DNA from: a virus
IMG/VR virus record: IMGVR_UViG_3300036826_000378
Coordinates: 1-58,061 of that record
Length of the DNA: 58,061 nucleotides
Reading direction: 5' to 3' (one strand)
Below, one piece after another: positions 1-58,061 of the stretch. Each line of letters opens with the position of its first letter. The first letter of the stretch is position 1. The notes below the pieces were generated by a model. It did not search any database, was not told the DNA's origin, and worked only from the letters and a program-made list of their open reading frames with translations. A program made the position numbers and the translations under genes.

Positions 1-258
1 GGGCTGCCGGGCGTCGAAGGCCCGGACCGTCCGCTCCCTCGCCTTCTCCTCTGCCTCGACTCGCTCCTGCGCCCGCGTCTTCGCTTCGGCCAGGGTGGCG
101 ATCGCAGTGCTGTAGTCCTGGTGGTGCCGGTGAAGGTCAGTGTCGACCAGTTGCCAGATCCGGGCCAATCGCTCGATCTCGAAGCGCCCGTCGTCGCTGC
201 GGTACAAGCTGACGCCGACACCCCGGGGCAGCTTGACGCGCTCCCAGGACAGGGGCAT
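1..258 (-). CDS. hypothetical protein, 3' end beyond window
   Basis: The gene starts at ATG 258, overlapping the TGA of the upstream gene (TGATG). It reads 86 codons without a stop to the window edge, so its C-terminus is missing. The product begins MPLSWERVKLPRG and becomes strongly helical and charged (AEAKTRAQERVEAEEKARERT), suggesting a coiled coil. It is the last visible gene of the leftward operon that starts near 2685. No family recognised. Confidence 0.7.
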   Translation of the reverse strand, partial: MPLSWERVKLPRGVGVSLYRSDDGRFEIERLARIWQLVDTDLHRHHQDYSTAIATLAEAKTRAQERVEAEEKARERTVRAFDARQP

Positions 259-464
259 CAGCTCTCCCTCCCGCGCCGGAAGCGCGCCGGCAGCAGCACT
301 GTTGTGTCGCACGCCTCGCACGCCACGGTGCGCTGGCCCGGTCGGACTTCGTCGGCATCGATACCCCAGTCCATCGTCCCGAGGTTGTTCACGAGCGGCT
401 CCTCGCACTCCGGGTTGGGGCAGTCGAGGCGGAACACGGTCGGGACAGCCTTGGCCGTCTTCAC
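258..464 (-). CDS. small zinc-ribbon-like protein
   Basis: 68 residues from GTG 464, overlapping the upstream stop by GTGA. Two cysteine pairs (CPNPEC near residue 15 and CEAC near residue 53) are spaced as in a zinc ribbon. The C-terminus is basic (RFRRGRES). Several other small CxxC proteins in this window have the same build. Function unknown; a nucleic-acid or protein-binding accessory role is only inference. Confidence 0.7.
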   Translation of the reverse strand: MKTAKAVPTVFRLDCPNPECEEPLVNNLGTMDWGIDADEVRPGQRTVACEACDTTVLLPARFRRGRES

Positions 465-745
465 CGCCAGGTTCTCCTGCTGGACGGCGCCTGCGCGTTG
501 GCGATCAGCTCCTCCAGCACCGCGTCCGTCTTGTACTCCGCGTGATCGGTCACCGAGTAGCCGTCCGGGTTGGAGTGGTTGTCGCTCAGGTGCTCGTCCG
601 CCTGCTCGAAGCTGGCGAACGGGCCGTACCCTGTGGCGAACTCGCGCCAGTCGAAGGCACCCTTCGGGGCGTCCCAGTTCTCCAGCAGGTAGTACCAGCA
701 GCCCGGCGCCGGCTCGATGAACGAGCAGTTCAGTCCGCTGCTCAC
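461..745 (-). CDS. hypothetical protein
   Basis: 94 residues from GTG 745, which overlaps the stop of the upstream gene (GTGA). The sequence is compact and aromatic (CWYYLLENW, FDWREFATGYGPF) with no recognised motif. It sits in a chain of leftward genes linked by 1-4 base overlaps, so it is translated by coupling. Function unknown. Confidence 0.7.
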   Translation of the reverse strand: MSSGLNCSFIEPAPGCWYYLLENWDAPKGAFDWREFATGYGPFASFEQADEHLSDNHSNPDGYSVTDHAEYKTDAVLEELIANAQAPSSRRTWR

Positions 746-933
746 GATCGATCGCCCTCCTTGAGCCACGCCTTGTACTTGGCCAGCTCGCTCTCCAGCT
801 CCGTGACGCGCTCCAGGGCGTCACGGACGGCGTGCGGCGAGGGGCTGTAGTCGCCAGCGTGCCGGCCACCCACTTCGCGCGCCCTGGCCAGCCAGGCGTC
901 CGTGTGCCGCTTCAGGTCGTCCAGCTCAGCCAC
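742..933 (-). CDS. small coiled-coil hypothetical protein
   Basis: 63 residues from GTG 933, overlapping the end of the upstream gene. The second half (residues 36-57, ALERVTELESELAKYKAWL) has heptad-like spacing of leucine and alanine, suggesting a short dimerising helix. No family recognised. Confidence 0.7.
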   Translation of the reverse strand: MAELDDLKRHTDAWLARAREVGGRHAGDYSPSPHAVRDALERVTELESELAKYKAWLKEGDRS

Positions 934-1177
934 GCTCCACCTCCTTCGCCTCGCGGGCGGCCAGGGCCAGCCGGTACGGGCAATCGCACAGTTCGATGCC
1001 CTCGTGCTCGCCGCGGCAGTCGTTGACGTGGCCCTCTTCGAGAACCGCCCGCCGCAGCCCCTCCAGCTCGTCCAGGGCGGCGAGCAGGCGCTCGGCCCGT
1101 TCGCCGTCGAGGACCACGAAGCCGGGCATCCCGCACCAGCGGCACGTCGGGTTGTAGGGGAAGATGGCGAAGCTCAC
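926..1177 (-). CDS. small cysteine-rich hypothetical protein
   Basis: 83 residues from GTG 1177. The N-terminus holds a CRWC pair and the C-terminal part has C...CDC, enough to bind a metal. The start overlaps TGA 1176-1174, which closes the -1 frame of the methyltransferase rather than its uninterrupted frame. That supports 1174 as the original end of the methyltransferase. Confidence 0.7.
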   Translation of the reverse strand: MSFAIFPYNPTCRWCGMPGFVVLDGERAERLLAALDELEGLRRAVLEEGHVNDCRGEHEGIELCDCPYRLALAAREAKEVERG

Positions 1178-2153
1178 GTCTTTCCCCTCCGGTCACAGGA
1201 CCGGGCCGGGGACTCCAGGGGGAGCACGGGCTGATGCCGCCAGTGCCGCAGCCGCGCGATGGCGGTGGCGGCCGCGTACTCGTCCTCCTCGATGCCGACA
1301 AAGCCGAGGCTCCCGAGCCCATGAACGGGTCCAGCACCACCCCGCCCGGCGGCGTCACGAGCCGGCACAGCCAGCGCATCAGCTCGATCGGCTTGACCGT
1401 CGGGTGGGTGTTGCGCTGACCGGGTGCCAGGCCCGCTGAGCGCTCCTTGGCGCTCGACCGGGCGACGTAGAAGAAGCGTGACGCGCCGCCGCTGTCGCCG
1501 AGCGTTCCGCTCTGCCGATCCAGCTCGGCCACCGGGCAGCCCTCGACACACTGTCCGTTGCAGCCCTCGGCGTGGCTGAGCACGAGGTTCGCCGGCCACC
1601 GGCCAGTCGGGTTCCGGTCCTCGCCAGCCACCCAGGTCTTGCTGTAGGCGTCCTGGGCGTAGGTCGAGCCGGTGGCCTTGCTGTACCCGGCCGGAAACTT
1701 CGCCTTGTCGCTGCAGGCGATCCGGCTGTCCTCGATCCGCAGCCCACCCGGCCCCGGCTTCCGCACCAGCCACCAGACCTCGGTCGCCGGCTTCAGATAC
1801 CGCCCCTTCGGCCAGCCGTTCCCAAAGTGATGCGCGACGAACCCGTTGGGGTGGATCTCCCAGCCAGCCTCCTCCAGCGCGTTCGCGGTCCAATGCGCGG
1901 TGCGCGGGATGGCCCAGCCGAGGCCGAGGGCGCCGGGCCTGGCGACCCGGAACGCCTCCGCCATGCGCTCGGCGAGCCACTCCTCCCAGCGCGCTCGGCC
2001 GCCACGGTTGGAGTCCCACGCCGCGCCCATGAACGAGATGCCGGCCGGCGGGTCGGTCACCACCGCGTCGACGCTGGCGTCCGGCAGTTCGCGTAGCCGT
2101 TTCAGGCAGTCGCCGACCAGGACGCGCACCGGCCCGTCGCTCCAGTCCGTCAT
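1174..2153 (-). CDS. DNA methyltransferase (beta class), reading frame disrupted near its C-terminus
   Basis: The gene starts at ATG 2153. Motif IV is a variant DPPAG (residues 34-38). THPTVKPIELMRWL and DPFMGSGA (near residue 276, the SAM-binding loop) follow in the order IV then I, which is class beta of the N6-adenine/N4-cytosine DNA methyltransferases. Directly after GSGA the frame runs into arginine/proline-rich noise and ends at 912. The -1 frame carries the expected continuation (GFVGIEEDEY, then AAATAIARLRHW) and ends at 1174, overlapping the next gene. The GSG-to-GIE spacing is also several residues short, so a small deletion plus frameshift is likely. Probably inactive as sequenced; substrate site unknown. 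Confidence 0.8.
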
Positions 2154-2239
2154 CCCACCCTCCGGTCACGAACCCGGCGCGGGCGTCGCTCGACCGCCGC
2201 CATCATCTCGGCGAACGTGGGCATGTCGCCCTTCGTCAC
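2150..2239 (-). CDS. 29-residue ORF between operon genes
   Basis: GTG 2239 overlaps the TGA of the upstream gene and the TGA overlaps the ATG of the methyltransferase gene (ATGA). The product is short and basic (VTKGDMPTFAEMM, then ERRPRRVRDRR). The two-sided overlap fills an otherwise empty gap and is typical of this operon, but so short an ORF could be chance. Confidence 0.45.
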   Translation of the reverse strand: MTKGDMPTFAEMMAAVERRPRRVRDRRVG

Positions 2240-2685
2240 GCCGCCCACACCAGCCGCTCCATCCGGCTCAGGGCCACCAGGGCGCTGAGCCTCGCCTCCT
2301 GGAGCCCGGTCACCTCGGCCATGCAGCTCGCGATCTGGCCGGAGGTGAGACGTGCCGGCAGCTCGTTCAGGACATCCATCAGGAGCGCGTCGGTGGCCCG
2401 GTGGAACTCGTCACGCAACCGCGCGATCGTCAGGGCCAGAGCGTTCAGCGTCAGCTCCAAGCCGTGCTCCTCGATCGCCAGCATCACGAGCTCGTCGTGG
2501 GTCTTCGTCCGGGCGTTTTCGCTCCGGACCGCGGAGTTCCGCAGGTGCTCCAGCCGGCTGTAGAGTCGGGTCCGCACGATCCCGATCTCGCGGTCCGCGC
2601 TCTGGGTTACCCGGTACATGACGATCAGGTTCTCGCGGTGGGTCAGAGCCATACTCCCCTCCTGGGCTATGGTGGCTGCGTTCAT
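2236..2685 (-). CDS. helical hypothetical protein, leaderless start
   Basis: 149 residues from ATG 2685. The start lies 6 bases after a TATACT box and begins ATGAAC, the signature of the leaderless promoters in this window. A second in-frame ATG at 2652 (codon 12) follows a strong AGGAGGGG Shine-Dalgarno, so a shorter form could be made. The product is predicted mainly helical, with no recognised domain. It is the first gene of the leftward operon 2685-1. Confidence 0.75.
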   Translation of the reverse strand: MNAATIAQEGSMALTHRENLIVMYRVTQSADREIGIVRTRLYSRLEHLRNSAVRSENARTKTHDELVMLAIEEHGLELTLNALALTIARLRDEFHRATDALLMDVLNELPARLTSGQIASCMAEVTGLQEARLSALVALSRMERLVWAA

Positions 2686-2710
2686 AGGTTAAGTATATGC
2701 GCGTGCGCCT
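2686..2710 (-). promoter_or_regulatory. leaderless promoter, GGCGCA class
   Basis: On the minus strand the box TATACT (2697-2692) is followed by 6 bases and then ATGAAC. Upstream is GGCGCACGCGCA, shared with the promoters at 11953, 14970, 16109 and 23788. There is no clear -35 hexamer. Confidence 0.7.
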
Positions 2711-2719
2711 AGAATAGCA

Positions 2720-2756
2720 ACACAAAAGAGAAAGGGCCGGCGGAGATCGCCGGCCC
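2720..2756 (-). terminator. factor-independent terminator of the 3355-2774 operon
   Basis: A perfect 9-bp stem (GGGCCGGCG) with a 5-base loop spans 2734-2756. Read on the minus strand it is followed by TTTCTCTTTTGTG, a U-rich tail. It ends the operon running from 3355 to 2774. Confidence 0.8.
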
Positions 2757-2773
2757 TCGTCACCACGTTGAGT

Positions 2774-3050
2774 TCAGGTTTGGTCGAGCGCCTTGAGGCG
2801 GTACCACTCCCGCTTGTGCTCGCACCACCGCAGCCCGCGGGGGCAGGTGCAGGTGAGGCCCTGGCCGTCGCGTAGCGGCTCGACAGTGCGGTACAGCGGC
2901 GCTTCGGAACGGGACAGGATGATGAGCTGGATGTGCTCGGGCTGCAACCAGCAGTGCTTGGAGAGGGGGCTCCAGGTTGGCCAGGTCCAGCTCGGGCGTC
3001 TCGGGCGGCGCCAGCGTGGGGTCGCCGTCCAAGACGCTGAGGCGGCGCAT
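2774..3050 (-). CDS. small SWIM-type zinc protein, frame interrupted
   Basis: ATG 3050 overlaps the upstream TGA. The first 30 codons are acidic and proline-rich (MRRLSVLDGDPTLAPPETPE). After a run of five C (minus strand, plus 2965-2969) the coding signal moves to the +1 frame. That frame gives KHCWLQPEHIQLIIL and then LTCTCPRGLRWCEHKREWY, ending at TGA 2776-2774. The CxC...CxH pattern is that of a SWIM zinc finger, a DNA- or protein-binding module. Read with one base fewer in the C-run, the product has 91 residues. Without the shift the frame ends at 2760 and lacks the finger. Confidence 0.6.
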
Positions 3051-3160
3051 CAGCGCGGCCCCATCGAAGCGAGGAAGAACGGCAGCGCCTCCGCGACCAG
3101 CTTGTCCTCCACCAGGATGACGAAGCCGCACACGATGACGAGCCGAATCCAATCGCCCAC
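3050..3160 (-). CDS. 36-residue membrane peptide
   Basis: GTG 3160 directly abuts the upstream TAA and the TGA overlaps the next ATG. Residues 4-17 (WIRLVIVCGFVILV) form one hydrophobic segment, followed by a short amphipathic tail (KLVAEALPFFLA). It is a likely single-pass membrane peptide of unknown role. Confidence 0.55.
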   Translation of the reverse strand: MGDWIRLVIVCGFVILVEDKLVAEALPFFLASMGPR

Positions 3161-3355
3161 TTACGCGGCCTGGGTGTTCTGGCTGGGCTGCCAGTAGCCG
3201 CCCGGCACGGGCACCCAGTAACCCTTGAGGGGGTGGTTGTAGTCGGAGACCCACTTGGCCATCCGGGGACGCGCGGCGTCGATGTCGCGCCGGGTCCGCT
3301 CCCATGCCTGGGCCAGCGTGATCTCGTCGGTCGTCTTCGGAGCAGTGGCGTTCAT
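3161..3355 (-). CDS. small hypothetical protein, leaderless start
   Basis: 64 residues from ATG 3355. The promoter box TACAAT ends 6 bases upstream and the first codons are ATGAACGCCACT. An amphipathic helix (residues 9-33) is followed by an aromatic proline/glycine tail (YWVPVPGGYWQPS). No family recognised. First gene of a three-gene unit that ends at the terminator at 2720-2756. Confidence 0.7.
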   Translation of the reverse strand: MNATAPKTTDEITLAQAWERTRRDIDAARPRMAKWVSDYNHPLKGYWVPVPGGYWQPSQNTQAA

Positions 3356-3382
3356 GCTCCTATTGTAACGATACCGCTGCTG
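3356..3382 (-). promoter_or_regulatory. leaderless promoter, CAGCANTACCG class
   Basis: Minus strand: CAGCAGCGGTATCGT precedes TACAAT (3367-3362), then 6 bases, then ATGAACGCC. The upstream element matches those at 7301, 11174 and 22736. Confidence 0.75.
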
Positions 3383-3398
3383 TCGTGCGCGTCGACGT

Positions 3399-3724
3399 TC
3401 AGATGTCGAAGAGGGATGGCTGCGTGTCGCCGGCCGCTGTTGGAGGGGCCGGGGTTGGCGCAGCCTGGCTGAGTGCCTTGAGCCCGGGTCCGTCCAGCAT
3501 CTTCAGGTGGCGCTCCACCTCGGCCATGTACGTCACGGCGCGCAGCCATGCGCACCGCTTCTTGTGGCGGCCGGTCCGCTCGTCCATGGGGGCAGGCATG
3601 ATCTCGGCGTGGCAGTACGTGCAGGTGCAGACGTACAGGTTCCCCCGTGCTGTTGGGGCTCGATCGCCACGAGGTCGCGGACCAGGACGTAGATCGACGG
3701 GAGCGGCTCCCGGTCCGCGGCCAC
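3399..3724 (-). CDS. zinc-finger protein with clamp-like C-terminal tail, frame interrupted
   Basis: GTG 3724 overlaps the upstream TAG. The first frame reads VAADREPLPSIYVLVRDLV up to a run of five G (minus strand, plus 3642-3646). From there the -1 frame encodes a finger (CTYC...RHKKRC), a helical stretch and the terminal TQPSLFDI, stop at 3401-3399. One extra base in the run would give a 108-residue protein. The last residues match the bacterial sliding-clamp-binding pattern QxSLF. Alternatives are two separate genes, or a start at an internal ATG after the run. Confidence 0.6.
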
Positions 3725-4008
3725 TACGCGCGTCGCTCCTGATCCCCACGCGCCAGCAGCAACGCCAGCACGAGAGCCGCCACGCCGGCCGCCACGAGGA
3801 TGGCGACCAGGAAGGGCCGGGGCCAGGCCGCCAGCTCGCGCTCCAACCGCACCAGCCACGGCACCTGGGCCTGCGCCGCGAGCGCCGGAGCGTCCGGGCC
3901 CGGCTGGCCGCAGACCGGGCACCAAGTCCCCGGATGGAGCAGGGGCGGACGCTGGGTGAAGCAGCGAGGGCAGGCGATCGTCGGTTCAGGCTCGTTCAGG
4001 GGCACCAT
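3724..4008 (-). CDS. zinc-ribbon membrane protein
   Basis: 94 residues from ATG 4008. Residues 13-35 hold CPRC and CPVC, a zinc-ribbon pair. Residues 64-86 (RPFLVAILVAAGVAALVLALLLA) form one transmembrane helix with a charged cytoplasmic tail (RGDQERRA). The layout suggests a membrane-tethered metal-binding domain. It lies in the operon that begins with ftsK. Confidence 0.75.
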   Translation of the reverse strand: MVPLNEPEPTIACPRCFTQRPPLLHPGTWCPVCGQPGPDAPALAAQAQVPWLVRLERELAAWPRPFLVAILVAAGVAALVLALLLARGDQERRA

Positions 4009-4009
4009 C

Positions 4010-4369
4010 TCAGCTCGCCTCCTTCACCGAACGCTGGGCTTCCGCCAGCCGGCTCATGGCGTCCTCCAGCCGATCGAACTCCGGTCCGTCTGGCGAGACA
4101 TCGCTCATCCAGGCGTCCCAGGCCCTCAGCGTGCCCGCCACCGTGCGCACGAACGCCGAGCTGGCCGCCGCGGCGCGCAGAGCCATGACGAGGTCGCGCG
4201 AGCATCCGCCCGCCTCCGCGGCGTCGGAGTGCTGGTGGCCGCAGCTCCACACGATCTTGCTGCGGCCACTGCGCAGGACTCCGACCCACCACGAGAAGTG
4301 CTCGCCGGTGGGGTCGCCCGGGGGGCCGACCCTGAGAATGCCGGGGCGAATGCCGAGGACAGGCGCCAC
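4010..4369 (-). CDS. hypothetical protein
   Basis: 119 residues from GTG 4369, one base after the upstream stop. The middle is rich in alanine and cysteine/histidine (IVWSCGHQHSDAAEAGGC) and the C-terminal half is helical. No recognised domain. Fourth gene of the ftsK transcript, counting the leader peptide. Confidence 0.7.
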   Translation of the reverse strand: MAPVLGIRPGILRVGPPGDPTGEHFSWWVGVLRSGRSKIVWSCGHQHSDAAEAGGCSRDLVMALRAAAASSAFVRTVAGTLRAWDAWMSDVSPDGPEFDRLEDAMSRLAEAQRSVKEAS

Positions 4370-4370
4370 C

Positions 4371-4787
4371 TCAGCTCTCCCTCGTCAGCGGCTCGATCCG
4401 CAGCAGGGTGATCGTGCCGGTCTGCCCGAACTGCTTCGCCAGCGCGTGAGCAGCGCAGCACCTCGCCGTGACGGTCTCCGCGTGGCCAGGCCCGATCTGG
4501 ACGCGCCAGGTGACGCGGAAGAGAGCCCGGTTCCCGGCGAGCCAGCACGTGACGTCGTCGCAGAGTTGAACGTTCCGGTACCTGGCCCCGACTCGGCGCC
4601 AGTAGTCCTCGGAGGACACCTGGAGCATCTCCAGCTCGTGGGTGCGACAGCGGAGGCTGGGAGCGTAGTCGGCCGTGAACGCGGTCGGGCAGGGGCTCTT
4701 GGGATCGTCCGCCAGCGGGCACGCGAAGTGTCGGAGTTGGGGCGGAGCGCTTGCCTTCATCTTCTCGTACAGCCGGAACCAGCTCAT
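4371..4787 (-). CDS. hypothetical protein
   Basis: 138 residues from ATG 4787, overlapping the end of ftsK by about one turn of codons, which implies coupled translation. Seven or more cysteines (residues 24-106) could bind metal, but no standard motif is visible. The C-terminal half looks beta-rich. Function unknown. Confidence 0.7.
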   Translation of the reverse strand: MSWFRLYEKMKASAPPQLRHFACPLADDPKSPCPTAFTADYAPSLRCRTHELEMLQVSSEDYWRRVGARYRNVQLCDDVTCWLAGNRALFRVTWRVQIGPGHAETVTARCCAAHALAKQFGQTGTITLLRIEPLTRES

Positions 4788-4788
4788 C

Positions 4789-7128
4789 TCAGCCCTCCAC
4801 TTCGAGCTGCTCCAGCAGCTCATCGACTTCGGCTCCACTCATCAGCACCTCGCGGGACTTCGAGCCCTGGTAGGGCCCGATCACCCGGTTGCGCTCCAGC
4901 ATGTCGATGATCCGACCGGCCCGCGAGTAGCCGACGTTGAACTTGCGCTGAACCCCTGAGACGGAAGCGGCGCCTTCGGCGGCCACCGCACGCGCCGCAC
5001 GCGCGAACAGCGGGTCCAGCTTGCGCTCTCCGTCCGGACCCAGCTCGGTGGCGGGCAGGAAGCCCTCCAGAACCGCCTCGTGGTAGGACGGCTCGCCCTG
5101 GCCCTTCCAGAAGTTGACCAGCGCCTCGATCTCCGGATCCGAGACGAAAGCACCCTGGATGCGGGTGGGCTTGCCCGCGTCGACCGGCAGGTAGAGCATG
5201 TCGCCGCGGCCCAGCAGCTTCTCGGCGCCGACCGAGTCCAGGATCACCCGGCTGTCCACCTGCGAGCCGACCGCGAACGCGATCCGGCTCGGGATGTTGG
5301 CCTTGATGAGGCCGGTGATGATATCGGTCGACGGGCGCTGAGTGGCGATCACGAGGTGGAGGCCAACCGCGCGCGCGAGCTGCGCGATCCGGCAGACCAG
5401 TTCCTCGATCTCGCCGGCCGCCACCATCATCAGGTCGGCCAGTTCGTCGATCACGATCACGACGTGGGGCAGCTCGCGAGCCCGCCGGACCTTCGCGCGC
5501 TCGTTGTAGACCGCGATGTTGCGGACGCCCTCGTGGTGCAGCAGCTTGTACCGCCGCTCCATCTCGGCGACGGCCCAGCGCAACGCGCCGGCCGCCTGAG
5601 CGGGTTCCACGATGACTGGAACGACGAGGTGCGGCAGATCGGTGTACTGCTGGAGCTCGACACGCTTCGGGTCGATCAGCACCATGCGGAGCTGGGCCGG
5701 GGTGAGCTGGAGCAGCAGGGAGCAGATCATTGCGTTGATCGCCACGCTCTTGCCCTGCCCGGTCGCGCCCGCGATCAGCAGGTGTGGCATCCGCGTCAGG
5801 TCGGCCGCGACACATGCGCCCGCGACGTCGTTCCCGATGGCCAACGGCAGGTAGTGGTTCCCACGCTGGAAGGCCGGAGAGGCAACGACCTCTCCGAGCG
5901 TGACAAGGGTGGCGGTCTTGTTGGGCACCTCGATACCGATAGCCTGCTTGCCCGGGATCGGCACCTCCAGGCGAATCGGCGAGGCCGCCAGCGCCAGCGA
6001 GAGATCGTTCTGAAGACGCACGATCTTGCCGACCTGGACTCCCGCGGCCGGCTGCACCTCGTACTGCGTGACCGCGGGGCCGGCGTTGACTCCCACGACC
6101 TTGCCGGCAGCCCCGAAGGTCTTCAGCGTCTCTTCGATGATCCGGACGTTCCGCTTGATCTCGTCCTGCATCCGGTTGCTCTTGGCGACGGCCGGCGTCA
6201 GGAGGGAGCCGGCATCCGGCCGGTCCCACTCGACATCCTCTGAGCCGTCGTCCCACTCGCCCACGATCGTTTCGATCGGAGTGTCGTCGTTGGCCTCACC
6301 CACCTCGGCCAGGTGCCGCTCGAAGGCGTGGTCTTCCGGCATCGGCGGGACGTTCTCGGCGTCGTCACCGGACTCCAAGTCCAGGGGAGTCTGCTCGACA
6401 GGCCCGGCAGGCCCGGCAGCCGGCGGGGCAGGCTGGGCCGGCTCTGGAGCCGGACGTGGAGTTGGCGCCGGAGCCGGCTGGCGCTGGGGGCGCAGGTTGT
6501 TCAGGCGCTCGCGCTCGCCCCACACCTTCTGGCCCGCCTCCACGACAGCCAGGAGGGGCTTGGCTAGGTCGCGCAGGCCCAGGAACGCCGCCAGCCCGAT
6601 GACGACCACCAGAAGCAGCGCCGTGATTCCGGGGCTGATGTGATCGACCAGGGGGCGCGTGAACCAGAAAGCGATCCAGCCGCCGAGACGCGGCGCTGGG
6701 ATGCTGAGCAGGCCCAACAGGGCGAACAGGACGATCGTCGCGCAGAGCACCTGCCAACTTGTCAGATTGATCCGCGACCACAGCAGCGCTACGCCGACGA
6801 AGATCATGCCGGGGAGCGCGATGAGCCACCCGATACCGAACAGGCCACGAGCGAGGTAACTCAGGTCGCGGAGGGCCGCGTAGTCCGACGGGAAGATGCT
6901 GACGATCGAGACGATGCCGACCAGCGCCAGCAGGACGCCGAGGATGCCGCGGGTCTGCTCGGGGGAGAGCCGGCCCAGCTCGGTGACGGCGTCTTCGATG
7001 ACGTCTCCGATCGCGCTCCCAATGCCGAGGAAGTCGAAGTGGTGGCCCCCCGCGCGCGAGGGCGCACGCCGTACCGTTGTGGTGCGCCGGGCCGGTTGCC
7101 GGCGCGAGGTTCGCCGCCGGGTGCTCAT
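4789..7128 (-). CDS. ftsK: FtsK/SpoIIIE-type DNA translocase, full length
   Basis: 779 residues from ATG 7128, preceded by GGAGGGAG and overlapping a leader peptide. After a basic N-terminus there are about four transmembrane segments (residues about 60-190), then a proline-rich linker. The FtsK motor follows, with Walker A GATGQGKS (about 455-463) and Walker B VIVIDELAD (about 556-563). The last about 65 residues are a winged-helix gamma-like domain (FNVGYSRAGRIIDMLERNRVIGP). The family pumps double-stranded DNA by ATP hydrolysis at the membrane. Phage relatives are usually soluble motors, so a complete membrane-anchored copy is unusual. It could act in host takeover, genome partition or DNA transport; the host source is not settled. 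Confidence 0.92.
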   Translation of the reverse strand: MSTRRRTSRRQPARRTTTVRRAPSRAGGHHFDFLGIGSAIGDVIEDAVTELGRLSPEQTRGILGVLLALVGIVSIVSIFPSDYAALRDLSYLARGLFGIGWLIALPGMIFVGVALLWSRINLTSWQVLCATIVLFALLGLLSIPAPRLGGWIAFWFTRPLVDHISPGITALLLVVVIGLAAFLGLRDLAKPLLAVVEAGQKVWGERERLNNLRPQRQPAPAPTPRPAPEPAQPAPPAAGPAGPVEQTPLDLESGDDAENVPPMPEDHAFERHLAEVGEANDDTPIETIVGEWDDGSEDVEWDRPDAGSLLTPAVAKSNRMQDEIKRNVRIIEETLKTFGAAGKVVGVNAGPAVTQYEVQPAAGVQVGKIVRLQNDLSLALAASPIRLEVPIPGKQAIGIEVPNKTATLVTLGEVVASPAFQRGNHYLPLAIGNDVAGACVAADLTRMPHLLIAGATGQGKSVAINAMICSLLLQLTPAQLRMVLIDPKRVELQQYTDLPHLVVPVIVEPAQAAGALRWAVAEMERRYKLLHHEGVRNIAVYNERAKVRRARELPHVVIVIDELADLMMVAAGEIEELVCRIAQLARAVGLHLVIATQRPSTDIITGLIKANIPSRIAFAVGSQVDSRVILDSVGAEKLLGRGDMLYLPVDAGKPTRIQGAFVSDPEIEALVNFWKGQGEPSYHEAVLEGFLPATELGPDGERKLDPLFARAARAVAAEGAASVSGVQRKFNVGYSRAGRIIDMLERNRVIGPYQGSKSREVLMSGAEVDELLEQLEVEG

Positions 7129-7247
7129 GTGGGATCTCCCTCCTCGGTGGTGGCTTCCATGTTGCCGCCCGGGACGAGACCGTGGGAGCGCGCGACCCAG
7201 CAGAGCTGGGCCCGAGCGGGAACCGCGGCCCTCGTGGTGGCGTTCAT
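7125..7247 (-). CDS. 40-residue leader peptide of ftsK
   Basis: ATG 7247 lies 6 bases after the TATAAT box and begins ATGAACGCCACC. The peptide (MNATTRAAVPARAQLCW...) ends at TGA 7127-7125, which overlaps the ftsK start codon (ATGA). The overlap suggests that leaderless initiation here delivers ribosomes to ftsK by coupling. Confidence 0.65.
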   Translation of the reverse strand: MNATTRAAVPARAQLCWVARSHGLVPGGNMEATTEEGDPT

Positions 7248-7272
7248 GAGGCAATTATAACTGTAGCGCTGC
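7248..7272 (-). promoter_or_regulatory. leaderless promoter of the ftsK operon
   Basis: Minus strand: GCAGCGCTACAGT, then TATAAT (7259-7254), 6 bases, ATGAAC. It is arranged back-to-back with the plus-strand promoter at 7301-7325, so 7248-7325 is the divergent control region of both early arms. Confidence 0.75.
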
Positions 7273-7300
7273 AATTGTGGCGCCGGGGTTGCGCGAGCGT

Positions 7301-7325
7301 CAGCAGTACCGCTAAAATTGACCGC
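7301..7325 (+). promoter_or_regulatory. leaderless promoter, CAGCANTACCG class
   Basis: CAGCAGTACCGC precedes TAAAAT (7313-7318), followed by 7 bases and ATGAACGCC. The upstream element is nearly identical to those at 11174 and 22736. Confidence 0.75.
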
Positions 7326-7508
7326 ATGAACGCCACCGCCACACGACGCCCGCGCAACGCTCCTCGCCGCCAGATCGTGCGGTGGGTCGAGCGGGGCGTG
7401 TCCTACGGCTGGATCGCGCCTTCGCAGCGTGCCGCCCTCCGGAGGGTGCGCGAGTTGCGGAAGGGCGTCGATCCGTACGCCGATTTCAGCCCGACGGTGC
7501 AGCCGTGA
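7326..7508 (+). CDS. small basic protein, leaderless start
   Basis: 60 residues from ATG 7326, placed directly after a leaderless promoter. The product is strongly basic and helical (RRPRNAPRRQIVRWVERG, RAALRRVRELRKG), consistent with nucleic-acid binding, but no family is recognised. The TGA overlaps the next GTG. Confidence 0.7.
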   Translation: MNATATRRPRNAPRRQIVRWVERGVSYGWIAPSQRAALRRVRELRKGVDPYADFSPTVQP

Positions 7509-8155
7509 TCGAGCGGCCCGCCATCTGTCTCGACACGCCCTGGGGCCAGGTTCAGGCCATCCTGAACTCGGGCATCAGCGCCTATGTGAGCGCGGGCTCC
7601 GATGGCGACTCAAACCCTGCTGGCATCACGATCAACCGCGTCGCGTACCGCCTCCAGCTCCGACTGCACTGCGGCACGGCCGGCTGGTGGGCCTCCGGGC
7701 ACGACTCGCTCACGCGCCTGGATGGTCGTGGTGGCGCGTCGGCCGCCGCGAACCACATGCTGAGCGAGCTGGTGGAGCTGTTCGCCCACTGGGCCAGGGG
7801 CCACCGGGAAGTGCTGGCGGACGCGCAGACCGCCTACCTGGAGCGCGAGCTGGCGCGGGTGGACGAGTTCATCCGCGTCGACCTGGATCGCCTACGTGAG
7901 CACGAGGGCGACCGCCGCAAGATTCTGGCCATGCTGGGCCGGGAGCCCGAGGCGTCCCCGCTGGCGTTGCTGGCGGCGGCGGTGCATGAGTACCTCGATG
8001 GCGAGCTCGTGGCAGCGCGACATTGCCCGAGCTGCGGCGGTTCGCTCCTGCGAGGAGGCCAGCACGAGGAGGGCTGCGGACTGGCGGCGGTCGCCGCCGC
8101 ATACGTGGTTGCGCGGCCTGATTCGGGCCTGACTGGCCTGGGCTTGCCCGCATGA
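7505..8155 (+). CDS. hypothetical protein, paralogue of next gene, with C-terminal zinc motif
   Basis: 216 residues from GTG 7505. Residues about 10-100 form a beta-rich domain (INRVAYRLQLRLHCG, then WWASGHDSLTRLDG) ending in a helix. The same pattern recurs in the next gene, so the two arose by tandem duplication. A helical middle is followed by CPSC...HEEGC near residue 175, a likely zinc knuckle. Function unknown. Confidence 0.75.
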   Translation: MIERPAICLDTPWGQVQAILNSGISAYVSAGSDGDSNPAGITINRVAYRLQLRLHCGTAGWWASGHDSLTRLDGRGGASAAANHMLSELVELFAHWARGHREVLADAQTAYLERELARVDEFIRVDLDRLREHEGDRRKILAMLGREPEASPLALLAAAVHEYLDGELVAARHCPSCGGSLLRGGQHEEGCGLAAVAAAYVVARPDSGLTGLGLPA

Positions 8156-8646
8156 CCGCGCCTCGCCACTCGCTGGTGACGGCATTCGGGGTCGTGGACG
8201 TCCAGGTCAATGCCTCGGATCGTCTGCACCTGAGCGCCGGCCACATCCGATCGAGCAGCAAGGCGGGCCTGCGCATCAACGGCGTCTGGTACAACCTGAC
8301 GCTCGATCTCGTGCGCAAGCCCGGCGAGGGTTGGACCGTGGACGAGACCGGCTGGGTGTGGCGCTACGGGCTGCGCCGGCAGCGGGCGACGGCGACGGGT
8401 GACGACCACGCTTCCGAGGCGGCGATCGAGAAGGCCAAGCAGATCCTGGAAGACGTCGCGCGATGGGCTGACCGGTACTCAGGCGTCATCGGCGCCGCCC
8501 GCATCCGCGGCATGGAGCTTGCGCTGCGGCACGCGGAGGAGAACGTCAGGCGTCTCCGCCGGGAGCTGCGCGCGGCAGAGATCGAACACTTCGAGGTGCG
8601 TGCTGAGATGGGACTGGGCCCCGCGCCCGTCTCGGAGGAGGAGTAA
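8152..8646 (+). CDS. hypothetical protein, paralogue of preceding gene
   Basis: 164 residues from ATG 8152 (ATGA overlap). Residues 9-105 repeat the fold pattern of the previous protein: INGVWYNLTLDLV, a W-rich strand, RYGLRRQ, then a helix with ASEAAIEKAK. The rest is a long charged helix. It lacks the zinc knuckle of its paralogue. Function unknown. Confidence 0.75.
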   Translation: MTAPRHSLVTAFGVVDVQVNASDRLHLSAGHIRSSSKAGLRINGVWYNLTLDLVRKPGEGWTVDETGWVWRYGLRRQRATATGDDHASEAAIEKAKQILEDVARWADRYSGVIGAARIRGMELALRHAEENVRRLRRELRAAEIEHFEVRAEMGLGPAPVSEEE

Positions 8647-8649
8647 AGC

Positions 8650-8994
8650 ATGGCCGTGGACTACGCCGCGTTGAGCTGGCGACAGACCAGCATGGAGCGC
8701 GCCAACGAGCACCTCGGCGAGCGGGTCAAGCTCTATTGAGCGGTCCTGATCAGCTTCGGTCTGAAGCTGCCGAAGGGCCACCTGCCCGTCTTCTCCGTCG
8801 CCGACGAGGAGGAAGCGCGGGTGTTGCTGACGCAAGCCTGTCCGCGTGTGGCCGAGGACACCTGGCTGGCCGAGGAGCTGGCCGAGGAGCTGGCCGAGGA
8901 GCAGACGTTGGACAACCTGTCCCGCCTCAGCCATCGGCTGGCGGTTCATCACGACTTGCTCAAGGAGAGCGGTCGGTGCCGGTGTACCACCTGA
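8650..8994 (+). CDS. hypothetical protein with an in-frame TGA at codon 30
   Basis: From ATG 8650 the frame reads 29 codons, meets TGA at 8737-8739 and continues in the same frame with coding character (AVLISFGLKLPKGHLPVFS...) to TGA 8992-8994. No ATG or GTG with a ribosome site lies just after the TGA. Either the stop is a nonsense change, the codon is read through, or two short genes exist. A 12-base tandem repeat (8866-8901, three copies) encodes LAEE repeats near the C-terminus. Confidence 0.5.
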
Positions 8995-9197
8995 TGGGAA
9001 TGCGCTTTACCACCGACACCCACACCGGCAAGCGGTTCGGCTGGCACTTCAGCGCCAAGTACCGCGGGCTCTACGTGCCGGTTCTGGTCAACCGCGGTCC
9101 GCTGCACCCGAAGCGTACGCCGCGAAAGCTGCTAGAGGAGCTGAACCCGGGGGTGGACCTGGATGCCGTCCTCCAGCAAGACCCGAGCGAGGGTTGA
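8976..9197 (+). CDS. small hypothetical protein
   Basis: 73 residues from GTG 8976, with GGAG eight bases upstream, overlapping the previous gene in another frame. The sequence (RFTTDTHTGKRFGWHFSAKY) is basic, with no recognised family. The start is placed by the ribosome site; ATG 8994 is a possible shorter start. Confidence 0.65.
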   Translation: MPVYHLMGMRFTTDTHTGKRFGWHFSAKYRGLYVPVLVNRGPLHPKRTPRKLLEELNPGVDLDAVLQQDPSEG

Positions 9198-9199
9198 GG

Positions 9200-9817
9200 A
9201 TGAGCCGAGGGCAGCGCGTCCCGCAACTCCCCGTTCCGGCGGAGGAGTTCAAGCTGACCGAGCAGCACATCGCTCTCCTGCGCCGGGCGCAGATCGGGTG
9301 GCGCGAGCCCACGATGGGCGCGTTCGGTCCCCTCGGCGTCGGCGGGCCAGCCGTCCATGGAGTTCGCCCCTACGGGGACAGCAACATCGGGCAGAGCATC
9401 GCTGACATCTGCGGTATCCCGTACGACCCGGACGTGCTTTACAGTCAGGGCCCCGAGAGCGACGCCCTGCGCGCCCGCCTCATGGCGCTCCATGAGGAGA
9501 CCAAGACGGCTCTCCAGATCGTCCTGGAGACGGGCACGTTCACCCCGGGCCACTACTTCCGGCAGCACTGCTGCCCGTGGGCAATGGTCCCCGTGCTGGA
9601 CGGCAACGCCGCCAGGATCTCCACCCGGCCGCTCACCCAGGAGATGGTCAGCCACCTCGTCAAGGTCGCTCACGCCGCGGTCACGATGGTCGGGTCCGGT
9701 TCCCAGCAGCAGGGCACGTACTTCACGTTGGATCGGCAGGAGGACGTCGAGACGGCTCTCGCCTACCTGCGCGAGCAGCGCATCCTGCACGGCTACGAGC
9801 TGGTGCCGAAGGGGTGA
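9200..9817 (+). CDS. conserved phage hypothetical protein
   Basis: 205 residues from ATG 9200. The N-terminal half (FKLTEQHIALLRRAQIGW, then GVRPYGDSNIGQSIADICG) and the helix HEETKTALQIVLETGTFTPG match from memory a widespread actinophage protein of unknown function. The C-terminal half is extra. No catalytic motif is visible. Confidence 0.75.
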   Translation: MSRGQRVPQLPVPAEEFKLTEQHIALLRRAQIGWREPTMGAFGPLGVGGPAVHGVRPYGDSNIGQSIADICGIPYDPDVLYSQGPESDALRARLMALHEETKTALQIVLETGTFTPGHYFRQHCCPWAMVPVLDGNAARISTRPLTQEMVSHLVKVAHAAVTMVGSGSQQQGTYFTLDRQEDVETALAYLREQRILHGYELVPKG

Positions 9818-10385
9818 GCCGGCGCCGCCCCGAGCCGCCCGTCCGGGAGACCGACTGCTGGCACCCGACGTCTCACCCGCACTGGGTGCGCATCGTGGCT
9901 GCTGGTGAGCCACGTCTCCTGGTCGTCTGCGGCTCCTGTGCACGACTCGCCAACCAGTTCGATCCGATCCCCTGTCGGGGCTGCGGTGGCTTCTCTCCGC
10001 GCATCGACGGAGAGTTCAACCACCCGCACGGCTACTACGGCAACGGCAGTCAGGTGGACGGCATGTGCACGAGCTGGTGTCACAAGTGCCTGGGGTCGCT
10101 GCCGATCCTGTGCAGCCAGTGCTTGGGCACCCCGCGCCAGGAGCACGTCTGCGGTGAGCCGACACGGCTCAGCGCCGGGGCCGGCGAGCGGCTCGCCTAC
10201 CGAGTGGCCTGGGCGGGCCTGGTCAAGGGGACCTCCTGGTACTCCGAGCGTCAGGAGTCCTGGTATGGGCTGCGCCACATGTTGGGCGCCTCCACGACGA
10301 GACCTTCGATCTCGTGTGGGTCGAGGGCGGCCGGCCGCGGTGGAGGCATCTGGGACCCAAGGGCTTCCAAGAGCTGTTGCCTTGA
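9814..10385 (+). CDS. multi-zinc-ribbon protein, frame interrupted
   Basis: GTG 9814 overlaps the upstream TGA. Five CxxC-type pairs lie in residues 14-115 (CGSC, CRGC, CHKC, CSQC and others), a treble zinc-ribbon build. Near 10280-10292 coding passes to the -1 frame, which gives GRLHDETFDLVWVEGG and ends at TGA 10383-10385. One extra G in the GGG at 10285-10287 would join the two (191 codons). Without it the frame degenerates and runs past the next promoter to 10482. Role unknown. Confidence 0.6.
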
Positions 10386-10390
10386 ACGGG

Positions 10391-10411
10391 GCACGCGGCT
10401 ACAATTAGAGC
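10391..10411 (+). promoter_or_regulatory. leaderless promoter, GGCGCA class
   Basis: GCACGCGGC precedes TACAAT (10400-10405), then 6 bases and ATGAACGCT. Confidence 0.7.
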
Positions 10412-10636
10412 ATGAACGCTGCCACTGCCAACCGACTCGACCCGGACGCCGTTCTCCGCTACATGCGCTCCGTGGCCGCTGACCACGTGATTATCCATAC
10501 GGTCGATGCGACGCACCTGGCCGAGGATGCTTGTCAGCACTTCAACGCCTTCGGTCCGCCCGAGGAATACGAGGTGCCCGGGGAGTTCTTCGAGCTGGCC
10601 GCCCAGGTGGCCGATGAGTACGAGGCGAGGCAGTGA
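10412..10636 (+). CDS. small acidic protein, leaderless start
   Basis: 74 residues from ATG 10412, first codon of a leaderless transcript (ATGAACGCTGCC). Helical and acidic (FELAAQVADEYEARQ at the end). TGA overlaps the GTG of the next gene. No family recognised. Confidence 0.7.
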   Translation: MNAATANRLDPDAVLRYMRSVAADHVIIHTVDATHLAEDACQHFNAFGPPEEYEVPGEFFELAAQVADEYEARQ

Positions 10637-10894
10637 GCGCCCTGCCGGCCCGCTGGACCGTTCCTGCCATCACGCTCGGCGAGTCGCCCGAACACGAGTT
10701 GATGCGCGAGGATCTCTGCGCAGACGCCTGCCCGCGACTTCGGGGGTGGCCCGCACACGGAGCTGCCGCCGGCACGCTCTCTCTGGCCCTCCCTGGAGGC
10801 AGCAGAGGCGGCCATCGCGCCCACGCTCCAGCGCCTGGTGGGCACGGAAGCGGCCAAGCCCGAGCGGCTGATTCAGCGGAGCCTGTTCGATTGA
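10633..10894 (+). CDS. small protein with clamp-like C-terminal tail, frame interrupted
   Basis: GTG 10633. About 28 codons read MSALPARWTVPAITLGES...; near 10710-10722 coding moves to the +1 frame. That frame encodes QTPARDFGGG, a helix (LEAAEAAIAPTLQRL) and the terminal LIQRSLFD, stop at 10892-10894. With one base fewer the product has 86 residues. Its last residues match the sliding-clamp-binding pattern QxSLF, as do those of the gene at 3399. If the frame is not restored, the first frame instead runs on into the next gene. Confidence 0.55.
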
Positions 10895-11154
10895 AGCTCA
10901 GCCGCAACCACCCACGGTGGAACGACCCGGACGTTCAGCGGCTGCGCTACGCCCTGACGATCGCCAACGAGACCCTCCACTGGGACAAGGTGAACGTCTG
11001 GATGGTCGGGCTCGTCAAACCGCCGAACCCCACTCACGTCCTGGCCGAACTCCAGGCCACGCTTGTGAGGTCCCAGGCGAATCGCGATCGGGTCCACCGC
11101 GAGCTGGTCGAGGCGCTCACTGGAATCCGGCAGCCGGATCTCCCCCTCGACTGA
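10891..11154 (+). CDS. helical hypothetical protein
   Basis: 87 residues from TTG 10891, which overlaps the TGA of the previous gene and has GGAG nine bases upstream. Helical (VHRELVEALTG), no recognised domain. In the same frame an upstream GTG at 10633 gives a longer reading, but the intervening codons are out-of-frame sequence of the neighbouring gene. Confidence 0.65.
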   Translation: MKLSRNHPRWNDPDVQRLRYALTIANETLHWDKVNVWMVGLVKPPNPTHVLAELQATLVRSQANRDRVHRELVEALTGIRQPDLPLD

Positions 11155-11173
11155 AAATGGTTGCGCACGACGT

Positions 11174-11198
11174 CAGCACTACCGTTACAATAGGCGGC
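11174..11198 (+). promoter_or_regulatory. leaderless promoter, CAGCANTACCG class
   Basis: CAGCACTACCGT precedes TACAAT (11186-11191), then 7 bases and ATGAACGCG at 11199. The frame opened at 11199 starts MNAGPQAPPPPPKEYG and overlaps the better gene starting at 11248. The initial codons may serve only to load ribosomes. Confidence 0.7.
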
Positions 11199-11247
11199 AT
11201 GAACGCGGGGCCACAAGCCCCACCACCACCGCCAAAGGAGTACGGAA

Positions 11248-11412
11248 GTGAAGCAGACGCACTCGACGCAGATGACCGGCGAGCAGGTCGCGCGCATCCT
11301 CGACACCCGCGACCGGAAGCTGGCCCGCAAGGCGCGGACGATCCAGTTCAAGGCGATCCGCAAGGTCACAGGCCAGGCCGAGCTGCGGGCGGCCGAGGGC
11401 CGGTGGTCGTAA
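11248..11412 (+). CDS. small basic protein
   Basis: 54 residues from GTG 11248, with AAAGGAG nine bases upstream. The product is basic and helical (RDRKLARKARTIQFKAIRK). A strong terminator follows 28 bases after the stop, so with the promoter at 11174 this is a single-gene unit. DNA binding is plausible but not shown. Confidence 0.7.
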   Translation: MKQTHSTQMTGEQVARILDTRDRKLARKARTIQFKAIRKVTGQAELRAAEGRWS

Positions 11413-11440
11413 GGCACGACTTCTTCCCCTCCCTACTGGC

Positions 11441-11470
11441 GGCGGGCCCCTCGATGGGGCCCGCCGTTTT
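11441..11470 (+). terminator. factor-independent terminator
   Basis: A perfect 10-bp stem (GGCGGGCCCC / GGGGCCCGCC) with a TCGAT loop at 11441-11465, followed by GTTTTCGTTT. Confidence 0.88.
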
Positions 11471-11500
11471 CGTTTGCAGGCTGCACGCCCAAGGAGAGCG

Positions 11501-11941
11501 ATGAGCGAGACCCGAGACCCGGAGATCAGGCAGCTTGCGGTGGAGCTGCTGAAACACCGCGGCTTCGCGGCCGCCGACGCCAAGCTGCCCGTCTGGAGCC
11601 CGAGTTGGCCGAAGCTGGTCATCGAAGGCTGGGCGTGGGGCGATGGCGACGAGGGCCACGTGCTGCTCGAACTGCACGTCACAATCGACGGTCACCCGGT
11701 AGCCGTCCTTGGTGATGGGGAGCTGTGGTGGCGGGACAGCGCGACCGAGACGACCCTGGAGGCGTTCGACGTCTTCGATCAGTTCCCGACCCTCTCCGCC
11801 GACGAGACCATGAAGGTGGAGAACGCGCTGGACCTGCTGTACGAGCGCTTCGACGGCGCCATCAAGCGGGTGACGCGCGAGCTGATGGACGACGTCCGCG
11901 AGCTGGCCGTTCGATGGGTGGCCGACGCCATGCGCCAGTAG
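11501..11941 (+). CDS. hypothetical protein
   Basis: 146 residues from ATG 11501, with AAGGAGAGCG directly upstream. The N-terminal half is beta-rich (LLELHVTIDGHPVAVLGDGELWW), the rest a long acidic helix. An upstream in-frame ATG would lie inside the terminator tail and is rejected. It may depend on read-through or an unseen promoter. Confidence 0.7.
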   Translation: MSETRDPEIRQLAVELLKHRGFAAADAKLPVWSPSWPKLVIEGWAWGDGDEGHVLLELHVTIDGHPVAVLGDGELWWRDSATETTLEAFDVFDQFPTLSADETMKVENALDLLYERFDGAIKRVTRELMDDVRELAVRWVADAMRQ

Positions 11942-11964
11942 GCGCATGCGCGTATAATGACCGT
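11941..11964 (+). promoter_or_regulatory. leaderless promoter, GGCGCA class
   Basis: GGCGCATGCGCG precedes TATAAT (11953-11958), then 6 bases and ATGAAC. The element overlaps the stop codon of the previous gene. Confidence 0.75.
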
Positions 11965-12219
11965 ATGAACCGCCATCGCATTGACGATCGCACGTTGACC
12001 GTGGAGCCGCTGACCCAGGAGCTGCGTGCCTATGGCTTGCGTGGCCGGCCGATTCCGAGCGGGACTCCGGCTCGCCACGCGGTGGTCCAGCGGAGCGGCC
12101 AAGGCCGAGTGCTCTCTATCCGAGGCATCTCGATCGAGGCCGCTGACGCCGTGATGACCGCACGGGTCTGCGCCTCGAACGACGAGGGGCGCTACGTGCG
12201 GTCGGAGAGCCGATCGTGA
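11965..12219 (+). CDS. small hypothetical protein, leaderless start
   Basis: 84 residues from ATG 11965. Mixed alpha/beta composition, basic at both ends. Its TGA overlaps the GTG of the GHKL-ATPase gene, so the two are co-translated. No family recognised. Confidence 0.7.
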   Translation: MNRHRIDDRTLTVEPLTQELRAYGLRGRPIPSGTPARHAVVQRSGQGRVLSIRGISIEAADAVMTARVCASNDEGRYVRSESRS

Positions 12220-13700
12220 CGACGAGCGCGAACTGGTTCGCCGTCGACAAGGACGGCCTGGCCAAGCTGCTGCGACGCCGGGGTCCCGGGTTCGCGGTCT
12301 TGGAGCTGCTCCAGAACTCCTGGGACGAGGACGGTGTCACCCGAGTCACCGTCACCCTGGAGCCGATCCTGGGGCGCAAGGGCGTGGCGCGTCTCGTTGT
12401 GGAAGACGACGCACCGGATGGCTTCGCTAACCTGACCCACGCCTACACGCTGTATGCCGAGAGCGCCAAGAAGGCGCAGCCGACGAAGCGCGGTCGCTTC
12501 AACCTCGGAGAGAAGCTGGTCATCGCGCTCTGCGAAGAGGTGACGATCACCAGCACGCGCGGCGGCGTCTCGTTCACCGATCTCGGTCGGGTCGCGACCC
12601 GCCGGAAGCGTGAGCGTGGCAGCCGATTCGAGGCGGTCATTCGCTTCACGCGCTTGGACGTCGAGCGAGCGACGACGGCGGTCTTCGCGGTCCTGCCGCC
12701 GCAGGGAATCGGGACGACCTTCAACGGCCGGCTCCTGGAGCCGCGGACGCCAGTGCTCGCCTTCGAGGCCACTCTGCCGACCGAGCTGGCGGACGAAGAG
12801 GGCTACCTGAAGTCCCGCACCCGGCCGACGACGATCGAGCTGTACGAGGTCCAGTCGGGTGAGGTCGCGACCCTGTACGAGATGGGCATCCCCGTCGTGG
12901 AGCTGCCCGGGGACCGCTGGCACGTCAACATCGACCAGAAGGTTCCGCTGAACGCCGACCGTGACAACGTGACTCCGGCGTACCTGCGCACCGTCAGGAC
13001 GTTCGTCGTGAACCACACGTACGAGCTGCTGACGCGCGAGGACGCCACTGCGACCTGGGCACGGGAGGCGACCGCGGACCCGCGCATCGAGCCGGCCGCG
13101 GTCGTTCATGCGTTGGACGTGATGTTCGGGAAGCGGCGAGTCAGTTTCGACCCGAACGACCTGGAGGCCAACCACCGTGCGGTCTCGGAGGGCTACACGA
13201 TCGTCCATGGCGGCAGCCTGAGCGGCGGACAGTGGGAGCAGGTGAAGCGGTCCGAGGCAATCCGGCCGGCGGGCCGCCTGTTTCCGACACCGCGCCCGGA
13301 GTCGTCACCAGACGGTGAACCGCCGGTGCCCGTGGAGGAGTGGACGCCGCGGATGCGCCTGATCGCCGAGTACGCGCAGATGGTCGGCGGCGTACTACTG
13401 GGCTTCACGCCGAGCGTCGAGTTCTACCGGACGGCGAACAGCGAGTTCTCCGCCTGGTACGGAAGTCGCACAATCGGCTTCTGCATGAAGCGGCTGCGGC
13501 ACTGGTTCGTTCGAGACGAGCTCCCCGACCAGGAAGAGGTAGACCGCCTGCTGATCCACGAGTACGGCCACGAGGGCGGCCCCAACCATCTGAGCCACGA
13601 GTACCACGAGAACCTGTGCCGGCTTGGGGCCCGGATGCGCCGAGTGCTTGCCACGCTGGAGAGCTGGGCGAGCTGGATACCCGAAGGAGAGGCTCGATGA
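12216..13700 (+). CDS. GHKL-ATPase-like protein with C-terminal HEXXH motif
   Basis: 494 residues from GTG 12216. The N-terminal third has the Bergerat ATP-fold signatures: an N-box E30-N34-D37E38 (LELLQNSWDE), a degenerate DxGxG box at residues 64-70 (DDAPDGF) and a glycine lid at 92-100 (RGRFNLGEK). These resemble Hsp90, MutL and topoisomerase VI B. A middle transducer-like region follows. Residues 446-465 read LLIHEYGHEG then HLSHEYHENL: HEYGH (448-452) fits the zinc-protease HEXXH motif, with later histidines and glutamates as third ligand. I know of no standard family with this pairing. ATP-gated proteolysis or an inactive metal site are both possible. Confidence 0.75.
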   Translation: MTTSANWFAVDKDGLAKLLRRRGPGFAVLELLQNSWDEDGVTRVTVTLEPILGRKGVARLVVEDDAPDGFANLTHAYTLYAESAKKAQPTKRGRFNLGEKLVIALCEEVTITSTRGGVSFTDLGRVATRRKRERGSRFEAVIRFTRLDVERATTAVFAVLPPQGIGTTFNGRLLEPRTPVLAFEATLPTELADEEGYLKSRTRPTTIELYEVQSGEVATLYEMGIPVVELPGDRWHVNIDQKVPLNADRDNVTPAYLRTVRTFVVNHTYELLTREDATATWAREATADPRIEPAAVVHALDVMFGKRRVSFDPNDLEANHRAVSEGYTIVHGGSLSGGQWEQVKRSEAIRPAGRLFPTPRPESSPDGEPPVPVEEWTPRMRLIAEYAQMVGGVLLGFTPSVEFYRTANSEFSAWYGSRTIGFCMKRLRHWFVRDELPDQEEVDRLLIHEYGHEGGPNHLSHEYHENLCRLGARMRRVLATLESWASWIPEGEAR

Positions 13701-13948
13701 GCGAGCGTAGAACCATTACCCGGATCCGACAACCGAACGACATCGGCATCCCCTACGCCGAGGTGGACGTGGACACGGGCGCCCAGGTGTGTCCCATCTG
13801 CGGGAGGCACCGCGGCGCCGCGTACGACCGCGACGGAGAGCAGATCGAGGGCACGTACGACGTGCACTACAGCCAAGAGCACACACGCACGCTGCCCGAC
13901 GGCCGCGTGGAGGAGGACTGGCCAGCGCCGGTCGGAAGGAGGAGATAG
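13697..13948 (+). CDS. small zinc-knuckle protein
   Basis: 83 residues from ATG 13697, overlapping the preceding stop. CPICGRH near residue 33 with later histidines (VHYSQEH) can bind one zinc. Translationally coupled to the GHKL-HEXXH gene, so a shared task is plausible but unproven. Confidence 0.7.
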   Translation: MSERRTITRIRQPNDIGIPYAEVDVDTGAQVCPICGRHRGAAYDRDGEQIEGTYDVHYSQEHTRTLPDGRVEEDWPAPVGRRR

Positions 13949-13954
13949 AGCGCG

Positions 13955-14353
13955 ATGGGTACGACGTTCAACCAGGAGGGCCAGGTGGTCCACGGCGCGC
14001 AGATCAACATCGGCGTGCCCACGGTCTCGGCGGCAATGCCAACGGGCGCGGAGTGCGTCAACGTCGACCGGGCCCGCGGCCAGGTGGCGGTCGAGGTCTT
14101 CGCTCCCGAGTGCCGCGGCGACCGCGGCCTGAGCCCGATCACGGTCATCTTCGCCAATGGGGAGTTCGACCACATTCGTGTGTGTGACGACCTGGACGAC
14201 AGCGACGAGGCCGCGTCCGTGAAAGACTGGATCGAGGAGAACGGCGACGAGTGCTGGGCCTCGCTGGAGGACTATCGCCGGGGTCCGACCCTGTCCCTCC
14301 GCGCGCTGTGCGCCCTGGCCATCCAGATGAGCGCCGAGGGGGGAGCGCGATGA
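13955..14353 (+). CDS. acidic protein with N-terminal QG/N-rich beta-arch-like motif
   Basis: 132 residues from ATG 13955. Residues 3-21 (TTFNQEGQVVHGAQINIG) have the alternating polar/hydrophobic, Q/N/G pattern of bacterial amyloid-signalling and effector-associated motifs. The remainder is acidic and compact. The similarity is to a pattern I remember, not to a proven family; the genes at 24790 and 25148 show related C-terminal patterns. Confidence 0.7.
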   Translation: MGTTFNQEGQVVHGAQINIGVPTVSAAMPTGAECVNVDRARGQVAVEVFAPECRGDRGLSPITVIFANGEFDHIRVCDDLDDSDEAASVKDWIEENGDECWASLEDYRRGPTLSLRALCALAIQMSAEGGAR

Positions 14354-14901
14354 CGAGCAGCGCAGAGACTCCGGTGGCTGGCGAGTCGCTCGCCGATGCC
14401 TACCGGAACATCCATGGCTGGTTCGGCCTGACGTACGCCAACTACCTCGTGCTGGAGCGCTCGATCCTCCAGTCGATGCCCGACGAGTGGCAGCAGCGGT
14501 TCGTTGCCTGCCTGGCCGAACTCGACGGAGCGACCCGCGAGATGGAGCGAGCGCCGGGGTTCCGGGTGCACTCGGTGAACGAGCACGGACAGTACATGCA
14601 CGACCCGGTCCCTCCCTACGATCGCGGTCGGACTCGGGTCGAGCTGGCCAAGGTGCTGGTCGCGGGCCATCCGGCCGGCATCGGTGCCCTCGTGGAGGCC
14701 ACGCGGCGCTTCCATGACGAGCTGCTGGGCGACCAGGACGAGCTGCTCCTGGACGACGGTGGCGTGCGCGTCCCGCGTGAGGCGGTCGCGCGGGCGGTCC
14801 ACACCGCCGTGCAGGCCGGCCTGAGCGGTGCCAATCCGGCACTCGTGCTGGACGACCTCCTGGACGAGATCCGAGAGGAGGCGCTGGGGCTCCGGTTCTG
14901 A
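14350..14901 (+). CDS. helical hypothetical protein
   Basis: 183 residues from ATG 14350 (ATGA overlap). Predominantly helical and acidic (VELAKVLVAGHPAGIGALVE; LDDLLDEIREEALGL). A terminator follows 15 bases downstream, so this ends the transcript started at 11953. No family recognised. Confidence 0.7.
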   Translation: MTSSAETPVAGESLADAYRNIHGWFGLTYANYLVLERSILQSMPDEWQQRFVACLAELDGATREMERAPGFRVHSVNEHGQYMHDPVPPYDRGRTRVELAKVLVAGHPAGIGALVEATRRFHDELLGDQDELLLDDGGVRVPREAVARAVHTAVQAGLSGANPALVLDDLLDEIREEALGLRF

Positions 14902-14915
14902 CGTTTCACCCTCGT

Positions 14916-14954
14916 GGAGCGGCGGGGCAACGTGCCTCGCCGCTCCTTGCTTTT
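14916..14954 (+). terminator. factor-independent terminator
   Basis: Stem GGAGCGGCG plus GGCA pairs with TGCC and CGCCGCTCC across one mismatch, with an ACG loop, followed by TTGCTTTT. Confidence 0.85.
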
Positions 14955-14960
14955 GCCGGC

Positions 14961-14981
14961 GTACGCGCCTACAATTGCCGT
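14961..14981 (+). promoter_or_regulatory. leaderless promoter, GGCGCA class
   Basis: GTACGCGCC precedes TACAAT (14970-14975), then 6 bases and ATGAACTGC. It sits just after the terminator at 14916-14954. Confidence 0.75.
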
Positions 14982-15353
14982 ATGAACTGCACCGCTCCGG
15001 GCCCGACCGCCACCATGATCGCGCTGACCGCGGACGAGATTCGCGAGCTGGCGCGCACATACAACGCCGAGTACCCCCAGGCGATGCCGTTGATCGACAG
15101 CGGTGAGCCGGAGCTGCTGGTCACCGTGCTCGCGGCCGACCGGATGGAGCGCACCTTCCGCGTGGTCGTGGATGCCGGCGTGCGGGCGTGCGACGAGGGC
15201 CGCGAGGTCTGGATCGGCTCGATGGATCCGGTGGTCGTCGTGAGCGGCCGCCGACCGCGCTGGGGCAACGTGTCCTGGCTCGTGAACGCCCAGCGCCTGT
15301 ACGGCTGGAGCGTCCGTGGCGCCCTGGTTCCGGTTCGGTGGGTGCACCGGTGA
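14982..15353 (+). CDS. hypothetical protein, leaderless start
   Basis: 123 residues from ATG 14982. A helix (TADEIRELARTYNAEYP) precedes a beta-rich domain (LLVTVLAADRMERTFRVVVDAG). A second ATG at codon 12 lacks a ribosome site. The TGA overlaps the next GTG. Confidence 0.72.
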   Translation: MNCTAPGPTATMIALTADEIRELARTYNAEYPQAMPLIDSGEPELLVTVLAADRMERTFRVVVDAGVRACDEGREVWIGSMDPVVVVSGRRPRWGNVSWLVNAQRLYGWSVRGALVPVRWVHR

Positions 15354-15793
15354 GCGACATCAACACCTGTCCCCGGCATGGCGCCTGTGGCGAGACGTGC
15401 GCTGCGTGCGAGGCTCGCCCCACAGGCCAGGGCCCGAACCCGCAGGAAGTCGAAGAGGCGCTGAAGCAGCTCCGGCGCGAGCTGACCAACCCCGCCTTCG
15501 CGAACGTCCTGGAGGGTGTCGTGCGGCCGCCGCGCAAGCACCGGCCCGGCTATCGGCCGCGGCCAGAGCACGCCGGCCTGCGCTCCTGGGCTCGTGCGCA
15601 GAGCACGGGCACGTACGTCGGCATCTACGACGGCATCGAGGCCGGACTGGACACGGCGGCTGGCCGGTGGCAGACCATCTGCGACGACCACGGGCGGATC
15701 ATCAGCCACCGCACGCTGGAGCTGGCCCGCCGGCACGCCCCCTGCCCCGAGGAGTGGTGCGAGGTGTGCTCGGGCGAGGAGAAGCCCCGGTGA
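15350..15793 (+). CDS. zinc-binding hypothetical protein
   Basis: 147 residues from GTG 15350. An N-terminal cysteine cluster (CPRHGACGETCAAC) and a C-terminal WQTICDDHG...CPEEWCEVC suggest two zinc sites flanking a helical middle. The C-terminal pattern (W...C..HG...WC..C) recurs in actinobacterial small proteins from memory. Function unknown. Confidence 0.72.
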   Translation: MSDINTCPRHGACGETCAACEARPTGQGPNPQEVEEALKQLRRELTNPAFANVLEGVVRPPRKHRPGYRPRPEHAGLRSWARAQSTGTYVGIYDGIEAGLDTAAGRWQTICDDHGRIISHRTLELARRHAPCPEEWCEVCSGEEKPR

Positions 15794-16080
15794 CTGAGTG
15801 GGAATGGACACCTGAGCAGAGGCGTGCGCTCGCCCAGCTTGGCCGCGCCTTCGCGGCGGCGCAGAAGGCGGGCTTGGCCATCTGTGGCATGGATCGCGAG
15901 CTGATCGCGTACAAGGCCCGCGAACTTGACGCCGCTGAGCGTCAGGCGCGACGGGATGGCATGGAGAAGTACGGCGTGCCGGGGGGTCTGTACGACGCTC
16001 AGGCTGAGCTGAACAACGTCCGTGGCCACAGCGACACCATCAATCACCACGGGGTTTACCGTGACTCGGGCGGTTGGTGA
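15790..16080 (+). CDS. small hypothetical protein
   Basis: 96 residues from GTG 15790 (GTGA overlap). Mostly helical (EQRRALAQLGRAFAAAQKAG), with a glycine-rich end. No recognised domain. The next promoter begins about 20 bases after its stop. Confidence 0.68.
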   Translation: MTEWEWTPEQRRALAQLGRAFAAAQKAGLAICGMDRELIAYKARELDAAERQARRDGMEKYGVPGGLYDAQAELNNVRGHSDTINHHGVYRDSGGW

Positions 16081-16098
16081 CGACCTTGACTCCAGTGG

Positions 16099-16120
16099 CG
16101 CACGCGCCTACAATTGGAGC
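16099..16120 (+). promoter_or_regulatory. leaderless promoter, GGCGCA class
   Basis: GGCGCACGCGCC precedes TACAAT (16109-16114), then 6 bases and ATGAACGCCACC. The clearest example of its class. Confidence 0.8.
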
Positions 16121-16786
16121 ATGAACGCCACCGTCTTCGGTACACGCGAATCGCTGGGCCCGTATGGCTTCCCGCGCATGGTGGAAGTCGTGCCCGAGGG
16201 CAAGCTGGGAGCGGCGGAGGTCGAGCACTTTGAGGTCTCCGAGAGCGCCGCTCGCTTCACTGCCCTGAAGGGCGGTCGGAACTATGTACAGGACGGCAGG
16301 TACGCGAAGCTGCGCGTTGGCGGCGAACTCGTGATGAGCGACACTCGTTACGAACGGCTGTCGAACAGCGCAGTCGTCTACGCCGCCCACGGCCAGGCGC
16401 TGATCGCCGGCCTCGGGCTCGGCATGATCCTCCACGCCATCCTGGCGAAGGAGGCTGTCGAGCACGTCACGGTCGTCGAGCAGAGCCAGGACGTCATCGA
16501 CCTGATCGGCCCGACGCTCGCGCAGCACGCTGGCCGGCTGACGGTCACGCAGGGCGACATCTTCGAATGGAGGCCGGAGCGCGGCACGAAGTACGACTGC
16601 ATCTACTTCGACATCTGGGCCGAGATCAGCACCGATGCGCTGCCGGAGATGGCGAAGCTGCATCAGGCGTTCAAGGGCTTCAAGGCGCCTGGTGCCTGGA
16701 TGCAGAGCTGGGAGCGCGAGTCGCTCAAGGCGGACAAGCGTCGCGAGGAGCGCGAGCGCCGGCCGTTTGCAGGCTACCGGTGGTGA
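16121..16786 (+). CDS. spermidine-synthase-like SAM-dependent methyltransferase
   Basis: 221 residues from ATG 16121, chosen because the leaderless promoter ends 6 bases before it (an in-frame ATG at 16022 would translate the promoter). The Rossmann glycine loop GLGLGMILHA is near residue 96, an acidic ribose-binding strand VTVVEQSQDVI follows, then YDCIYFDIWAE as motif IV. This is the spermine/spermidine-synthase-like branch of class I methyltransferases. The polyamine-binding part is not evident, so the substrate is unknown. It may modify a small molecule or protein. Confidence 0.82.
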   Translation: MNATVFGTRESLGPYGFPRMVEVVPEGKLGAAEVEHFEVSESAARFTALKGGRNYVQDGRYAKLRVGGELVMSDTRYERLSNSAVVYAAHGQALIAGLGLGMILHAILAKEAVEHVTVVEQSQDVIDLIGPTLAQHAGRLTVTQGDIFEWRPERGTKYDCIYFDIWAEISTDALPEMAKLHQAFKGFKAPGAWMQSWERESLKADKRREERERRPFAGYRW

Positions 16787-16800
16787 GGGAGGAGTAGTCA

Positions 16801-17037
16801 GTGGCCATCAAGTTCGAGGGAGTCAAGGCGGGCGACACGCTGTATGCCGTCTACCGCCAGAAGATGGGCTATACGACCATGAGCCGGACGGTCAGCATGC
16901 CCGTACGCGTCCTGGAGGTCGACTACGAGCGGGGCCAGGCGCTGCTCAGCCGCAACGGGAACCCGGCGCGATGGACAAGTCGGAGCCAGGTCGAGAAGCT
17001 GCGCCGCTCGCCGTACAAGCCGAAGGGCCGATCGTGA
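16801..17037 (+). CDS. small beta-barrel-like hypothetical protein
   Basis: 78 residues from GTG 16801. The pattern KAGDTLYAVYRQKMGYTTM, then VRVLEVDYERGQALLSRNGN, is familiar from many phages and bacteria as a small SH3-like protein of unknown role. The ribosome site is GGGAGGAG upstream. The TGA overlaps the next GTG. Confidence 0.75.
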   Translation: MAIKFEGVKAGDTLYAVYRQKMGYTTMSRTVSMPVRVLEVDYERGQALLSRNGNPARWTSRSQVEKLRRSPYKPKGRS

Positions 17038-17306
17038 GCACCGAGAACACGGTCCCCGCTCGCTTCCTGTTCCCGGTGGACGAGACGGGACGGTACGCGC
17101 GCAAGGTGGTGGTGGTCGCCCAGGTCGAACGCGTGGTTACCTTCATCGTTCCCCCCGACCGAACGACTTCGGAGCAGGAGCGCATCGAGGCCCTGGCTCT
17201 GGCGCACGTGCACGAGGACATCGCGAGCGAGCTGCCGCCGGATTGGGTCGTTGTGCCAAGCGCCTACGGCCGGGTCGAGACGGTGCGGCCCGAGGCCGTT
17301 CGCTGA
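17034..17306 (+). CDS. small hypothetical protein
   Basis: 90 residues from GTG 17034. A beta-rich N-terminal half (KVVVVAQVERVVTFIVPP) is followed by a helix. No motif recognised. Confidence 0.68.
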   Translation: MSTENTVPARFLFPVDETGRYARKVVVVAQVERVVTFIVPPDRTTSEQERIEALALAHVHEDIASELPPDWVVVPSAYGRVETVRPEAVR

Positions 17307-17307
17307 G

Positions 17308-17520
17308 ATGGACGATCAGCAGCTTCAGGCCGAGCTGGCGCGCCGCTACGAGGCGTTGATGCAGGAGCTACCGCCAGAGGCCATCGAGGCGTTCGAGAAG
17401 GAATACTGGCCCGAGCATGACCTTCCGGGCAACACGTTGAACGGCTTCGTCCACTTCGTCGCGTCGTGGGCGTTCGTGGCGGGCTGGAAGGCTCATCGTG
17501 ACCACGAGAAGAGGGCCTGA
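17308..17520 (+). CDS. small helical protein
   Basis: 70 residues from ATG 17308. Two helices with aromatic residues (LNGFVHFVASWAFVAGWKAH) resembling a short amphipathic or membrane-associated segment. The stop overlaps the next ATG (TGATG). Confidence 0.68.
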   Translation: MDDQQLQAELARRYEALMQELPPEAIEAFEKEYWPEHDLPGNTLNGFVHFVASWAFVAGWKAHRDHEKRA

Positions 17521-18035
17521 TGCGCTTCTCGCCTGAGTACGTCACGTTCTGCCGCGGCGTCCAGGTGCCGCGGCAGCCGCTCCGCCACGGCGACTGGTAC
17601 TGGGTCCAGGGGCCAAGCAAGGAAGAGGGCGAGCGCTTCTATGGGGGTTGGACGCCCGAGGGACATGTCCGCCTTTGGATGGAGCCGCTGAACAACGAGA
17701 CGTGGCGCATGAAGAAGGGGCCGCCTTGGGGGGTGTCCGATGGCACCTTCGCGTACGGCACCGCGGACTGGAACGACCACAACTGGAAGGAGCTCGACGG
17801 GCCGCCCATCTGGCTGCCACTGGAGGGCGACTGGATCGAGCTGCTGCGCGAGATCCAGGAACGGCAAGACCCTCTCTTCGAGGCGGAAGGGCCCTTCATG
17901 AGACCGCTCGCCTATGCCGTCGTATTCGATGCGATATCCCGCCAGGTCGCCGCCGAGGCGTTTCCTGACGACGGTCGACCGGATATGCCGTTGGTGCTGG
18001 GCCGGCTGTGGCGGGAGATGTCGGAGGGCCGGTGA
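17520..18035 (+). CDS. hypothetical protein
   Basis: 171 residues from ATG 17520. Tryptophan-rich N-terminal half (HGDWYWVQGPSKEEGERFYGGW) and helical C-terminal half. No family recognised. Coupled to both neighbours by overlapping codons. Confidence 0.7.
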   Translation: MRFSPEYVTFCRGVQVPRQPLRHGDWYWVQGPSKEEGERFYGGWTPEGHVRLWMEPLNNETWRMKKGPPWGVSDGTFAYGTADWNDHNWKELDGPPIWLPLEGDWIELLREIQERQDPLFEAEGPFMRPLAYAVVFDAISRQVAAEAFPDDGRPDMPLVLGRLWREMSEGR

Positions 18036-18256
18036 TCCGCTACGAAGACCTCGTGGAAGGGTCACGCTGGATCGACGGTGACGGGGCTGAGTGGGAACTG
18101 CGGCAGCGAGTTGCGCGCAACCACCGGCACCTGTTCGTGCGGCCGGGCATCACGCTACCGGAGCCACCTGTCGTGCTCCCTCCTGTCGCCGCAGGCCAGG
18201 TGGTCATCGGCATCGACGAGCACCACATGAATGAGTACGGCTGGAGGCGAGCGTGA
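18032..18256 (+). CDS. small hypothetical protein
   Basis: 74 residues from GTG 18032. Begins with a short beta pattern (YEDLVEGSRWIDGDGAEWELRQ) and a proline-rich middle. No family recognised. Confidence 0.65.
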   Translation: MIRYEDLVEGSRWIDGDGAEWELRQRVARNHRHLFVRPGITLPEPPVVLPPVAAGQVVIGIDEHHMNEYGWRRA

Positions 18257-18492
18257 GCGTCATCCGTCCAGTCTTGCTCCGCTGCGACGAGTGCGGCGAG
18301 ATCAGCGAGACGATCGCCGGCCCCACCTACAGCGTCCGCGAAGCTCGCGCGAAGATGCGTCGATACGGCTGGACGCGGCAAGGGAGGCGCGATGCCTGCA
18401 AGCCGTGCACAGTCGGCGCAAGGATCGGCCAACCGGTCTCGATGGACCCTGATGGTCGTCTCTACACCCGAGATGGCAAGGAGGTGAGGTAG
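18253..18492 (+). CDS. small zinc-ribbon protein
   Basis: 79 residues from GTG 18253. CDEC (residues 11-14) and CKPC (about 48-51) form a zinc-ribbon pair separated by a basic helix. Similar in build to the proteins at 258, 20904 and 28814. Confidence 0.7.
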   Translation: MSVIRPVLLRCDECGEISETIAGPTYSVREARAKMRRYGWTRQGRRDACKPCTVGARIGQPVSMDPDGRLYTRDGKEVR

Positions 18493-18873
18493 ATGCTCTG
18501 CCGCAACACGACGTGTCGGATCGGCAACGTGCCGGCCACCCGTCACATGCGCTGGCGCTACAAGAACGACCCGCCGGGCACCCGGCCGATCCCGGTCACC
18601 GAAGCGCACTTCTGCGACGACTGCGCGCACTCGATCCGCGGCCAGGCGGAGGCGCTCCTGCTGGACGAGCCGATGCCGGTGCAGCGGCTGGGCCACCTGG
18701 AGCTGGGAAGGCTCCACGCCCTGGCCGTAGAGGCGGACGACGACCAGCTCACGTACGAGGCACTGACGGCCGTCGGTCTGGACGGGCCCGAGGCCAACTT
18801 CCTGAGCACGCTGGCGCTGGCATGGCCGGCGATCCTGCGGCGGCTGGAGGGGCAGCCGAGGGGGGCGGAGTAG
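18493..18873 (+). CDS. zinc-binding hypothetical protein
   Basis: 126 residues from ATG 18493, abutting the preceding TAG. The N-terminal C...C and FCDDCAH at residues 40-46 give a probable zinc site. The C-terminal part is helical. Function unknown. Confidence 0.7.
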   Translation: MLCRNTTCRIGNVPATRHMRWRYKNDPPGTRPIPVTEAHFCDDCAHSIRGQAEALLLDEPMPVQRLGHLELGRLHALAVEADDDQLTYEALTAVGLDGPEANFLSTLALAWPAILRRLEGQPRGAE

Positions 18874-19182
18874 ATGGCGCCGGTGGATGTCGCGCTGGCT
18901 GGCCGCATCTGGCAGATCCTCGTCGAGGAGTGCCTGGCCAACACCGAGTGGCGTGACCCCTTCGTCCACTACGTGGTCGATCGGTCGCAGAACTCCCGGA
19001 TACTCGGCGACGCCATCGAGTTCACCTGTCCTGGTGGCCTCGGAACCTTCCACTGCACGCGTGACTGTCGCGACATGCGGGTCCACCCCTCGCCCACCGA
19101 GGAGTGCTTCCCCGAGATGCTGGAGCGGATCCGCCGGGCGAACGAACGGCTCGGCCACCTGGAGGCAGAACGATCCGAATGA
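18874..19182 (+). CDS. hypothetical protein
   Basis: 102 residues from ATG 18874, abutting the preceding stop. Cysteines at CPGG, FHCTRDC and EECF may bind metal. Helical ends. No family recognised. Confidence 0.68.
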   Translation: MAPVDVALAGRIWQILVEECLANTEWRDPFVHYVVDRSQNSRILGDAIEFTCPGGLGTFHCTRDCRDMRVHPSPTEECFPEMLERIRRANERLGHLEAERSE

Positions 19183-19415
19183 GCAGCACGGTGTACTGGT
19201 TCGAGCCGGGCGGCAAGGTGCTGCATACGAGCGCCAAGTGCCCCGATCTTCTCCGCGCGTTCACGGCTCTGGAGCGGGCCACGGGGAACCGGCCCCAAAT
19301 GCGTTCCTGCGATATGGAGGCGCCCGTCACCGGCAACGATGACCCGTACCCGCCGGATGAGCTGCTGTCCTGCCAGGTCTGCCCGCCCCGCGAGGAGCCA
19401 TCACTGCCACAGTGA
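19179..19415 (+). CDS. small cysteine-containing protein
   Basis: 78 residues from ATG 19179 (ATGA overlap). The pattern VLHTSAKCPDL...MRSCDME...CQVC resembles small metal-binding proteins encoded in actinobacteria and their phages. Function unknown. Confidence 0.68.
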   Translation: MSSTVYWFEPGGKVLHTSAKCPDLLRAFTALERATGNRPQMRSCDMEAPVTGNDDPYPPDELLSCQVCPPREEPSLPQ

Positions 19416-20554
19416 GCAAGCCACCGCCCGTCCCCGCCAACATGCGTCCGCTCGATCACATGTTCCTGGACGATCTCATCGCTCAACTAGAAGGCTACGA
19501 GCGCGACCTCAACCACAAGCTGCCGCCGCAGTACCCGATGTTCCGGCGGCTGCTGAGCCTGGAGGGCGTCGGACGCATCCTCTTCGACGCACGGCAGGCG
19601 CAGCAGTTCGCCGACCTCGTGATCGGCCCGACCGAGCGCATCGCGCGCCAGCTCAAGACGCCATTCCCGGCGTTCTACATGGAGTTCAGCGAGCCGGTAG
19701 CCCTGGTGGGTGACCAGTGGCAGGTGGAGGGCAACGAGTTCCTGCGCGCCTTCCTCGTCGGCGGCAGCCAGAAGCTCAGGGTGTGGGTGCCGCCGGCCCC
19801 GGGCGAGCTGAGTGGCCACTACCGCACCGTGGCGCAGCCGCTGCACGTCGTCGCGTTCATCACCGACCAGGAGACCCGGGCCTTCACCGATCGCATGTGG
19901 CGCTTCGACCTGGAGACGGGCGAGACGTACGTGCAGCGTCAGGTCTGCGAAGACCTCGCCAAGCTGCGCTACAACCACGTCGACAGCACGCCCGACGGCG
20001 AAGAGGCGCGCGTCATGGATCCCGACATCGACATCAGCACCGGCCTCGAACCGATCGAGCCGCTGGCCTTCTTCCCCGCCGGCTTCGATCCGGAGAACCG
20101 GGTGGTTGGCTGGTGGGAGCGGGCCACTCTCGCGGGCTCTGGGCTGCTCCAGTGGTGCCTGGCCTACATGATGGCCAAGAGCATCATCATGGAGGTGCGG
20201 CGGCCGGCGATGAGCCGGCAGGTGCGGCGTCAGATGGAGCGCAAGGGCATCCCCTTCCCGAAGCCCTGGCATGTGCTGACGGTGGACCCGCGCTACCGAC
20301 ACACGCGGCCGAGCGAAGCCGAGCCAGGCCCGGGGACGGCGCACGGCTACCGGTACGACGTCATCGGCACGATCCGGGTCAACAGGCACCGCGTGGGCGC
20401 ACGGCGCGAGGACGGTACGTATGAGATGCGCGAGACCATCGAGTGGGTCGACGCACACCAACGCGGCCTGCGTCACGAGCTCTACATCCCCGCCACGCGC
20501 GCCGTGCGCGCCGGCCGGCGGGTACCACGCGAGCTGAGAGGTCAACAGGGCTGA
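19412..20554 (+). CDS. conserved phage hypothetical protein, 380 residues
   Basis: Starts at GTG 19412 (GTGA overlap). It is the second largest gene of this cluster after the GHKL protein. The C-terminal 130 residues (basic helix MSRQVRRQMERKG, then VLTVDPRYRH, later WVDAHQRGLRHELYIP) match in outline a common actinophage protein of unknown role, whose pattern ends W.V..H.R....Y.P. The N-terminal 250 residues are beta-rich, with no recognised fold. Confidence 0.72.
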   Translation: MSKPPPVPANMRPLDHMFLDDLIAQLEGYERDLNHKLPPQYPMFRRLLSLEGVGRILFDARQAQQFADLVIGPTERIARQLKTPFPAFYMEFSEPVALVGDQWQVEGNEFLRAFLVGGSQKLRVWVPPAPGELSGHYRTVAQPLHVVAFITDQETRAFTDRMWRFDLETGETYVQRQVCEDLAKLRYNHVDSTPDGEEARVMDPDIDISTGLEPIEPLAFFPAGFDPENRVVGWWERATLAGSGLLQWCLAYMMAKSIIMEVRRPAMSRQVRRQMERKGIPFPKPWHVLTVDPRYRHTRPSEAEPGPGTAHGYRYDVIGTIRVNRHRVGARREDGTYEMRETIEWVDAHQRGLRHELYIPATRAVRAGRRVPRELRGQQG

Positions 20555-20907
20555 TGGAGCCGATCGAGGACGAGCTGCGGTTCATCCAGAACGTGCGCAG
20601 CCAGTGTGTGCACGTGGTGCTGCCGAGTGCGCTGGTTGAGGATGATGGACCCGCGGCGAAGATGTCCACTGAGGAGTTCGCCGCTGGGCTTCTGGAGGCA
20701 TGGGCGCGTCGGACGCCGGTCGTGTGCGGCAGGGCACTCCACACCAGCTCCATCATCCACATGGCCCAGGACCCGAACTTCGCTGAGTACCGATGGGTCA
20801 GGGCCTTTCGCGACGAGGATCTCTGCTGGGGCTGTCACCGCGGCCTTGGCGACCAGGCAGCCCTGGCCTTCCAGCACCCTCTGCCGGGCCAGGAGGATGA
20901 CGGGTGA
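20554..20907 (+). CDS. hypothetical protein with CxxC-H
   Basis: 117 residues from ATG 20554 (TGATG overlap). CWGCH near residue 90 is the only motif. Otherwise helical and acidic. No family recognised. Confidence 0.68.
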   Translation: MEPIEDELRFIQNVRSQCVHVVLPSALVEDDGPAAKMSTEEFAAGLLEAWARRTPVVCGRALHTSSIIHMAQDPNFAEYRWVRAFRDEDLCWGCHRGLGDQAALAFQHPLPGQEDDG

Positions 20908-21101
20908 TGCGGCAGGGACCTCCCCCGGAGGGGCGCGTCGTCAGCAAGACGTGGACCGCTCCTTGCAGGATCTGCAAACAACCGGTGAAGTGGTGGGAAT
21001 ACGGCAACGGGCGCTGGATGGACGCTCACCGCAGCAGGTTCGGTCGCCACCTGTGCCCCGGACCCCCTGAGCAGGAGGAAGAGACATCGCCACCCTCATA
21101 G
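20904..21101 (+). CDS. small zinc-finger protein
   Basis: 65 residues from GTG 20904 (ATG 20907 is an alternative). CRICKQPVKWWEYGNGRWM, then DAHRSRFGRHLC, gives a C2HC-type zinc site. Translational overlap with both neighbours. Role unknown. Confidence 0.7.
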   Translation: MMRQGPPPEGRVVSKTWTAPCRICKQPVKWWEYGNGRWMDAHRSRFGRHLCPGPPEQEEETSPPS

Positions 21102-21358
21102 TCGTCGGCAACTCCGATGGAGAAGTCGGACGCTGCGACGCGAAGTGCTACAACGCCCAGCACCAGGAATGCACGTGCGTCTGCGGTGGCCGGAACCATG
21201 GTGTCGGATTTCAGCAGGCCGTCCGGAACACCGCCGAGCTGGCCGAGCAGTGGTTCGACCAGGCGGACCCGAGCGGCGAGCTGAAGGACCGGATGCTCGC
21301 GATGCACGCGGACGTCATCGACTTCCCGCCCCAGCAGCCCCTACTTGACATAGCCTGA
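21086..21358 (+). CDS. conserved cysteine-rich small protein, apparent ATC start
   Basis: 90 residues. The motif CDAKCYN, then CTCVCGGRNHG, then a helix with a conserved NTAEL, matches from memory a small actinophage/actinobacterial family of unknown role. The frame is closed upstream by TGA 21067-21069 and offers no ATG, GTG or TTG before the conserved N-terminal strand. ATC 21086, 9 bases after AGGAGG, is the natural start position. Either ATC initiates or the start codon has mutated. The C-terminus is QQPLLDIA, a weak relative of the QPSLFDI tail at 3399. Confidence 0.65.
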   Translation: MATLIVVGNSDGEVGRCDAKCYNAQHQECTCVCGGRNHGVGFQQAVRNTAELAEQWFDQADPSGELKDRMLAMHADVIDFPPQQPLLDIA

Positions 21359-21583
21359 CGTAGCAAAGCTCTGCCGGCTCGCCGGTAGTAGTACGTAACG
21401 GTACTGCTTGGAAAGGCCCCCGCATGGCTGTTATGTCTTTCGTTGTTCCGCAGACGTTGACGAGGGCTATATTGACTCGGCGGTTGACGATGCGAAGAGA
21501 GGTCCGGCGAGGACTGCCTTGGTGGGGCTGGCCTCGCTCGGCCAATTTCAGCAATAGCGCCGAAATAGGCTATGATGCACGCC
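21359..21583 (+). other. AT-richer intergenic control region
   Basis: 225 bases with less GC than the surroundings. It holds an inverted repeat AGTAC-N6-GTACT near 21390-21405, two TTGACG motifs, TATATT, and a final TATGAT box (21571-21576) 7 bases before ATG 21584. An in-frame ATG at 21424 with GGAAAGG upstream could extend the next gene, but codon use there is unlike the neighbours. I therefore treat the region as non-coding or regulatory. Confidence 0.5.
21571..21583 (+). promoter_or_regulatory. divergent copy of the leaderless promoter
   Basis: TATGAT (21571-21576) is followed by 7 bases and ATGCAG. Neither upstream class element is present and the usual ATGAAC is replaced, so this copy is weaker evidence than the others. 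Confidence 0.5.
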
Positions 21584-21634
21584 ATGCAGTACAACTCTCC
21601 GACACCACCAGGGAGCGCGCGATGCGCACCGTAA
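21584..21634 (+). CDS. 16-residue leader peptide
   Basis: ATG 21584 opens MQYNSPTPPGSARCAP, ending at TAA 21632-21634 and overlapping the membrane-protein start at 21622 in another frame. Same arrangement as the leader peptide of ftsK. Confidence 0.45.
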   Translation: MQYNSPTPPGSARCAP

Positions 21635-22056
21635 CCCGCCGCCTGTTCGTACTGGTCGCGGCGGGCTTCTTCTTCATGACGCTCGGAGCGTGGCTGGTGG
21701 TCGATCAGCCAGCCCTGGCCGATCTCGTCTGGCGCAAGGTCTTCGTGTCGGCCTGGCTGAGCTGGATCAGCGCCCCCACCGTGTGGGTCGCACTGGCGCT
21801 GATGCGGAAGCGCTTGCGCATCGGATGGGTCGCCTACGTCATCTCCCAGATTGCCCTCTTCTCGGTCGGCGTCCTGCTGGGCCAGTGGGGCTTCTGCGCC
21901 ATCGGCACGGTCAACATGGGCCTGGCGGTGGAGGGCTGGCGTTCCTGGGGGAAGCCCACTCCGAACGAGCAGCGCCTGGAGCGAGAGCTGCGTGAGGCGC
22001 GTGACGAGATCGCCTGGCTGAGGGCCGAGCGTGATCAGGAGGCGCTCCCGGCGTGA
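21622..22056 (+). CDS. membrane protein with C-terminal coiled coil
   Basis: 144 residues from ATG 21622, with AGGGAG seven bases upstream. Three hydrophobic segments (about residues 9-26, 41-62 and 68-92) are followed by a charged helix (ERELREARDEIAWLRAERD). Topology predicts a cytoplasmic coiled coil. No family recognised; a superinfection or host-envelope role is only a guess. Followed at once by the GNAT gene. Confidence 0.72.
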   Translation: MRTVTRRLFVLVAAGFFFMTLGAWLVVDQPALADLVWRKVFVSAWLSWISAPTVWVALALMRKRLRIGWVAYVISQIALFSVGVLLGQWGFCAIGTVNMGLAVEGWRSWGKPTPNEQRLERELREARDEIAWLRAERDQEALPA

Positions 22057-22667
22057 ACGTGGTTCGCGGAGCGCTGTGGGTCAACGACCTCGCCCAGCTC
22101 CCCCCGCAGGCGCAGCGCGTCGGAAGCTACGCCCTGGGGGAGGTGGACGATGGCGTGCGGACGGCCCATCTGGTCGCGGTGGCCGGCCTGCCCCCTGGCG
22201 AAGTCGAGGCGCGCCTGGCCGGCGGCTGCCGCGTCTTCGCGGCGTGGCACTGGCCGTCTGGCCAGCTCAGCGCCTGGACGTGGGTCTCTACCGGCGAGCA
22301 GTGGGTGACGGTGACGCAGTTGACCTATCGCTTCGCCGACGACGAGTGCTACGGCTGGAACGCAGACGTGCTCCCTGAGCACCGCGGCCATGCCCTGTTC
22401 ACCGCTGTGCTGCGGTTCGCCGGCCGGCGGATGAACGAACACGGCTGTCGCTTCATGTGGGCCGGCGCCCTGGATTCGAAGCTGGACAGCCAACGGTCGC
22501 TCGCCGCGGCGGGGTTCCGGCCGATCCTGCACCACGACGTCTACCTGGACCCGCCGCCCACCCGGCTGCGACTGCGGTGCGTGGAGTACGCCGATCCGCG
22601 GATGGCCGATCGCGCCCATTCGATCATCGAGCTTCCTGCCCAGGTCACCGTCTTCGCCGCCTCCTGA
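22053..22667 (+). CDS. GNAT-fold acetyltransferase
   Basis: 204 residues from GTG 22053 (GTGA overlap). Motif A of the GNAT fold, VLPEHRGHALFTAVLRFA, lies near residues 107-124, with the acetyl-CoA pyrophosphate-binding RGHA standing for R/QxxGxG/A. Later LDSQRSLAAAGFRPI is typical of motif B. The N-terminal 90 residues supply the variable strands. Substrate unknown. A hairpin follows, so this ends the unit that starts at 21584. Confidence 0.75.
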   Translation: MNVVRGALWVNDLAQLPPQAQRVGSYALGEVDDGVRTAHLVAVAGLPPGEVEARLAGGCRVFAAWHWPSGQLSAWTWVSTGEQWVTVTQLTYRFADDECYGWNADVLPEHRGHALFTAVLRFAGRRMNEHGCRFMWAGALDSKLDSQRSLAAAGFRPILHHDVYLDPPPTRLRLRCVEYADPRMADRAHSIIELPAQVTVFAAS

Positions 22668-22684
22668 CGAATCCACATCCCTTC

Positions 22685-22716
22685 GTGGCGGGGGCGGTTC
22701 GCGCCGCTCCCGCCAC
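22685..22716 (+). terminator. hairpin, probable terminator
   Basis: GTGGCGGG plus GCGG pairs with CCGC and CCCGCCAC across one mismatch, loop TTCGCG. There is no strong U-tract. It lies between the GNAT gene and the next promoter. Confidence 0.6.
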
Positions 22717-22735
22717 CCTCGGTCTTGCGCAGGGT

Positions 22736-22760
22736 CAGCAATACCGTTAAAATTGGCCCT
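22736..22760 (+). promoter_or_regulatory. leaderless promoter, CAGCANTACCG class
   Basis: CAGCAATACCGT precedes TAAAAT (22748-22753), then 7 bases and GTGAAC. Confidence 0.75.
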
Positions 22761-23084
22761 GTGAACGAAGCCACCAGCGCGCCAATGGCGCTGCCGCAGA
22801 TCCCTATCGACCCGGACGACTGCCTCTATAACCGCGCTGTCGTGAAGGCGGTCAACGCGATGCGCGCCGGCTCGAACGTCGAACTGACTCCTGGGCAGGT
22901 ACTGGCGCTGACCAAGGTGGCCCAGGAGGCTTGGGCCTACCTGGACCCGGACTACCCGGAAGGGCTGCCGCGAGATCCAGCGTTGGATCTCGCTTTTGCG
23001 GTGGTGTTCGGCTGCACCGTCGCCGAGGTGCAGGGCCGGATCGAGAGGTTCGAGGCTGCCCTGAAAGCCAAGGCGCGTGGCTGA
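22761..23084 (+). CDS. hypothetical protein, leaderless GTG start
   Basis: 107 residues from GTG 22761, the only leaderless start here that uses GTG instead of ATG. Helical (ALTKVAQEAWAYL; DLAFAVVFGCTVAEVQGRI). No family recognised. The end overlaps the next start. Confidence 0.72.
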   Translation: MNEATSAPMALPQIPIDPDDCLYNRAVVKAVNAMRAGSNVELTPGQVLALTKVAQEAWAYLDPDYPEGLPRDPALDLAFAVVFGCTVAEVQGRIERFEAALKAKARG

Positions 23085-23844
23085 TCTCGAACCCCTGGAG
23101 ACCTTCCTGGCCGAGCACCAGGACATGACGGTCGCTCAGGGATGCCCTGTCTGGGTCGAAGGGGAGAAGCACGAGGTCCGGGCCGTGTTGGAGTTGACGG
23201 TGGTCGTGCAGCCCATGCGGCCGCATGGCGACGAGGATCGCCGCGTCGTCGGCAAGGCGCGCGTTCAGGTCGATCCTGACGAGGCGAAGCTGGCCCCTGT
23301 TAAGGAGAAGGTTGGCTGGGGCCGGCAGCCGCGGAAGTCCAGCACGCCCCCAACGGCGTCTGAACCGCGGCCCGAGCCGGAGCCTCCGACCCCGCCTCTG
23401 CCGCCCCGTCCGTCCGTCCGTCCGCCGTCTGAACCCCCCTCTTCGAGTTCAGCATCGGACGCGCGGCCACTGCCCTCGCGGGTTGAGGAGCTGGTGGACG
23501 AGCTGCTGCGGGCCTGGTCGCGCGCCGACGAGCTGCGCACCGAGCTACGCCGCTACCGGCTGGCCATGCGCTCGGCGGCCTGCCTCGTGATGCTGCCGCC
23601 GGCACCGGTGGTCGTGCCGCCGCTGAACCGACGCACGCCGCGGAACGTCCGGGGGGCCGTGAGAGAGCTGATCCGCGTGTGGGCGCTGGAGGACGAGCTG
23701 GCCCAAGAGCTGCTGGAGCGCCGCCGGCTGATCCGTCGTGTCCATCGCAGAATCGCCGTCGCCCTTGCGATTACCGGCGCAAGCGCCTACAATCGTGGCA
23801 TGAACTGCGCCGCAACCGAGAAACGCGAGCGGGGCGCGGCCTGA
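23077..23844 (+). CDS. proline-rich protein with duplicated helical module
   Basis: 255 residues from GTG 23077. A beta-rich N-terminal domain (1-75) is followed by a proline/serine linker (about 90-130) and two related basic/acidic helices: VEELVDELLRAWSRADEL (about 133) and VRGAVRELIRVWALEDEL (about 190). These form an internal duplication. The last codons overlap the next promoter and its leader ORF in the same frame. Possibly a scaffold or bundle-forming protein; function unknown. Confidence 0.7.
   Translation: MADLEPLETFLAEHQDMTVAQGCPVWVEGEKHEVRAVLELTVVVQPMRPHGDEDRRVVGKARVQVDPDEAKLAPVKEKVGWGRQPRKSSTPPTASEPRPEPEPPTPPLPPRPSVRPPSEPPSSSSASDARPLPSRVEELVDELLRAWSRADELRTELRRYRLAMRSAACLVMLPPAPVVVPPLNRRTPRNVRGAVRELIRVWALEDELAQELLERRRLIRRVHRRIAVALAITGASAYNRGMNCAATEKRERGAA
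23781..23799 (+). promoter_or_regulatory. leaderless promoter inside a coding region
   Basis: GGCGCAAGCGCC precedes TACAAT (23788-23793), then 6 bases and ATGAACTGC. It opens a 14-codon peptide (23800-23844, identical to the last codons of the overlapping gene) whose TGA overlaps ATG 23844. Confidence 0.7.
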
Positions 23845-24329
23845 TGGCCGCCGCGAAGCGTCGTGAGCCGAACGCCGCGACCATCAGCCGCGTGCTGGCG
23901 ACCGCCGGCTTCCAGCGGGCCACCCGCTACAGCATCTACGGCCGCGAGAGGCACGGCTTCATCGTCACGGATCACGTCGACTACGTGAACATCGGCGACT
24001 CGCTCCGCGACCGCCGTTCCGCCTACGTGGCCGGGCCCGCCGATGGTGGTCTGGCCGAGCAGGTGGCCACGATGGTCACGGTCCTGGTGGCAGCCGGCTA
24101 CAACGCCGCGATCGACGGCCGGCGGATTCGCCCTTCGGTCGAGGTCCGGACGTGGGATCCGCGGATGCACCTGTGGCTGGCGCCGAGCGGGCGCCTGCAC
24201 TGGCAGCGGATGTGTTCGGGCGGCGCCGGGCGGCGCAACGTGCGCACGAGCGTGACGCGCGACCAGTTCGAGGCTGCGGTGAAGTGCCGGTGCGTGCCGG
24301 TTTGGAAGGCGGGAGGTGTGGCGGTATGA
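23844..24329 (+). CDS. hypothetical protein
   Basis: 161 residues from ATG 23844 (TGATG). The N-terminus (AATISRVLATAGFQRATR) looks like a short helix-turn-helix. The centre is a compact alpha/beta region (GLAEQVATMVTVLVAAGYNA) and the C-terminal part is basic. Not assigned to a family. Confidence 0.7.
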   Translation: MAAAKRREPNAATISRVLATAGFQRATRYSIYGRERHGFIVTDHVDYVNIGDSLRDRRSAYVAGPADGGLAEQVATMVTVLVAAGYNAAIDGRRIRPSVEVRTWDPRMHLWLAPSGRLHWQRMCSGGAGRRNVRTSVTRDQFEAAVKCRCVPVWKAGGVAV

Positions 24330-24777
24330 CCGAGTCGGGAATCAGACCTCTGCGCTATCGCCTAGTGCGTCGCTCCTTCACCGAGATGGAGGAGGACGGC
24401 TTCCTCTACGTCCAGGACGTGCTGACGGGGAAGTCCGTCGGCGAGGCGCGACCTCCCTTCGAGGCGGAGATCAGGCGGGACCAGCTCAACGCCACGCACA
24501 AGTGGCCTGACGAGTGGATCTACATCCCGGAGACCGGCGCGCGGGTGTGCAAGCTGCACGAGCGCCAGTGGTTGGTCTCCTCGTCTTCGAACCCCGGCTA
24601 TGTCCACCTGGTCACCGATCAGGAGGAGCCGGAGCGGGATCGCGTCGGGCGCTTCCCGGTGTTCCCGCCCTGCACGTGCCCGGAGGGACGCGAGGGCGGC
24701 AGAGTAAGCGCTGCTGGCACCGCCAGCAGGCGTGGTTTGCGGAGGAGCTGGCCGCCGGCCGGCCCATCAGCGAGTAG
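24326..24777 (+). CDS. SWIM-type zinc protein, frame interrupted
   Basis: ATG 24326 (ATGA overlap). The first frame encodes an N-terminal beta domain and ends in FPPCTCPEGREGG. Around 24691-24700 the coding signal passes to the -1 frame (SKRCWHRQQAWFAEELA), which stops at 24775-24777. Joined, CxC...CxH forms a SWIM finger of about 150 residues total. Unshifted, the frame runs as noise to 24931. It resembles in layout the interrupted SWIM gene at 2774. SWIM fingers bind DNA or protein; the partner is unknown. Confidence 0.6.
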
Positions 24778-24789
24778 CAAGGGGAGGTC

Positions 24790-25140
24790 ATGGACATGGC
24801 GAGAGACCTGGACCGGCCATCGGTGCGACGGATGCGGGAGGCGGTCGCCGCGCTCGCGGATAACCCGGACGGCGCCGCTGCCTCGACGTACCGCGAGAAC
24901 ACCGGCGACGGGGCGAGCCTGCTGGAGGTGAGGGCGCTCAACGAGCAGCTCCAGCGCGCGAGACGGGTGGTGGTCACCCTCTACTTCGAGGGCGACGAGG
25001 AGCCTGAAGTGACCCAGGTCGGGACCGACAGCGGTACGCAGACCGCGATCGGCCGCAACATCACCCAGATCGCCAGGGCCCGCGACGGCTCCCACATCAC
25101 CCAGGTGCTCGGCGATATCAACATCGGGGGCGGCTGGTAG
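24790..25140 (+). CDS. small protein with C-terminal beta-arch-like repeats
   Basis: 116 residues from ATG 24790, with GGGGAGGTC directly upstream. A helical N-terminal half (about 1-55) is followed by a strand and a tail (residues about 82-116) with two related N/Q/G-rich units (GRNITQIARARDG; SHITQVLGDINIGG). The tail resembles a short beta-solenoid or amyloid-type signalling motif and pairs with a similar tail in the next gene. Inference from pattern only. Confidence 0.7.
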   Translation: MDMARDLDRPSVRRMREAVAALADNPDGAAASTYRENTGDGASLLEVRALNEQLQRARRVVVTLYFEGDEEPEVTQVGTDSGTQTAIGRNITQIARARDGSHITQVLGDINIGGGW

Positions 25141-25147
25141 CCGCGAG

Positions 25148-25507
25148 ATGGCGAACTACGTCAAGCGCTGGACACACCCGGACGGCCCGATGGCGGCCCG
25201 GTCGGCCATCTGCACGGAGTGCGGTACTCGGAAGGACGCCCACAGCTACAGCAGCGCGACCGGCCTCCTCTGCCCGCTCGGCGCATACGCCGACCGGCCC
25301 GAGGACTGCCCCTGCGCGTACCACCGGCCCGGTAGCCCGTACATCCACACCACGAACTGCGCGCACTGCGCACCGCGGCGTGCGGGCGTAGACGCCACGA
25401 ACGTCAACGTGGCTGGCGACGTGCACCTGGAGAACATCCAGGGCGGAGTGTGCGGGACGAACGTCAACGTCTCCGGTGGCGTCACGATCAGGAACGTCCG
25501 CGGATGA
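25148..25507 (+). CDS. zinc protein with C-terminal two-unit beta repeat
   Basis: 119 residues from ATG 25148. Residues 20-75 contain several cysteine and histidine pairs (CTEC, CPL, CPCAYH, CAHC), so one or two zinc sites. The last about 38 residues are two near-identical units (TNVNVAGDVHLENIQGG and TNVNVSGGVTIRNVRG), the layout of a two-rung beta-solenoid. Two short repeats at a C-terminus recall HET-s-like amyloid motifs, but no family assignment is possible here. Confidence 0.72.
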   Translation: MANYVKRWTHPDGPMAARSAICTECGTRKDAHSYSSATGLLCPLGAYADRPEDCPCAYHRPGSPYIHTTNCAHCAPRRAGVDATNVNVAGDVHLENIQGGVCGTNVNVSGGVTIRNVRG

Positions 25508-25665
25508 TCGACCGCGACGAGCTTCGGAGCTGGCTCGACACGCTGCCGCCGGGTTCCCAGGTCGCCGTCGATGACGGTGGCCTGACCCTGGAGCTGGTGG
25601 GCAGCGATGGCGAGGTCTACATCGAGGTCGGCGGCCTGCCGGTCGAGCTCGGGGGTGGCCTGTGA
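25504..25665 (+). CDS. small acidic protein
   Basis: 53 residues from ATG 25504 (overlapping the preceding stop). Helix then beta-hairpin (LTLELVGSDGEVYIEVGGLPVEL). An upstream in-frame ATG at 25450 lies inside the repeat region of the previous gene and is rejected. Confidence 0.68.
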   Translation: MIDRDELRSWLDTLPPGSQVAVDDGGLTLELVGSDGEVYIEVGGLPVELGGGL

Positions 25666-26435
25666 GCCTCGCCCCCGCCTACGACTCCACGGTCCTGGCC
25701 AACTGGCTGGCCGAGCACAACGCGCCCGGCCGCCGGAGCCGGACCGCGATCACGCGGCTGCGCCGCGTACGCGCCCAGCGGCGCCGGGAGCGTGCTCCCA
25801 GCGCCGCCACGATGTTCTACGTCCGCCTGGCGGGGATCTACACCGCAGAGATCGCGCGTCGCGGCGGAGAGACGCGAATCGACGCCAAGAGCAGTGCGCA
25901 CGCACTGCGCTTCGCCGATCGGCAGCGGGTGGAAGGTGCGTGGCTGACCCTGCTGCGCGTCGAGGGCTGGCGCTACTACGGCGGCCGTGAGGGCCACCAC
26001 CGCGCGACCCTCGCCTACCTCTGTGGTCGTGACGACGCCGGCCTGTGGGCAACGCGGGTGCCGGGCACCTGCACGACCGTCCGCGCCGCGCTGGACCGGC
26101 TCACACCGAACGACGTGACGATCGCCCAGTTCGACGCGCGGGAGCGGGGCAAGAGGCGCCGCGTCCTCCGCCAGGGCGACATCTACGCCGTCGAGACGAA
26201 CGCCGCACACGACACGCCGAGTGGACCCGTAGGCGAGGCGCGGCGCACCAGCGCTGGCGTCCTGTTCAACTCGCACGTGTGGGACGCCGAGACGCGGATG
26301 CTCATGCACGTGCCGGCCGAGGGAGAAGGGCGCCACGCGGCGTTGTACCTCCCCCACCCGGTGCGCTTCGTCCAGCAGCGGACCTACGCGATGGGCCGCG
26401 GCGACAGCGGCGGAAGCTGGGGGACCGCGGACTGA
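25662..26435 (+). CDS. hypothetical protein, 257 residues
   Basis: GTG 25662 (GTGA overlap). The N-terminal 45 residues are basic (RLRRVRAQRRRER). The rest is a beta-rich domain with RQGDIYAVE and HVWDAETRMLMHVPAEGE, then strands up to the end. No catalytic motif recognised; DNA contact by the basic region is possible. Confidence 0.7.
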   Translation: MSLAPAYDSTVLANWLAEHNAPGRRSRTAITRLRRVRAQRRRERAPSAATMFYVRLAGIYTAEIARRGGETRIDAKSSAHALRFADRQRVEGAWLTLLRVEGWRYYGGREGHHRATLAYLCGRDDAGLWATRVPGTCTTVRAALDRLTPNDVTIAQFDARERGKRRRVLRQGDIYAVETNAAHDTPSGPVGEARRTSAGVLFNSHVWDAETRMLMHVPAEGEGRHAALYLPHPVRFVQQRTYAMGRGDSGGSWGTAD

Positions 26436-26725
26436 TGCCCGCGGTTGCAACCAAGCTGGCGATTCAGGGGGAGCTGCTGCGCCAGCTCGCGGCCTGGTCG
26501 GATTGCCGATCCGCGCGGCCAAACTGGATGGATGACGAAGAGGCGCGCATGCACGCCTTGGTCAATGGCTACCGGGCTGAAGCCGGGTTGGTGCCGGTCG
26601 CGCGGAAGGTCGTCGCGAAGGTGAATCAGGCGGCCAGCGGGCATATCGACTACGCCCACAAGTTCACGCTCTACTGCGCCGAGCTGGCGCTCGGCCAGGA
26701 GCCCTGGCCGGGAGTGTTGAGCTGA
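26435..26725 (+). CDS. small hypothetical protein
   Basis: 96 residues from ATG 26435 (TGATG). Helical (MHALVNGYRAEAGL; HIDYAHKFTLYCAELALG). No family recognised. Confidence 0.68.
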   Translation: MPAVATKLAIQGELLRQLAAWSDCRSARPNWMDDEEARMHALVNGYRAEAGLVPVARKVVAKVNQAASGHIDYAHKFTLYCAELALGQEPWPGVLS

Positions 26726-27108
26726 TGACCCTCAGTGGAGAGCTGCGGCGGCTGGCCACGACGCTGAACAAGGCGCGGTGGTGGTCGGGCACCTCGGACG
26801 CCGTCAACCACCTCACCGACGCGGCTCGTGAGCTGGATCGTATCCCCGGGATGGAGCAGACGATGGCCGGCTGGCAGGAGATCGCCCTGCGCGTGCAGGA
26901 CGGTGGCGACTTCTGGAAGGAGCGTGCTGGGCGACTGGAGACGGCGTTGCGGGTGGCGGCCGTCTGCTGGCAGCCGGAGGAGTCCGCAGGTTGGCGGCAG
27001 TGCACCGCCACGGAGCCCGAACTGGAGGACTGCGGCAGGTGCCCTGGCTGTCGGGCCAAGGTCGCGCTGCCGCTCCTGCCGGAGGCGACACAGGGAACCT
27101 CGGGCTGA
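26725..27108 (+). CDS. helical protein with C-terminal zinc motif
   Basis: 127 residues from ATG 26725 (TGATG). Helical N-terminal 80 residues, then C...C...CGRCPGC near the end, a likely zinc knuckle. Function unknown. Confidence 0.68.
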   Translation: MTLSGELRRLATTLNKARWWSGTSDAVNHLTDAARELDRIPGMEQTMAGWQEIALRVQDGGDFWKERAGRLETALRVAAVCWQPEESAGWRQCTATEPELEDCGRCPGCRAKVALPLLPEATQGTSG

Positions 27109-27350
27109 TGGCTCGCCGAAAGCTGAGCGATGCCCAGCGACGCCTGCTGGAGACGCTGGCGAGGTGGGGCCCACGGCCCACGGCGGCGTGTGCGCGTGCG
27201 GATGGTGCATGGGATGTTTCGGCCGTGTGTGCGGCCGCACTCGAACGTGCTGGCCTGGTGGAAGGGCACTACACGGGGACACCGTCGGTCTGGAAGGTGG
27301 AGATCACCGAGGCCGGCCGCCGCGCGCTGACGGAGGCGGCTACCTCGTGA
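27108..27350 (+). CDS. winged-helix DNA-binding protein
   Basis: 80 residues from ATG 27108 (TGATG). LSDAQRRLLETLARWGP, then an AAALERAGLVEGH recognition helix and a WKVEITEAGRRALTE wing, give a compact winged helix-turn-helix of MarR/PadR-like outline. It may regulate phage promoters; the target is unknown. Confidence 0.72.
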   Translation: MARRKLSDAQRRLLETLARWGPRPTAACARADGAWDVSAVCAAALERAGLVEGHYTGTPSVWKVEITEAGRRALTEAATS

Positions 27351-27574
27351 GCGTGCTGGAGCTGAGCGGCTGCATCCGGCTGGGCTGCAAGGCGGGAGAG
27401 AAGCGGCTGGAGTACAGCGCGTTCCTGGGGCGGCGGCCGCGCTATCGCCGCGGGTTCCGCTGGTTCGGTCGATGGCGCCACGGAGCGCTGTGGGCCGGCT
27501 GGCTGATCGCCTCATGGACGTTGGCCACCTCTCCCCTGCCTCTTCCCCGCTCCGACCAGCTCGAACCCGACTAA
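27347..27574 (+). CDS. small membrane-associated protein
   Basis: 75 residues from GTG 27347 (GTGA overlap). A basic middle (RRPRYRRGFRWFGRWRHG) precedes one hydrophobic segment (ALWAGWLIASWTLAT). No family recognised. Confidence 0.62.
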   Translation: MSVLELSGCIRLGCKAGEKRLEYSAFLGRRPRYRRGFRWFGRWRHGALWAGWLIASWTLATSPLPLPRSDQLEPD

Positions 27575-27625
27575 GGGGGATCGAAACCGAACACGGCAAC
27601 CGGCTGAAGGAAAGGAGGAGCAATC

Positions 27626-28780
27626 TTGGGGGACGAGGGCGACAGGTACCAAGGCGTCATCGACGCCTTCCTGGACGGACGCTCGTTGGCCACGAGGCAG
27701 GCGTACACGAACGACCTGGAGGGCTACGCCACCTCGCAGGGCCAGAGGCCAGCAGAGGCGCTCAGGGCGCTTCTGGTGGAGCGGAGCAAGGGGCAGCATC
27801 TGCTGCTCACGTACGGCATCCACCTGACGCTCCACGGGCGTGCGCCGGCCACGTTGCGGCGCCAGCTCACCACGCTCGTGGCGCTGACCAGGCTCGCGCA
27901 CGACCGCGGCCTGGTCGACTTCGAGCTGGAGGTGCCGAGCGTCGAGGAAGTCGAGGCGGCCACGCTCGTCGTCACCTCGAACGCCCATCCAGACGTCGCG
28001 TACTTCATCCCGCGCGGCGACCTGGAGGTCGACCGGCTGGACATGCAGCACTACGCCGTCTGGGAGGCGTTCGGGGGCAACTACATGGCCCCGGTCCGCC
28101 GCCCGCGGCGGGTCCTGGACGTCGGTTCCGGCACTGGCCAGTGGGGCTTCGATCTGTGCAGCGTGTTCCCGGGGGCGGACGTCGTCGGCTTCGACCTCGT
28201 CCGCAGCAAGCACCCGTGGCCGCTGGGCTACCACTGCGTGCTCGGCAACGCCCTGCTCGGCCTGCCCTTCGTCAGCAACGGCTTCGACTACGTGCACATG
28301 CGCTTCCTGGTCGCGGGCATCCCACTCGCCGTGTGGGCGGACAGCGTACGTGAGCTGGTGCGCGTCACCCAGCCGGGTGGCTGGATCGAGCAGATGGAGG
28401 TCCGCATCGTGGCGGAGCCCACCGGGCCGGCCACCGAGCGGGTGATGGGCATGGCTCGGGGGATGATGGCCCGGGCCGGTCTGGACGCGGCCGGCGAGAT
28501 GTACGGGGACATGGCGGGCTACCTCCACCGCGCCGGCATGGTCGTGGCCGGCGAAGAGGAGAAGCGACTCCCCGTGGGTGAATGGGGCGGACGTGTCGGC
28601 CAGTTGCTGGCGACCGATCTCCGGACCGGGCTGTATCGCCTGGCCGACACCTTCCGCGTCCACTTCGGCATCGAAGAGGCGGAATTCACGCCGCTGATGG
28701 TGGCCGCCACCCAGGAGTGGGAGGAGTGCCACTCCACCATCCCATTCAAGGTGGTGTGGGCCCGCAAGCCGGGATGGTAG
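27626..28780 (+). CDS. tyrosine-recombinase core-binding domain fused to SAM methyltransferase
   Basis: 384 residues from TTG 27626, with a strong AAAGGAGG upstream. Residues about 5-110 (AFLDGRSLATRQAYTNDL..., APATLRRQLTTLVALTRLA) match the N-terminal core-binding (SAM-like helical) domain of phage integrases. The catalytic R..HxxR..Y part is absent. Residues about 120-384 are a class I methyltransferase: LDMQHYAVWEAFGGNY, glycine loop VLDVGSGTGQW near 163, and a PGGWIEQMEV motif VI. This pairing is unusual. It could be a DNA-targeted methyltransferase or a recombinase remnant joined to an unrelated gene. Confidence 0.78.
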   Translation: MGDEGDRYQGVIDAFLDGRSLATRQAYTNDLEGYATSQGQRPAEALRALLVERSKGQHLLLTYGIHLTLHGRAPATLRRQLTTLVALTRLAHDRGLVDFELEVPSVEEVEAATLVVTSNAHPDVAYFIPRGDLEVDRLDMQHYAVWEAFGGNYMAPVRRPRRVLDVGSGTGQWGFDLCSVFPGADVVGFDLVRSKHPWPLGYHCVLGNALLGLPFVSNGFDYVHMRFLVAGIPLAVWADSVRELVRVTQPGGWIEQMEVRIVAEPTGPATERVMGMARGMMARAGLDAAGEMYGDMAGYLHRAGMVVAGEEEKRLPVGEWGGRVGQLLATDLRTGLYRLADTFRVHFGIEEAEFTPLMVAATQEWEECHSTIPFKVVWARKPGW

Positions 28781-28813
28781 ACGTGGCCGCCGCCAGCAGC
28801 GGACAATCCCGCG

Positions 28814-29263
28814 GTGGCTGAACACGTCACGTTCTGGTTTGGACCCGCGCCGTGGGGACCGGCTTTCGCCGATGAGGAGGAAGAGGAGGAGCGCTACACG
28901 GTGGAGCTCCCCTCGCCCCTCTTTCCTGCTGGTGCGACTGCTGAGCGCTCCTGGCGGCCGCCGCGGGTGCGCGCCGTCGAGATCCCGACGCCGGTTGGCG
29001 AACTCTGCATGGCCTGCCACGAAGCCGTCGAGGAAGGCGACTCCGGGGAGATGGCGGTGCTCATCACCGGCACGCCCGCCGCGCCGGTTGGGCAGTTCCT
29101 CCCCCTCCACCGCGAGTGCGGCCTCCTTCGTGCGGTCGGGCACGAGTTTGGCCTGTGCAACTGCACCAACTACGAGGGTCTGACTCGGCGAGAGGCAGCC
29201 ATCGAGTGCGCCAAACGCCACTCGCGACTGGGCAGCTTCGGGCGCTATGGTCTGAATAACTGA
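28814..29263 (+). CDS. conserved phage zinc-binding protein
   Basis: 149 residues from GTG 28814. Acidic N-terminus (DEEEEEER). CMACHEAVEEGDSGEM, then PLHRECGLLRAVGHEF and CNC, forms a zinc site seen in a common actinophage protein of unknown function. It is the last gene before the control region at 29264-29388. Confidence 0.75.
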   Translation: MAEHVTFWFGPAPWGPAFADEEEEEERYTVELPSPLFPAGATAERSWRPPRVRAVEIPTPVGELCMACHEAVEEGDSGEMAVLITGTPAAPVGQFLPLHRECGLLRAVGHEFGLCNCTNYEGLTRREAAIECAKRHSRLGSFGRYGLNN

Positions 29264-29388
29264 CAGCCAGACACCGGCAGATGTGGTAGTGCGGCAACTA
29301 CGCGGGGCTTATACCACGCGCGCGTAGTTGCCAGTGGCCTGCGCGCGCCACAGGTGGCAATTCTGAGCCGTTGATGTAGTCGGCGGCG
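29264..29388 (+). promoter_or_regulatory. control region with nested inverted repeats between early and virion genes
   Basis: A perfect 12-bp inverted repeat GGCAACTACGCG (29293-29304) / CGCGTAGTTGCC (29321-29332) encloses TTATACC. A second repeat GTGGTA/TACCAC (29283-29288, 29312-29317) interlocks with it. A third (TTGCC 29328-29332 / GGCAA 29356-29360, extended by GTGGC) shares its right arm. The GGCAA unit thus occurs three times. Possible operator, late promoter, attachment site or alternative-hairpin switch; no coding function seen. Confidence 0.55.
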
Positions 29389-31758
29389 ATGCCCGACGTC
29401 GTCGCCCCGGCGCTCACTCCCCTGCTCGTTGCGGGGCCCGCCTTGTCAGTGGAAGCCCCCGCCGAGTTCGGTGAGACGGTCCGCCTTCCCTTCCTGAAGA
29501 CGGGCGAGTGGACGTTCGCCAGCGACTACGGCGACATCGCCGTCACAGACACCGACCTGGACACGGTCGTCCGGAACTTCGAGCGTGACGCTCGCCGCCA
29601 GGACATCGCCGTCACGGGAGCGCCGCTGGCGCCGTGGAACGAGGAGCACGCCCCCTTCCCTGACGACGCTGACCCGGCCTCCTACGTCGGACCCGGCGCG
29701 GTCGGCTGGATCAAGGGCCTGGAGCGCGACGGCGACACCGTCTACGCCCAGGTCGAGCTGAACCGTCTCGGCGAGCAACTCATGCGTGACGACCGGTACA
29801 GGGGTGTGAGTCCCGAGCTGATGCTCCACTGGACCGACCCGGAATCCCTGGAGAGCTGGGGCATGACCGCGGTCGGCGGCGCCTTTACCACGCGGCCGCG
29901 GATGAAGGCTCTCGCGCATCGCGACGGCCCCATGACGGAGCTGGCCGCCAGCGAAGCACGCGTCCTGGCCTTCGCCGAGCAGCCAGTGGAGTTCGCGGAC
30001 GGTGGCGGAGAGGGGCACGGCGTCTTCACGGGCTCCCACAGCCACGCGCACCCGGCCTTCGGCTCGCAGGAAGGCGACGAGACGCACGGCCACAAGCACA
30101 GCCACGACGGGGACGCCGAGCACGACCACACGCACGACATGGCGGAGTCGGACAGCGACGGAGAGGGGGGCAGCGACGGGAAGGTCGACTGCCCAACGTG
30201 CAGTGGCGAGGGCAAGGTCATGGGAGGCAAGCGCGACTGCCCTGACTGCGGCGGCAGCGGGAAGGTCACGCCGGCCAAGGCGAAGCAGCTCAAGGCGGCA
30301 GAGCTGTCAGCGAGCTCGACGAACGACCTTCCGGATTCCGCCTTCGCCTACATCGAGCCGGGTGGCGAGAAGGACGCGGACGGGAAGACGACGCCGCGCA
30401 GCCTGCGCCACTACCCCGTCCAGGACAAGGCCCACGCCGACAACGCCGCCGCGCGCGCCGCTCAGCAGATGAAGAAGGGCGGCGAGGGCGCCGCCATCGC
30501 ACAGAAGGCGCTCTCGAAGATCCGCGCGGCGCAGAAGAAGTACGGCGCCAAGGCGGCCACCGAGCTGGCCAGTGTCCATGTGGACAAGCCGCTCACGGAC
30601 CTCTCGATCGCCTACGCCTACCCGGACCGGCAGCGTCTTCCCCTCCACACCGCAGAGGCCGTGAAGGGGTCGATGGCGCGCTTCCAGACGGTGGAAGCAA
30701 GCGAAGAGGAGCGCGACCAAGCGTGGGGTGCGCTTCGCCAGGCGGCCGAGCAGCACGGCGTCGCTGTGCCCACCTCCTGGCGCGAGCTGAAGGCGTCCGA
30801 GTGCGCCGCCCTGCTGATGCAGGAGGGCCTTGATGGCGACGTCGCCGAAGACGTCGCAGAGGGCCAGCTCGCGCCGTGTGTGTGGCAGCCGCCGTACTGC
30901 GACTTCGGCCGCTGTCCCGGCTACACGCGCTCCGACCCAGACAACGACGGGGATGCGGACTGCTGCCTGATGGCCAGCAAGGGCTGCAACGGCTACCAGC
31001 CGATGGTGCAGGTGCAGCCGAGTGCAACTTTCGTGAGTCCGCAGGCTTCGACCTACTACCGCGAGCTGGCATCGCGATCAGGAGGCCCAATGCGACAGAC
31101 AGAGAACACGAAGGAGGAGCCTGTGAAGGCGTCAGAGCCGGCACCAGAGCCGGCCCCGGAGCCTGCTGCGCCTCCTGCTCCCGAACCGACTGCGCCTCCT
31201 GCCGAGCCGGAGCCCGCGCAGCCAACCGCGGAGCCGACCACGCCCGAAGCTCCCGCAGAGCCGGAGAAGCCGAACACCGCGCAGGCGGACCTGTCGGAGT
31301 TCCAGGCGATCCTGGCCGCGGAGCGCAAGGAGCGCGAGGCGCTGACCGCACGCCTGGTGGCGGCGGAGACCAACGTCCAGACCGAGCGCGAGGCGCGCCT
31401 TCGCATGGAGGCCGCCACCCGCCTGGCAGAGGTCGCTGGTCGCGTCGAGAACCTCGTCCGCAGCGGCCGCATCACACCCGCACAGCGCGAGCTGGTCATG
31501 GCCGAGCCGGCGAAGCTCAGCGAGGACCCCAGCTTCCTGGCAGTGCTGGAGGCGGCGCCGGAGAACAGCGCCGTCGACATGCGCGAGCGCGGGACCGGCA
31601 CCGAGGAGAGCCGGCCGGAGGGCGCCCGCCTGGAGGCGGCCGCCAAGGCGCTCATGAGCGAGCGGCAGCAGTCCCTGGACGGAAACGACCCCAACTTCTT
31701 CAAGAACTACAAGGCGGCGCTGCTCGAAGTCGGGCGCACCGGCTATCGGGCCCGGTAG
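29389..31758 (+). CDS. Mu gpI-like prohead protease with metal-binding inserts and C-terminal scaffold
   Basis: 789 residues from ATG 29389. Residues about 25-200 follow the Mu I-type capsid maturation protease (VGWIKGLERDGDTVYAQVEL, YRGVSPELMLHW). Then come a His-rich stretch (about 213-250, HSHAHP, HGHKHSH), a DnaJ-like double CxxCxGxG (about 267-290) and two phage-associated modules (LPDSAFAYIEPGG about 315; RDQAWGALRQAAEQHG about 445). From about 568 a Pro/Glu-rich linker and long helix act as the scaffold. The protease cleaves scaffold and capsid precursors during head assembly. Catalytic residues cannot be named with confidence. Confidence 0.82.
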   Translation: MPDVVAPALTPLLVAGPALSVEAPAEFGETVRLPFLKTGEWTFASDYGDIAVTDTDLDTVVRNFERDARRQDIAVTGAPLAPWNEEHAPFPDDADPASYVGPGAVGWIKGLERDGDTVYAQVELNRLGEQLMRDDRYRGVSPELMLHWTDPESLESWGMTAVGGAFTTRPRMKALAHRDGPMTELAASEARVLAFAEQPVEFADGGGEGHGVFTGSHSHAHPAFGSQEGDETHGHKHSHDGDAEHDHTHDMAESDSDGEGGSDGKVDCPTCSGEGKVMGGKRDCPDCGGSGKVTPAKAKQLKAAELSASSTNDLPDSAFAYIEPGGEKDADGKTTPRSLRHYPVQDKAHADNAAARAAQQMKKGGEGAAIAQKALSKIRAAQKKYGAKAATELASVHVDKPLTDLSIAYAYPDRQRLPLHTAEAVKGSMARFQTVEASEEERDQAWGALRQAAEQHGVAVPTSWRELKASECAALLMQEGLDGDVAEDVAEGQLAPCVWQPPYCDFGRCPGYTRSDPDNDGDADCCLMASKGCNGYQPMVQVQPSATFVSPQASTYYRELASRSGGPMRQTENTKEEPVKASEPAPEPAPEPAAPPAPEPTAPPAEPEPAQPTAEPTTPEAPAEPEKPNTAQADLSEFQAILAAERKEREALTARLVAAETNVQTEREARLRMEAATRLAEVAGRVENLVRSGRITPAQRELVMAEPAKLSEDPSFLAVLEAAPENSAVDMRERGTGTEESRPEGARLEAAAKALMSERQQSLDGNDPNFFKNYKAALLEVGRTGYRAR
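31090..31758 (+). CDS. internal-start scaffolding protein
   Basis: An in-frame ATG at 31090 (codon 568 of the protease gene) is preceded by AGGAGG five bases upstream, and GTG 31123 by AAGGAGG. The product (222 residues) is the Pro/Glu linker plus coiled-coil scaffold (LSEFQAILAAERKEREALT...). This copies the nested protease/scaffold arrangement of Mu I/Z and lambda C/Nu3. Confidence 0.7.
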   Translation: MRQTENTKEEPVKASEPAPEPAPEPAAPPAPEPTAPPAEPEPAQPTAEPTTPEAPAEPEKPNTAQADLSEFQAILAAERKEREALTARLVAAETNVQTEREARLRMEAATRLAEVAGRVENLVRSGRITPAQRELVMAEPAKLSEDPSFLAVLEAAPENSAVDMRERGTGTEESRPEGARLEAAAKALMSERQQSLDGNDPNFFKNYKAALLEVGRTGYRAR

Positions 31759-31788
31759 GGGCGAACAGGAGGTTAGGAGCACACATCA

Positions 31789-32220
31789 ATGGCCGGTGAA
31801 GCCCCCATCCTGGTCCAGACGTTCGACAACGTCGGGCTGGCGAACCCCAACCCCTACAGCGTCATGGAGCTCGACGTCTCGAACTCCGACGCGGTGCGGA
31901 CCTCAGCCAAGCTGCCGACGGCGGCTGACTCCGAGTGCATCGGAGTCCTGTACGACCGTGCCAAGCTGGACACCAACGGCAACGTGGTGGCGAACAGCGG
32001 CTTCGCGCTGCGGATGCAGGGCATCGCACGCTGTGTCGCCGCGAGCGCCATCACCGCGGGCGACTTCGTTGCCGTGCAGGACAACACAGGTCGCATCAGC
32101 ACCCAGGCGAAGGCCACTGCCGGCAACCTGCTCATCCCGATCGTCGGCCGCGCGCTCACTACGTGCGCCAACGCCAACGAAACGGTCCTGGTGCTTCTCA
32201 TGATCGGAGCGAGGGTCTGA
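31789..32220 (+). CDS. head decoration/stabilisation protein
   Basis: 143 residues from ATG 31789, with GGAGGTTAGGAGC upstream. Beta-rich with many small residues (ITAGDFVAVQDNTGRISTQ). Its place between scaffold and major capsid gene and its DUF2190-like pattern indicate a capsid decoration protein that binds the outer shell. Confidence 0.75.
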   Translation: MAGEAPILVQTFDNVGLANPNPYSVMELDVSNSDAVRTSAKLPTAADSECIGVLYDRAKLDTNGNVVANSGFALRMQGIARCVAASAITAGDFVAVQDNTGRISTQAKATAGNLLIPIVGRALTTCANANETVLVLLMIGARV

Positions 32221-32221
32221 C

Positions 32222-33163
32222 ATGCCCTGGGCACCAGACGTTCACATCGATCAGGCCCTGACAACGCTGAGCATCTCGTACAAGAACGAGTCCCTCATCT
32301 ACGACAGGGTCCTGCCGGCGATCCCCGTGGACAAGCGCTCGGACCTGTACTTCATCTACGGCCGCGAGCAGTTCAGGAAGCTGGACGACCTCGTTCGTCC
32401 GGGTTCCGTGAGCCCCGAGTGGGAGCGCACCATCTCGCGTGACAGCTACAACTGCGAGCGTCACGCGCAGAAGCAGCTCATCACGGACGCGGAGCGCCGC
32501 CTCAGCGACAACCCGCTCCAGCCGGACGCCGACACGACGGAGTTCCTGACCGACAGGGTCATGAACCAGCGCGAGTTCAACACGATCTCCCTGGTGACCG
32601 ACTCGACCCAGGTCCCGAACAACCTGACGCTGTCGGGCACTTCCCAGTGGAGCGACTACGTCAACAGCGCGCCGCTCACCAACATCAAGAACGGTCGCCT
32701 CATCGCACGGTTCGGTGCTCTGCGTGAGGCGAACATGATGACGATGTCACTGGACGTGGCACTTGGATTGGCCGATCACCCCAGCGTGAAAGACCTCATC
32801 AAGTACACCAGTCCCGGGAACATCAGCAGCAGCGGGCTGCCGAACGTCATCCGCGGCCTCCAGGTCAACGTGGCCGGCGCGTACATCGACACCAGCAACC
32901 CGGGTGCGACGCCGAGCTTCGCAACGGTGTGGGGCAAGAACGCCTTGATCCACTACACCAACCCGTCGCCCGGCGGGCTGAAGACGATCACCTTCGGTGC
33001 ATCGTTCGAAGCCCCGGACGACACGACCGGGGTGCGCGGCTTCAGCATGATGAAGTGGCGGGACGAGGCGCGGCACGGCGACTACGTCGAGTGCGCCAAC
33101 ACGTACACGCTCAAGCTGATCGCGCCGACCGCGGCGTACCTCTTCCTCGCGGCTGTCGCCTGA
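32222..33163 (+). CDS. major capsid protein
   Basis: 313 residues from ATG 32222. The pattern IYDRVLPAIPVDKRSDLYF near residue 26, YNCERHAQKQLITD, and the ending SPTAAYLF-type strand (IAPTAAYLFLAAVA) follow the HK97-fold capsid proteins that pair with Mu gpI proteases. It forms the icosahedral shell. A strong terminator directly follows, as expected for a highly expressed gene. Confidence 0.88.
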   Translation: MPWAPDVHIDQALTTLSISYKNESLIYDRVLPAIPVDKRSDLYFIYGREQFRKLDDLVRPGSVSPEWERTISRDSYNCERHAQKQLITDAERRLSDNPLQPDADTTEFLTDRVMNQREFNTISLVTDSTQVPNNLTLSGTSQWSDYVNSAPLTNIKNGRLIARFGALREANMMTMSLDVALGLADHPSVKDLIKYTSPGNISSSGLPNVIRGLQVNVAGAYIDTSNPGATPSFATVWGKNALIHYTNPSPGGLKTITFGASFEAPDDTTGVRGFSMMKWRDEARHGDYVECANTYTLKLIAPTAAYLFLAAVA

Positions 33164-33184
33164 CAGGAAGGGCTCGAAGGACAA

Positions 33185-33220
33185 ACGGGGCTGCCGGAAC
33201 GGCGGCCCCGTTCTTCGTTT
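33185..33220 (+). terminator. terminator after the major capsid gene
   Basis: A 12-bp stem (ACGGGGCTGCCG / CGGCGGCCCCGT, one G-U pair), GAA loop, then TCTTCGTTT. Confidence 0.85.
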
Positions 33221-33260
33221 GGTTGGCGAGAGTCGGGCCCGAACCATCATCATCGCGCGC

Positions 33261-33641
33261 GTGGCAGAGTGGGCTTTTACAGACGCAGAGCTGGACGCGG
33301 TGGTGGAGTGGCTGTTCCTGGGCATACCGGGCGGCATCGAGGCGTACCTGAACGACCACCCGTTTGACCTACACCCCGGGAATCCGCAGGCATTGGCCTC
33401 TCTGGCGAAGCGCATCCGCGGCCAGGTGCGGGCCCGGCTTCACAACCTCAGACAGAACCGCGCGCTGCTGGGCAGCGTCAGCGAAGACGGCCGGCACTGG
33501 TTCCGTCGGCGGCGGGGACAGTCCCTCTGTCAGCAGTGCCTGCTACCGGGTTCGAACGAACTCCACAGGAAGTGCTACCGCTGCGGCTCTCCCTTCCACG
33601 GAGAGAGTACCTGCAAGGAGCCGGTCCGGGCCGCTGTGTAG
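33261..33641 (+). CDS. zinc-finger protein
   Basis: 126 residues from GTG 33261 (an in-frame ATG at 33219 lies in the terminator tail). A helical N-terminal half (LASLAKRIRGQVRARLHNL) is followed by a C-terminal double knuckle CQQC...CYRCGSPFHGESTC. Non-structural in character although placed among head genes. Function unknown. Confidence 0.65.
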   Translation: MAEWAFTDAELDAVVEWLFLGIPGGIEAYLNDHPFDLHPGNPQALASLAKRIRGQVRARLHNLRQNRALLGSVSEDGRHWFRRRRGQSLCQQCLLPGSNELHRKCYRCGSPFHGESTCKEPVRAAV

Positions 33642-33685
33642 CTGACCGCCAGGGGCAACCCTGGTCCCGCCATACGTTCACCGGC

Positions 33686-34306
33686 ATGACGGTGAACGAC
33701 AAGCCGGGCCCGCGTGCCGCTGCTGCGGTGGCCGAGCCGGCGCCCGCGCCCCCTGCCCCTCCTGCGATCGAGGATTGGCAGCCCGAAGTTGCGATGCCGA
33801 AGTACGGAGACCGCGGCCCCGCGTGGGACGGTCGCCGCACCCGGCTGCGCACTGCGTACCCGATGATGCGCAACCAGCAGATCCTGGTGCCAGGCGACAC
33901 CTTCGAGGTCAACGCCGTCTACGACAAGGCCAGCAAGCGCTGGGTCGGTCCAGAAGGCGCGCACGTCGAAGACCTCTTCGCCCTCGGCCAGATCGCCGGC
34001 TCGAAGGAGGCCGACAACCGCGCTCGGCTCCAGGCCGCGATCGAGCACGAGCGCGGTGTGCATCCGACACGCGAAGACCCGGAAGGTCGCCCGGACCTCG
34101 CCTCCTACTCGCCGGAGGAGGTCAAGCACCAGTGGGTGCGCGCTATCGCGGGCGGCCAGGACGGCATCAGCCGGCGGGAGCGCCAGGAGTCGCGCAGCGG
34201 CGACGCCAGCACCGACGCGCTGGCCCAGCAACTCGCCGCGCTGCTCCAAGGCGCGGCGCAGCACGCGGGCAGCGCTGCGCCGGGTACCGCGGTCGTGGAT
34301 CGGTAG
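33686..34306 (+). CDS. head-region structural protein
   Basis: 206 residues from ATG 33686. A proline/alanine N-terminal tail, a compact centre (LVPGDTFEVNAVYDKASKRW) and a helical C-terminal tail rich in alanine and glutamine. No family recognised. Its position between capsid and connector genes suggests a head protein. Confidence 0.65.
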   Translation: MTVNDKPGPRAAAAVAEPAPAPPAPPAIEDWQPEVAMPKYGDRGPAWDGRRTRLRTAYPMMRNQQILVPGDTFEVNAVYDKASKRWVGPEGAHVEDLFALGQIAGSKEADNRARLQAAIEHERGVHPTREDPEGRPDLASYSPEEVKHQWVRAIAGGQDGISRRERQESRSGDASTDALAQQLAALLQGAAQHAGSAAPGTAVVDR

Positions 34307-34312
34307 GGCTTC

Positions 34313-34858
34313 GTGGCCTCTCTGATCTATACGCCGCCGGCCGGAGGCAATTTGGAGGCCGTCGAGGTCCGGCTCTCGGCGGGCAGCGGCATGATCTACA
34401 CCTTCTCCCCGGGCGTGCCGACGGACGTCCTGCCCGAGCACGTGTCCAACGTGACGGCGGCCCTCCAGGCACTTGCTGGAACCGTCGCCGCCGTTGCACA
34501 GCCGACCGTCGCGAATGTCGGGACGCCCGGGAGCACGACGTACGGCTACAAGGTCGTCGCGGTCACGGCGGACGGCGACACCGTCCCGTCAACGGAGCGG
34601 ACGACCACGACTGGCAACGCGACACTCGACGGCACCAACAAGAACCGGATCACCTGGGTGGCGCCGACAGCGCTCACCGGCGTCATCACCAACTACAAGA
34701 TCCTGCGCTCGACTGGTGGGGCTACTCAGGGCCGCATCAGCACCGTGGCTGGAAACGTCCTGACGCTCGACGACACCGGCCTCGTGGCGAGCGCGTACAC
34801 GCCCGCTGGCAGCGCGCCAGGCCAGATCGCGGTGGGCACTGGCCCAGGAGAAATCTGA
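34313..34858 (+). CDS. virion protein with Ig/Fn3-like domain
   Basis: 181 residues from GTG 34313. Residues about 62-165 form an Ig/Fn3-like domain (VGTPGSTTYGYKVVAVT, then LTGVITNYKILRSTGGATQG, then LDDTGLVASAYT). The same domain is in the major tail protein at 43835, so the two share a surface module. Likely a capsid or tail surface decoration. Confidence 0.72.
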   Translation: MASLIYTPPAGGNLEAVEVRLSAGSGMIYTFSPGVPTDVLPEHVSNVTAALQALAGTVAAVAQPTVANVGTPGSTTYGYKVVAVTADGDTVPSTERTTTTGNATLDGTNKNRITWVAPTALTGVITNYKILRSTGGATQGRISTVAGNVLTLDDTGLVASAYTPAGSAPGQIAVGTGPGEI

Positions 34859-35187
34859 TGGCAACAGAGAAGAAGGCGACCGCGGAGGTCACCGAGAAGC
34901 CCGCAGACGAGCCCAAGGCCGCCGAAGAGGCCCGGCCGGTGGTGGAGCCCAAGGCGTCGGCCGCGGAGGTCGACCAGGGCCCCTTCACTGCCCTTGCCAC
35001 CTTCCTGCGCAACGGCGAAGAGGTCGAGGTCGGGGAGACGATCACCTTCGGGAAGGGCGAGGCCGACCACGTGAGGGAGCTCCTGGGCATGGGAGTCCTG
35101 CATTCCGGCGGCGGCGCCGACGCGCGCAAGGCCGTGGAGAGCGCCGAGGCAGCGCGGGACATCGCACGTCACACGCCGCCGAGCTGA
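34858..35187 (+). CDS. acidic linker-containing protein
   Basis: 109 residues from ATG 34858 (TGATG). A charged, disordered N-terminal 45 residues (EKPADEPKAAEEARPVVEP) precedes a small domain (FTALATFLRNGEEVEVGETITFG). A similar EKKEATKDALAEGPKAAE layout occurs at 45658. Possibly a head assembly factor. Confidence 0.65.
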   Translation: MATEKKATAEVTEKPADEPKAAEEARPVVEPKASAAEVDQGPFTALATFLRNGEEVEVGETITFGKGEADHVRELLGMGVLHSGGGADARKAVESAEAARDIARHTPPS

Positions 35188-35195
35188 GGTAGCCG

Positions 35196-35459
35196 ATGGC
35201 GGCCGAGTCCGTCAACGGCTGGCTGATGCAGCTCACCGGACAGACCGGGGAGTCCGCTGTCCAGACCTACGCCAAGTGGGCGAGTCTGACAGTGGGCTCC
35301 GACGACTCGCTGTACCGCCTGGTGAACCGGAAGCTCGTGGCCAATGGGAAGTCGGCGCAGGTGAGAGAGAGCTTGGAGGCAACGCTTGCGGCTGGCGGCG
35401 CGGTCGGAGAGAGCGTCGAAGAGATGCTTGCGAAGACAGGGCTCACGGGCTGGTCGTAG
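35196..35459 (+). CDS. small helical head-region protein
   Basis: 87 residues from ATG 35196. Helical throughout (SLYRLVNRKLVANGKS; VEEMLAKTGLTG). No family recognised. Confidence 0.65.
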   Translation: MAAESVNGWLMQLTGQTGESAVQTYAKWASLTVGSDDSLYRLVNRKLVANGKSAQVRESLEATLAAGGAVGESVEEMLAKTGLTGWS

Positions 35460-35496
35460 GTAACGGCAAGTCACTTCTCCTGAGAGGGTTGCTGCG

Positions 35497-36312
35497 ATGT
35501 CCGACCGTCCCCACCGCCTGTTCGACGTAGTTCGGCTGCCGTTCCGGCGGGGGCGCGTTCTCTGGACACGCGACACTGGCGATGCGTACCAACTGCTGAG
35601 GTTTCAGTCGCATCTCCAGGCTGAGATCCGGCGTCGCAATGGGCTGATCGAACACCGCGATCTCGGCTCCGGTCTCGTCACGAACGTCGGCGTCATGGCG
35701 CTCGCCAACGATCCGTCGTGGGCCCAGAACGCTCAGACGCTGAAGCTGGCCAACTGGCACGCGACCGGCACCGGTGTGACGGGCGCCGCGGCGACCGATG
35801 TGGCGCTCCAGGCACTCGCATCGCCGACGACCGCCAACGCCGTTGCGGGAACGCAGAGCCTCGTCTCGGCGGCGAACTCGCAGACGTACAAGACGGTCGC
35901 GACGATCAACTACACGAGCACGCTGGCGATCACCGAATGGGGCCTTCACACGGCTCAGGTGCTCTCGGCGACCACAGGTACGCCGTTCACTGCAACCACG
36001 GCCACCAGCGCGACCGCAACCGGCACTCCGTACTCGGCCAGCTCGGGCACAGTCCAGGGCGAGCAGCAGCTCATCGTGGTCCCGGGCACAACGACCGTCT
36101 ACGGGCTGGTCCTCTCGAACACGACTTCGGTCCTCTCGATCCCAGCCTGGTACAAGATCGCTGACGGCACCGCTGGCAGCACGCCGGGCGCGACAGAGGC
36201 GTTCGCGCTCAAGCCGGTGTTGTGGGACCACAAGGTCTTCTCGGCGATCAATGTGAACTCGGGCGACAGCATCCAGTTCCAGTACAGCTTGCTTTGCAAC
36301 AGCGGAGGCTGA
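35497..36312 (+). CDS. virion structural protein, beta-rich
   Basis: 271 residues from ATG 35497. An N-terminal basic part, then a long beta-rich domain with alternating Thr/Ala strands (LVTNVGVMALANDPSW; TLAITEWGLHTAQVL). The pattern is familiar from phage structural clusters. Probably a surface or fibre component. Confidence 0.68.
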   Translation: MSDRPHRLFDVVRLPFRRGRVLWTRDTGDAYQLLRFQSHLQAEIRRRNGLIEHRDLGSGLVTNVGVMALANDPSWAQNAQTLKLANWHATGTGVTGAAATDVALQALASPTTANAVAGTQSLVSAANSQTYKTVATINYTSTLAITEWGLHTAQVLSATTGTPFTATTATSATATGTPYSASSGTVQGEQQLIVVPGTTTVYGLVLSNTTSVLSIPAWYKIADGTAGSTPGATEAFALKPVLWDHKVFSAINVNSGDSIQFQYSLLCNSGG

Positions 36313-36315
36313 GCA

Positions 36316-36597
36316 GTGGCTGAGTACCATCCCTACACCGTCCTCCGCGAGATGCACCACTTGGCCGAGGCTGAGCACGAGCACTTCGGAGTGCGCGAGG
36401 GCGACCCCGACTCCGCGCCGGTGGACCAGCACGTCTCGCTTGGGATGCGCCCGAACGAGCACCAAGTCGGTCTGTACCTGCCAGGGCAGACGATCCACCT
36501 CACGGACGAGCAGGCCGAGGAGATGATCGCTCAGCGCAAGGTCGCACCGCGCGGCGCCACGGTGCGCTACGAGATGCGCCTCGACTCGGAGCTCTGA
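36316..36597 (+). CDS. small hypothetical protein
   Basis: 93 residues from GTG 36316. Histidine-rich N-terminus (MHHLAEAEHEHFG) and a C-terminal helix (LTDEQAEEMIAQRKV). No family recognised. Confidence 0.62.
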   Translation: MAEYHPYTVLREMHHLAEAEHEHFGVREGDPDSAPVDQHVSLGMRPNEHQVGLYLPGQTIHLTDEQAEEMIAQRKVAPRGATVRYEMRLDSEL

Positions 36598-36600
36598 CGG

Positions 36601-37341
36601 GTGACGGAGATCATCCGGCCGAGCGGCATCCTCATCAACCGCTCGGGCCAGAACCTCCACGTCTGGGGTCCTCCGTCCTACTGGCCGGCATCGGAACGCA
36701 ACCTCCCGACGGTCGTGGGGCCGTTCGCGCGGGTCAACGAGTGGCTGGAGGAGATCGGCGTCCTCCGCGACGGCGTCAAGCTGATCGGCGGCGGCACCGG
36801 CTTCTCGTTCGAGCAGGTGGTCCAGGCGATCGACGCAGACGGGCCCTCGCTGGCCGCCGGCTCAGAGACCGCGCTGGCGACCACGATCACGTTCCTGGGC
36901 AGCGGCACCGGCACCGGTGCCGGCGGCTTCTGGACGTCGGGAAAGACGCTCGGCATCCACTTCCGCGGCGCGATCAGCAGCGCGGGCTCCTCGCCGGGGA
37001 ACTTCAACCTGAACCTCCGACAGACATCCACGGCAGGCACGAGCGCGGGTGCCCAGAGTGCGTACACGCTGGCCAACTCCCTGTCCTCCTCGCCGGTTTC
37101 CCTCGACGCCTATCTCACATGCCGGGTCGACGGTAGCGGCGGCAACGTCGAAGCGTGTGTGACGTACATGCCCGGCGCAACCCCATCATCCGGTACGAAC
37201 GTGGCGCAGCTCGCGCGCGCCAACATCGGCTCGTTCGACACCACGGCGAACCAGCTCTTTGTGGTCTCGGGCCTGTTCTCCGCCTGGGCCAGCGGCGACA
37301 GCGCCATCGCCAAGCTGTTCATCGTCGAAGTCCTGAACTGA
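36601..37341 (+). CDS. virion surface protein, beta-rich
   Basis: 246 residues from GTG 36601. After 80 residues of mixed structure, a Ser/Thr/Gly-rich beta domain (LGSGTGTGAGGFWTSG...) ends in FIVEVLN. Jelly-roll-like composition typical of head fibre or receptor-binding domains. No family named. Confidence 0.66.
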   Translation: MTEIIRPSGILINRSGQNLHVWGPPSYWPASERNLPTVVGPFARVNEWLEEIGVLRDGVKLIGGGTGFSFEQVVQAIDADGPSLAAGSETALATTITFLGSGTGTGAGGFWTSGKTLGIHFRGAISSAGSSPGNFNLNLRQTSTAGTSAGAQSAYTLANSLSSSPVSLDAYLTCRVDGSGGNVEACVTYMPGATPSSGTNVAQLARANIGSFDTTANQLFVVSGLFSAWASGDSAIAKLFIVEVLN

Positions 37342-37354
37342 GGGGGCCCCCGAG

Positions 37355-38104
37355 ATGGGCTTGATCCAGCAGGGGCACAACGAAGTCGCTGGGGCCGGCT
37401 CGGTCGCTCTGACCCTGGGTTCGCCCGTGTCGGTGAACAACCGGCTGGTCATCTGGGTCTACACCTACGGCGCCGGGATCACGCTGACGAAGGTCTCGGA
37501 CGGCCTGAACAATCAGGGTGCCACCTCCGGACAGTACGACCAAGTTGTCGTCACGGCGGACACCTTCAATGGTCACCTGTACGGTTTGACGGCTCCCGTT
37601 ACGGCCGGCGGCTCCGACCTCATTACAGCGACCGCAAGCGGCAGCGCATCGTACCTGTCGATGTGGGCTGGCGAGTACGACAACCTCGGAAACACAGTCG
37701 GCTCCACCGCGTGGGACGTCACGTCGGTCAATCACGGCACCATCGCCACGAGCATGGGGACCGGCACCACGGGCGCTGTGACCGCCGCTGGGGAGACTGC
37801 GATCGCGGCGTTCGGCGATACGTATGTCGGAGGCACCGGGACGGCGGTCACCAGCCCAGGCGGATGGAACGAGAGATTCAACGATACGCTCACTGTGACC
37901 AACGCGATCCCGTTGGTCGTGGTGGACAAGCCGGTCTCCAACGGTTCGACCGTCTCCGCGGACTGGACCTACGTGACCGCAGACGGCAGTAACACCTTTG
38001 CTGCCGCGGTCATCGTGTTCACGACCACCATCATCGTGCCACCGCTGGTGGGCGGCTTCGGCGGGCCGCTGGCCGACATCACTGGCGGCTACTGGATGAC
38101 CTGA
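37355..38104 (+). CDS. virion surface protein, beta-sandwich-like
   Basis: 249 residues from ATG 37355. The sequence is almost entirely beta-strand type (SVALTLGSPVSVNNRLVIWV, YLSMWAGEYDN) and rich in Thr, Gly and Val. It resembles adhesion-type modules found singly in phage virion clusters. The stop overlaps the next ATG. Confidence 0.66.
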   Translation: MGLIQQGHNEVAGAGSVALTLGSPVSVNNRLVIWVYTYGAGITLTKVSDGLNNQGATSGQYDQVVVTADTFNGHLYGLTAPVTAGGSDLITATASGSASYLSMWAGEYDNLGNTVGSTAWDVTSVNHGTIATSMGTGTTGAVTAAGETAIAAFGDTYVGGTGTAVTSPGGWNERFNDTLTVTNAIPLVVVDKPVSNGSTVSADWTYVTADGSNTFAAAVIVFTTTIIVPPLVGGFGGPLADITGGYWMT

Positions 38105-40374
38105 TGTCGACGGTCGTTCCCTCCAGCACACTCGGACCGATCCCGGGCGCCAGCGGCGGCGCGACGCAGGGCCACCTCGTTTACGGTCAGTACAGCGGAC
38201 GCTGGTGGTTCTTCACCTTCGGTGGCGTGCTCGACAGCGGCACTGCGACCGGCACCGGGCAAAGCACTGCCCAGCTCAGGGACAGCAGCAAGAGCTGGAC
38301 GTCGAACCAGTTCCTTGCCGCATCCTGCGTCCTCACGGGCGGGGCCGGTGCTGGCCAGGTGTTCGAGATTGGCCCGAACACCTCCGACACCCTCCCTGTG
38401 CAGAACAACGGATCGGCGAGCCCGCCTCAGCCCGGTCTCCCCACCGCTCCGGTGGCCGGTTCCACCACCTACCAGATCGTCGAGACGCGCAACGTCAAGG
38501 CGTACGTCTCGTCGGGCCCCGACCTTTCCACGGCCACCTGGGCGCTGGCCATCGGCGCCGCCACGCCGGACATCGCGAACAACACCGGCATCGACATGAG
38601 CGGTGGAGAGAACGACAGCGGACGGTCCGGAGAGTTCCCGACCGATGGCCGCTTGCTTGCGGTCGGCTACGCGCCACTCAACGGCGTGGACGTTGTAGTG
38701 CTCCTGACGCAGCAGAACCTCCACTGGGAGCACATCACGTGCCGCGGGCGCCTCGGCATTGGCACGGCCGATACGGTGGTCTGGGACGTAACCGGTCCTA
38801 CTACGTGGGAAGACAGGTTCCCCGGGAACGAGTGCACGCCTGACTCACTTCAGGCGTTGGCAATCGCCTGCTCAAACTCCGGCCGCTGGCACAGCCTCCA
38901 GGGACAGAACCAGTTCGACATCGTGGGTTACCCCTCGACCGTCATCGACAGCGGCGCTTCCAGCATGGCCATGAGCTGGGGAGGCACCCGTGCCTCGTTC
39001 GACCAGAACGTGCCGTTCCTGCCGTGGCAGGCCGGTCTGGCGAGGCTCTCCGCGGGCTTCATGTTGGCGGTCTACAACGACGGGACGTACGACGGCAGCT
39101 TCGGCGCTGGCGTCACCCACCAGACCGGGCTGCGGTACGCCGAGTCGAGCTCCGAGAGTCTGTGGCCGACGACTCAGACCGGGGTCAAGATCCCCAACCT
39201 GAGCGCGGCGTCCCAGCACCCAAACGACTGGGGCATGGTCGGCGTCAACCTGAACGACGTCCACGTTGTCCGGCGCAACTCCGCGACGACCATCGAGCAC
39301 ATCCGCTACAGCGGCCACGGCGGCTCCTGGGGCGCCCTCGTCAACCTTCCGACCTCCGGGTTGACCGGACACTTCCAGGGCAGCGGTCTCCCGCTCGTGA
39401 CGGACGGCACCAACGTCTGGTGCTTCGCGATCGACACCGACGGATCCAACTCCGTCCGTTACGTGAAGTGGACGCCAGCAGGCGGCTGGGACAGCTCCTG
39501 GTCGACGCTCTCGACCGGCTCCGAGAGCAAGAACTTCCTCACGGCGACGGTGCGCGGTGACGGCAAGCAAATCGGAGTCGCTTGGACGACCCCGAACAGC
39601 ACCGGATTCAGCGGGCCGCCGGCCTACCAAGTCAACGTGGCGGCGCTGCTGCTGCCCGACCTGCCGTCCGCGGGCGCCGTGGGGCGCACCGACCCGGCCC
39701 TTTCGCCGCAACTGCTGCCAGGCTCGCCCTACGCCTACATGCTGTGGCGACCCCCGTTCGTGCAGACCGGGAACCGGGCCGCCCAGGCGCTCCAGCAGCC
39801 ACTCTCGGCGGGACTGAGCTTCGTCGGAGCGCGCACCAGCACCGTGGCGAAAGGACTGGCGGCGGCGGCCCTGAGCTTCACTGGAGCGCAGGCGCGACAG
39901 ACCGGCAAGGGCGTCACCGGCGGCCTGTCCTTCGCCAGCTCCGAGGGGCATTCAGTCTCGAAGGGCCTGGCCGCAGGGTTGTCGTTCACCGGCGCGGCCG
40001 CGCGTGCGATCACCAAGAGCGGCTTCGCCGCCGCGGTCAGCTTTGCCGGCTCTCTGACCTCCGGTCGTCAGGTCGCCGTGGCTCTGAGCAGCGCGCTCTC
40101 GTTCACCGGGAGCCAGGCGCGTGCCGTGCAGAAGGGCGTCGTCGGCGGCCTCTCGTTCGCGAGCTCGCGCGTGACGGTCGCGGCCCGGGCGCTCACCGCC
40201 GGCCTGACCTTCAGCGGATTCCTCGGGAGACGGTTTCCCAAGACGCTCTCGGCGGGACTCTCGTTCACGGCCAGCCTGGGCACCGCCTTCGTCCTCGGCG
40301 GCAGCCACGTGGCGAAGATGGTCGTCAACTGGTTCTTCCGGGACGGGAAGCTGAACTGGCCGTTCCGGAGCTGA
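38104..40374 (+). CDS. large fibre-like protein with C-terminal SFxG repeats
   Basis: 756 residues from ATG 38104. Residues about 1-545 are a beta-propeller-like part with repeated W and G strands (GSWGALVNLPTSGLTG; VRYVKWTPAGGWDSSW). From about 560 to 735 come about eight to nine tandem units of 20-24 residues of the form LSFxGxxxRxxxKG. Such repeats may form a stalk or beta-helix. Location between capsid and connector genes suggests a head fibre or an adhesin displayed on the virion. Confidence 0.7.
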   Translation: MSTVVPSSTLGPIPGASGGATQGHLVYGQYSGRWWFFTFGGVLDSGTATGTGQSTAQLRDSSKSWTSNQFLAASCVLTGGAGAGQVFEIGPNTSDTLPVQNNGSASPPQPGLPTAPVAGSTTYQIVETRNVKAYVSSGPDLSTATWALAIGAATPDIANNTGIDMSGGENDSGRSGEFPTDGRLLAVGYAPLNGVDVVVLLTQQNLHWEHITCRGRLGIGTADTVVWDVTGPTTWEDRFPGNECTPDSLQALAIACSNSGRWHSLQGQNQFDIVGYPSTVIDSGASSMAMSWGGTRASFDQNVPFLPWQAGLARLSAGFMLAVYNDGTYDGSFGAGVTHQTGLRYAESSSESLWPTTQTGVKIPNLSAASQHPNDWGMVGVNLNDVHVVRRNSATTIEHIRYSGHGGSWGALVNLPTSGLTGHFQGSGLPLVTDGTNVWCFAIDTDGSNSVRYVKWTPAGGWDSSWSTLSTGSESKNFLTATVRGDGKQIGVAWTTPNSTGFSGPPAYQVNVAALLLPDLPSAGAVGRTDPALSPQLLPGSPYAYMLWRPPFVQTGNRAAQALQQPLSAGLSFVGARTSTVAKGLAAAALSFTGAQARQTGKGVTGGLSFASSEGHSVSKGLAAGLSFTGAAARAITKSGFAAAVSFAGSLTSGRQVAVALSSALSFTGSQARAVQKGVVGGLSFASSRVTVAARALTAGLTFSGFLGRRFPKTLSAGLSFTASLGTAFVLGGSHVAKMVVNWFFRDGKLNWPFRS

Positions 40375-40413
40375 GCCTGGCAAGCCGTTCAGCTCAACAG
40401 CGTTGTCTCCGGC

Positions 40414-40743
40414 ATGACCTACGGGCCCGTGACGCAAGGCGAGAACTTCCAGTTCACCGGGCTGCTCCAGCTCGACACGGGGGAGCCGTTGATCGGAGCG
40501 GTCAGTGGCCAGCTCGTCTTCGCGCCGGTGATCGGCGAGCCGGCGACGAACCAGCGCTTCGCTGCCACCGGCGCCTTCACCATCACCAACTCCGAGACGG
40601 GCGCCTACACGTTCACCGCCTCGCCTTCTGACCTCACCAGGCTGCTCGCCGGCCATTGGGTCATGCAGGTGGCGGCGACCCTCTCCAGCGGCCAGGAACG
40701 CCTCAGCTCGAAGATGCAGCTCTGGGTGCTCGCGCCGCTCTGA
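40414..40743 (+). CDS. small beta-rich virion protein
   Basis: 109 residues from ATG 40414. Consecutive beta strands (NFQFTGLLQLDTGEPLIG, TGAYTFTASPSDL) suggest an Ig-like fold, such as a baseplate upper-protein module or decoration domain. No family named. Confidence 0.62.
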   Translation: MTYGPVTQGENFQFTGLLQLDTGEPLIGAVSGQLVFAPVIGEPATNQRFAATGAFTITNSETGAYTFTASPSDLTRLLAGHWVMQVAATLSSGQERLSSKMQLWVLAPL

Positions 40744-40775
40744 GGGCAATGGGCTCTCGACAGTAGGACTGTCTC

Positions 40776-41426
40776 ATGCCCGATCCGCTGGCCGGCTTCA
40801 CCTACCCGCAGCCCAACTGGCCGTACCCCACGGGGTACGCCACGGTGGAGGACGTCCAGTCGCGCATCAACGCGGGCGTATGGGACCCAAGCAAGCCGAC
40901 CGCCGCCCCCAACACCGAACAGGTGCAGCAGTGGTTGATGGAGGCGACGGCCAACGTCGACGTGGCGCTGCGCACGCGCGGGTACTTCGTGCCCTTGCAG
41001 CCGTCCACAGGTTGGGCGGCGCCGCCAGGCATGGCGAGTCAGCTCTACCAGGGCATCGGACTGGGCGCGTGGTTGCAGCTCAAGAACATCTGCGCCTGTT
41101 ACGCAGCCCACTTCGTACAGCTCTCGCGCTACGGCACCCACAGCGCGAACAAGGACACCCACGCCGAAGAGTTCATGGCGATCTTCGATGACTTCCTCAC
41201 TCGCATCGAGTCGGCCGCCGACAACCTCATCGCCTTCGGAGTGGGCGGCGACTTCCCCCCGGAGATCGACATTGCGAAGGGCGCCCAGACGGGAAGCCTT
41301 GGCGCAACGCTGGCCGATCCCACTTCCATGCAAGGGCCGATCTTCACCAAGGGAATGCCCCTCGGGTCCGGTTACGAACAGCTTTCGCCGTCGGGCCCGC
41401 CTGGCAGCACGGGATCTGGTATCTGA
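40776..41426 (+). CDS. head-tail connector protein
   Basis: 216 residues from ATG 40776. An N-terminal helical domain (TVEDVQSRIN, TEQVQQWLMEATANVDVAL) with a long central helix is typical of gp6-like head-tail adaptors, which sit below the portal. Position before the gp10-like and terminator genes fits. Confidence 0.68.
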   Translation: MPDPLAGFTYPQPNWPYPTGYATVEDVQSRINAGVWDPSKPTAAPNTEQVQQWLMEATANVDVALRTRGYFVPLQPSTGWAAPPGMASQLYQGIGLGAWLQLKNICACYAAHFVQLSRYGTHSANKDTHAEEFMAIFDDFLTRIESAADNLIAFGVGGDFPPEIDIAKGAQTGSLGATLADPTSMQGPIFTKGMPLGSGYEQLSPSGPPGSTGSGI

Positions 41427-41427
41427 G

Positions 41428-41607
41428 ATGGCTCGGAACACAAGCAAGCACGGCGCAAGCCACACTCCTCGGAAGCGAAGCACTACACCTCGCCATCTGA
41501 GCGATGAGGCGCGCGCACACATGTCGGCGGCTCGAAAGGGAAAGCCGCATCCACACAAGGGCTATAAGGGCCCGCGCAAGCCCTACAAGAAGAAGACCTG
41601 TCCTTGA
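41428..41607 (+). CDS. small basic NUMOD3-like peptide
   Basis: 59 residues from ATG 41428. Residues 23-47 (LSDEARAHMSAARKGKPHPH) match the NUMOD3 DNA-binding motif of homing endonucleases. The tail is all basic (GPRKPYKKKTCP). No nuclease domain is attached. It may be a remnant of a homing endonuclease or an independent small DNA-binding protein. The stop overlaps the next TTG start. Confidence 0.6.
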   Translation: MARNTSKHGASHTPRKRSTTPRHLSDEARAHMSAARKGKPHPHKGYKGPRKPYKKKTCP

Positions 41608-42110
41608 TCTCCGTCGACATCATCGGTCTGCGCGATCTCCGGGGCCGCTTCGCCGCCATGCTGGACGAGGAGCTGGTCGCCATTCAGTTCGAGGAAGCGA
41701 CTGCGATGGCGGACGTGATCGAGCAAATCTTCCAGCGGCGGGCGCCGCGCGGCGAGAAGACCAGCACGGAGACGGGTCGGCACTTCTACGAGGGCATCAA
41801 GGCCCAGGCGACCGCGGAGGGCTTTGGCTTCTCGATCGAGGTGGACACCGACAACCCTAACCTCCGGCGGTGGCTGGCGGAAGGCACCGGCATCTACGCG
41901 GGCCAGGGCCGGATCTACGCCAGCAGCGGCGGAGCGCTCGGACCGATCACGAGCTGGTCGAAGGGCGGCAGCGGGCCGTACTTCTTCCGTTCCATCGCTG
42001 GCATGGAGGCCAACCCCTGGGAGAAGGACGCCGACGAGGAGGCCGCTCCCTTCGCCGTGGAGCTTGGCCGGCGGATCGGACAGCGGGTGGTCGTGGCTCT
42101 GGCGCTGTAG
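41604..42110 (+). CDS. gp10-like tail completion/joining protein
   Basis: 168 residues from TTG 41604 (TTGA overlap with the preceding stop). A helix (MADVIEQIFQRRAPRGEKTSTETGR) followed by the RWLAEGTGIYAGQGR and SKGGSGPYFFRSI patterns resembles HK97 gp10-type minor proteins that close the neck. Moderately sure. Confidence 0.66.
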   Translation: MISVDIIGLRDLRGRFAAMLDEELVAIQFEEATAMADVIEQIFQRRAPRGEKTSTETGRHFYEGIKAQATAEGFGFSIEVDTDNPNLRRWLAEGTGIYAGQGRIYASSGGALGPITSWSKGGSGPYFFRSIAGMEANPWEKDADEEAAPFAVELGRRIGQRVVVALAL

Positions 42111-42713
42111 ATGGCCCAGGAGCCCCGTACCGGATCCCTGGAGCAGGTGTTGCGCTGCCTGCGGCTCTTGGCGCTCTCGCCGGCCTTCACGTTGGAGATG
42201 GACGCCGTGATCGCCTCCATGGGCACCGGCGCCTTCGTGCCGGCCAACCTCGTGGACGCGCATGGAAGCAGCTTCTCCCTGCCGGGCCTGGTCGACGCCG
42301 AGTTCGGTGATCCAGGGGGGTGGGTCTCGACTGCCTTCCAGGAGGTGACGTACTCGACGGCGCTGGTGCCGCTGCCGCCGTTCCCGCGGCTCCAGTTGTT
42401 CGGCATCCCGGGCCGGCTGGAGCCAAGCGAGGTGCTCGATACCGAACTGGCGGAGGGTTGGGTCTACACGATCGATGCGATCGTGGTGGAGGGGAACGAC
42501 CGCGCGGACCCGGCACTGCGCAGCGCCCTGGCGCTCATGGATGGCTTCGAGCGTCTTGTGCGCCGCAACGCACCGTCTCTCGGCGGCCTCGTGCAGTTGA
42601 TTACGGTGGAGGGGCCAGCGGCGCCGGGTGGGCCCGTAGAGGCTGACAAGGCGGGCATTGTGGCCGGCGTCATGCAACGCTTTCGAGTCATCTCGCTCCG
42701 CGCCCTCGTCTGA
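42111..42713 (+). CDS. tail terminator-like protein
   Basis: 200 residues from ATG 42111, abutting the previous stop. Mixed alpha/beta composition. Position directly before the major tail region suggests the tail terminator or a neck protein; this is from gene order, not from a motif. Confidence 0.6.
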   Translation: MAQEPRTGSLEQVLRCLRLLALSPAFTLEMDAVIASMGTGAFVPANLVDAHGSSFSLPGLVDAEFGDPGGWVSTAFQEVTYSTALVPLPPFPRLQLFGIPGRLEPSEVLDTELAEGWVYTIDAIVVEGNDRADPALRSALALMDGFERLVRRNAPSLGGLVQLITVEGPAAPGGPVEADKAGIVAGVMQRFRVISLRALV

Positions 42714-42735
42714 GGGCTCTCGCGCGCCACAGCCG

Positions 42736-42765
42736 GGGCAATTCCTCGCACGCGGGAACTTGCCC
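42736..42765 (+). promoter_or_regulatory. hairpin ahead of gene 42770
   Basis: GGGCAATTCC pairs with GGAACTTGCCC across one bulge, loop TCGCACGC. It ends 4 bases before ATG 42770, so it may limit ribosome access or act as a weak terminator. Confidence 0.4.
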
Positions 42766-42769
42766 TCCG

Positions 42770-43231
42770 ATGCGGAATCGGACGGCAGAAGGGCCCTTCC
42801 TGCGCTCCAAGGTCAAGCCGCTCTCGGTCAAGAAGTCGCAGTGCTTCCTGATCCTCATGCGGAATCTCACCCCTGGAGAGCAGCAGGGCAAGTGGCAGCC
42901 TATCTCAACCAACGGCTTTCGAGTCGTTTGCCCCAGTCGACTCGAAGCGTGCGAGTGCGTATGGATGGTGGGGGGCGCTCTCTACCCGCGACCGCGCCAT
43001 CTCACATCCGCGACCGAGGACGCGGACTTCGCGTATCTGCGCTGGCTGCTCGACCACCATTTTCGCATCGTGCCCCACACAGCAGGCGGTGCGATGGAGG
43101 TGTGGTTCAGCGACTTCATCAGGGGCTGGTATCCGTCCGCCGAGGACATCCCTGGCGCCACGGCACCGATCCCCGACAGCGCTCGCGCCATGGCAGAAGC
43201 AGCGTTGCGGTTCAACTGGGAAGGCCGATGA
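42770..43231 (+). CDS. hypothetical cargo gene in the tail cluster
   Basis: 153 residues from ATG 42770. A basic N-terminus, then a cysteine-containing beta region (VVCPSRLEACECVWMVGG) and a C-terminal helix. It does not look structural and sits between two tail genes together with the next gene, as an inserted pair. Function unknown. Confidence 0.6.
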   Translation: MRNRTAEGPFLRSKVKPLSVKKSQCFLILMRNLTPGEQQGKWQPISTNGFRVVCPSRLEACECVWMVGGALYPRPRHLTSATEDADFAYLRWLLDHHFRIVPHTAGGAMEVWFSDFIRGWYPSAEDIPGATAPIPDSARAMAEAALRFNWEGR

Positions 43232-43807
43232 GTGTGCAGACCGCCGCGCGTACTCGTCGCCACATGCTTGCTGGAGTCGCTCTGGCCACACATGGCGATC
43301 TGGGAGCACGGGCTTCGCGCGCAGCAGACGGAGCTGCTGTGGGACGTCGCGGTGGTCGATGGCACGGATGCCCCCAGTCCTGGCTATACCGATCGCCTGT
43401 ACGACTGGGCGCGGAGCCGACCGTTCGGGGAGAAGCACCGTGTGCGCTTGCTGCGCGTCGGCTTGGAGGCCGAGGGCATGATGTTCGCGCACTCCGGCTG
43501 GAAGCTGGCACGCGCGCGGCAGCTCCTCTGGTCGAAGTTCACCTGCTGGTCTTCGTACGACTACCTGTTCACCGCGGCGCTCGACGTGGGGCTGCCGCCG
43601 AACACGCTGCAAGCGCTACACCGCGCCGCGGCGCCCTGGGCGGTGGCGTTCACCCCGGACGCCACGCCACATCCCCTGCGCCTGTCCCTCCTTCACGGCG
43701 AGCTGGTGCGAGAGGTCCCGTTCCAAGCGGCCCAGGAGAGCGATCTCGACTACTGCCGCGCCTGCGCCGCGAAGGGCGTGTACCCGGCGCTCGTGCTCGT
43801 GACGTGA
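43232..43807 (+). CDS. degenerate glycosyltransferase-like protein
   Basis: 191 residues from GTG 43232. The layout RVLVATCLLES, VAVVDGTDAPSPGY, YDYLFTAALDVGLPPNTLQAL and DLDYCRACAAKGVYPALVL follows phage GT-A-type glycosyltransferases. The expected LDSDV metal site reads ALDV, so the key DxD is missing. It could be an inactive relative or a diverged enzyme. Assignment is by pattern only. Confidence 0.45.
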   Translation: MCRPPRVLVATCLLESLWPHMAIWEHGLRAQQTELLWDVAVVDGTDAPSPGYTDRLYDWARSRPFGEKHRVRLLRVGLEAEGMMFAHSGWKLARARQLLWSKFTCWSSYDYLFTAALDVGLPPNTLQALHRAAAPWAVAFTPDATPHPLRLSLLHGELVREVPFQAAQESDLDYCRACAAKGVYPALVLVT

Positions 43808-43834
43808 TCCCCATGAGGAGGAGCTGATCTACCC

Positions 43835-44719
43835 GTGAGCGTCAACACCGTAAAGATCCGCCTCGGCGCCTGCGACCAGATGACCATGTACGCGGGCACG
43901 CTCAACGCGCTGGATCTCGGAGCCTCCGCGGGAGGAGCCGAACTCAGCTACAACCCCACGGTGTTGCTGGTCGAGATCGACCAGACGCCGATGCCGGTGA
44001 CCGCGTTCCGGACGAAGGAGGAGCTCCTCTTCGACGTCGCCATCGTGCAGTTCCAGATGAACCTGCTGTCGTTCGCCTGGGCCTACGCCAGCAGCACGGT
44101 CAGCAACGTCACCACAACATCCTCCGCGGCGCTCACTCCACCAACCGGCGGTACCGCGACCACGGTGGGCACGGCGGGGAGCACCACCTACACGTACGAG
44201 TGGGTCGCGTTCTGCTCGACTGGCGACTCGGTTCCCGGCACGACCTTCTCGGACACCACTGGGCCGACGACGCTCAGCTCGACCAACTACGTCCAGATCA
44301 CGGCGCCGTCGGCCGTGCCTGGGGCGGTTGGCTACAAGCTGGTCCGGACGGTGGGAGGTAGCAGCCAGGGCCTCATCGCCACCTTCTACGGTCTGCCGCC
44401 GACGGTCAACGACACCGGCCTGACCGCGACTGCGTACTCCGCGTCGGGCTCCAACCCGACCGCGCCGAACAGCGATGCGTCGTTCCTCGGCGGCACGGTC
44501 ACCGTGCCCAACGGCACGTTCGACTTCGCGGTGCCGAAGAACGACGGCACATCCAACCACCTGCGTGGCCATCTCCGGAAGGTGGTCAGCTCGAAGGCGA
44601 CCAAGCTCGGCTTCATGCGCGACAAGATTACCGAGGCATCCAAGCTCAGCCTGGCCTGCCTCGCCGACATGACGCAGACCGTCGGCCAGCAGGCCGGCTA
44701 CATCGTCGAGGAATACTAG
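43835..44719 (+). CDS. major tail protein with inserted Ig/Fn3-like domain
   Basis: 294 residues from GTG 43835. The ends (VNTVKIRLGACDQMTMYAG; SLACLADMTQTVGQQAGYI) form the tube fold of siphovirus major tail proteins. Residues about 105-210 are an Ig/Fn3-like insert (VGTAGSTTYTYEWVAFCS, LTATAYSASG) also found at 34313. The insert is displayed on tail tubes in other phages. A strong hairpin follows the gene. Confidence 0.78.
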   Translation: MSVNTVKIRLGACDQMTMYAGTLNALDLGASAGGAELSYNPTVLLVEIDQTPMPVTAFRTKEELLFDVAIVQFQMNLLSFAWAYASSTVSNVTTTSSAALTPPTGGTATTVGTAGSTTYTYEWVAFCSTGDSVPGTTFSDTTGPTTLSSTNYVQITAPSAVPGAVGYKLVRTVGGSSQGLIATFYGLPPTVNDTGLTATAYSASGSNPTAPNSDASFLGGTVTVPNGTFDFAVPKNDGTSNHLRGHLRKVVSSKATKLGFMRDKITEASKLSLACLADMTQTVGQQAGYIVEEY

Positions 44720-44753
44720 CTCGCGCTAGTCCGTAGGATCTCCTCTCTCCCGC

Positions 44754-44784
44754 CTCCCCTGCCGGCGCTGCGCCGGCAGGGGAG
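44754..44784 (+). terminator. strong hairpin after the major tail gene
   Basis: A perfect 14-bp stem (CTCCCCTGCCGGCG / CGCCGGCAGGGGAG) with a CTG loop. There is no U-tract after it, so it may terminate, pause or stabilise the mRNA end. Confidence 0.7.
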
Positions 44785-44849
44785 CCTTCGGGGGCAACCC
44801 CGCCCGGCGGGCTTCATGTGGTGCACCACCTCACAAAGGAGCTCCACGA

Positions 44850-45305
44850 ATGGCGCAGGGCATCAATGCGCGCAAGCAGTCGAAGCTGGAGGAGGTCAGC
44901 GCAACGCCGCTCGACCTTCTGGACCGCACGGCTATCCAGGTCGCCGACGAGACGGTCTACGCCGGCAAACTCTCGATCAACCAACTCATCGCCGTAGCGC
45001 ACACGGCGGTCGAGGCGATGACGAAGCTCTCCCCGGAGCACCGCAACGTGCTGACGGAACTGGCCGGCGAAGACCAGGCTGGCGGCCTGGCCGAACTCAG
45101 CTCCCTCCTGGCGGTCCTCAACGAGGAGACGGTCAGCCAGATCATCGCCACGATCGTGAAGCGGGATCGGGCCTGGGTGGCAGAGAACGTGGGCCTGCTG
45201 GAGACGCTGCTGATCCTGGAAGCGGTCGCCGATCACAACGACATCGCACAGGTGCGTGCGGTTTTTTTTCGCCTCGTCAATCGCTTCAGGAGTTCCGCAA
45301 CCTGA
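44850..45305 (+). CDS. tail assembly chaperone, short form (G-like)
   Basis: 151 residues from ATG 44850, with AAAGGAGCTC upstream. Helical, acidic protein with no enzyme motif. Followed in the -1 frame by a helical extension and then the tape measure gene, which is the standard place of the G/GT chaperone pair. Confidence 0.8.
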   Translation: MAQGINARKQSKLEEVSATPLDLLDRTAIQVADETVYAGKLSINQLIAVAHTAVEAMTKLSPEHRNVLTELAGEDQAGGLAELSSLLAVLNEETVSQIIATIVKRDRAWVAENVGLLETLLILEAVADHNDIAQVRAVFFRLVNRFRSSAT

Positions 45306-45661
45306 GCGAACCACTGGCGACGCTCGAAGTGTTTGGCGTGTCGGCCGAGGAGGCGCGCGAGCACTCCCTGGAGTGGCTACAAGGCGTCTCGGAGACAGTG
45401 ATGCGCAGGCGGCGAAGCGACAAGGCAGACGCCCTGACGTTCGCTGTGCTCGCGGCAGCCGTTGGCGCTGGCAGCGAAGACGCGGCCTCGGAAGTCGAAC
45501 GGCTGATGAGCGAGCTGGTGCCACCGGAGGACGACGCGAGTCGCTCGCACCTGCTCAACCCCGATGCAGAGACGGACTGGGGTGCCGTCCGCGGCGGCGG
45601 CGTGGCGACGATGGCCGTCCAGCGCGTGAAGGTGTCGCCGGAGCCGGGAGAACCGACATGA
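44850..45661 (+). CDS. tail assembly chaperone, frameshift fusion (GT-like)
   Basis: Slippage of -1 on T TTT TTT (45263-45269) joins codon 140 to the frame that starts TCG 45269 and ends at TGA 45659-45661, giving 270 residues. The extension (QEFRNLSEPLATLEVFGVSA, ending MAVQRVKVSPEPGEPT) has good coding character and no usable start of its own. Chaperone pairs of this kind escort the tape measure protein during tail assembly; only a small share of ribosomes shifts. Confidence 0.82.
45263..45269 (+). other. -1 programmed ribosomal frameshift site
   Basis: The heptamer T TTT TTT sits in the zero frame exactly as the X XXY YYZ rule requires, inside a run of eight T. It is conserved in place, not in sequence, with the lambda G-T slippery site. 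Confidence 0.82.
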
Positions 45662-45867
45662 CGGACAAGAAGGAAGCGACCAAGGACGCACTGGCCGAGG
45701 GCCCCAAAGCCGCTGAGGCGCCGCCAGAGCGCGTCACAGCCACGTACCGCGGGCCCCACGACGCGCTCGTGCTGGAAGACGGCACTGTGCTCCTCCTGCA
45801 TGTCGAGACGGCGACTACGCAGGCCGCGATCGACGCGGCGCGGACCGCCGGCCACCTCATCGACTGA
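45658..45867 (+). CDS. small acidic linker protein
   Basis: 69 residues from ATG 45658 (ATGA overlap). A charged N-terminal tail (KKEATKDALAEGPKAAE) and a small beta domain (LVLEDGTVLLLHVET). Similar layout to the gene at 34858. Probably a tail or head accessory factor. Confidence 0.65.
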   Translation: MTDKKEATKDALAEGPKAAEAPPERVTATYRGPHDALVLEDGTVLLLHVETATTQAAIDAARTAGHLID

Positions 45868-45887
45868 CGGACTGAGGGCCGCTTCTC

Positions 45888-48800
45888 GTGGCTGACGTCG
45901 CGCGCCTCCTGCTGCTCCTGACCGGCAACGCCGAGGGTGCCGTCGCGGCCCTGGGTGAAACCGATGCCGCCCTGAAGGAGGTGGGTCGGAGCGCGAACGA
46001 GAGCAACGGGTTCCTCGGCGGCCTCGCCAACGGCTTCAAAGCGCTGGTGGTGGGCACGGTCGCCGTTGGTGCCGTGATTGCCGCCGTCAGCACGAAGTTC
46101 GCCGCTGACTTTCAGCAGGGGACGACACGCCTCATCACCAACGCGGGCGAGACGCGCGATGCCGTCGAGAACATCATCAAGCCAGCGCTGCTGGATATGG
46201 CCGTTACTACCGGCTATTCGACTGAGCAGCTCGTGGAAGGCTTCCGTGTGGTCAGCTCGGCTGGGTACAAGGCAGCCGAGGGCGTCAAGGTACTCACGGT
46301 CTCAGCCGAAGGTGCTCGGGCGGAACAGGCGGACCTCGGTGTTGTCCTGAACGCCGTCACCAGCATCCTCAACGCTTACAACCTCAAAGCTGACGACGCC
46401 GGCATGGTCATGAACACCCTGACCCTGGCCATGCAGAGCGGCAAGCTCACCCTGCAAGACCTCTCCAATGCCCTGGGTACCGTCATCCCCGCGGCGGCGA
46501 ATGCCAACATCAATATCCAGGAACTGACCTCAGCGCTTGCCACCATGGCCAATGAGGGCATCAAGCCGGCGAACGCAGCCACTTATCTGCGGTTCACCAT
46601 CCTGAACCTTCAGAACGCCACACCAAAGGCACGCAAGGAGCTGGAGGCGATCGGGCTGTCTGCTGATTCGCTCAGCCGGACGCTCACCACGCATGGCCTC
46701 GGTGCCGCCCTGGAAGTGCTCGATCAGGCCATCGCCAAGAAGTTCCCTTCCAGTGCCGCTGTGTTCAGGGCGGAGATGGCGAAGGTCAAGGCCGGAACGG
46801 AAGACATGGACACCGCCATGGTGAACATGACCAAGAACAGTCCGGAGGCGACTGCCGCGCTGTCCAACATCACAGGTGGCATCCGTGGCGCGCAGGGTGC
46901 CCTGGCGCTTGGTGGCGCCCACCTGTCCGGGTTCATCTCCATGACAAAGGACGTGACCGACAAGGTGCGCTTGGCCGGTCACGAGATCATCGGATGGCGC
47001 GAGATCCAGGACAACATGAACTTCCAGCTCTCGCGCGCCAAGGAAGCGCTGGAGCTGCTGGCGATCTCGCTCGGGACCAAGCTCTTGCCGTACGCCACCA
47101 TGGCGTTCAAGGTCTTCGCTGACTGGGCCCCCAGTCTAGTCGCCCTGCCTGGCCAGCTTCAAGCGATGGCCACTGTGGTCGCACAGGCGGTCGGTCCCTG
47201 GGCGGCGCTTGTACTGCACATGACGCAGTCGCTGGGGCCTTTCGGCTGGTTCCTGGGGCCGGGAGTAGGGGTCGCTGCCAACCTCCGGGGCGTCCGCGAC
47301 ATGGTCAAGTTGCTCTCGGACGAAATCAGCGTTGGTGCGCCCAAGTGGCTCATCTTCGAAGACGCTCTCCAGCAGATCGGCTTCAGTGCCGATCGCGCCG
47401 GAGAGATCGGGTCACAGTTCCGCTCGGCGTGGGCGGCGGTTCACCCTCTCCTCAGCACGCTGGCCACTGTGATTCGCGGGCTCGACTCCGACATTCGGAT
47501 CGGCGTGCCCTTCTGGATGGCGCTCGAAAACACGCTGATGCGACTGGGAATGGGCGGCAAGCAGGCCATCGCCTGGGGCTACGAACTGCGCCAAATCTGG
47601 GAGGCTATCCAGCGAGCGGGCCGGCAGTTGTGGGAAATGCTGGGGCACGCCCTCGGCCCAGCGCTGACACAGTTTGCGCGCGATGCCGGCCCGCTCTGGA
47701 AGCAACTGCGCGAGACCTGGGAAAGCTTGAAGCCGATCCTGGCCGCCGTGGGCGTCGTGCTGGGCATCATCGCTGCTGTCGGCATGGCGTTGCTGGTCGG
47801 CGTGGTGAAGGGGCTCATCATGGCCCTGGGCGTGGTGCTGCCGGATGCAGTCCACTTCCTGATTACGGCCCTGATGCTCGCTGCTGCGATTATCAAGCTG
47901 GCAGCCGACATCATCGTCGGTTCCTGGCGGCTCGCCATGGCGATCTTCAAGGCGCTGATCTTCGGCGACTGGAAGGGCCTGTGGGAAACCGCGAAGGACG
48001 TTCTCGGCAAGATTGCTGGAGACATCGGGAACATCGTCGGCGACCTGATGGACCTGATCGGCACGATCGTCCACACGGGCGTGATGGCTACCTACTGGTT
48101 CTTCTGGGGGCTGGTGTCCGGGGTCGTCGGCTTCTTCCAGTGGCTGTTCCAGCAGCTCGTCGGCGGGTCGATTGTGCCGGATCTTGTCAACGCCATCATC
48201 CAGTGGATCCTCCGCCTCGACTCGATGGTCATCGCGATCATCCGCCTTCTCGTAAACACCGCCATCGCCGTGTTCATGTACCTCTGGAACGCTGGCGTCT
48301 CTGGAGCGCAGGCGTTGGCGAATGGCGTGTTCGGGGCCTTGCAGTGGATGGCGAACGCGGCAGGTTCGGCTGTGGACTGGCTGAGACAGAACGTCCTCGG
48401 CCGCTTGTCGAGCCTGATCGGCGACGCCATCAGTTATGCCTCTTCAGTGGGCAGCGGGATCGCGAACGGGATCGCGAACGGCATCCGCAACGGGGCCTCC
48501 GTGATCATCAACGCGGCGCGCAGCGCGGCCCAGTCGGCACTGAACGCGGCCAAGAACCTGCTGGGGATCACTTCGCCGTCGACCGTCATGGCGCGGGAGG
48601 TGGGCCTGCCGACCGCCCAAGGCGTGGCCTTGGGTATCGACCAAGGGGCCTCGCAGGCGCAGAACGCCCTCGGGCGTCTCGTGCGTGGCCTGTCACAGGG
48701 AGTCACCGGCGCCGCGCTGGCGACCTCGGCCGACCTGACCGCCAAGCTCTCCAGCTCGATCTCGAACACGGCCGCGGCGTTGACAACCCCGGCGGCCGCA

Positions 48801-48920
48801 GGCGGTACCGACAACGCCGACATCCTCGACCGGCTTGACCGAACGAACCAGCTCCTCCTGGCAATCGCGCGAGGCAAGTCCAATGTGAATGGCTTCGCAG
48901 CCGCACTGAGGCAAGGATGA
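45888..48920 (+). CDS. tail tape measure protein (TP901 type)
   Basis: 1010 residues from GTG 45888. After a short helix comes a hydrophobic stretch. Then the TP901-type core (about residues 70-260: TRLITNAGETRDAVENIIKP, VTTGYSTEQLVEGFRVVSSAG, LSNALGTVIPAAANANINI). Several membrane-like segments lie at about 625-800. The C-terminal helices end in a Gln/Ala-rich tail. By the usual length ruler of about 0.15 nm per residue the tail would be near 150 nm, which is an estimate only. Confidence 0.9.
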   Translation: MADVARLLLLLTGNAEGAVAALGETDAALKEVGRSANESNGFLGGLANGFKALVVGTVAVGAVIAAVSTKFAADFQQGTTRLITNAGETRDAVENIIKPALLDMAVTTGYSTEQLVEGFRVVSSAGYKAAEGVKVLTVSAEGARAEQADLGVVLNAVTSILNAYNLKADDAGMVMNTLTLAMQSGKLTLQDLSNALGTVIPAAANANINIQELTSALATMANEGIKPANAATYLRFTILNLQNATPKARKELEAIGLSADSLSRTLTTHGLGAALEVLDQAIAKKFPSSAAVFRAEMAKVKAGTEDMDTAMVNMTKNSPEATAALSNITGGIRGAQGALALGGAHLSGFISMTKDVTDKVRLAGHEIIGWREIQDNMNFQLSRAKEALELLAISLGTKLLPYATMAFKVFADWAPSLVALPGQLQAMATVVAQAVGPWAALVLHMTQSLGPFGWFLGPGVGVAANLRGVRDMVKLLSDEISVGAPKWLIFEDALQQIGFSADRAGEIGSQFRSAWAAVHPLLSTLATVIRGLDSDIRIGVPFWMALENTLMRLGMGGKQAIAWGYELRQIWEAIQRAGRQLWEMLGHALGPALTQFARDAGPLWKQLRETWESLKPILAAVGVVLGIIAAVGMALLVGVVKGLIMALGVVLPDAVHFLITALMLAAAIIKLAADIIVGSWRLAMAIFKALIFGDWKGLWETAKDVLGKIAGDIGNIVGDLMDLIGTIVHTGVMATYWFFWGLVSGVVGFFQWLFQQLVGGSIVPDLVNAIIQWILRLDSMVIAIIRLLVNTAIAVFMYLWNAGVSGAQALANGVFGALQWMANAAGSAVDWLRQNVLGRLSSLIGDAISYASSVGSGIANGIANGIRNGASVIINAARSAAQSALNAAKNLLGITSPSTVMAREVGLPTAQGVALGIDQGASQAQNALGRLVRGLSQGVTGAALATSADLTAKLSSSISNTAAALTTPAAAGGTDNADILDRLDRTNQLLLAIARGKSNVNGFAAALRQG

Positions 48921-51900
48921 CGACACCATACACGCCGACCTGGCTGGTTCCCTCGACGCCGGGCATGCTTTGCAACTTCTACGGTTCAAATGCGGGCACG
49001 TACGAAACGCCTCCGGCGCCGCACCTCTCGGTGGATGGCTTTAAGACGTCCAACCTGCCGGCTGGTTCGTACTCGTTCGTCATGGTCACGTCCGGGCCTG
49101 GGGGCGTGTCAAACACCAGCCTCGCCGCCTCGATCATCATCACTATCAACCAAGCGATCGACATTGGCATGACAGACATGCCAGATGACACGTGGCCCGT
49201 GTACCGGTTGTACCTTACGTCGGCGCCTGGCGGAGTGACGCTCGGAGAGGTCCCGCTTGTCGACGCAGACGGCACTGGCGCGGCGGTCCCGCTCAACGCG
49301 GGCAGCGAGCAGCAGGGGTACAACGTCGGCGCCGACAACTGGCTCACCGCGGTGAACCAGTGCACGGGCGTCGGCGCTCCGACTGGACCTGGGAATTACG
49401 ACGCGATCCCTCTCACGCTGCGCTACAGCAACCCCAACCAGTCCTCGAAGCCTGCCGCTGCTCGCCTGCGCGTGACCAGAGTCGGCCGGAACGGGACGAG
49501 CTCGGGCTCCGAGGACATCTACGACGGTGGTTGGGTGGGAAACGTGGCCACGCAGGCGGCTCCGAACCTGGAAGGCAGTTTCGGACCGAACGGAGCGGTG
49601 TACTACCCGAAATCGGGTCGTGTCTACCTCCTGCTTGGCAACGCCTCGAACTACTTCCCGTACCAGCGGGCCGGGGCCGCACTGCTCTCTGCGCCGGCTG
49701 CCGGCGGCAGCGTGGGTACCTGGCGCCTGGAAGCTGCCGTGCCATCGGCCGTTGCTGGCGACACCAGCGATCCCGGCGGTCTCTGCATCATCAACGGCTA
49801 CCTCTACACCGTCACGGACGGGAGTATCTGGTATGCCCAGATCCTCGGCGACGGGTCCGTTGCCAACTGGGCGGTCGCTACCCCCTCCACCTACACGGGC
49901 GGTGGTGGAGAGACGCTGTGTGGGTTCGACACTGGCCTGGGAGTCGCGCCCGTCGGCACGATCTTCGTCTTCAATACCACCAGTGTTAACTCGTTTACGG
50001 TCAACCCGGACGGCACCTTGGCTTTCGTCACCAATAAGACGCTATCGGTGGCCTTCCGTAGGTATGGCGCCGCATTCTGCGAGCCGTCCAACACTGTCGG
50101 CGCCACGACGGGCTACCTCGTCTACATGGGCGGCCAGGACGGGAGCAGCGTTGACCAGAGCACCATCTTCTACATCCAAGTAGACCTTGGCACCGGTACG
50201 GGGTTCACAACCTGGACCACATCGGGAGTCACGCTGCCCGCGGCGATGTCCCACTTCGCCTGCGCGCATTGGGGAGCGGTCGCATCTTGGCCAGGTGGAG
50301 AAAGCGGCGGGGTACTGATCGCAGGTGGGGTTTCGGGTGGGGTGGCGCGCAATCAGGTCTACGAAGCGTCCTTCAACACGTGGTACACGCAGTCGCCACC
50401 CCAGTTCACCCAGGTAGGTACGCTCCCGACTACCCTGGCGGCCTGCTCGGCCGCGGTGTTCAACGACTGGCCTTTCATCAACCTGCCGGTGCCGTCGGCG
50501 ATCCCCAATGACACTCGCGACACGAACTACGCTGTCTTCGGGCTCAACGTCACCTACGGCCAGAACGGCTACATCCAGTTTGGCAGCCAGGTCTTCCATT
50601 CGGGTACCGCTTCGGAGCTGACCGGTTCGCAGCTTGGCCAGAACGGTTCTGTTGTCAACAACAGCGATGGTACCGTGGACGTGACGCTCTACGTCAATGC
50701 ACAGCCCCGCCAGAGCGGCCCGGTCAACGCGCCGCTCTACCTCAGCAACGGCGATCAGATCCAGTGCGATGTGCAGTTCCTGGATCAGTCCGGCGATCCC
50801 TCGCCGTGGGCCTCCACGATCATCAACATCGGCCAGCCACCTGGGATCACTGGCATCGTTCCGACGATCAGCACGGCCACAGGAAAGCCGACAGCCAGCT
50901 TCCAGTACCTGCCGGGCGCAGGAGGGGGGCTTCAGGGAACATGGCGCCTCCAGGTGTATACGCCCTCCAGCGCCCTGGTCTTCGACACGGGCACGCGCGT
51001 GGATCAGACCAATGTGGTCGTAGTCAACACGGCCCCGCTGCTGCTCTCTGGTACCCAGTACACGTTCGTCTGGACGGTGGCTTCGACCGACACCCCGATG
51101 AACGACGGACACTCGACCAATCTGATTGGGACCACCAGCCTGCTTGTCACGCCCTCCTACAACCCCCCGCCGCCGCCGCTGAACTTCGCGGTGACGACCG
51201 ACAGCACGCGTTGCGCCGCACTGCCGTCCTGGACGAATCCCATGGCCGGGCCGGCGCTAGGGCCATCTCCAGCGCAGGCTGACCCCACCGGCGCGAGCAG
51301 TCTGCTCCCGGGGACGTACAGCGTCGCCTACACGTTCCTGACCACCGCGGGCTACGAGACGTCAGCGTCGCCCGTGGGGTCGGTTTCGATCGCTGACTTG
51401 CTCGCACCTGCGCTCTCGCCCGCGGTCGTCTCGGCGGATCCCACTGGCGCGCAGGGACTGGTGCCTGGCTCCTACAGCTTCGTCCAGACGTACACCAACA
51501 GCGCGGGGGAGACTACGGTCAGTCCCACCGCAGCGGTGGTCATCGCGGACGTCACCGCTCCCTCGGCGCCGGTTGTGGCTCAGGCCGAACCGACGGGAGC
51601 CGCTGGCCTGATCCCCGGGTCCTATACCTTCGTCCAGACATACACCAATACTGTTGGCGAGACAACTGCGAGCAGCACCGGCAACGTCACCATCGCGGAC
51701 ATCGCGGCGCCTTCGTCGCCTTCTCTGGCGCAATCCGCAGCGTCCAGTGCGTTCACCAGCGGGCAAACAATCCACGTCCGAATCGAATACGCGAACACAG
51801 TTGGCCGCACAACGCCAAGCGCAGACACTTCCATCGTGATTGCGACCAACGGCAACAAGGTGACAACGACGATCACCCTTCCGTCTGGATCCAACGGAAT

Positions 51901-53743
51901 GCGTCTGTTTGTCGGAACCAGTTCGTCCTGTCTCGCCCTGGCTGACATCGATTCGGCCGGAACGGTGACCTTCCTGGGGGGCAAGAGTTCAGGCGTTACC
52001 GTGGTGGTGTCCGGCGGACTCCAGCTCACCATCACTGAAACGGCCAGTGGTACCGGGAACGCGCAGGATGGGACGAACACCGCTCACAGAGTCATCCAAT
52101 GGACGCCACCCTCGCTGCCGGCCGGCCGGACGTCTGTGAAGTTGTACCTCACGGTGGTGCCGGGTGGCGGCCCGGCGTTGGGCTTCGAGGCCAGCGCCTC
52201 TACCACCACGCCGATCCTCATCACAGGTGGAGGGAACGGCACTTCGGCGCCAGGATCGAACACCGCGCACCGCTGCATCCAGTGGACACCACCCTCGCTG
52301 CCGTCCGGCGCTACGAGTGTGAAGTTGTACCTCACTGTGGTGCCCGGGGGCGGCCCTGCCCTCGGCTTCGAGACCTCAGCCACAACCACGACACCCATCG
52401 CGATCACCACGGGCGGCAACGGCACCGCGGCGCCGGGCACCAACACAGCACATCGGGTGATCTCGGTGCCGGCCATCACTCTTCCAGGCGGCGTCTCCGC
52501 TGCGAGGTGGTACCTGACCTCCGCTCCGGGGGGCGTGACGGCTGGATTCGAGGTGCAGAACGGCGGCGGTCCGACGACCATCTCTGCCGGCGGGAACGGC
52601 GTGCTGCCACCGGCCACGACCGGCATGACCCGGATCTACTACCGCCGGAACGGCACGACGCCGTGGTACCTGCTGGTGGACGCATTCGTGAACTACTCGG
52701 TCAAGGTGGAGGCGGAGAGCGGCGTTCTGGCTGGGGGCGCGAGCATCCACTCCGACCACTCCAACTACTCCGGTTCAGGTTTCGTCCCCCTTGCGGCCAC
52801 CGGCAATGCGGACACGCTCAGCGTCACGGTGCCTACCGCTGGCACATACACGCTCGATATCCGTTACGCGAACGGCCAAGGCGTCTCCGAGACGCTGGAC
52901 ATCGTCGTGAACGGCGGCACGCCGCAGACCGTGACCTTCCCCGCCACTGCCAACTGGGACACTTGGGGAGACGTCACCACCACCGTGACACTCTCGGCTG
53001 GAGTGAACACGATCGAGGTAATCGAGAACTCCGGAGACACGGGCCACTTCAACGTGGACTACATCGTCATCTCCGCGGGCGCCTCGTCGGCGGTACTTAT
53101 GGATCAGCTCGCGATCGGCGCCAAGTACGACTTCGCCATCTCGGCAGTCGACACCTCTGGCGGGATGGAGTCGGCGATGACCGCAGCGGTCAGCAACGTT
53201 ACCATCCCGAACCCCGCGAACGGGGCCACCGTCATGCTGCATATCCAGGGACACGGGCCCTCGTACTACGTGCCTTTGATGGCCACCGGCGGCGTGAAGG
53301 TCAAGGGGTTTCTGGACGTGCAGCCGGCGCCGATGTTCGGCCTTGCGGCCCCCACGCTTCGCTACGGGATCACCGACTTCCGCGAGTTCGACATGACGGC
53401 ACGGTTGATCGACACCTCCACCGATCCGTTGGGAGCGACCACGTACACGGAGCTTCAGGGCGTCTTCGCGCAGTTCAAGCAGGGCGCCACAGGCGTGCTG
53501 AGGACGGTGGCTGGCACGATGATGACCGTCGGGCTCTCGGTCATCACCAGTAGCGCGACGGCCTCCCTGTACGACGTCAGCTTCCTGCCTTCCTCGTATC
53601 TGGCGATGCGCGAGATCACCTTGTCGTTTCTCCAAATTCCCAACCAGTACCAGCCGTCCACGACGGCTGGCAGCGCGCTGGGGATGCTGCCACAGGTCAA
53701 TGGTTCGGTGACACCGCTGGACCTGCTGGAGCTGGCCATCTGA
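48917..53743 (+). CDS. very large tail-tip protein with propeller, Ig-like and CBM6-like domains
   Basis: 1608 residues from ATG 48917 (ATGA overlap). N-terminal beta domain (1-230), a kelch-like propeller (about 240-520: YYPKSGRVYLLLGNASNYF, GGQDGSSVDQSTIFY), Ig-like repeats at about 785-930 (three DPTGA...LPGTY / LVPGSYSFVQTYTN units) and three tandem units of about 54 residues at about 1050-1230 (AHRVIQWTPPSLP...LGFEASAST). A CBM6/35-like carbohydrate-binding domain (about 1263-1385) and a C-terminal tail-hub-type domain follow. Probably the host-recognition tip or distal tail protein. Confidence 0.8.
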   Translation: MTTPYTPTWLVPSTPGMLCNFYGSNAGTYETPPAPHLSVDGFKTSNLPAGSYSFVMVTSGPGGVSNTSLAASIIITINQAIDIGMTDMPDDTWPVYRLYLTSAPGGVTLGEVPLVDADGTGAAVPLNAGSEQQGYNVGADNWLTAVNQCTGVGAPTGPGNYDAIPLTLRYSNPNQSSKPAAARLRVTRVGRNGTSSGSEDIYDGGWVGNVATQAAPNLEGSFGPNGAVYYPKSGRVYLLLGNASNYFPYQRAGAALLSAPAAGGSVGTWRLEAAVPSAVAGDTSDPGGLCIINGYLYTVTDGSIWYAQILGDGSVANWAVATPSTYTGGGGETLCGFDTGLGVAPVGTIFVFNTTSVNSFTVNPDGTLAFVTNKTLSVAFRRYGAAFCEPSNTVGATTGYLVYMGGQDGSSVDQSTIFYIQVDLGTGTGFTTWTTSGVTLPAAMSHFACAHWGAVASWPGGESGGVLIAGGVSGGVARNQVYEASFNTWYTQSPPQFTQVGTLPTTLAACSAAVFNDWPFINLPVPSAIPNDTRDTNYAVFGLNVTYGQNGYIQFGSQVFHSGTASELTGSQLGQNGSVVNNSDGTVDVTLYVNAQPRQSGPVNAPLYLSNGDQIQCDVQFLDQSGDPSPWASTIINIGQPPGITGIVPTISTATGKPTASFQYLPGAGGGLQGTWRLQVYTPSSALVFDTGTRVDQTNVVVVNTAPLLLSGTQYTFVWTVASTDTPMNDGHSTNLIGTTSLLVTPSYNPPPPPLNFAVTTDSTRCAALPSWTNPMAGPALGPSPAQADPTGASSLLPGTYSVAYTFLTTAGYETSASPVGSVSIADLLAPALSPAVVSADPTGAQGLVPGSYSFVQTYTNSAGETTVSPTAAVVIADVTAPSAPVVAQAEPTGAAGLIPGSYTFVQTYTNTVGETTASSTGNVTIADIAAPSSPSLAQSAASSAFTSGQTIHVRIEYANTVGRTTPSADTSIVIATNGNKVTTTITLPSGSNGMRLFVGTSSSCLALADIDSAGTVTFLGGKSSGVTVVVSGGLQLTITETASGTGNAQDGTNTAHRVIQWTPPSLPAGRTSVKLYLTVVPGGGPALGFEASASTTTPILITGGGNGTSAPGSNTAHRCIQWTPPSLPSGATSVKLYLTVVPGGGPALGFETSATTTTPIAITTGGNGTAAPGTNTAHRVISVPAITLPGGVSAARWYLTSAPGGVTAGFEVQNGGGPTTISAGGNGVLPPATTGMTRIYYRRNGTTPWYLLVDAFVNYSVKVEAESGVLAGGASIHSDHSNYSGSGFVPLAATGNADTLSVTVPTAGTYTLDIRYANGQGVSETLDIVVNGGTPQTVTFPATANWDTWGDVTTTVTLSAGVNTIEVIENSGDTGHFNVDYIVISAGASSAVLMDQLAIGAKYDFAISAVDTSGGMESAMTAAVSNVTIPNPANGATVMLHIQGHGPSYYVPLMATGGVKVKGFLDVQPAPMFGLAAPTLRYGITDFREFDMTARLIDTSTDPLGATTYTELQGVFAQFKQGATGVLRTVAGTMMTVGLSVITSSATASLYDVSFLPSSYLAMREITLSFLQIPNQYQPSTTAGSALGMLPQVNGSVTPLDLLELAI

Positions 53744-53776
53744 GGGCAACCCCGCCGCTGGCTGACCTTCTGGAGC

Positions 53777-54928
53777 GTGCAGCTCCTCAGCGGCGTCTCC
53801 AGCCTCGGCACCACGTACTCCGCCGCCCAGGTGCTCTCTCAACTGCTCGCGCCGTCAGCGCGTGAGTCATATGTCTTCTACCAGTACGACTACTCCAGGC
53901 GCTTCAAGGCGGATCTGAGCCCACTCGTGAACGTCGGTTCAACGCCGGCCATCGAGCACGACACCACCCGGGCCGTGAAGCGCACGCTCGGGTTCACTAC
54001 CCGCGGTGACGCGCAATTCAGTCAGCTTCGCGATCTGATCCAGCCACGGTACCGTTTGTTCATGCCGGACGGTGGCTACGTGGAGTGGCCACTGGGCCTG
54101 TTCACGGTACTACCGCCGAGTCAGAGCATCACGTCAGCACAGACGTGGCTTCAGTTCCAGCTTCCCGAAGTGACCCAACTTCTTGTGGACGCCAGCTTCA
54201 CGACCACCTACACGGCCGCCGCGGGGGCCAGCTACATCGCGACCATCCGCGACATCGTCTCTACGGCGGACCTCCCCACAACGCTGCCCGTACAGATCGT
54301 GGATCCAGGCACCACCATCCCGGCAACGCTCACCTGGGAGTATGGAACCTCGCGCCTCCAGGCGATCAACGATCTACTCGACGCGATCAGCTACTTCCCG
54401 CTCTGGTCTGACGAGAACGGCACTCTGCGCTCCAGCGAGATCCCCGACTGGAACACAGTGACCCCCTCGGCGACGTTCGACGCGACCAAGCCACAAACTA
54501 CGATCGCCATCGACCTGAGCGAGACCGCCGACATCAGCCAGGCGTACAACCAAGTGCTTGTCGTCGGTGAAGATCCACGCCGAAACGTCGTTACGGGGTT
54601 CTACGAAAACACGAACCCGGAGTCTCAGGTGAGCACGGTCAACTGGCACCCGAAGCTCCAGGTCATCAAGGACTCCTCGGTGCCCGACACGTCTACGGCG
54701 CTGCGCAAAGCCAAGGCCGCGGCACAGCAGGCTGCACGCATCTACACCGAGCTCCAGATGAACACCCTGGCTTGGCCGGTCAGCCAGGACCACGACGTGT
54801 ACGAGGTCACCTACCAATCCACGGACACCGGCCTGGTGACCGGACCCTACGTTGAGATTGGCTGGACGGTGCACGCAGCCACGGGTGGGTTCACCCTGCA
54901 CAGGCTCACGAGGATCGTGCCGTCGTGA
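53777..54928 (+). CDS. tail baseplate hub-like protein
   Basis: 383 residues from GTG 53777. N-terminal SYVFYQYDYSRRFKADLSPL... and IQPRYRLFMPDGG then the long mixed domain (TLTWEYGTSRLQAINDLLDAISYFPLWSDENGTL) recall phage tail proteins that carry baseplate hubs. No catalytic motif. Overlaps the next start by GTGA. Confidence 0.68.
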   Translation: MQLLSGVSSLGTTYSAAQVLSQLLAPSARESYVFYQYDYSRRFKADLSPLVNVGSTPAIEHDTTRAVKRTLGFTTRGDAQFSQLRDLIQPRYRLFMPDGGYVEWPLGLFTVLPPSQSITSAQTWLQFQLPEVTQLLVDASFTTTYTAAAGASYIATIRDIVSTADLPTTLPVQIVDPGTTIPATLTWEYGTSRLQAINDLLDAISYFPLWSDENGTLRSSEIPDWNTVTPSATFDATKPQTTIAIDLSETADISQAYNQVLVVGEDPRRNVVTGFYENTNPESQVSTVNWHPKLQVIKDSSVPDTSTALRKAKAAAQQAARIYTELQMNTLAWPVSQDHDVYEVTYQSTDTGLVTGPYVEIGWTVHAATGGFTLHRLTRIVPS

Positions 54929-55797
54929 CCGGCGGCCCAGACGAGCGCGGCCTTGCCGCATACGTACGCCGGGTGATCCACCGGGGGCCGGTGGACCGCC
55001 GGCTGTTCCCGTGGTTCAAGGGCACCGTCACCGAGGTGCTGACGTCGGGGTACTCCATGATGGTCCGCGTCAGGCGCTCTGGCGAGTTCCTCGCCGATGG
55101 CGGTACGTACGCGGTCGCCATGCCGAACTACCGACCACAGGTGGGCGACACGGTGGACCTTCTGTGGCGCGACGACGACACCGCGTATGCAATGGCGCCG
55201 CGCGGCGGAGCTGGCGGCCTTGCGCCCTGGGGCGGCTGGCTGCACTGGTCGAGGTACGTCGTTGGTGCGGGCGGAAGCGTGGACACCAGCTCCAACCCCG
55301 GCGGGAACATCCCGCTCCCGGTGGGCTACAAGCAAGCCTGGGTGGTCGTTTCGAAGGCGGTGGACACAACTGCAAACACCGGTGCCCAGTGGGGTGGATT
55401 GCAGTTGGCGGTCAGCGGCGGCGCCATCGACACGGCAAATCATTACCGCTGGGTGGACTCGGGGAGTCAGAACGTAGCGGGCACCCCATCCATTGTCGGT
55501 GCATCGGGCTCGGGCGCAGGGGGAGATGCGGCGTTCCGGCCCTTCGTCTTGACCGGTGGAGGAACGGGAACTGCGTGGCCCAGTAGCGCCAACATCTGGA
55601 TCAATCACTATTCCGACCCGAGCACGACCACCACGTTGCTCTGGGACATTAACCAGATCAACAACAGCACGATTATTCGTCGATCGGGTGCGGGATTCTA
55701 TGACCTTGGGGGAGTCGTCACGCTCCTCCACTTCTACGCCTACCAGGCTGGCGCCATGGCCGCCGGTACGACGTTCGATCTCTACGTGGCCTCGTAG
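54925..55797 (+). CDS. baseplate spike/receptor-binding-like protein
   Basis: 290 residues from GTG 54925. Residues 1-95 (GTVTEVLTSGYSMMVRVRRSG, PQVGDTVDLLWRDDDTAY) have the composition of an OB-fold baseplate module. The rest is a Gly/Ser/Thr-rich beta domain (AWVVVSKAVDTTANTG..., TTLLWDINQINNSTI). It may be the terminal adhesive protein. Confidence 0.66.
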   Translation: MTGGPDERGLAAYVRRVIHRGPVDRRLFPWFKGTVTEVLTSGYSMMVRVRRSGEFLADGGTYAVAMPNYRPQVGDTVDLLWRDDDTAYAMAPRGGAGGLAPWGGWLHWSRYVVGAGGSVDTSSNPGGNIPLPVGYKQAWVVVSKAVDTTANTGAQWGGLQLAVSGGAIDTANHYRWVDSGSQNVAGTPSIVGASGSGAGGDAAFRPFVLTGGGTGTAWPSSANIWINHYSDPSTTTTLLWDINQINNSTIIRRSGAGFYDLGGVVTLLHFYAYQAGAMAAGTTFDLYVAS

Positions 55798-55830
55798 GAG
55801 GCAACTCCGGCCGCTCGCTTCTCTGGCGTC

Positions 55831-57093
55831 ATGACCGAACTCGCACCGCGCCGCTCGGCCATCTGGGCCATCCTCGTCGCGACTGCCGCGGCCGTTCTCT
55901 TCCTCGCGGCGTGTGCCCCCTCGGCTTCGCAGCGTGGTCCCGCTTCGGTCGCACCAGCCTCGTCAGCTCGTCAGGGTCAACCAGCCCTGCCCACACCCTC
56001 GGGGCAGAACGGGCTGCCTCGCGGCGTAGCTGGCGCCTCGCTGGTTAACCCGCCCGGCACGATGGGCTCTCAGCTCCCCTCGTGGGCGCAGAAGGAGCGG
56101 GCCCTCAAGATCCCCAACCCGCCGCCGCCGCACGGTGCGCTGGTCACGATCCTTGGCGTCGACATCAGCGAGTGGCAGGGGGGTACCAACCTCGCCGCCT
56201 ATGACCGCAGCTTCATCATCATCCGCGAGCAGTACGGGACCGCCGGCCTCGACAAGCAGTTCGTCTCGAACCGCAACCAGGCCCGCTCGCGCAACCTGCC
56301 GCGCAGCTTCTACCACTACGCCTATCCCGAGTACAACACGCCGGAATCAGAAGCCCGAACCTTCGCCTATGGCACGGACTGGCAGCCCGGCGAGGGCGCG
56401 ATGCTCGATTTCGAGGAGCAGTACGGGGACCCGGTCGGCTGGAGCCTGCGCTTCCTTCAAACGTTCGAATCGATCGAGCACTTCAAGCCTACGATCTACA
56501 TGAACGTCTACACGCTGTACGCCTACAACTGGGCGCCAGTCGCGGCGAATGGCAACGGCCTGATCGCAGCGCAATGGAACTTCAACCAGTCGACCCCGCC
56601 GTCCGGCGCCTTCCCGTTCGCCGCGGGCAAGCAGTACACGGACGCCGACTCGGTCAACGGCATCAGCGGTCGCGTCGATGGTGACGTTTTCTACGGCGAC
56701 GCGAGCACCTTCCTGAAGTACGGCGCGGGTGCGGGCGCTGGCGCGGGCACCAACCCGCCGCCCCCAGCTCCAGCGCCCACTCCTGCGCCCGGTATCGGCT
56801 GCTCGCACACCGTGCAGCCCGGCGAGACCCTGAGCGGCCTCGTGGGCTCCAGGTGGCCCCAGGTGGCGGCCGGCAACGGCCTGAGCAACCCGAACCTGAT
56901 CCGCGTCGGCCAGGTGCTCAACCTGTGCGCTTCCGGCTCCGCCGTCAGCTCGGGCTCCGCCGCCGGCTGCGTGACCGTCCGCCGCGGCGACACGATGAGC
57001 GGCCTCTTCGGAGCGAACTGGCCGGCCGTCGCGCGCAAGAACGGCATCCGCAACCCGAACCTGATCTTCCCCGGCGAGCGCATCTGCGCGTGA
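55831..57093 (+). CDS. GH25 lysozyme-like endolysin with lipobox and two LysM domains
   Basis: 420 residues from ATG 55831. Residues 9-28 form a signal with lipobox LAAC (cysteine 28), so export and lipid attachment are predicted. Residues about 108-300 are a GH25 muramidase domain (GVDISEWQGG near 109; MLDFEEQY near 191 with the catalytic acids). After a Gly/Ala/Pro linker, two LysM peptidoglycan-binding repeats (about 323-367 and 379-420) each carry a cysteine pair. It cleaves cell-wall peptidoglycan. A lipoprotein lysin is unusual for phage. Confidence 0.88.
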   Translation: MTELAPRRSAIWAILVATAAAVLFLAACAPSASQRGPASVAPASSARQGQPALPTPSGQNGLPRGVAGASLVNPPGTMGSQLPSWAQKERALKIPNPPPPHGALVTILGVDISEWQGGTNLAAYDRSFIIIREQYGTAGLDKQFVSNRNQARSRNLPRSFYHYAYPEYNTPESEARTFAYGTDWQPGEGAMLDFEEQYGDPVGWSLRFLQTFESIEHFKPTIYMNVYTLYAYNWAPVAANGNGLIAAQWNFNQSTPPSGAFPFAAGKQYTDADSVNGISGRVDGDVFYGDASTFLKYGAGAGAGAGTNPPPPAPAPTPAPGIGCSHTVQPGETLSGLVGSRWPQVAAGNGLSNPNLIRVGQVLNLCASGSAVSSGSAAGCVTVRRGDTMSGLFGANWPAVARKNGIRNPNLIFPGERICA

Positions 57094-57107
57094 CGTGGTG
57101 ACAGCGG

Positions 57108-57431
57108 ATGGATCCGGCAGCGTTCTTCGACGCGGTGAAGAACGGTGGGCCCAGCGCGATCTTCGTGCTGGTCATGCTGCTCACCCTGATCTTGACCGGC
57201 CAGTTGCGCACGAAGGGCACGGTCGAGTCCGAGATGGCAGCGTTGGAGAAGGCGCACCGAGCGGAGCTGGCCGCACGCGACCACCAGATCGCGGAGCTCA
57301 TCCGCATCCAGGAACGGCTGACGGAACGTATGGACCGCAACCAAGAGCTGTTCGGGGAGTCGATGAGCCTTATCCGCCAGGAGGTGATGCCGATGCTTCG
57401 AGCAGCGGTGGGACCAGCGAGGGCGTCATGA
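57108..57431 (+). CDS. holin-like small membrane protein
   Basis: 107 residues from ATG 57108. One transmembrane helix near residues 15-31 (PSAIFVLVMLLTLILTG) and a long coiled-coil tail (LEKAHRAELAARDHQIAEL). Located right after the lysin, so a holin or spanin-like accessory is likely; single-pass holins with this layout occur in other phages. Confidence 0.65.
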   Translation: MDPAAFFDAVKNGGPSAIFVLVMLLTLILTGQLRTKGTVESEMAALEKAHRAELAARDHQIAELIRIQERLTERMDRNQELFGESMSLIRQEVMPMLRAAVGPARAS

Positions 57432-57631
57432 ACCTTCAAGACGCTCTGGCGTACCTGTTCGCGCGGCGGCGGTCTCCTCGTCCAGCGGCACCGCCGCCGC
57501 CGAAAGTGGACTTCCCGCAGGTGGAGCAGCACCTCTCTCGGACCGACCGGGAGATCGAACGTGGCGCCAGCGAACTCGACTACCTGCGGGTCCAACTGAA
57601 GCTCCTTCGACGTGAATGGCCTGAGAAGTGA
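57428..57631 (+). CDS. small lysis-cassette protein
   Basis: 67 residues from ATG 57428 (ATGA overlap). Proline-rich after a basic start, then a helix (RTDREIERGASELDYLRVQL). Unknown; its place between membrane proteins suggests an accessory lysis factor. Confidence 0.62.
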   Translation: MNLQDALAYLFARRRSPRPAAPPPPKVDFPQVEQHLSRTDREIERGASELDYLRVQLKLLRREWPEK

Positions 57632-58061
57632 GCACGCTCCAACTCATCAGGGCTGTCGAGTACGGCGCGATCCTGCTCGCCGTCGTTGGTGAGTGCGCCA
57701 GTCTCTACGGCCTATACGATGCCTTCCGCAACCTGCTGGTCATCCCGCGAAAGCTGCGCCAGGCCAGCCACGTCACGCTCACCGTGATCTCGTCACTGAG
57801 CGTCTTCGTCGGCGTGGTGGGTCATGGTCTGCTCGGGTTCATCGGAATCGTGTCGCTCGGCGGCACACCGATGCCTTCGCGGTACCAGGCGGCGCTCTCG
57901 ACGTCCCTGGCCTTCGTGGCCGTCCAAGTAGCAATGGTCACGGCCTCGGTGCTGGTGCCGGTGCTGAGCACGCGGCTGCGTGGGCAGATTGCTCGGCAGG
58001 TGACTGAGCCTGAGACGCCCATGCGCCAGTCGGCCATCACGTTGCAACTGGTCCCGATCGA
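57628..58061 (+). CDS. multi-pass membrane protein, 3' end beyond window
   Basis: GTG 57628 (GTGA overlap) and 144 codons without a stop to the window edge. Hydrophobic segments near residues 10-25, 48-80 and 90-120 predict three or four helices. The C-terminal end is missing. A second holin or an immunity-type membrane protein is possible. Confidence 0.62.
   Translation, partial: MSTLQLIRAVEYGAILLAVVGECASLYGLYDAFRNLLVIPRKLRQASHVTLTVISSLSVFVGVVGHGLLGFIGIVSLGGTPMPSRYQAALSTSLAFVAVQVAMVTASVLVPVLSTRLRGQIARQVTEPETPMRQSAITLQLVPI

Follow-up and report, generated by a model that had tools for sequence, protein, structure and literature searches.

A conserved fusion of a GHKL-type ATPase and a predicted zinc metallopeptidase domain in environmental phages

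In the presence of ATP, clamps of the GHKL type form dimers and close, and HExxH sites completed by a further histidine bind zinc and cleave peptide bonds. HExxH domains can also be non-proteolytic, however, and this counts against the protease reading of such a motif. To our knowledge, bacterial ATP-dependent proteolysis is otherwise a matter of AAA+ machines. The minigluzincins abylysin and jannalysin (selecase) are archaeal stand-alone zymogens, in which the third metal ligand is a glutamate. In the rIIA proteins, which act against RexAB, a GHKL domain is joined to a C-terminal domain that varies (PMC7824862, PMC11879866). Some zincins of jumbo phages, the SprT-like and ArdC-like ones, have been proposed to cleave host proteins (PMC7824862).

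The window analysed here is a virus record of 58,061 bases that is judged, from PHROG profiles, to represent all or much of a tailed phage (Table 1). The motor region of its FtsK/SpoIIIE-like protein is about 50% identical to proteins from records named after Listeria, Enterococcus and human-gut phages. One of its genes had been described from the sequence alone as a GHKL ATPase fused to an HEXXH metallopeptidase-like end, and this description is backed by conservation, by profile matches and by structure models. The open reading frame, the residue numbers and the motifs listed in that sequence-only reading (E30, N34, D37, DDAPDG, the lid and HEYGH at 448-452) were all recovered. Its claim of a coupling to small genes on both sides stands as far as the letters go: both 4-base overlaps exist in the window, GTGA at 12216-12219, with the stop of the upstream frame, and ATGA at 13697-13700. 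The coupling says little about function, however, because neighbour families other than GHKL occur near at most 8 of 104 relatives. The upstream frame has no Pfam match, the downstream one has only a weak zinc-ribbon match (0.048), and both were passed over by a crude coding-potential caller.

Table 1. Features of the window and of related families; positions are those of the window unless preceded by a locus label (L016 and so on)
Feature	Position	Strand	Evidence
FtsK/SpoIIIE-like protein	4789-7254	minus	PHROG profile
Upstream small ORF, 84 aa	11965..12219	+	Sequence; 4-base overlap with fusion start
GHKL-zincin fusion gene, 494 aa, GTG start	12216..13700	+	Sequence; homologues; AF2 pLDDT 92.8, pTM 0.86
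GHKL (Hsp90/MORC/MutL-type) ATP-binding domain, about aa 8-180	12237..12755	+	HATPase_c_3; Foldseek TRAP1 (full chain)
N-box helix, aa 24-37	12285..12326	+	E30, N34, D37 invariant
DDxPxG motif (DDAPDG), aa 64-69	12405..12422	+	D64, G69 invariant
ATP lid, aa 85-100 (K85, RGRFNLGEK)	12468..12515	+	Conservation
Transducer/middle domain, about aa 181-290	12756..13085	+	Secondary structure of the model and fold match
Catalytic-arginine loop QKVPLNADR, aa 241-249	12936..12962	+	Q241, R249 invariant; resembles Hsp90 PLNVSRE
Small alpha/beta linker module, about aa 291-372	13086..13331	+	Common to family II (hhalign, 385 columns)
Minigluzincin/WLM/YgjP-like metallopeptidase domain, aa 373-494	13332..13697	+	AF2, Foldseek, Pfam in relatives
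Predicted zinc site HEYGHEGGPNH, aa 448-458	13557..13589	+	H448, E449, H452, H458 invariant
Downstream small ORF, 83 aa, contains CPICGRH	13697..13948	+	Sequence; 4-base overlap with fusion stop
Major head protein	32222-33163		PHROG profile
Tape-measure protein	45888-48920		PHROG profile
Family II	L016:3534-4877, L017:825-2129, L030:4070-5383, L039:8637-9977, L089:5041-6378 (minus); also L132-L211
Family III	L018:8319-9743, L026:7765-9207, L023:7241-8677, L093:3906-5297

About 175 relatives of the fusion protein (family I) were found, 130 on viral (IMG/VR) contigs, many of them large (up to 435 kb), and 45 in bacterial and archaeal GTDB genomes; 80 of the 130 IMG/VR contigs were taken in as sequences. 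Besides these, there are plasmid relatives, three at 46-49% identity and three more distant, and a single phage relative from an annotated collection, encoded by a 485-kb metagenomic phage (46% identity). One plasmid copy is that of Methylibium petroleiphilum (WP_011831646.1). Each of 41 whole virus records, the window included, contains one full-length copy without internal stop codon. Conservation was assessed in a set of 104 sequences that share less than 90% identity with one another and 21-51% with the query. Both halves of the protein are under purifying selection: synonymous change far exceeds non-synonymous change in either half of close pairs, and the ratio of non-synonymous to synonymous change amounts to roughly 0.08-0.26 over whole genes of more diverged pairs. 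For two pairs the synonymous divergence differs sharply from one half to the other (0.72 against 0.14 for L018 and L023, 0.085 against 0.37 for L121 and L123), which suggests recombination near the domain border.

The N-terminal half displays the N-box (E..N..D), the DxGxG-type box and the glycine-rich lid of the GHKL superfamily, the core of the lid reading KRGRFNLGEK (aa 91-100). Invariant residues in this half include E30, N34, D37, D64, G69, G93, G98, K100, G135, E222, Q241 and R249 in the 104 sequences; as the scans for relatives were patterned on GHKL motifs only, this invariance was partly selected for, while that of the end domain was not. The Pfam profile HATPase_c_3 matches 85 of 101 members, with a best value of 3e-8. 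The likeness to Hsp90, TRAP1 and HtpG comprises the GHKL pocket, the transducer and a PLNxxR loop, whereas the protease-like C-terminal domain sets the fusion protein apart from them. The loop in question, QKVPLNADRD (aa 241-250), is absent from the sequence-only reading; it contains PLNADRD, with an invariant R249, where Hsp90 has PLNxSRE. The similar loop of E. coli HtpG reads DLPLNVSREILQ, with PLNVSRE at 331, and the arginine of that loop is what we take to be the ATP-contacting catalytic residue of Hsp90. The alignment with the HtpG sequence is confined to aa 22-195 (E 3.2e-4), and PF00183, the Pfam HSP90 model of the middle and C-terminal domains, has no match anywhere in the genome.

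In the end domain, only H448, E449, H452 and H458 are invariant among the 104 sequences, and an alignment of the end domain alone agrees. The motif is not a product of chance: of 129 relatives with a length of 440 aa or more, 127 keep HExxH, and the other two have unrelated sequence at the end, an apparent truncation or frameshift. Because H458 never varies in the non-redundant set, it is read as the third ligand of a predicted HExxHx5H site, a ligand overlooked in the sequence-only reading; in one MAFFT alignment it appears as nearly invariant, an effect of the variable distance from H452 to the third histidine. In the AlphaFold2 model, HExxH lies within helix 439-453 and H458 in the loop that follows. 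The protein has what a zincin has, namely HExxH on a helix, a conserved general base and a third ligand, as judged from conservation and from the model. Neither of the two situations that could speak against a metal site, a motif buried in a helix with no third ligand or histidines that differ among relatives, was encountered.

The same spacing of the site occurs in E. coli YgjP (HELAHLKEKEH) and in the fission-yeast WLM protease 5jig (HELTHNVHGEH). The likeness to YgjP, WLM (Wss1) and SPRTN consists of HExxHx5H and a subsequent helix with an aromatic residue; the difference is that the domain is here fused to a GHKL ATPase, and that the accessory domains of SPRTN and Wss1 were not recognised. 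The Pfam families WLM and YgjP match 18 (best 1.9e-5) and 14 (best 3.7e-6) of 96 relatives, respectively, though weakly, and the C-terminal domain of the window protein itself has no Pfam match. With profiles, the end domain matches myroilysin (8.5e-5) and WLM 5jig (0.016, aligned gap-free through the metal site) among PDB entries, and hhalign gives 8.4e-6 with E. coli YgjP. A metzincin assignment was considered, as HEYGHEGGPNH formally fits HExxHxxGxxH and myroilysin is among the matches, but the glycine position is not conserved, and the variable spacing to the third histidine and the minigluzincin fold matches also disfavour it. A single-sequence PDB search returned only weak and meaningless beta-lactamase matches, and phmmer with the end domain only a weak Lon match.

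The full chain was modelled confidently with AlphaFold2 from 96 sequences (scores in Table 1). In a Foldseek comparison with the PDB, it matches the mitochondrial Hsp90 TRAP1 (4iyn) first, with an E-value of 3.8e-13, followed by topoisomerase II, MORC, MutL and GyrB. The end domain alone (123 aa) was modelled with a pLDDT of 93.4 and has the topology helix-strand-strand-strand-helix(HExxH)-helix. Its top PDB folds are the minigluzincins abylysin and jannalysin/selecase (2.4e-3 to 2e-2), which have a glutamate as third ligand where the phage fusion has a histidine. PprI, the SPRTN-type 6mdx (an entry entitled 'Mechanism of protease dependent DPC repair') and M1 aminopeptidases come later. These E-values are modest, the best being 2.4e-3, yet the top matches to the modelled domain are zincins, as the motif predicts. 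The architecture and the predicted metal site are well supported.

The GHKL-zincin fusion has kin with a similar build. In a second family of phage GHKL proteins, family II, the chain has some 440 aa and ends in HExxHx4DGx3H; strong matches to this family are found in 7 of the 41 family I contigs, one of the seven with EExxH. An hhalign comparison of the two family profiles extends over 385 columns and all three modules (E 7e-13), and by this comparison families I and II are homologous from end to end, with a common three-part architecture. HExxH occurs near the end in 22 of 80 fetched family II relatives, and shorter ones of about 360 aa keep the ATPase and have no zincin. Therefore, the protease is a detachable module. 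In L145 and L146, a family II protein has EEVSH in place of HExxH, possibly a protease-dead version, and these contigs also carry an intact family I protein (L050, L051). In family III, a lid motif (GQFGSGNKHA) precedes the N-box (REFVSNAID) and EExxH stands at the end; this order of motifs suggests a circularly permuted GHKL ATPase.

No conserved operon partner emerged from ORF clustering: any one family lies near 8 of the 104 loci at most, save cross-matching GHKL profiles near nine. The nearest larger neighbours on the same strand are heterogeneous as well (Pfam on 87 neighbours), and no anti-defence association was found. Since the neighbourhoods are not conserved, the fusion protein probably acts alone and looks like a self-contained accessory enzyme. 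The window has a methyltransferase at 16022-16786 (phrog_15480, 3.6e-30). In L018, L023, L043, L048 and L111, homologues of it are likewise encoded downstream of the fusion gene, making six of 104 loci. A Toprim-looking protein with a GDHDPSG-like motif, a possible relative of topoisomerase VI-A or Mini-A, is encoded near six relatives (L018:4214-5185, L023, L026, L036, L075 and L116). A topoisomerase-VI-like pairing was rejected, this neighbour occurring near six loci only and without Pfam support.

In a maximum-likelihood tree, phage copies are interleaved with cell and plasmid copies, with 13 changes of label, at least nine of which are forced by well-supported branches. A deep cellular clade of longer proteins, mainly cyanobacterial and alphaproteobacterial, stands apart, and because it sits in such genomes rather than in phages, a purely phage role does not account for every member.

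Among phage proteins, the T4 rIIA-like ones come close in that a GHKL protein has a distinct C-terminal part, and rIIA-like proteins are among the viral fold matches. The rIIA-like protein of phage OLIVR1 gives a weak tblastn match limited to the GHKL region (E 0.01), and no PHROG rIIA model matches the window protein above noise. Moreover, the matched rIIA models span about 620-970 aa, and the C-terminal domain of rIIA is highly variable, whereas the zincin is fixed here, and no rIIB-like partner was recognised for the fusion gene. Some relatives resemble TmtA, presumably the Tiamat protein, in the GHKL domain. The TmtA proteins differ in being far larger (models of 1302-1655 positions), with similarity confined to the ATPase. 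For the window protein, no family among the PADLOC models of known anti-phage defence was found (0 families).

Our preference goes, with moderate confidence, to a clamp of the Hsp90 type that is driven by ATP and carries its own zinc protease, a stand-alone accessory that would likely destroy or remodel a specific host protein. Two subunits would dimerise via their GHKL domains upon ATP binding, and the dimer would close on a client protein or a protein-DNA complex. Closure could place the client at the metalloprotease, or unmask the latter, which would then cleave it, and ATP hydrolysis would reset the clamp. The gene would be a stand-alone accessory one, moved between unrelated phages and plasmids, in keeping with the lack of a conserved partner gene and with the interleaved phage and cell or plasmid copies. 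Its likeliest use would be the destruction or remodelling of a specific host protein, for example a defence component, in host takeover or counter-defence. Proteolysis, its coupling to ATP and the target are what we infer, and a counter-defence role in particular is suggested by analogy with rIIA and the jumbo-phage zincins.

The main rival is crosslink repair in the style of SPRTN and Wss1, in which a GHKL clamp would surround DNA while the end domain strips stuck or guarding proteins from it. This is in line with an end domain closest to WLM and YgjP in sequence and to the SPRTN-type 6mdx in fold, with the DNA-acting MORC, MutL and topoisomerases among the fold matches, and with some neighbours that are DNA-metabolism genes such as DNA polymerase A, SRAP, SNF2 or dUTPase. 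However, the neighbours are heterogeneous, each kind occurring once or twice, the protein has no recognised DNA-binding domain, and the best full-chain fold match is a protein chaperone, TRAP1; we regard this alternative as unlikely.

Rather doubtful, too, is an effector of defence or superinfection exclusion, an ATPase-controlled protease borne by phages, plasmids and some bacteria and directed against rival phages or the infected host. In two relatives, PADLOC models of TmtA give weak matches to the GHKL part (1.5e-5 and 3.2e-5), and there are plasmid copies near a SIR2-HerA pair (Rhodovastum) and adjoining DisA-type and CHAT genes (Picosynechococcus). The TmtA match concerns the ATPase domain only and is absent for the window protein, however, and most detected copies reside on phage contigs in scattered contexts.

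Finally, a chaperone with a non-cleaving, structural or regulatory zinc- or client-binding domain, that is, a phage Hsp90-like foldase or an rIIA-like regulator, would account for the short family II members with an ATPase and no zincin, for the two family II members with EExxH and for family III, which keeps EExxH. In these cases a clamp evidently does without the classic protease site. For family I this reading is improbable, since E449, the general base, never varies any more than the ligands do, and a site of purely structural purpose would have no use for it.

The clamp with a built-in protease also admits a bolder formulation, which we put forward tentatively: families I and II, together with the permuted family III, may form a superfamily spread by phages and be the first case of an ATP-dependent protease in which an Hsp90-type clamp takes the place of an AAA+ unfoldase, ATP-driven closure of the GHKL dimer feeding a specific host protein to the minigluzincin.

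Each half of the protein is of a known kind, and in the sources searched their conserved combination seems to have gone undescribed. The sequence-only remark that no standard family contains both domains holds for Pfam, NCBIfam, PHROGs and PADLOC, none of which has the fusion family, and for the literature searched, where no description was found in a search that is thin for subscription journals; PMC5512222 and PMC2292703 do not mention the fusion. Environmental phages carry the family widely, but these family libraries lack it. Its recurrence in more than 100 environmental phages and in some bacterial genomes, with the predicted catalytic residues kept, suggests a new ATP-controlled protease of phages. 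Phage GHKL proteins such as rIIA are still without a clear mechanism, and the invariant residues offer direct point mutants. If the proposal is true, an Hsp90-type ATPase and a metalloprotease in a single chain would constitute a different way to couple ATP to cleavage.
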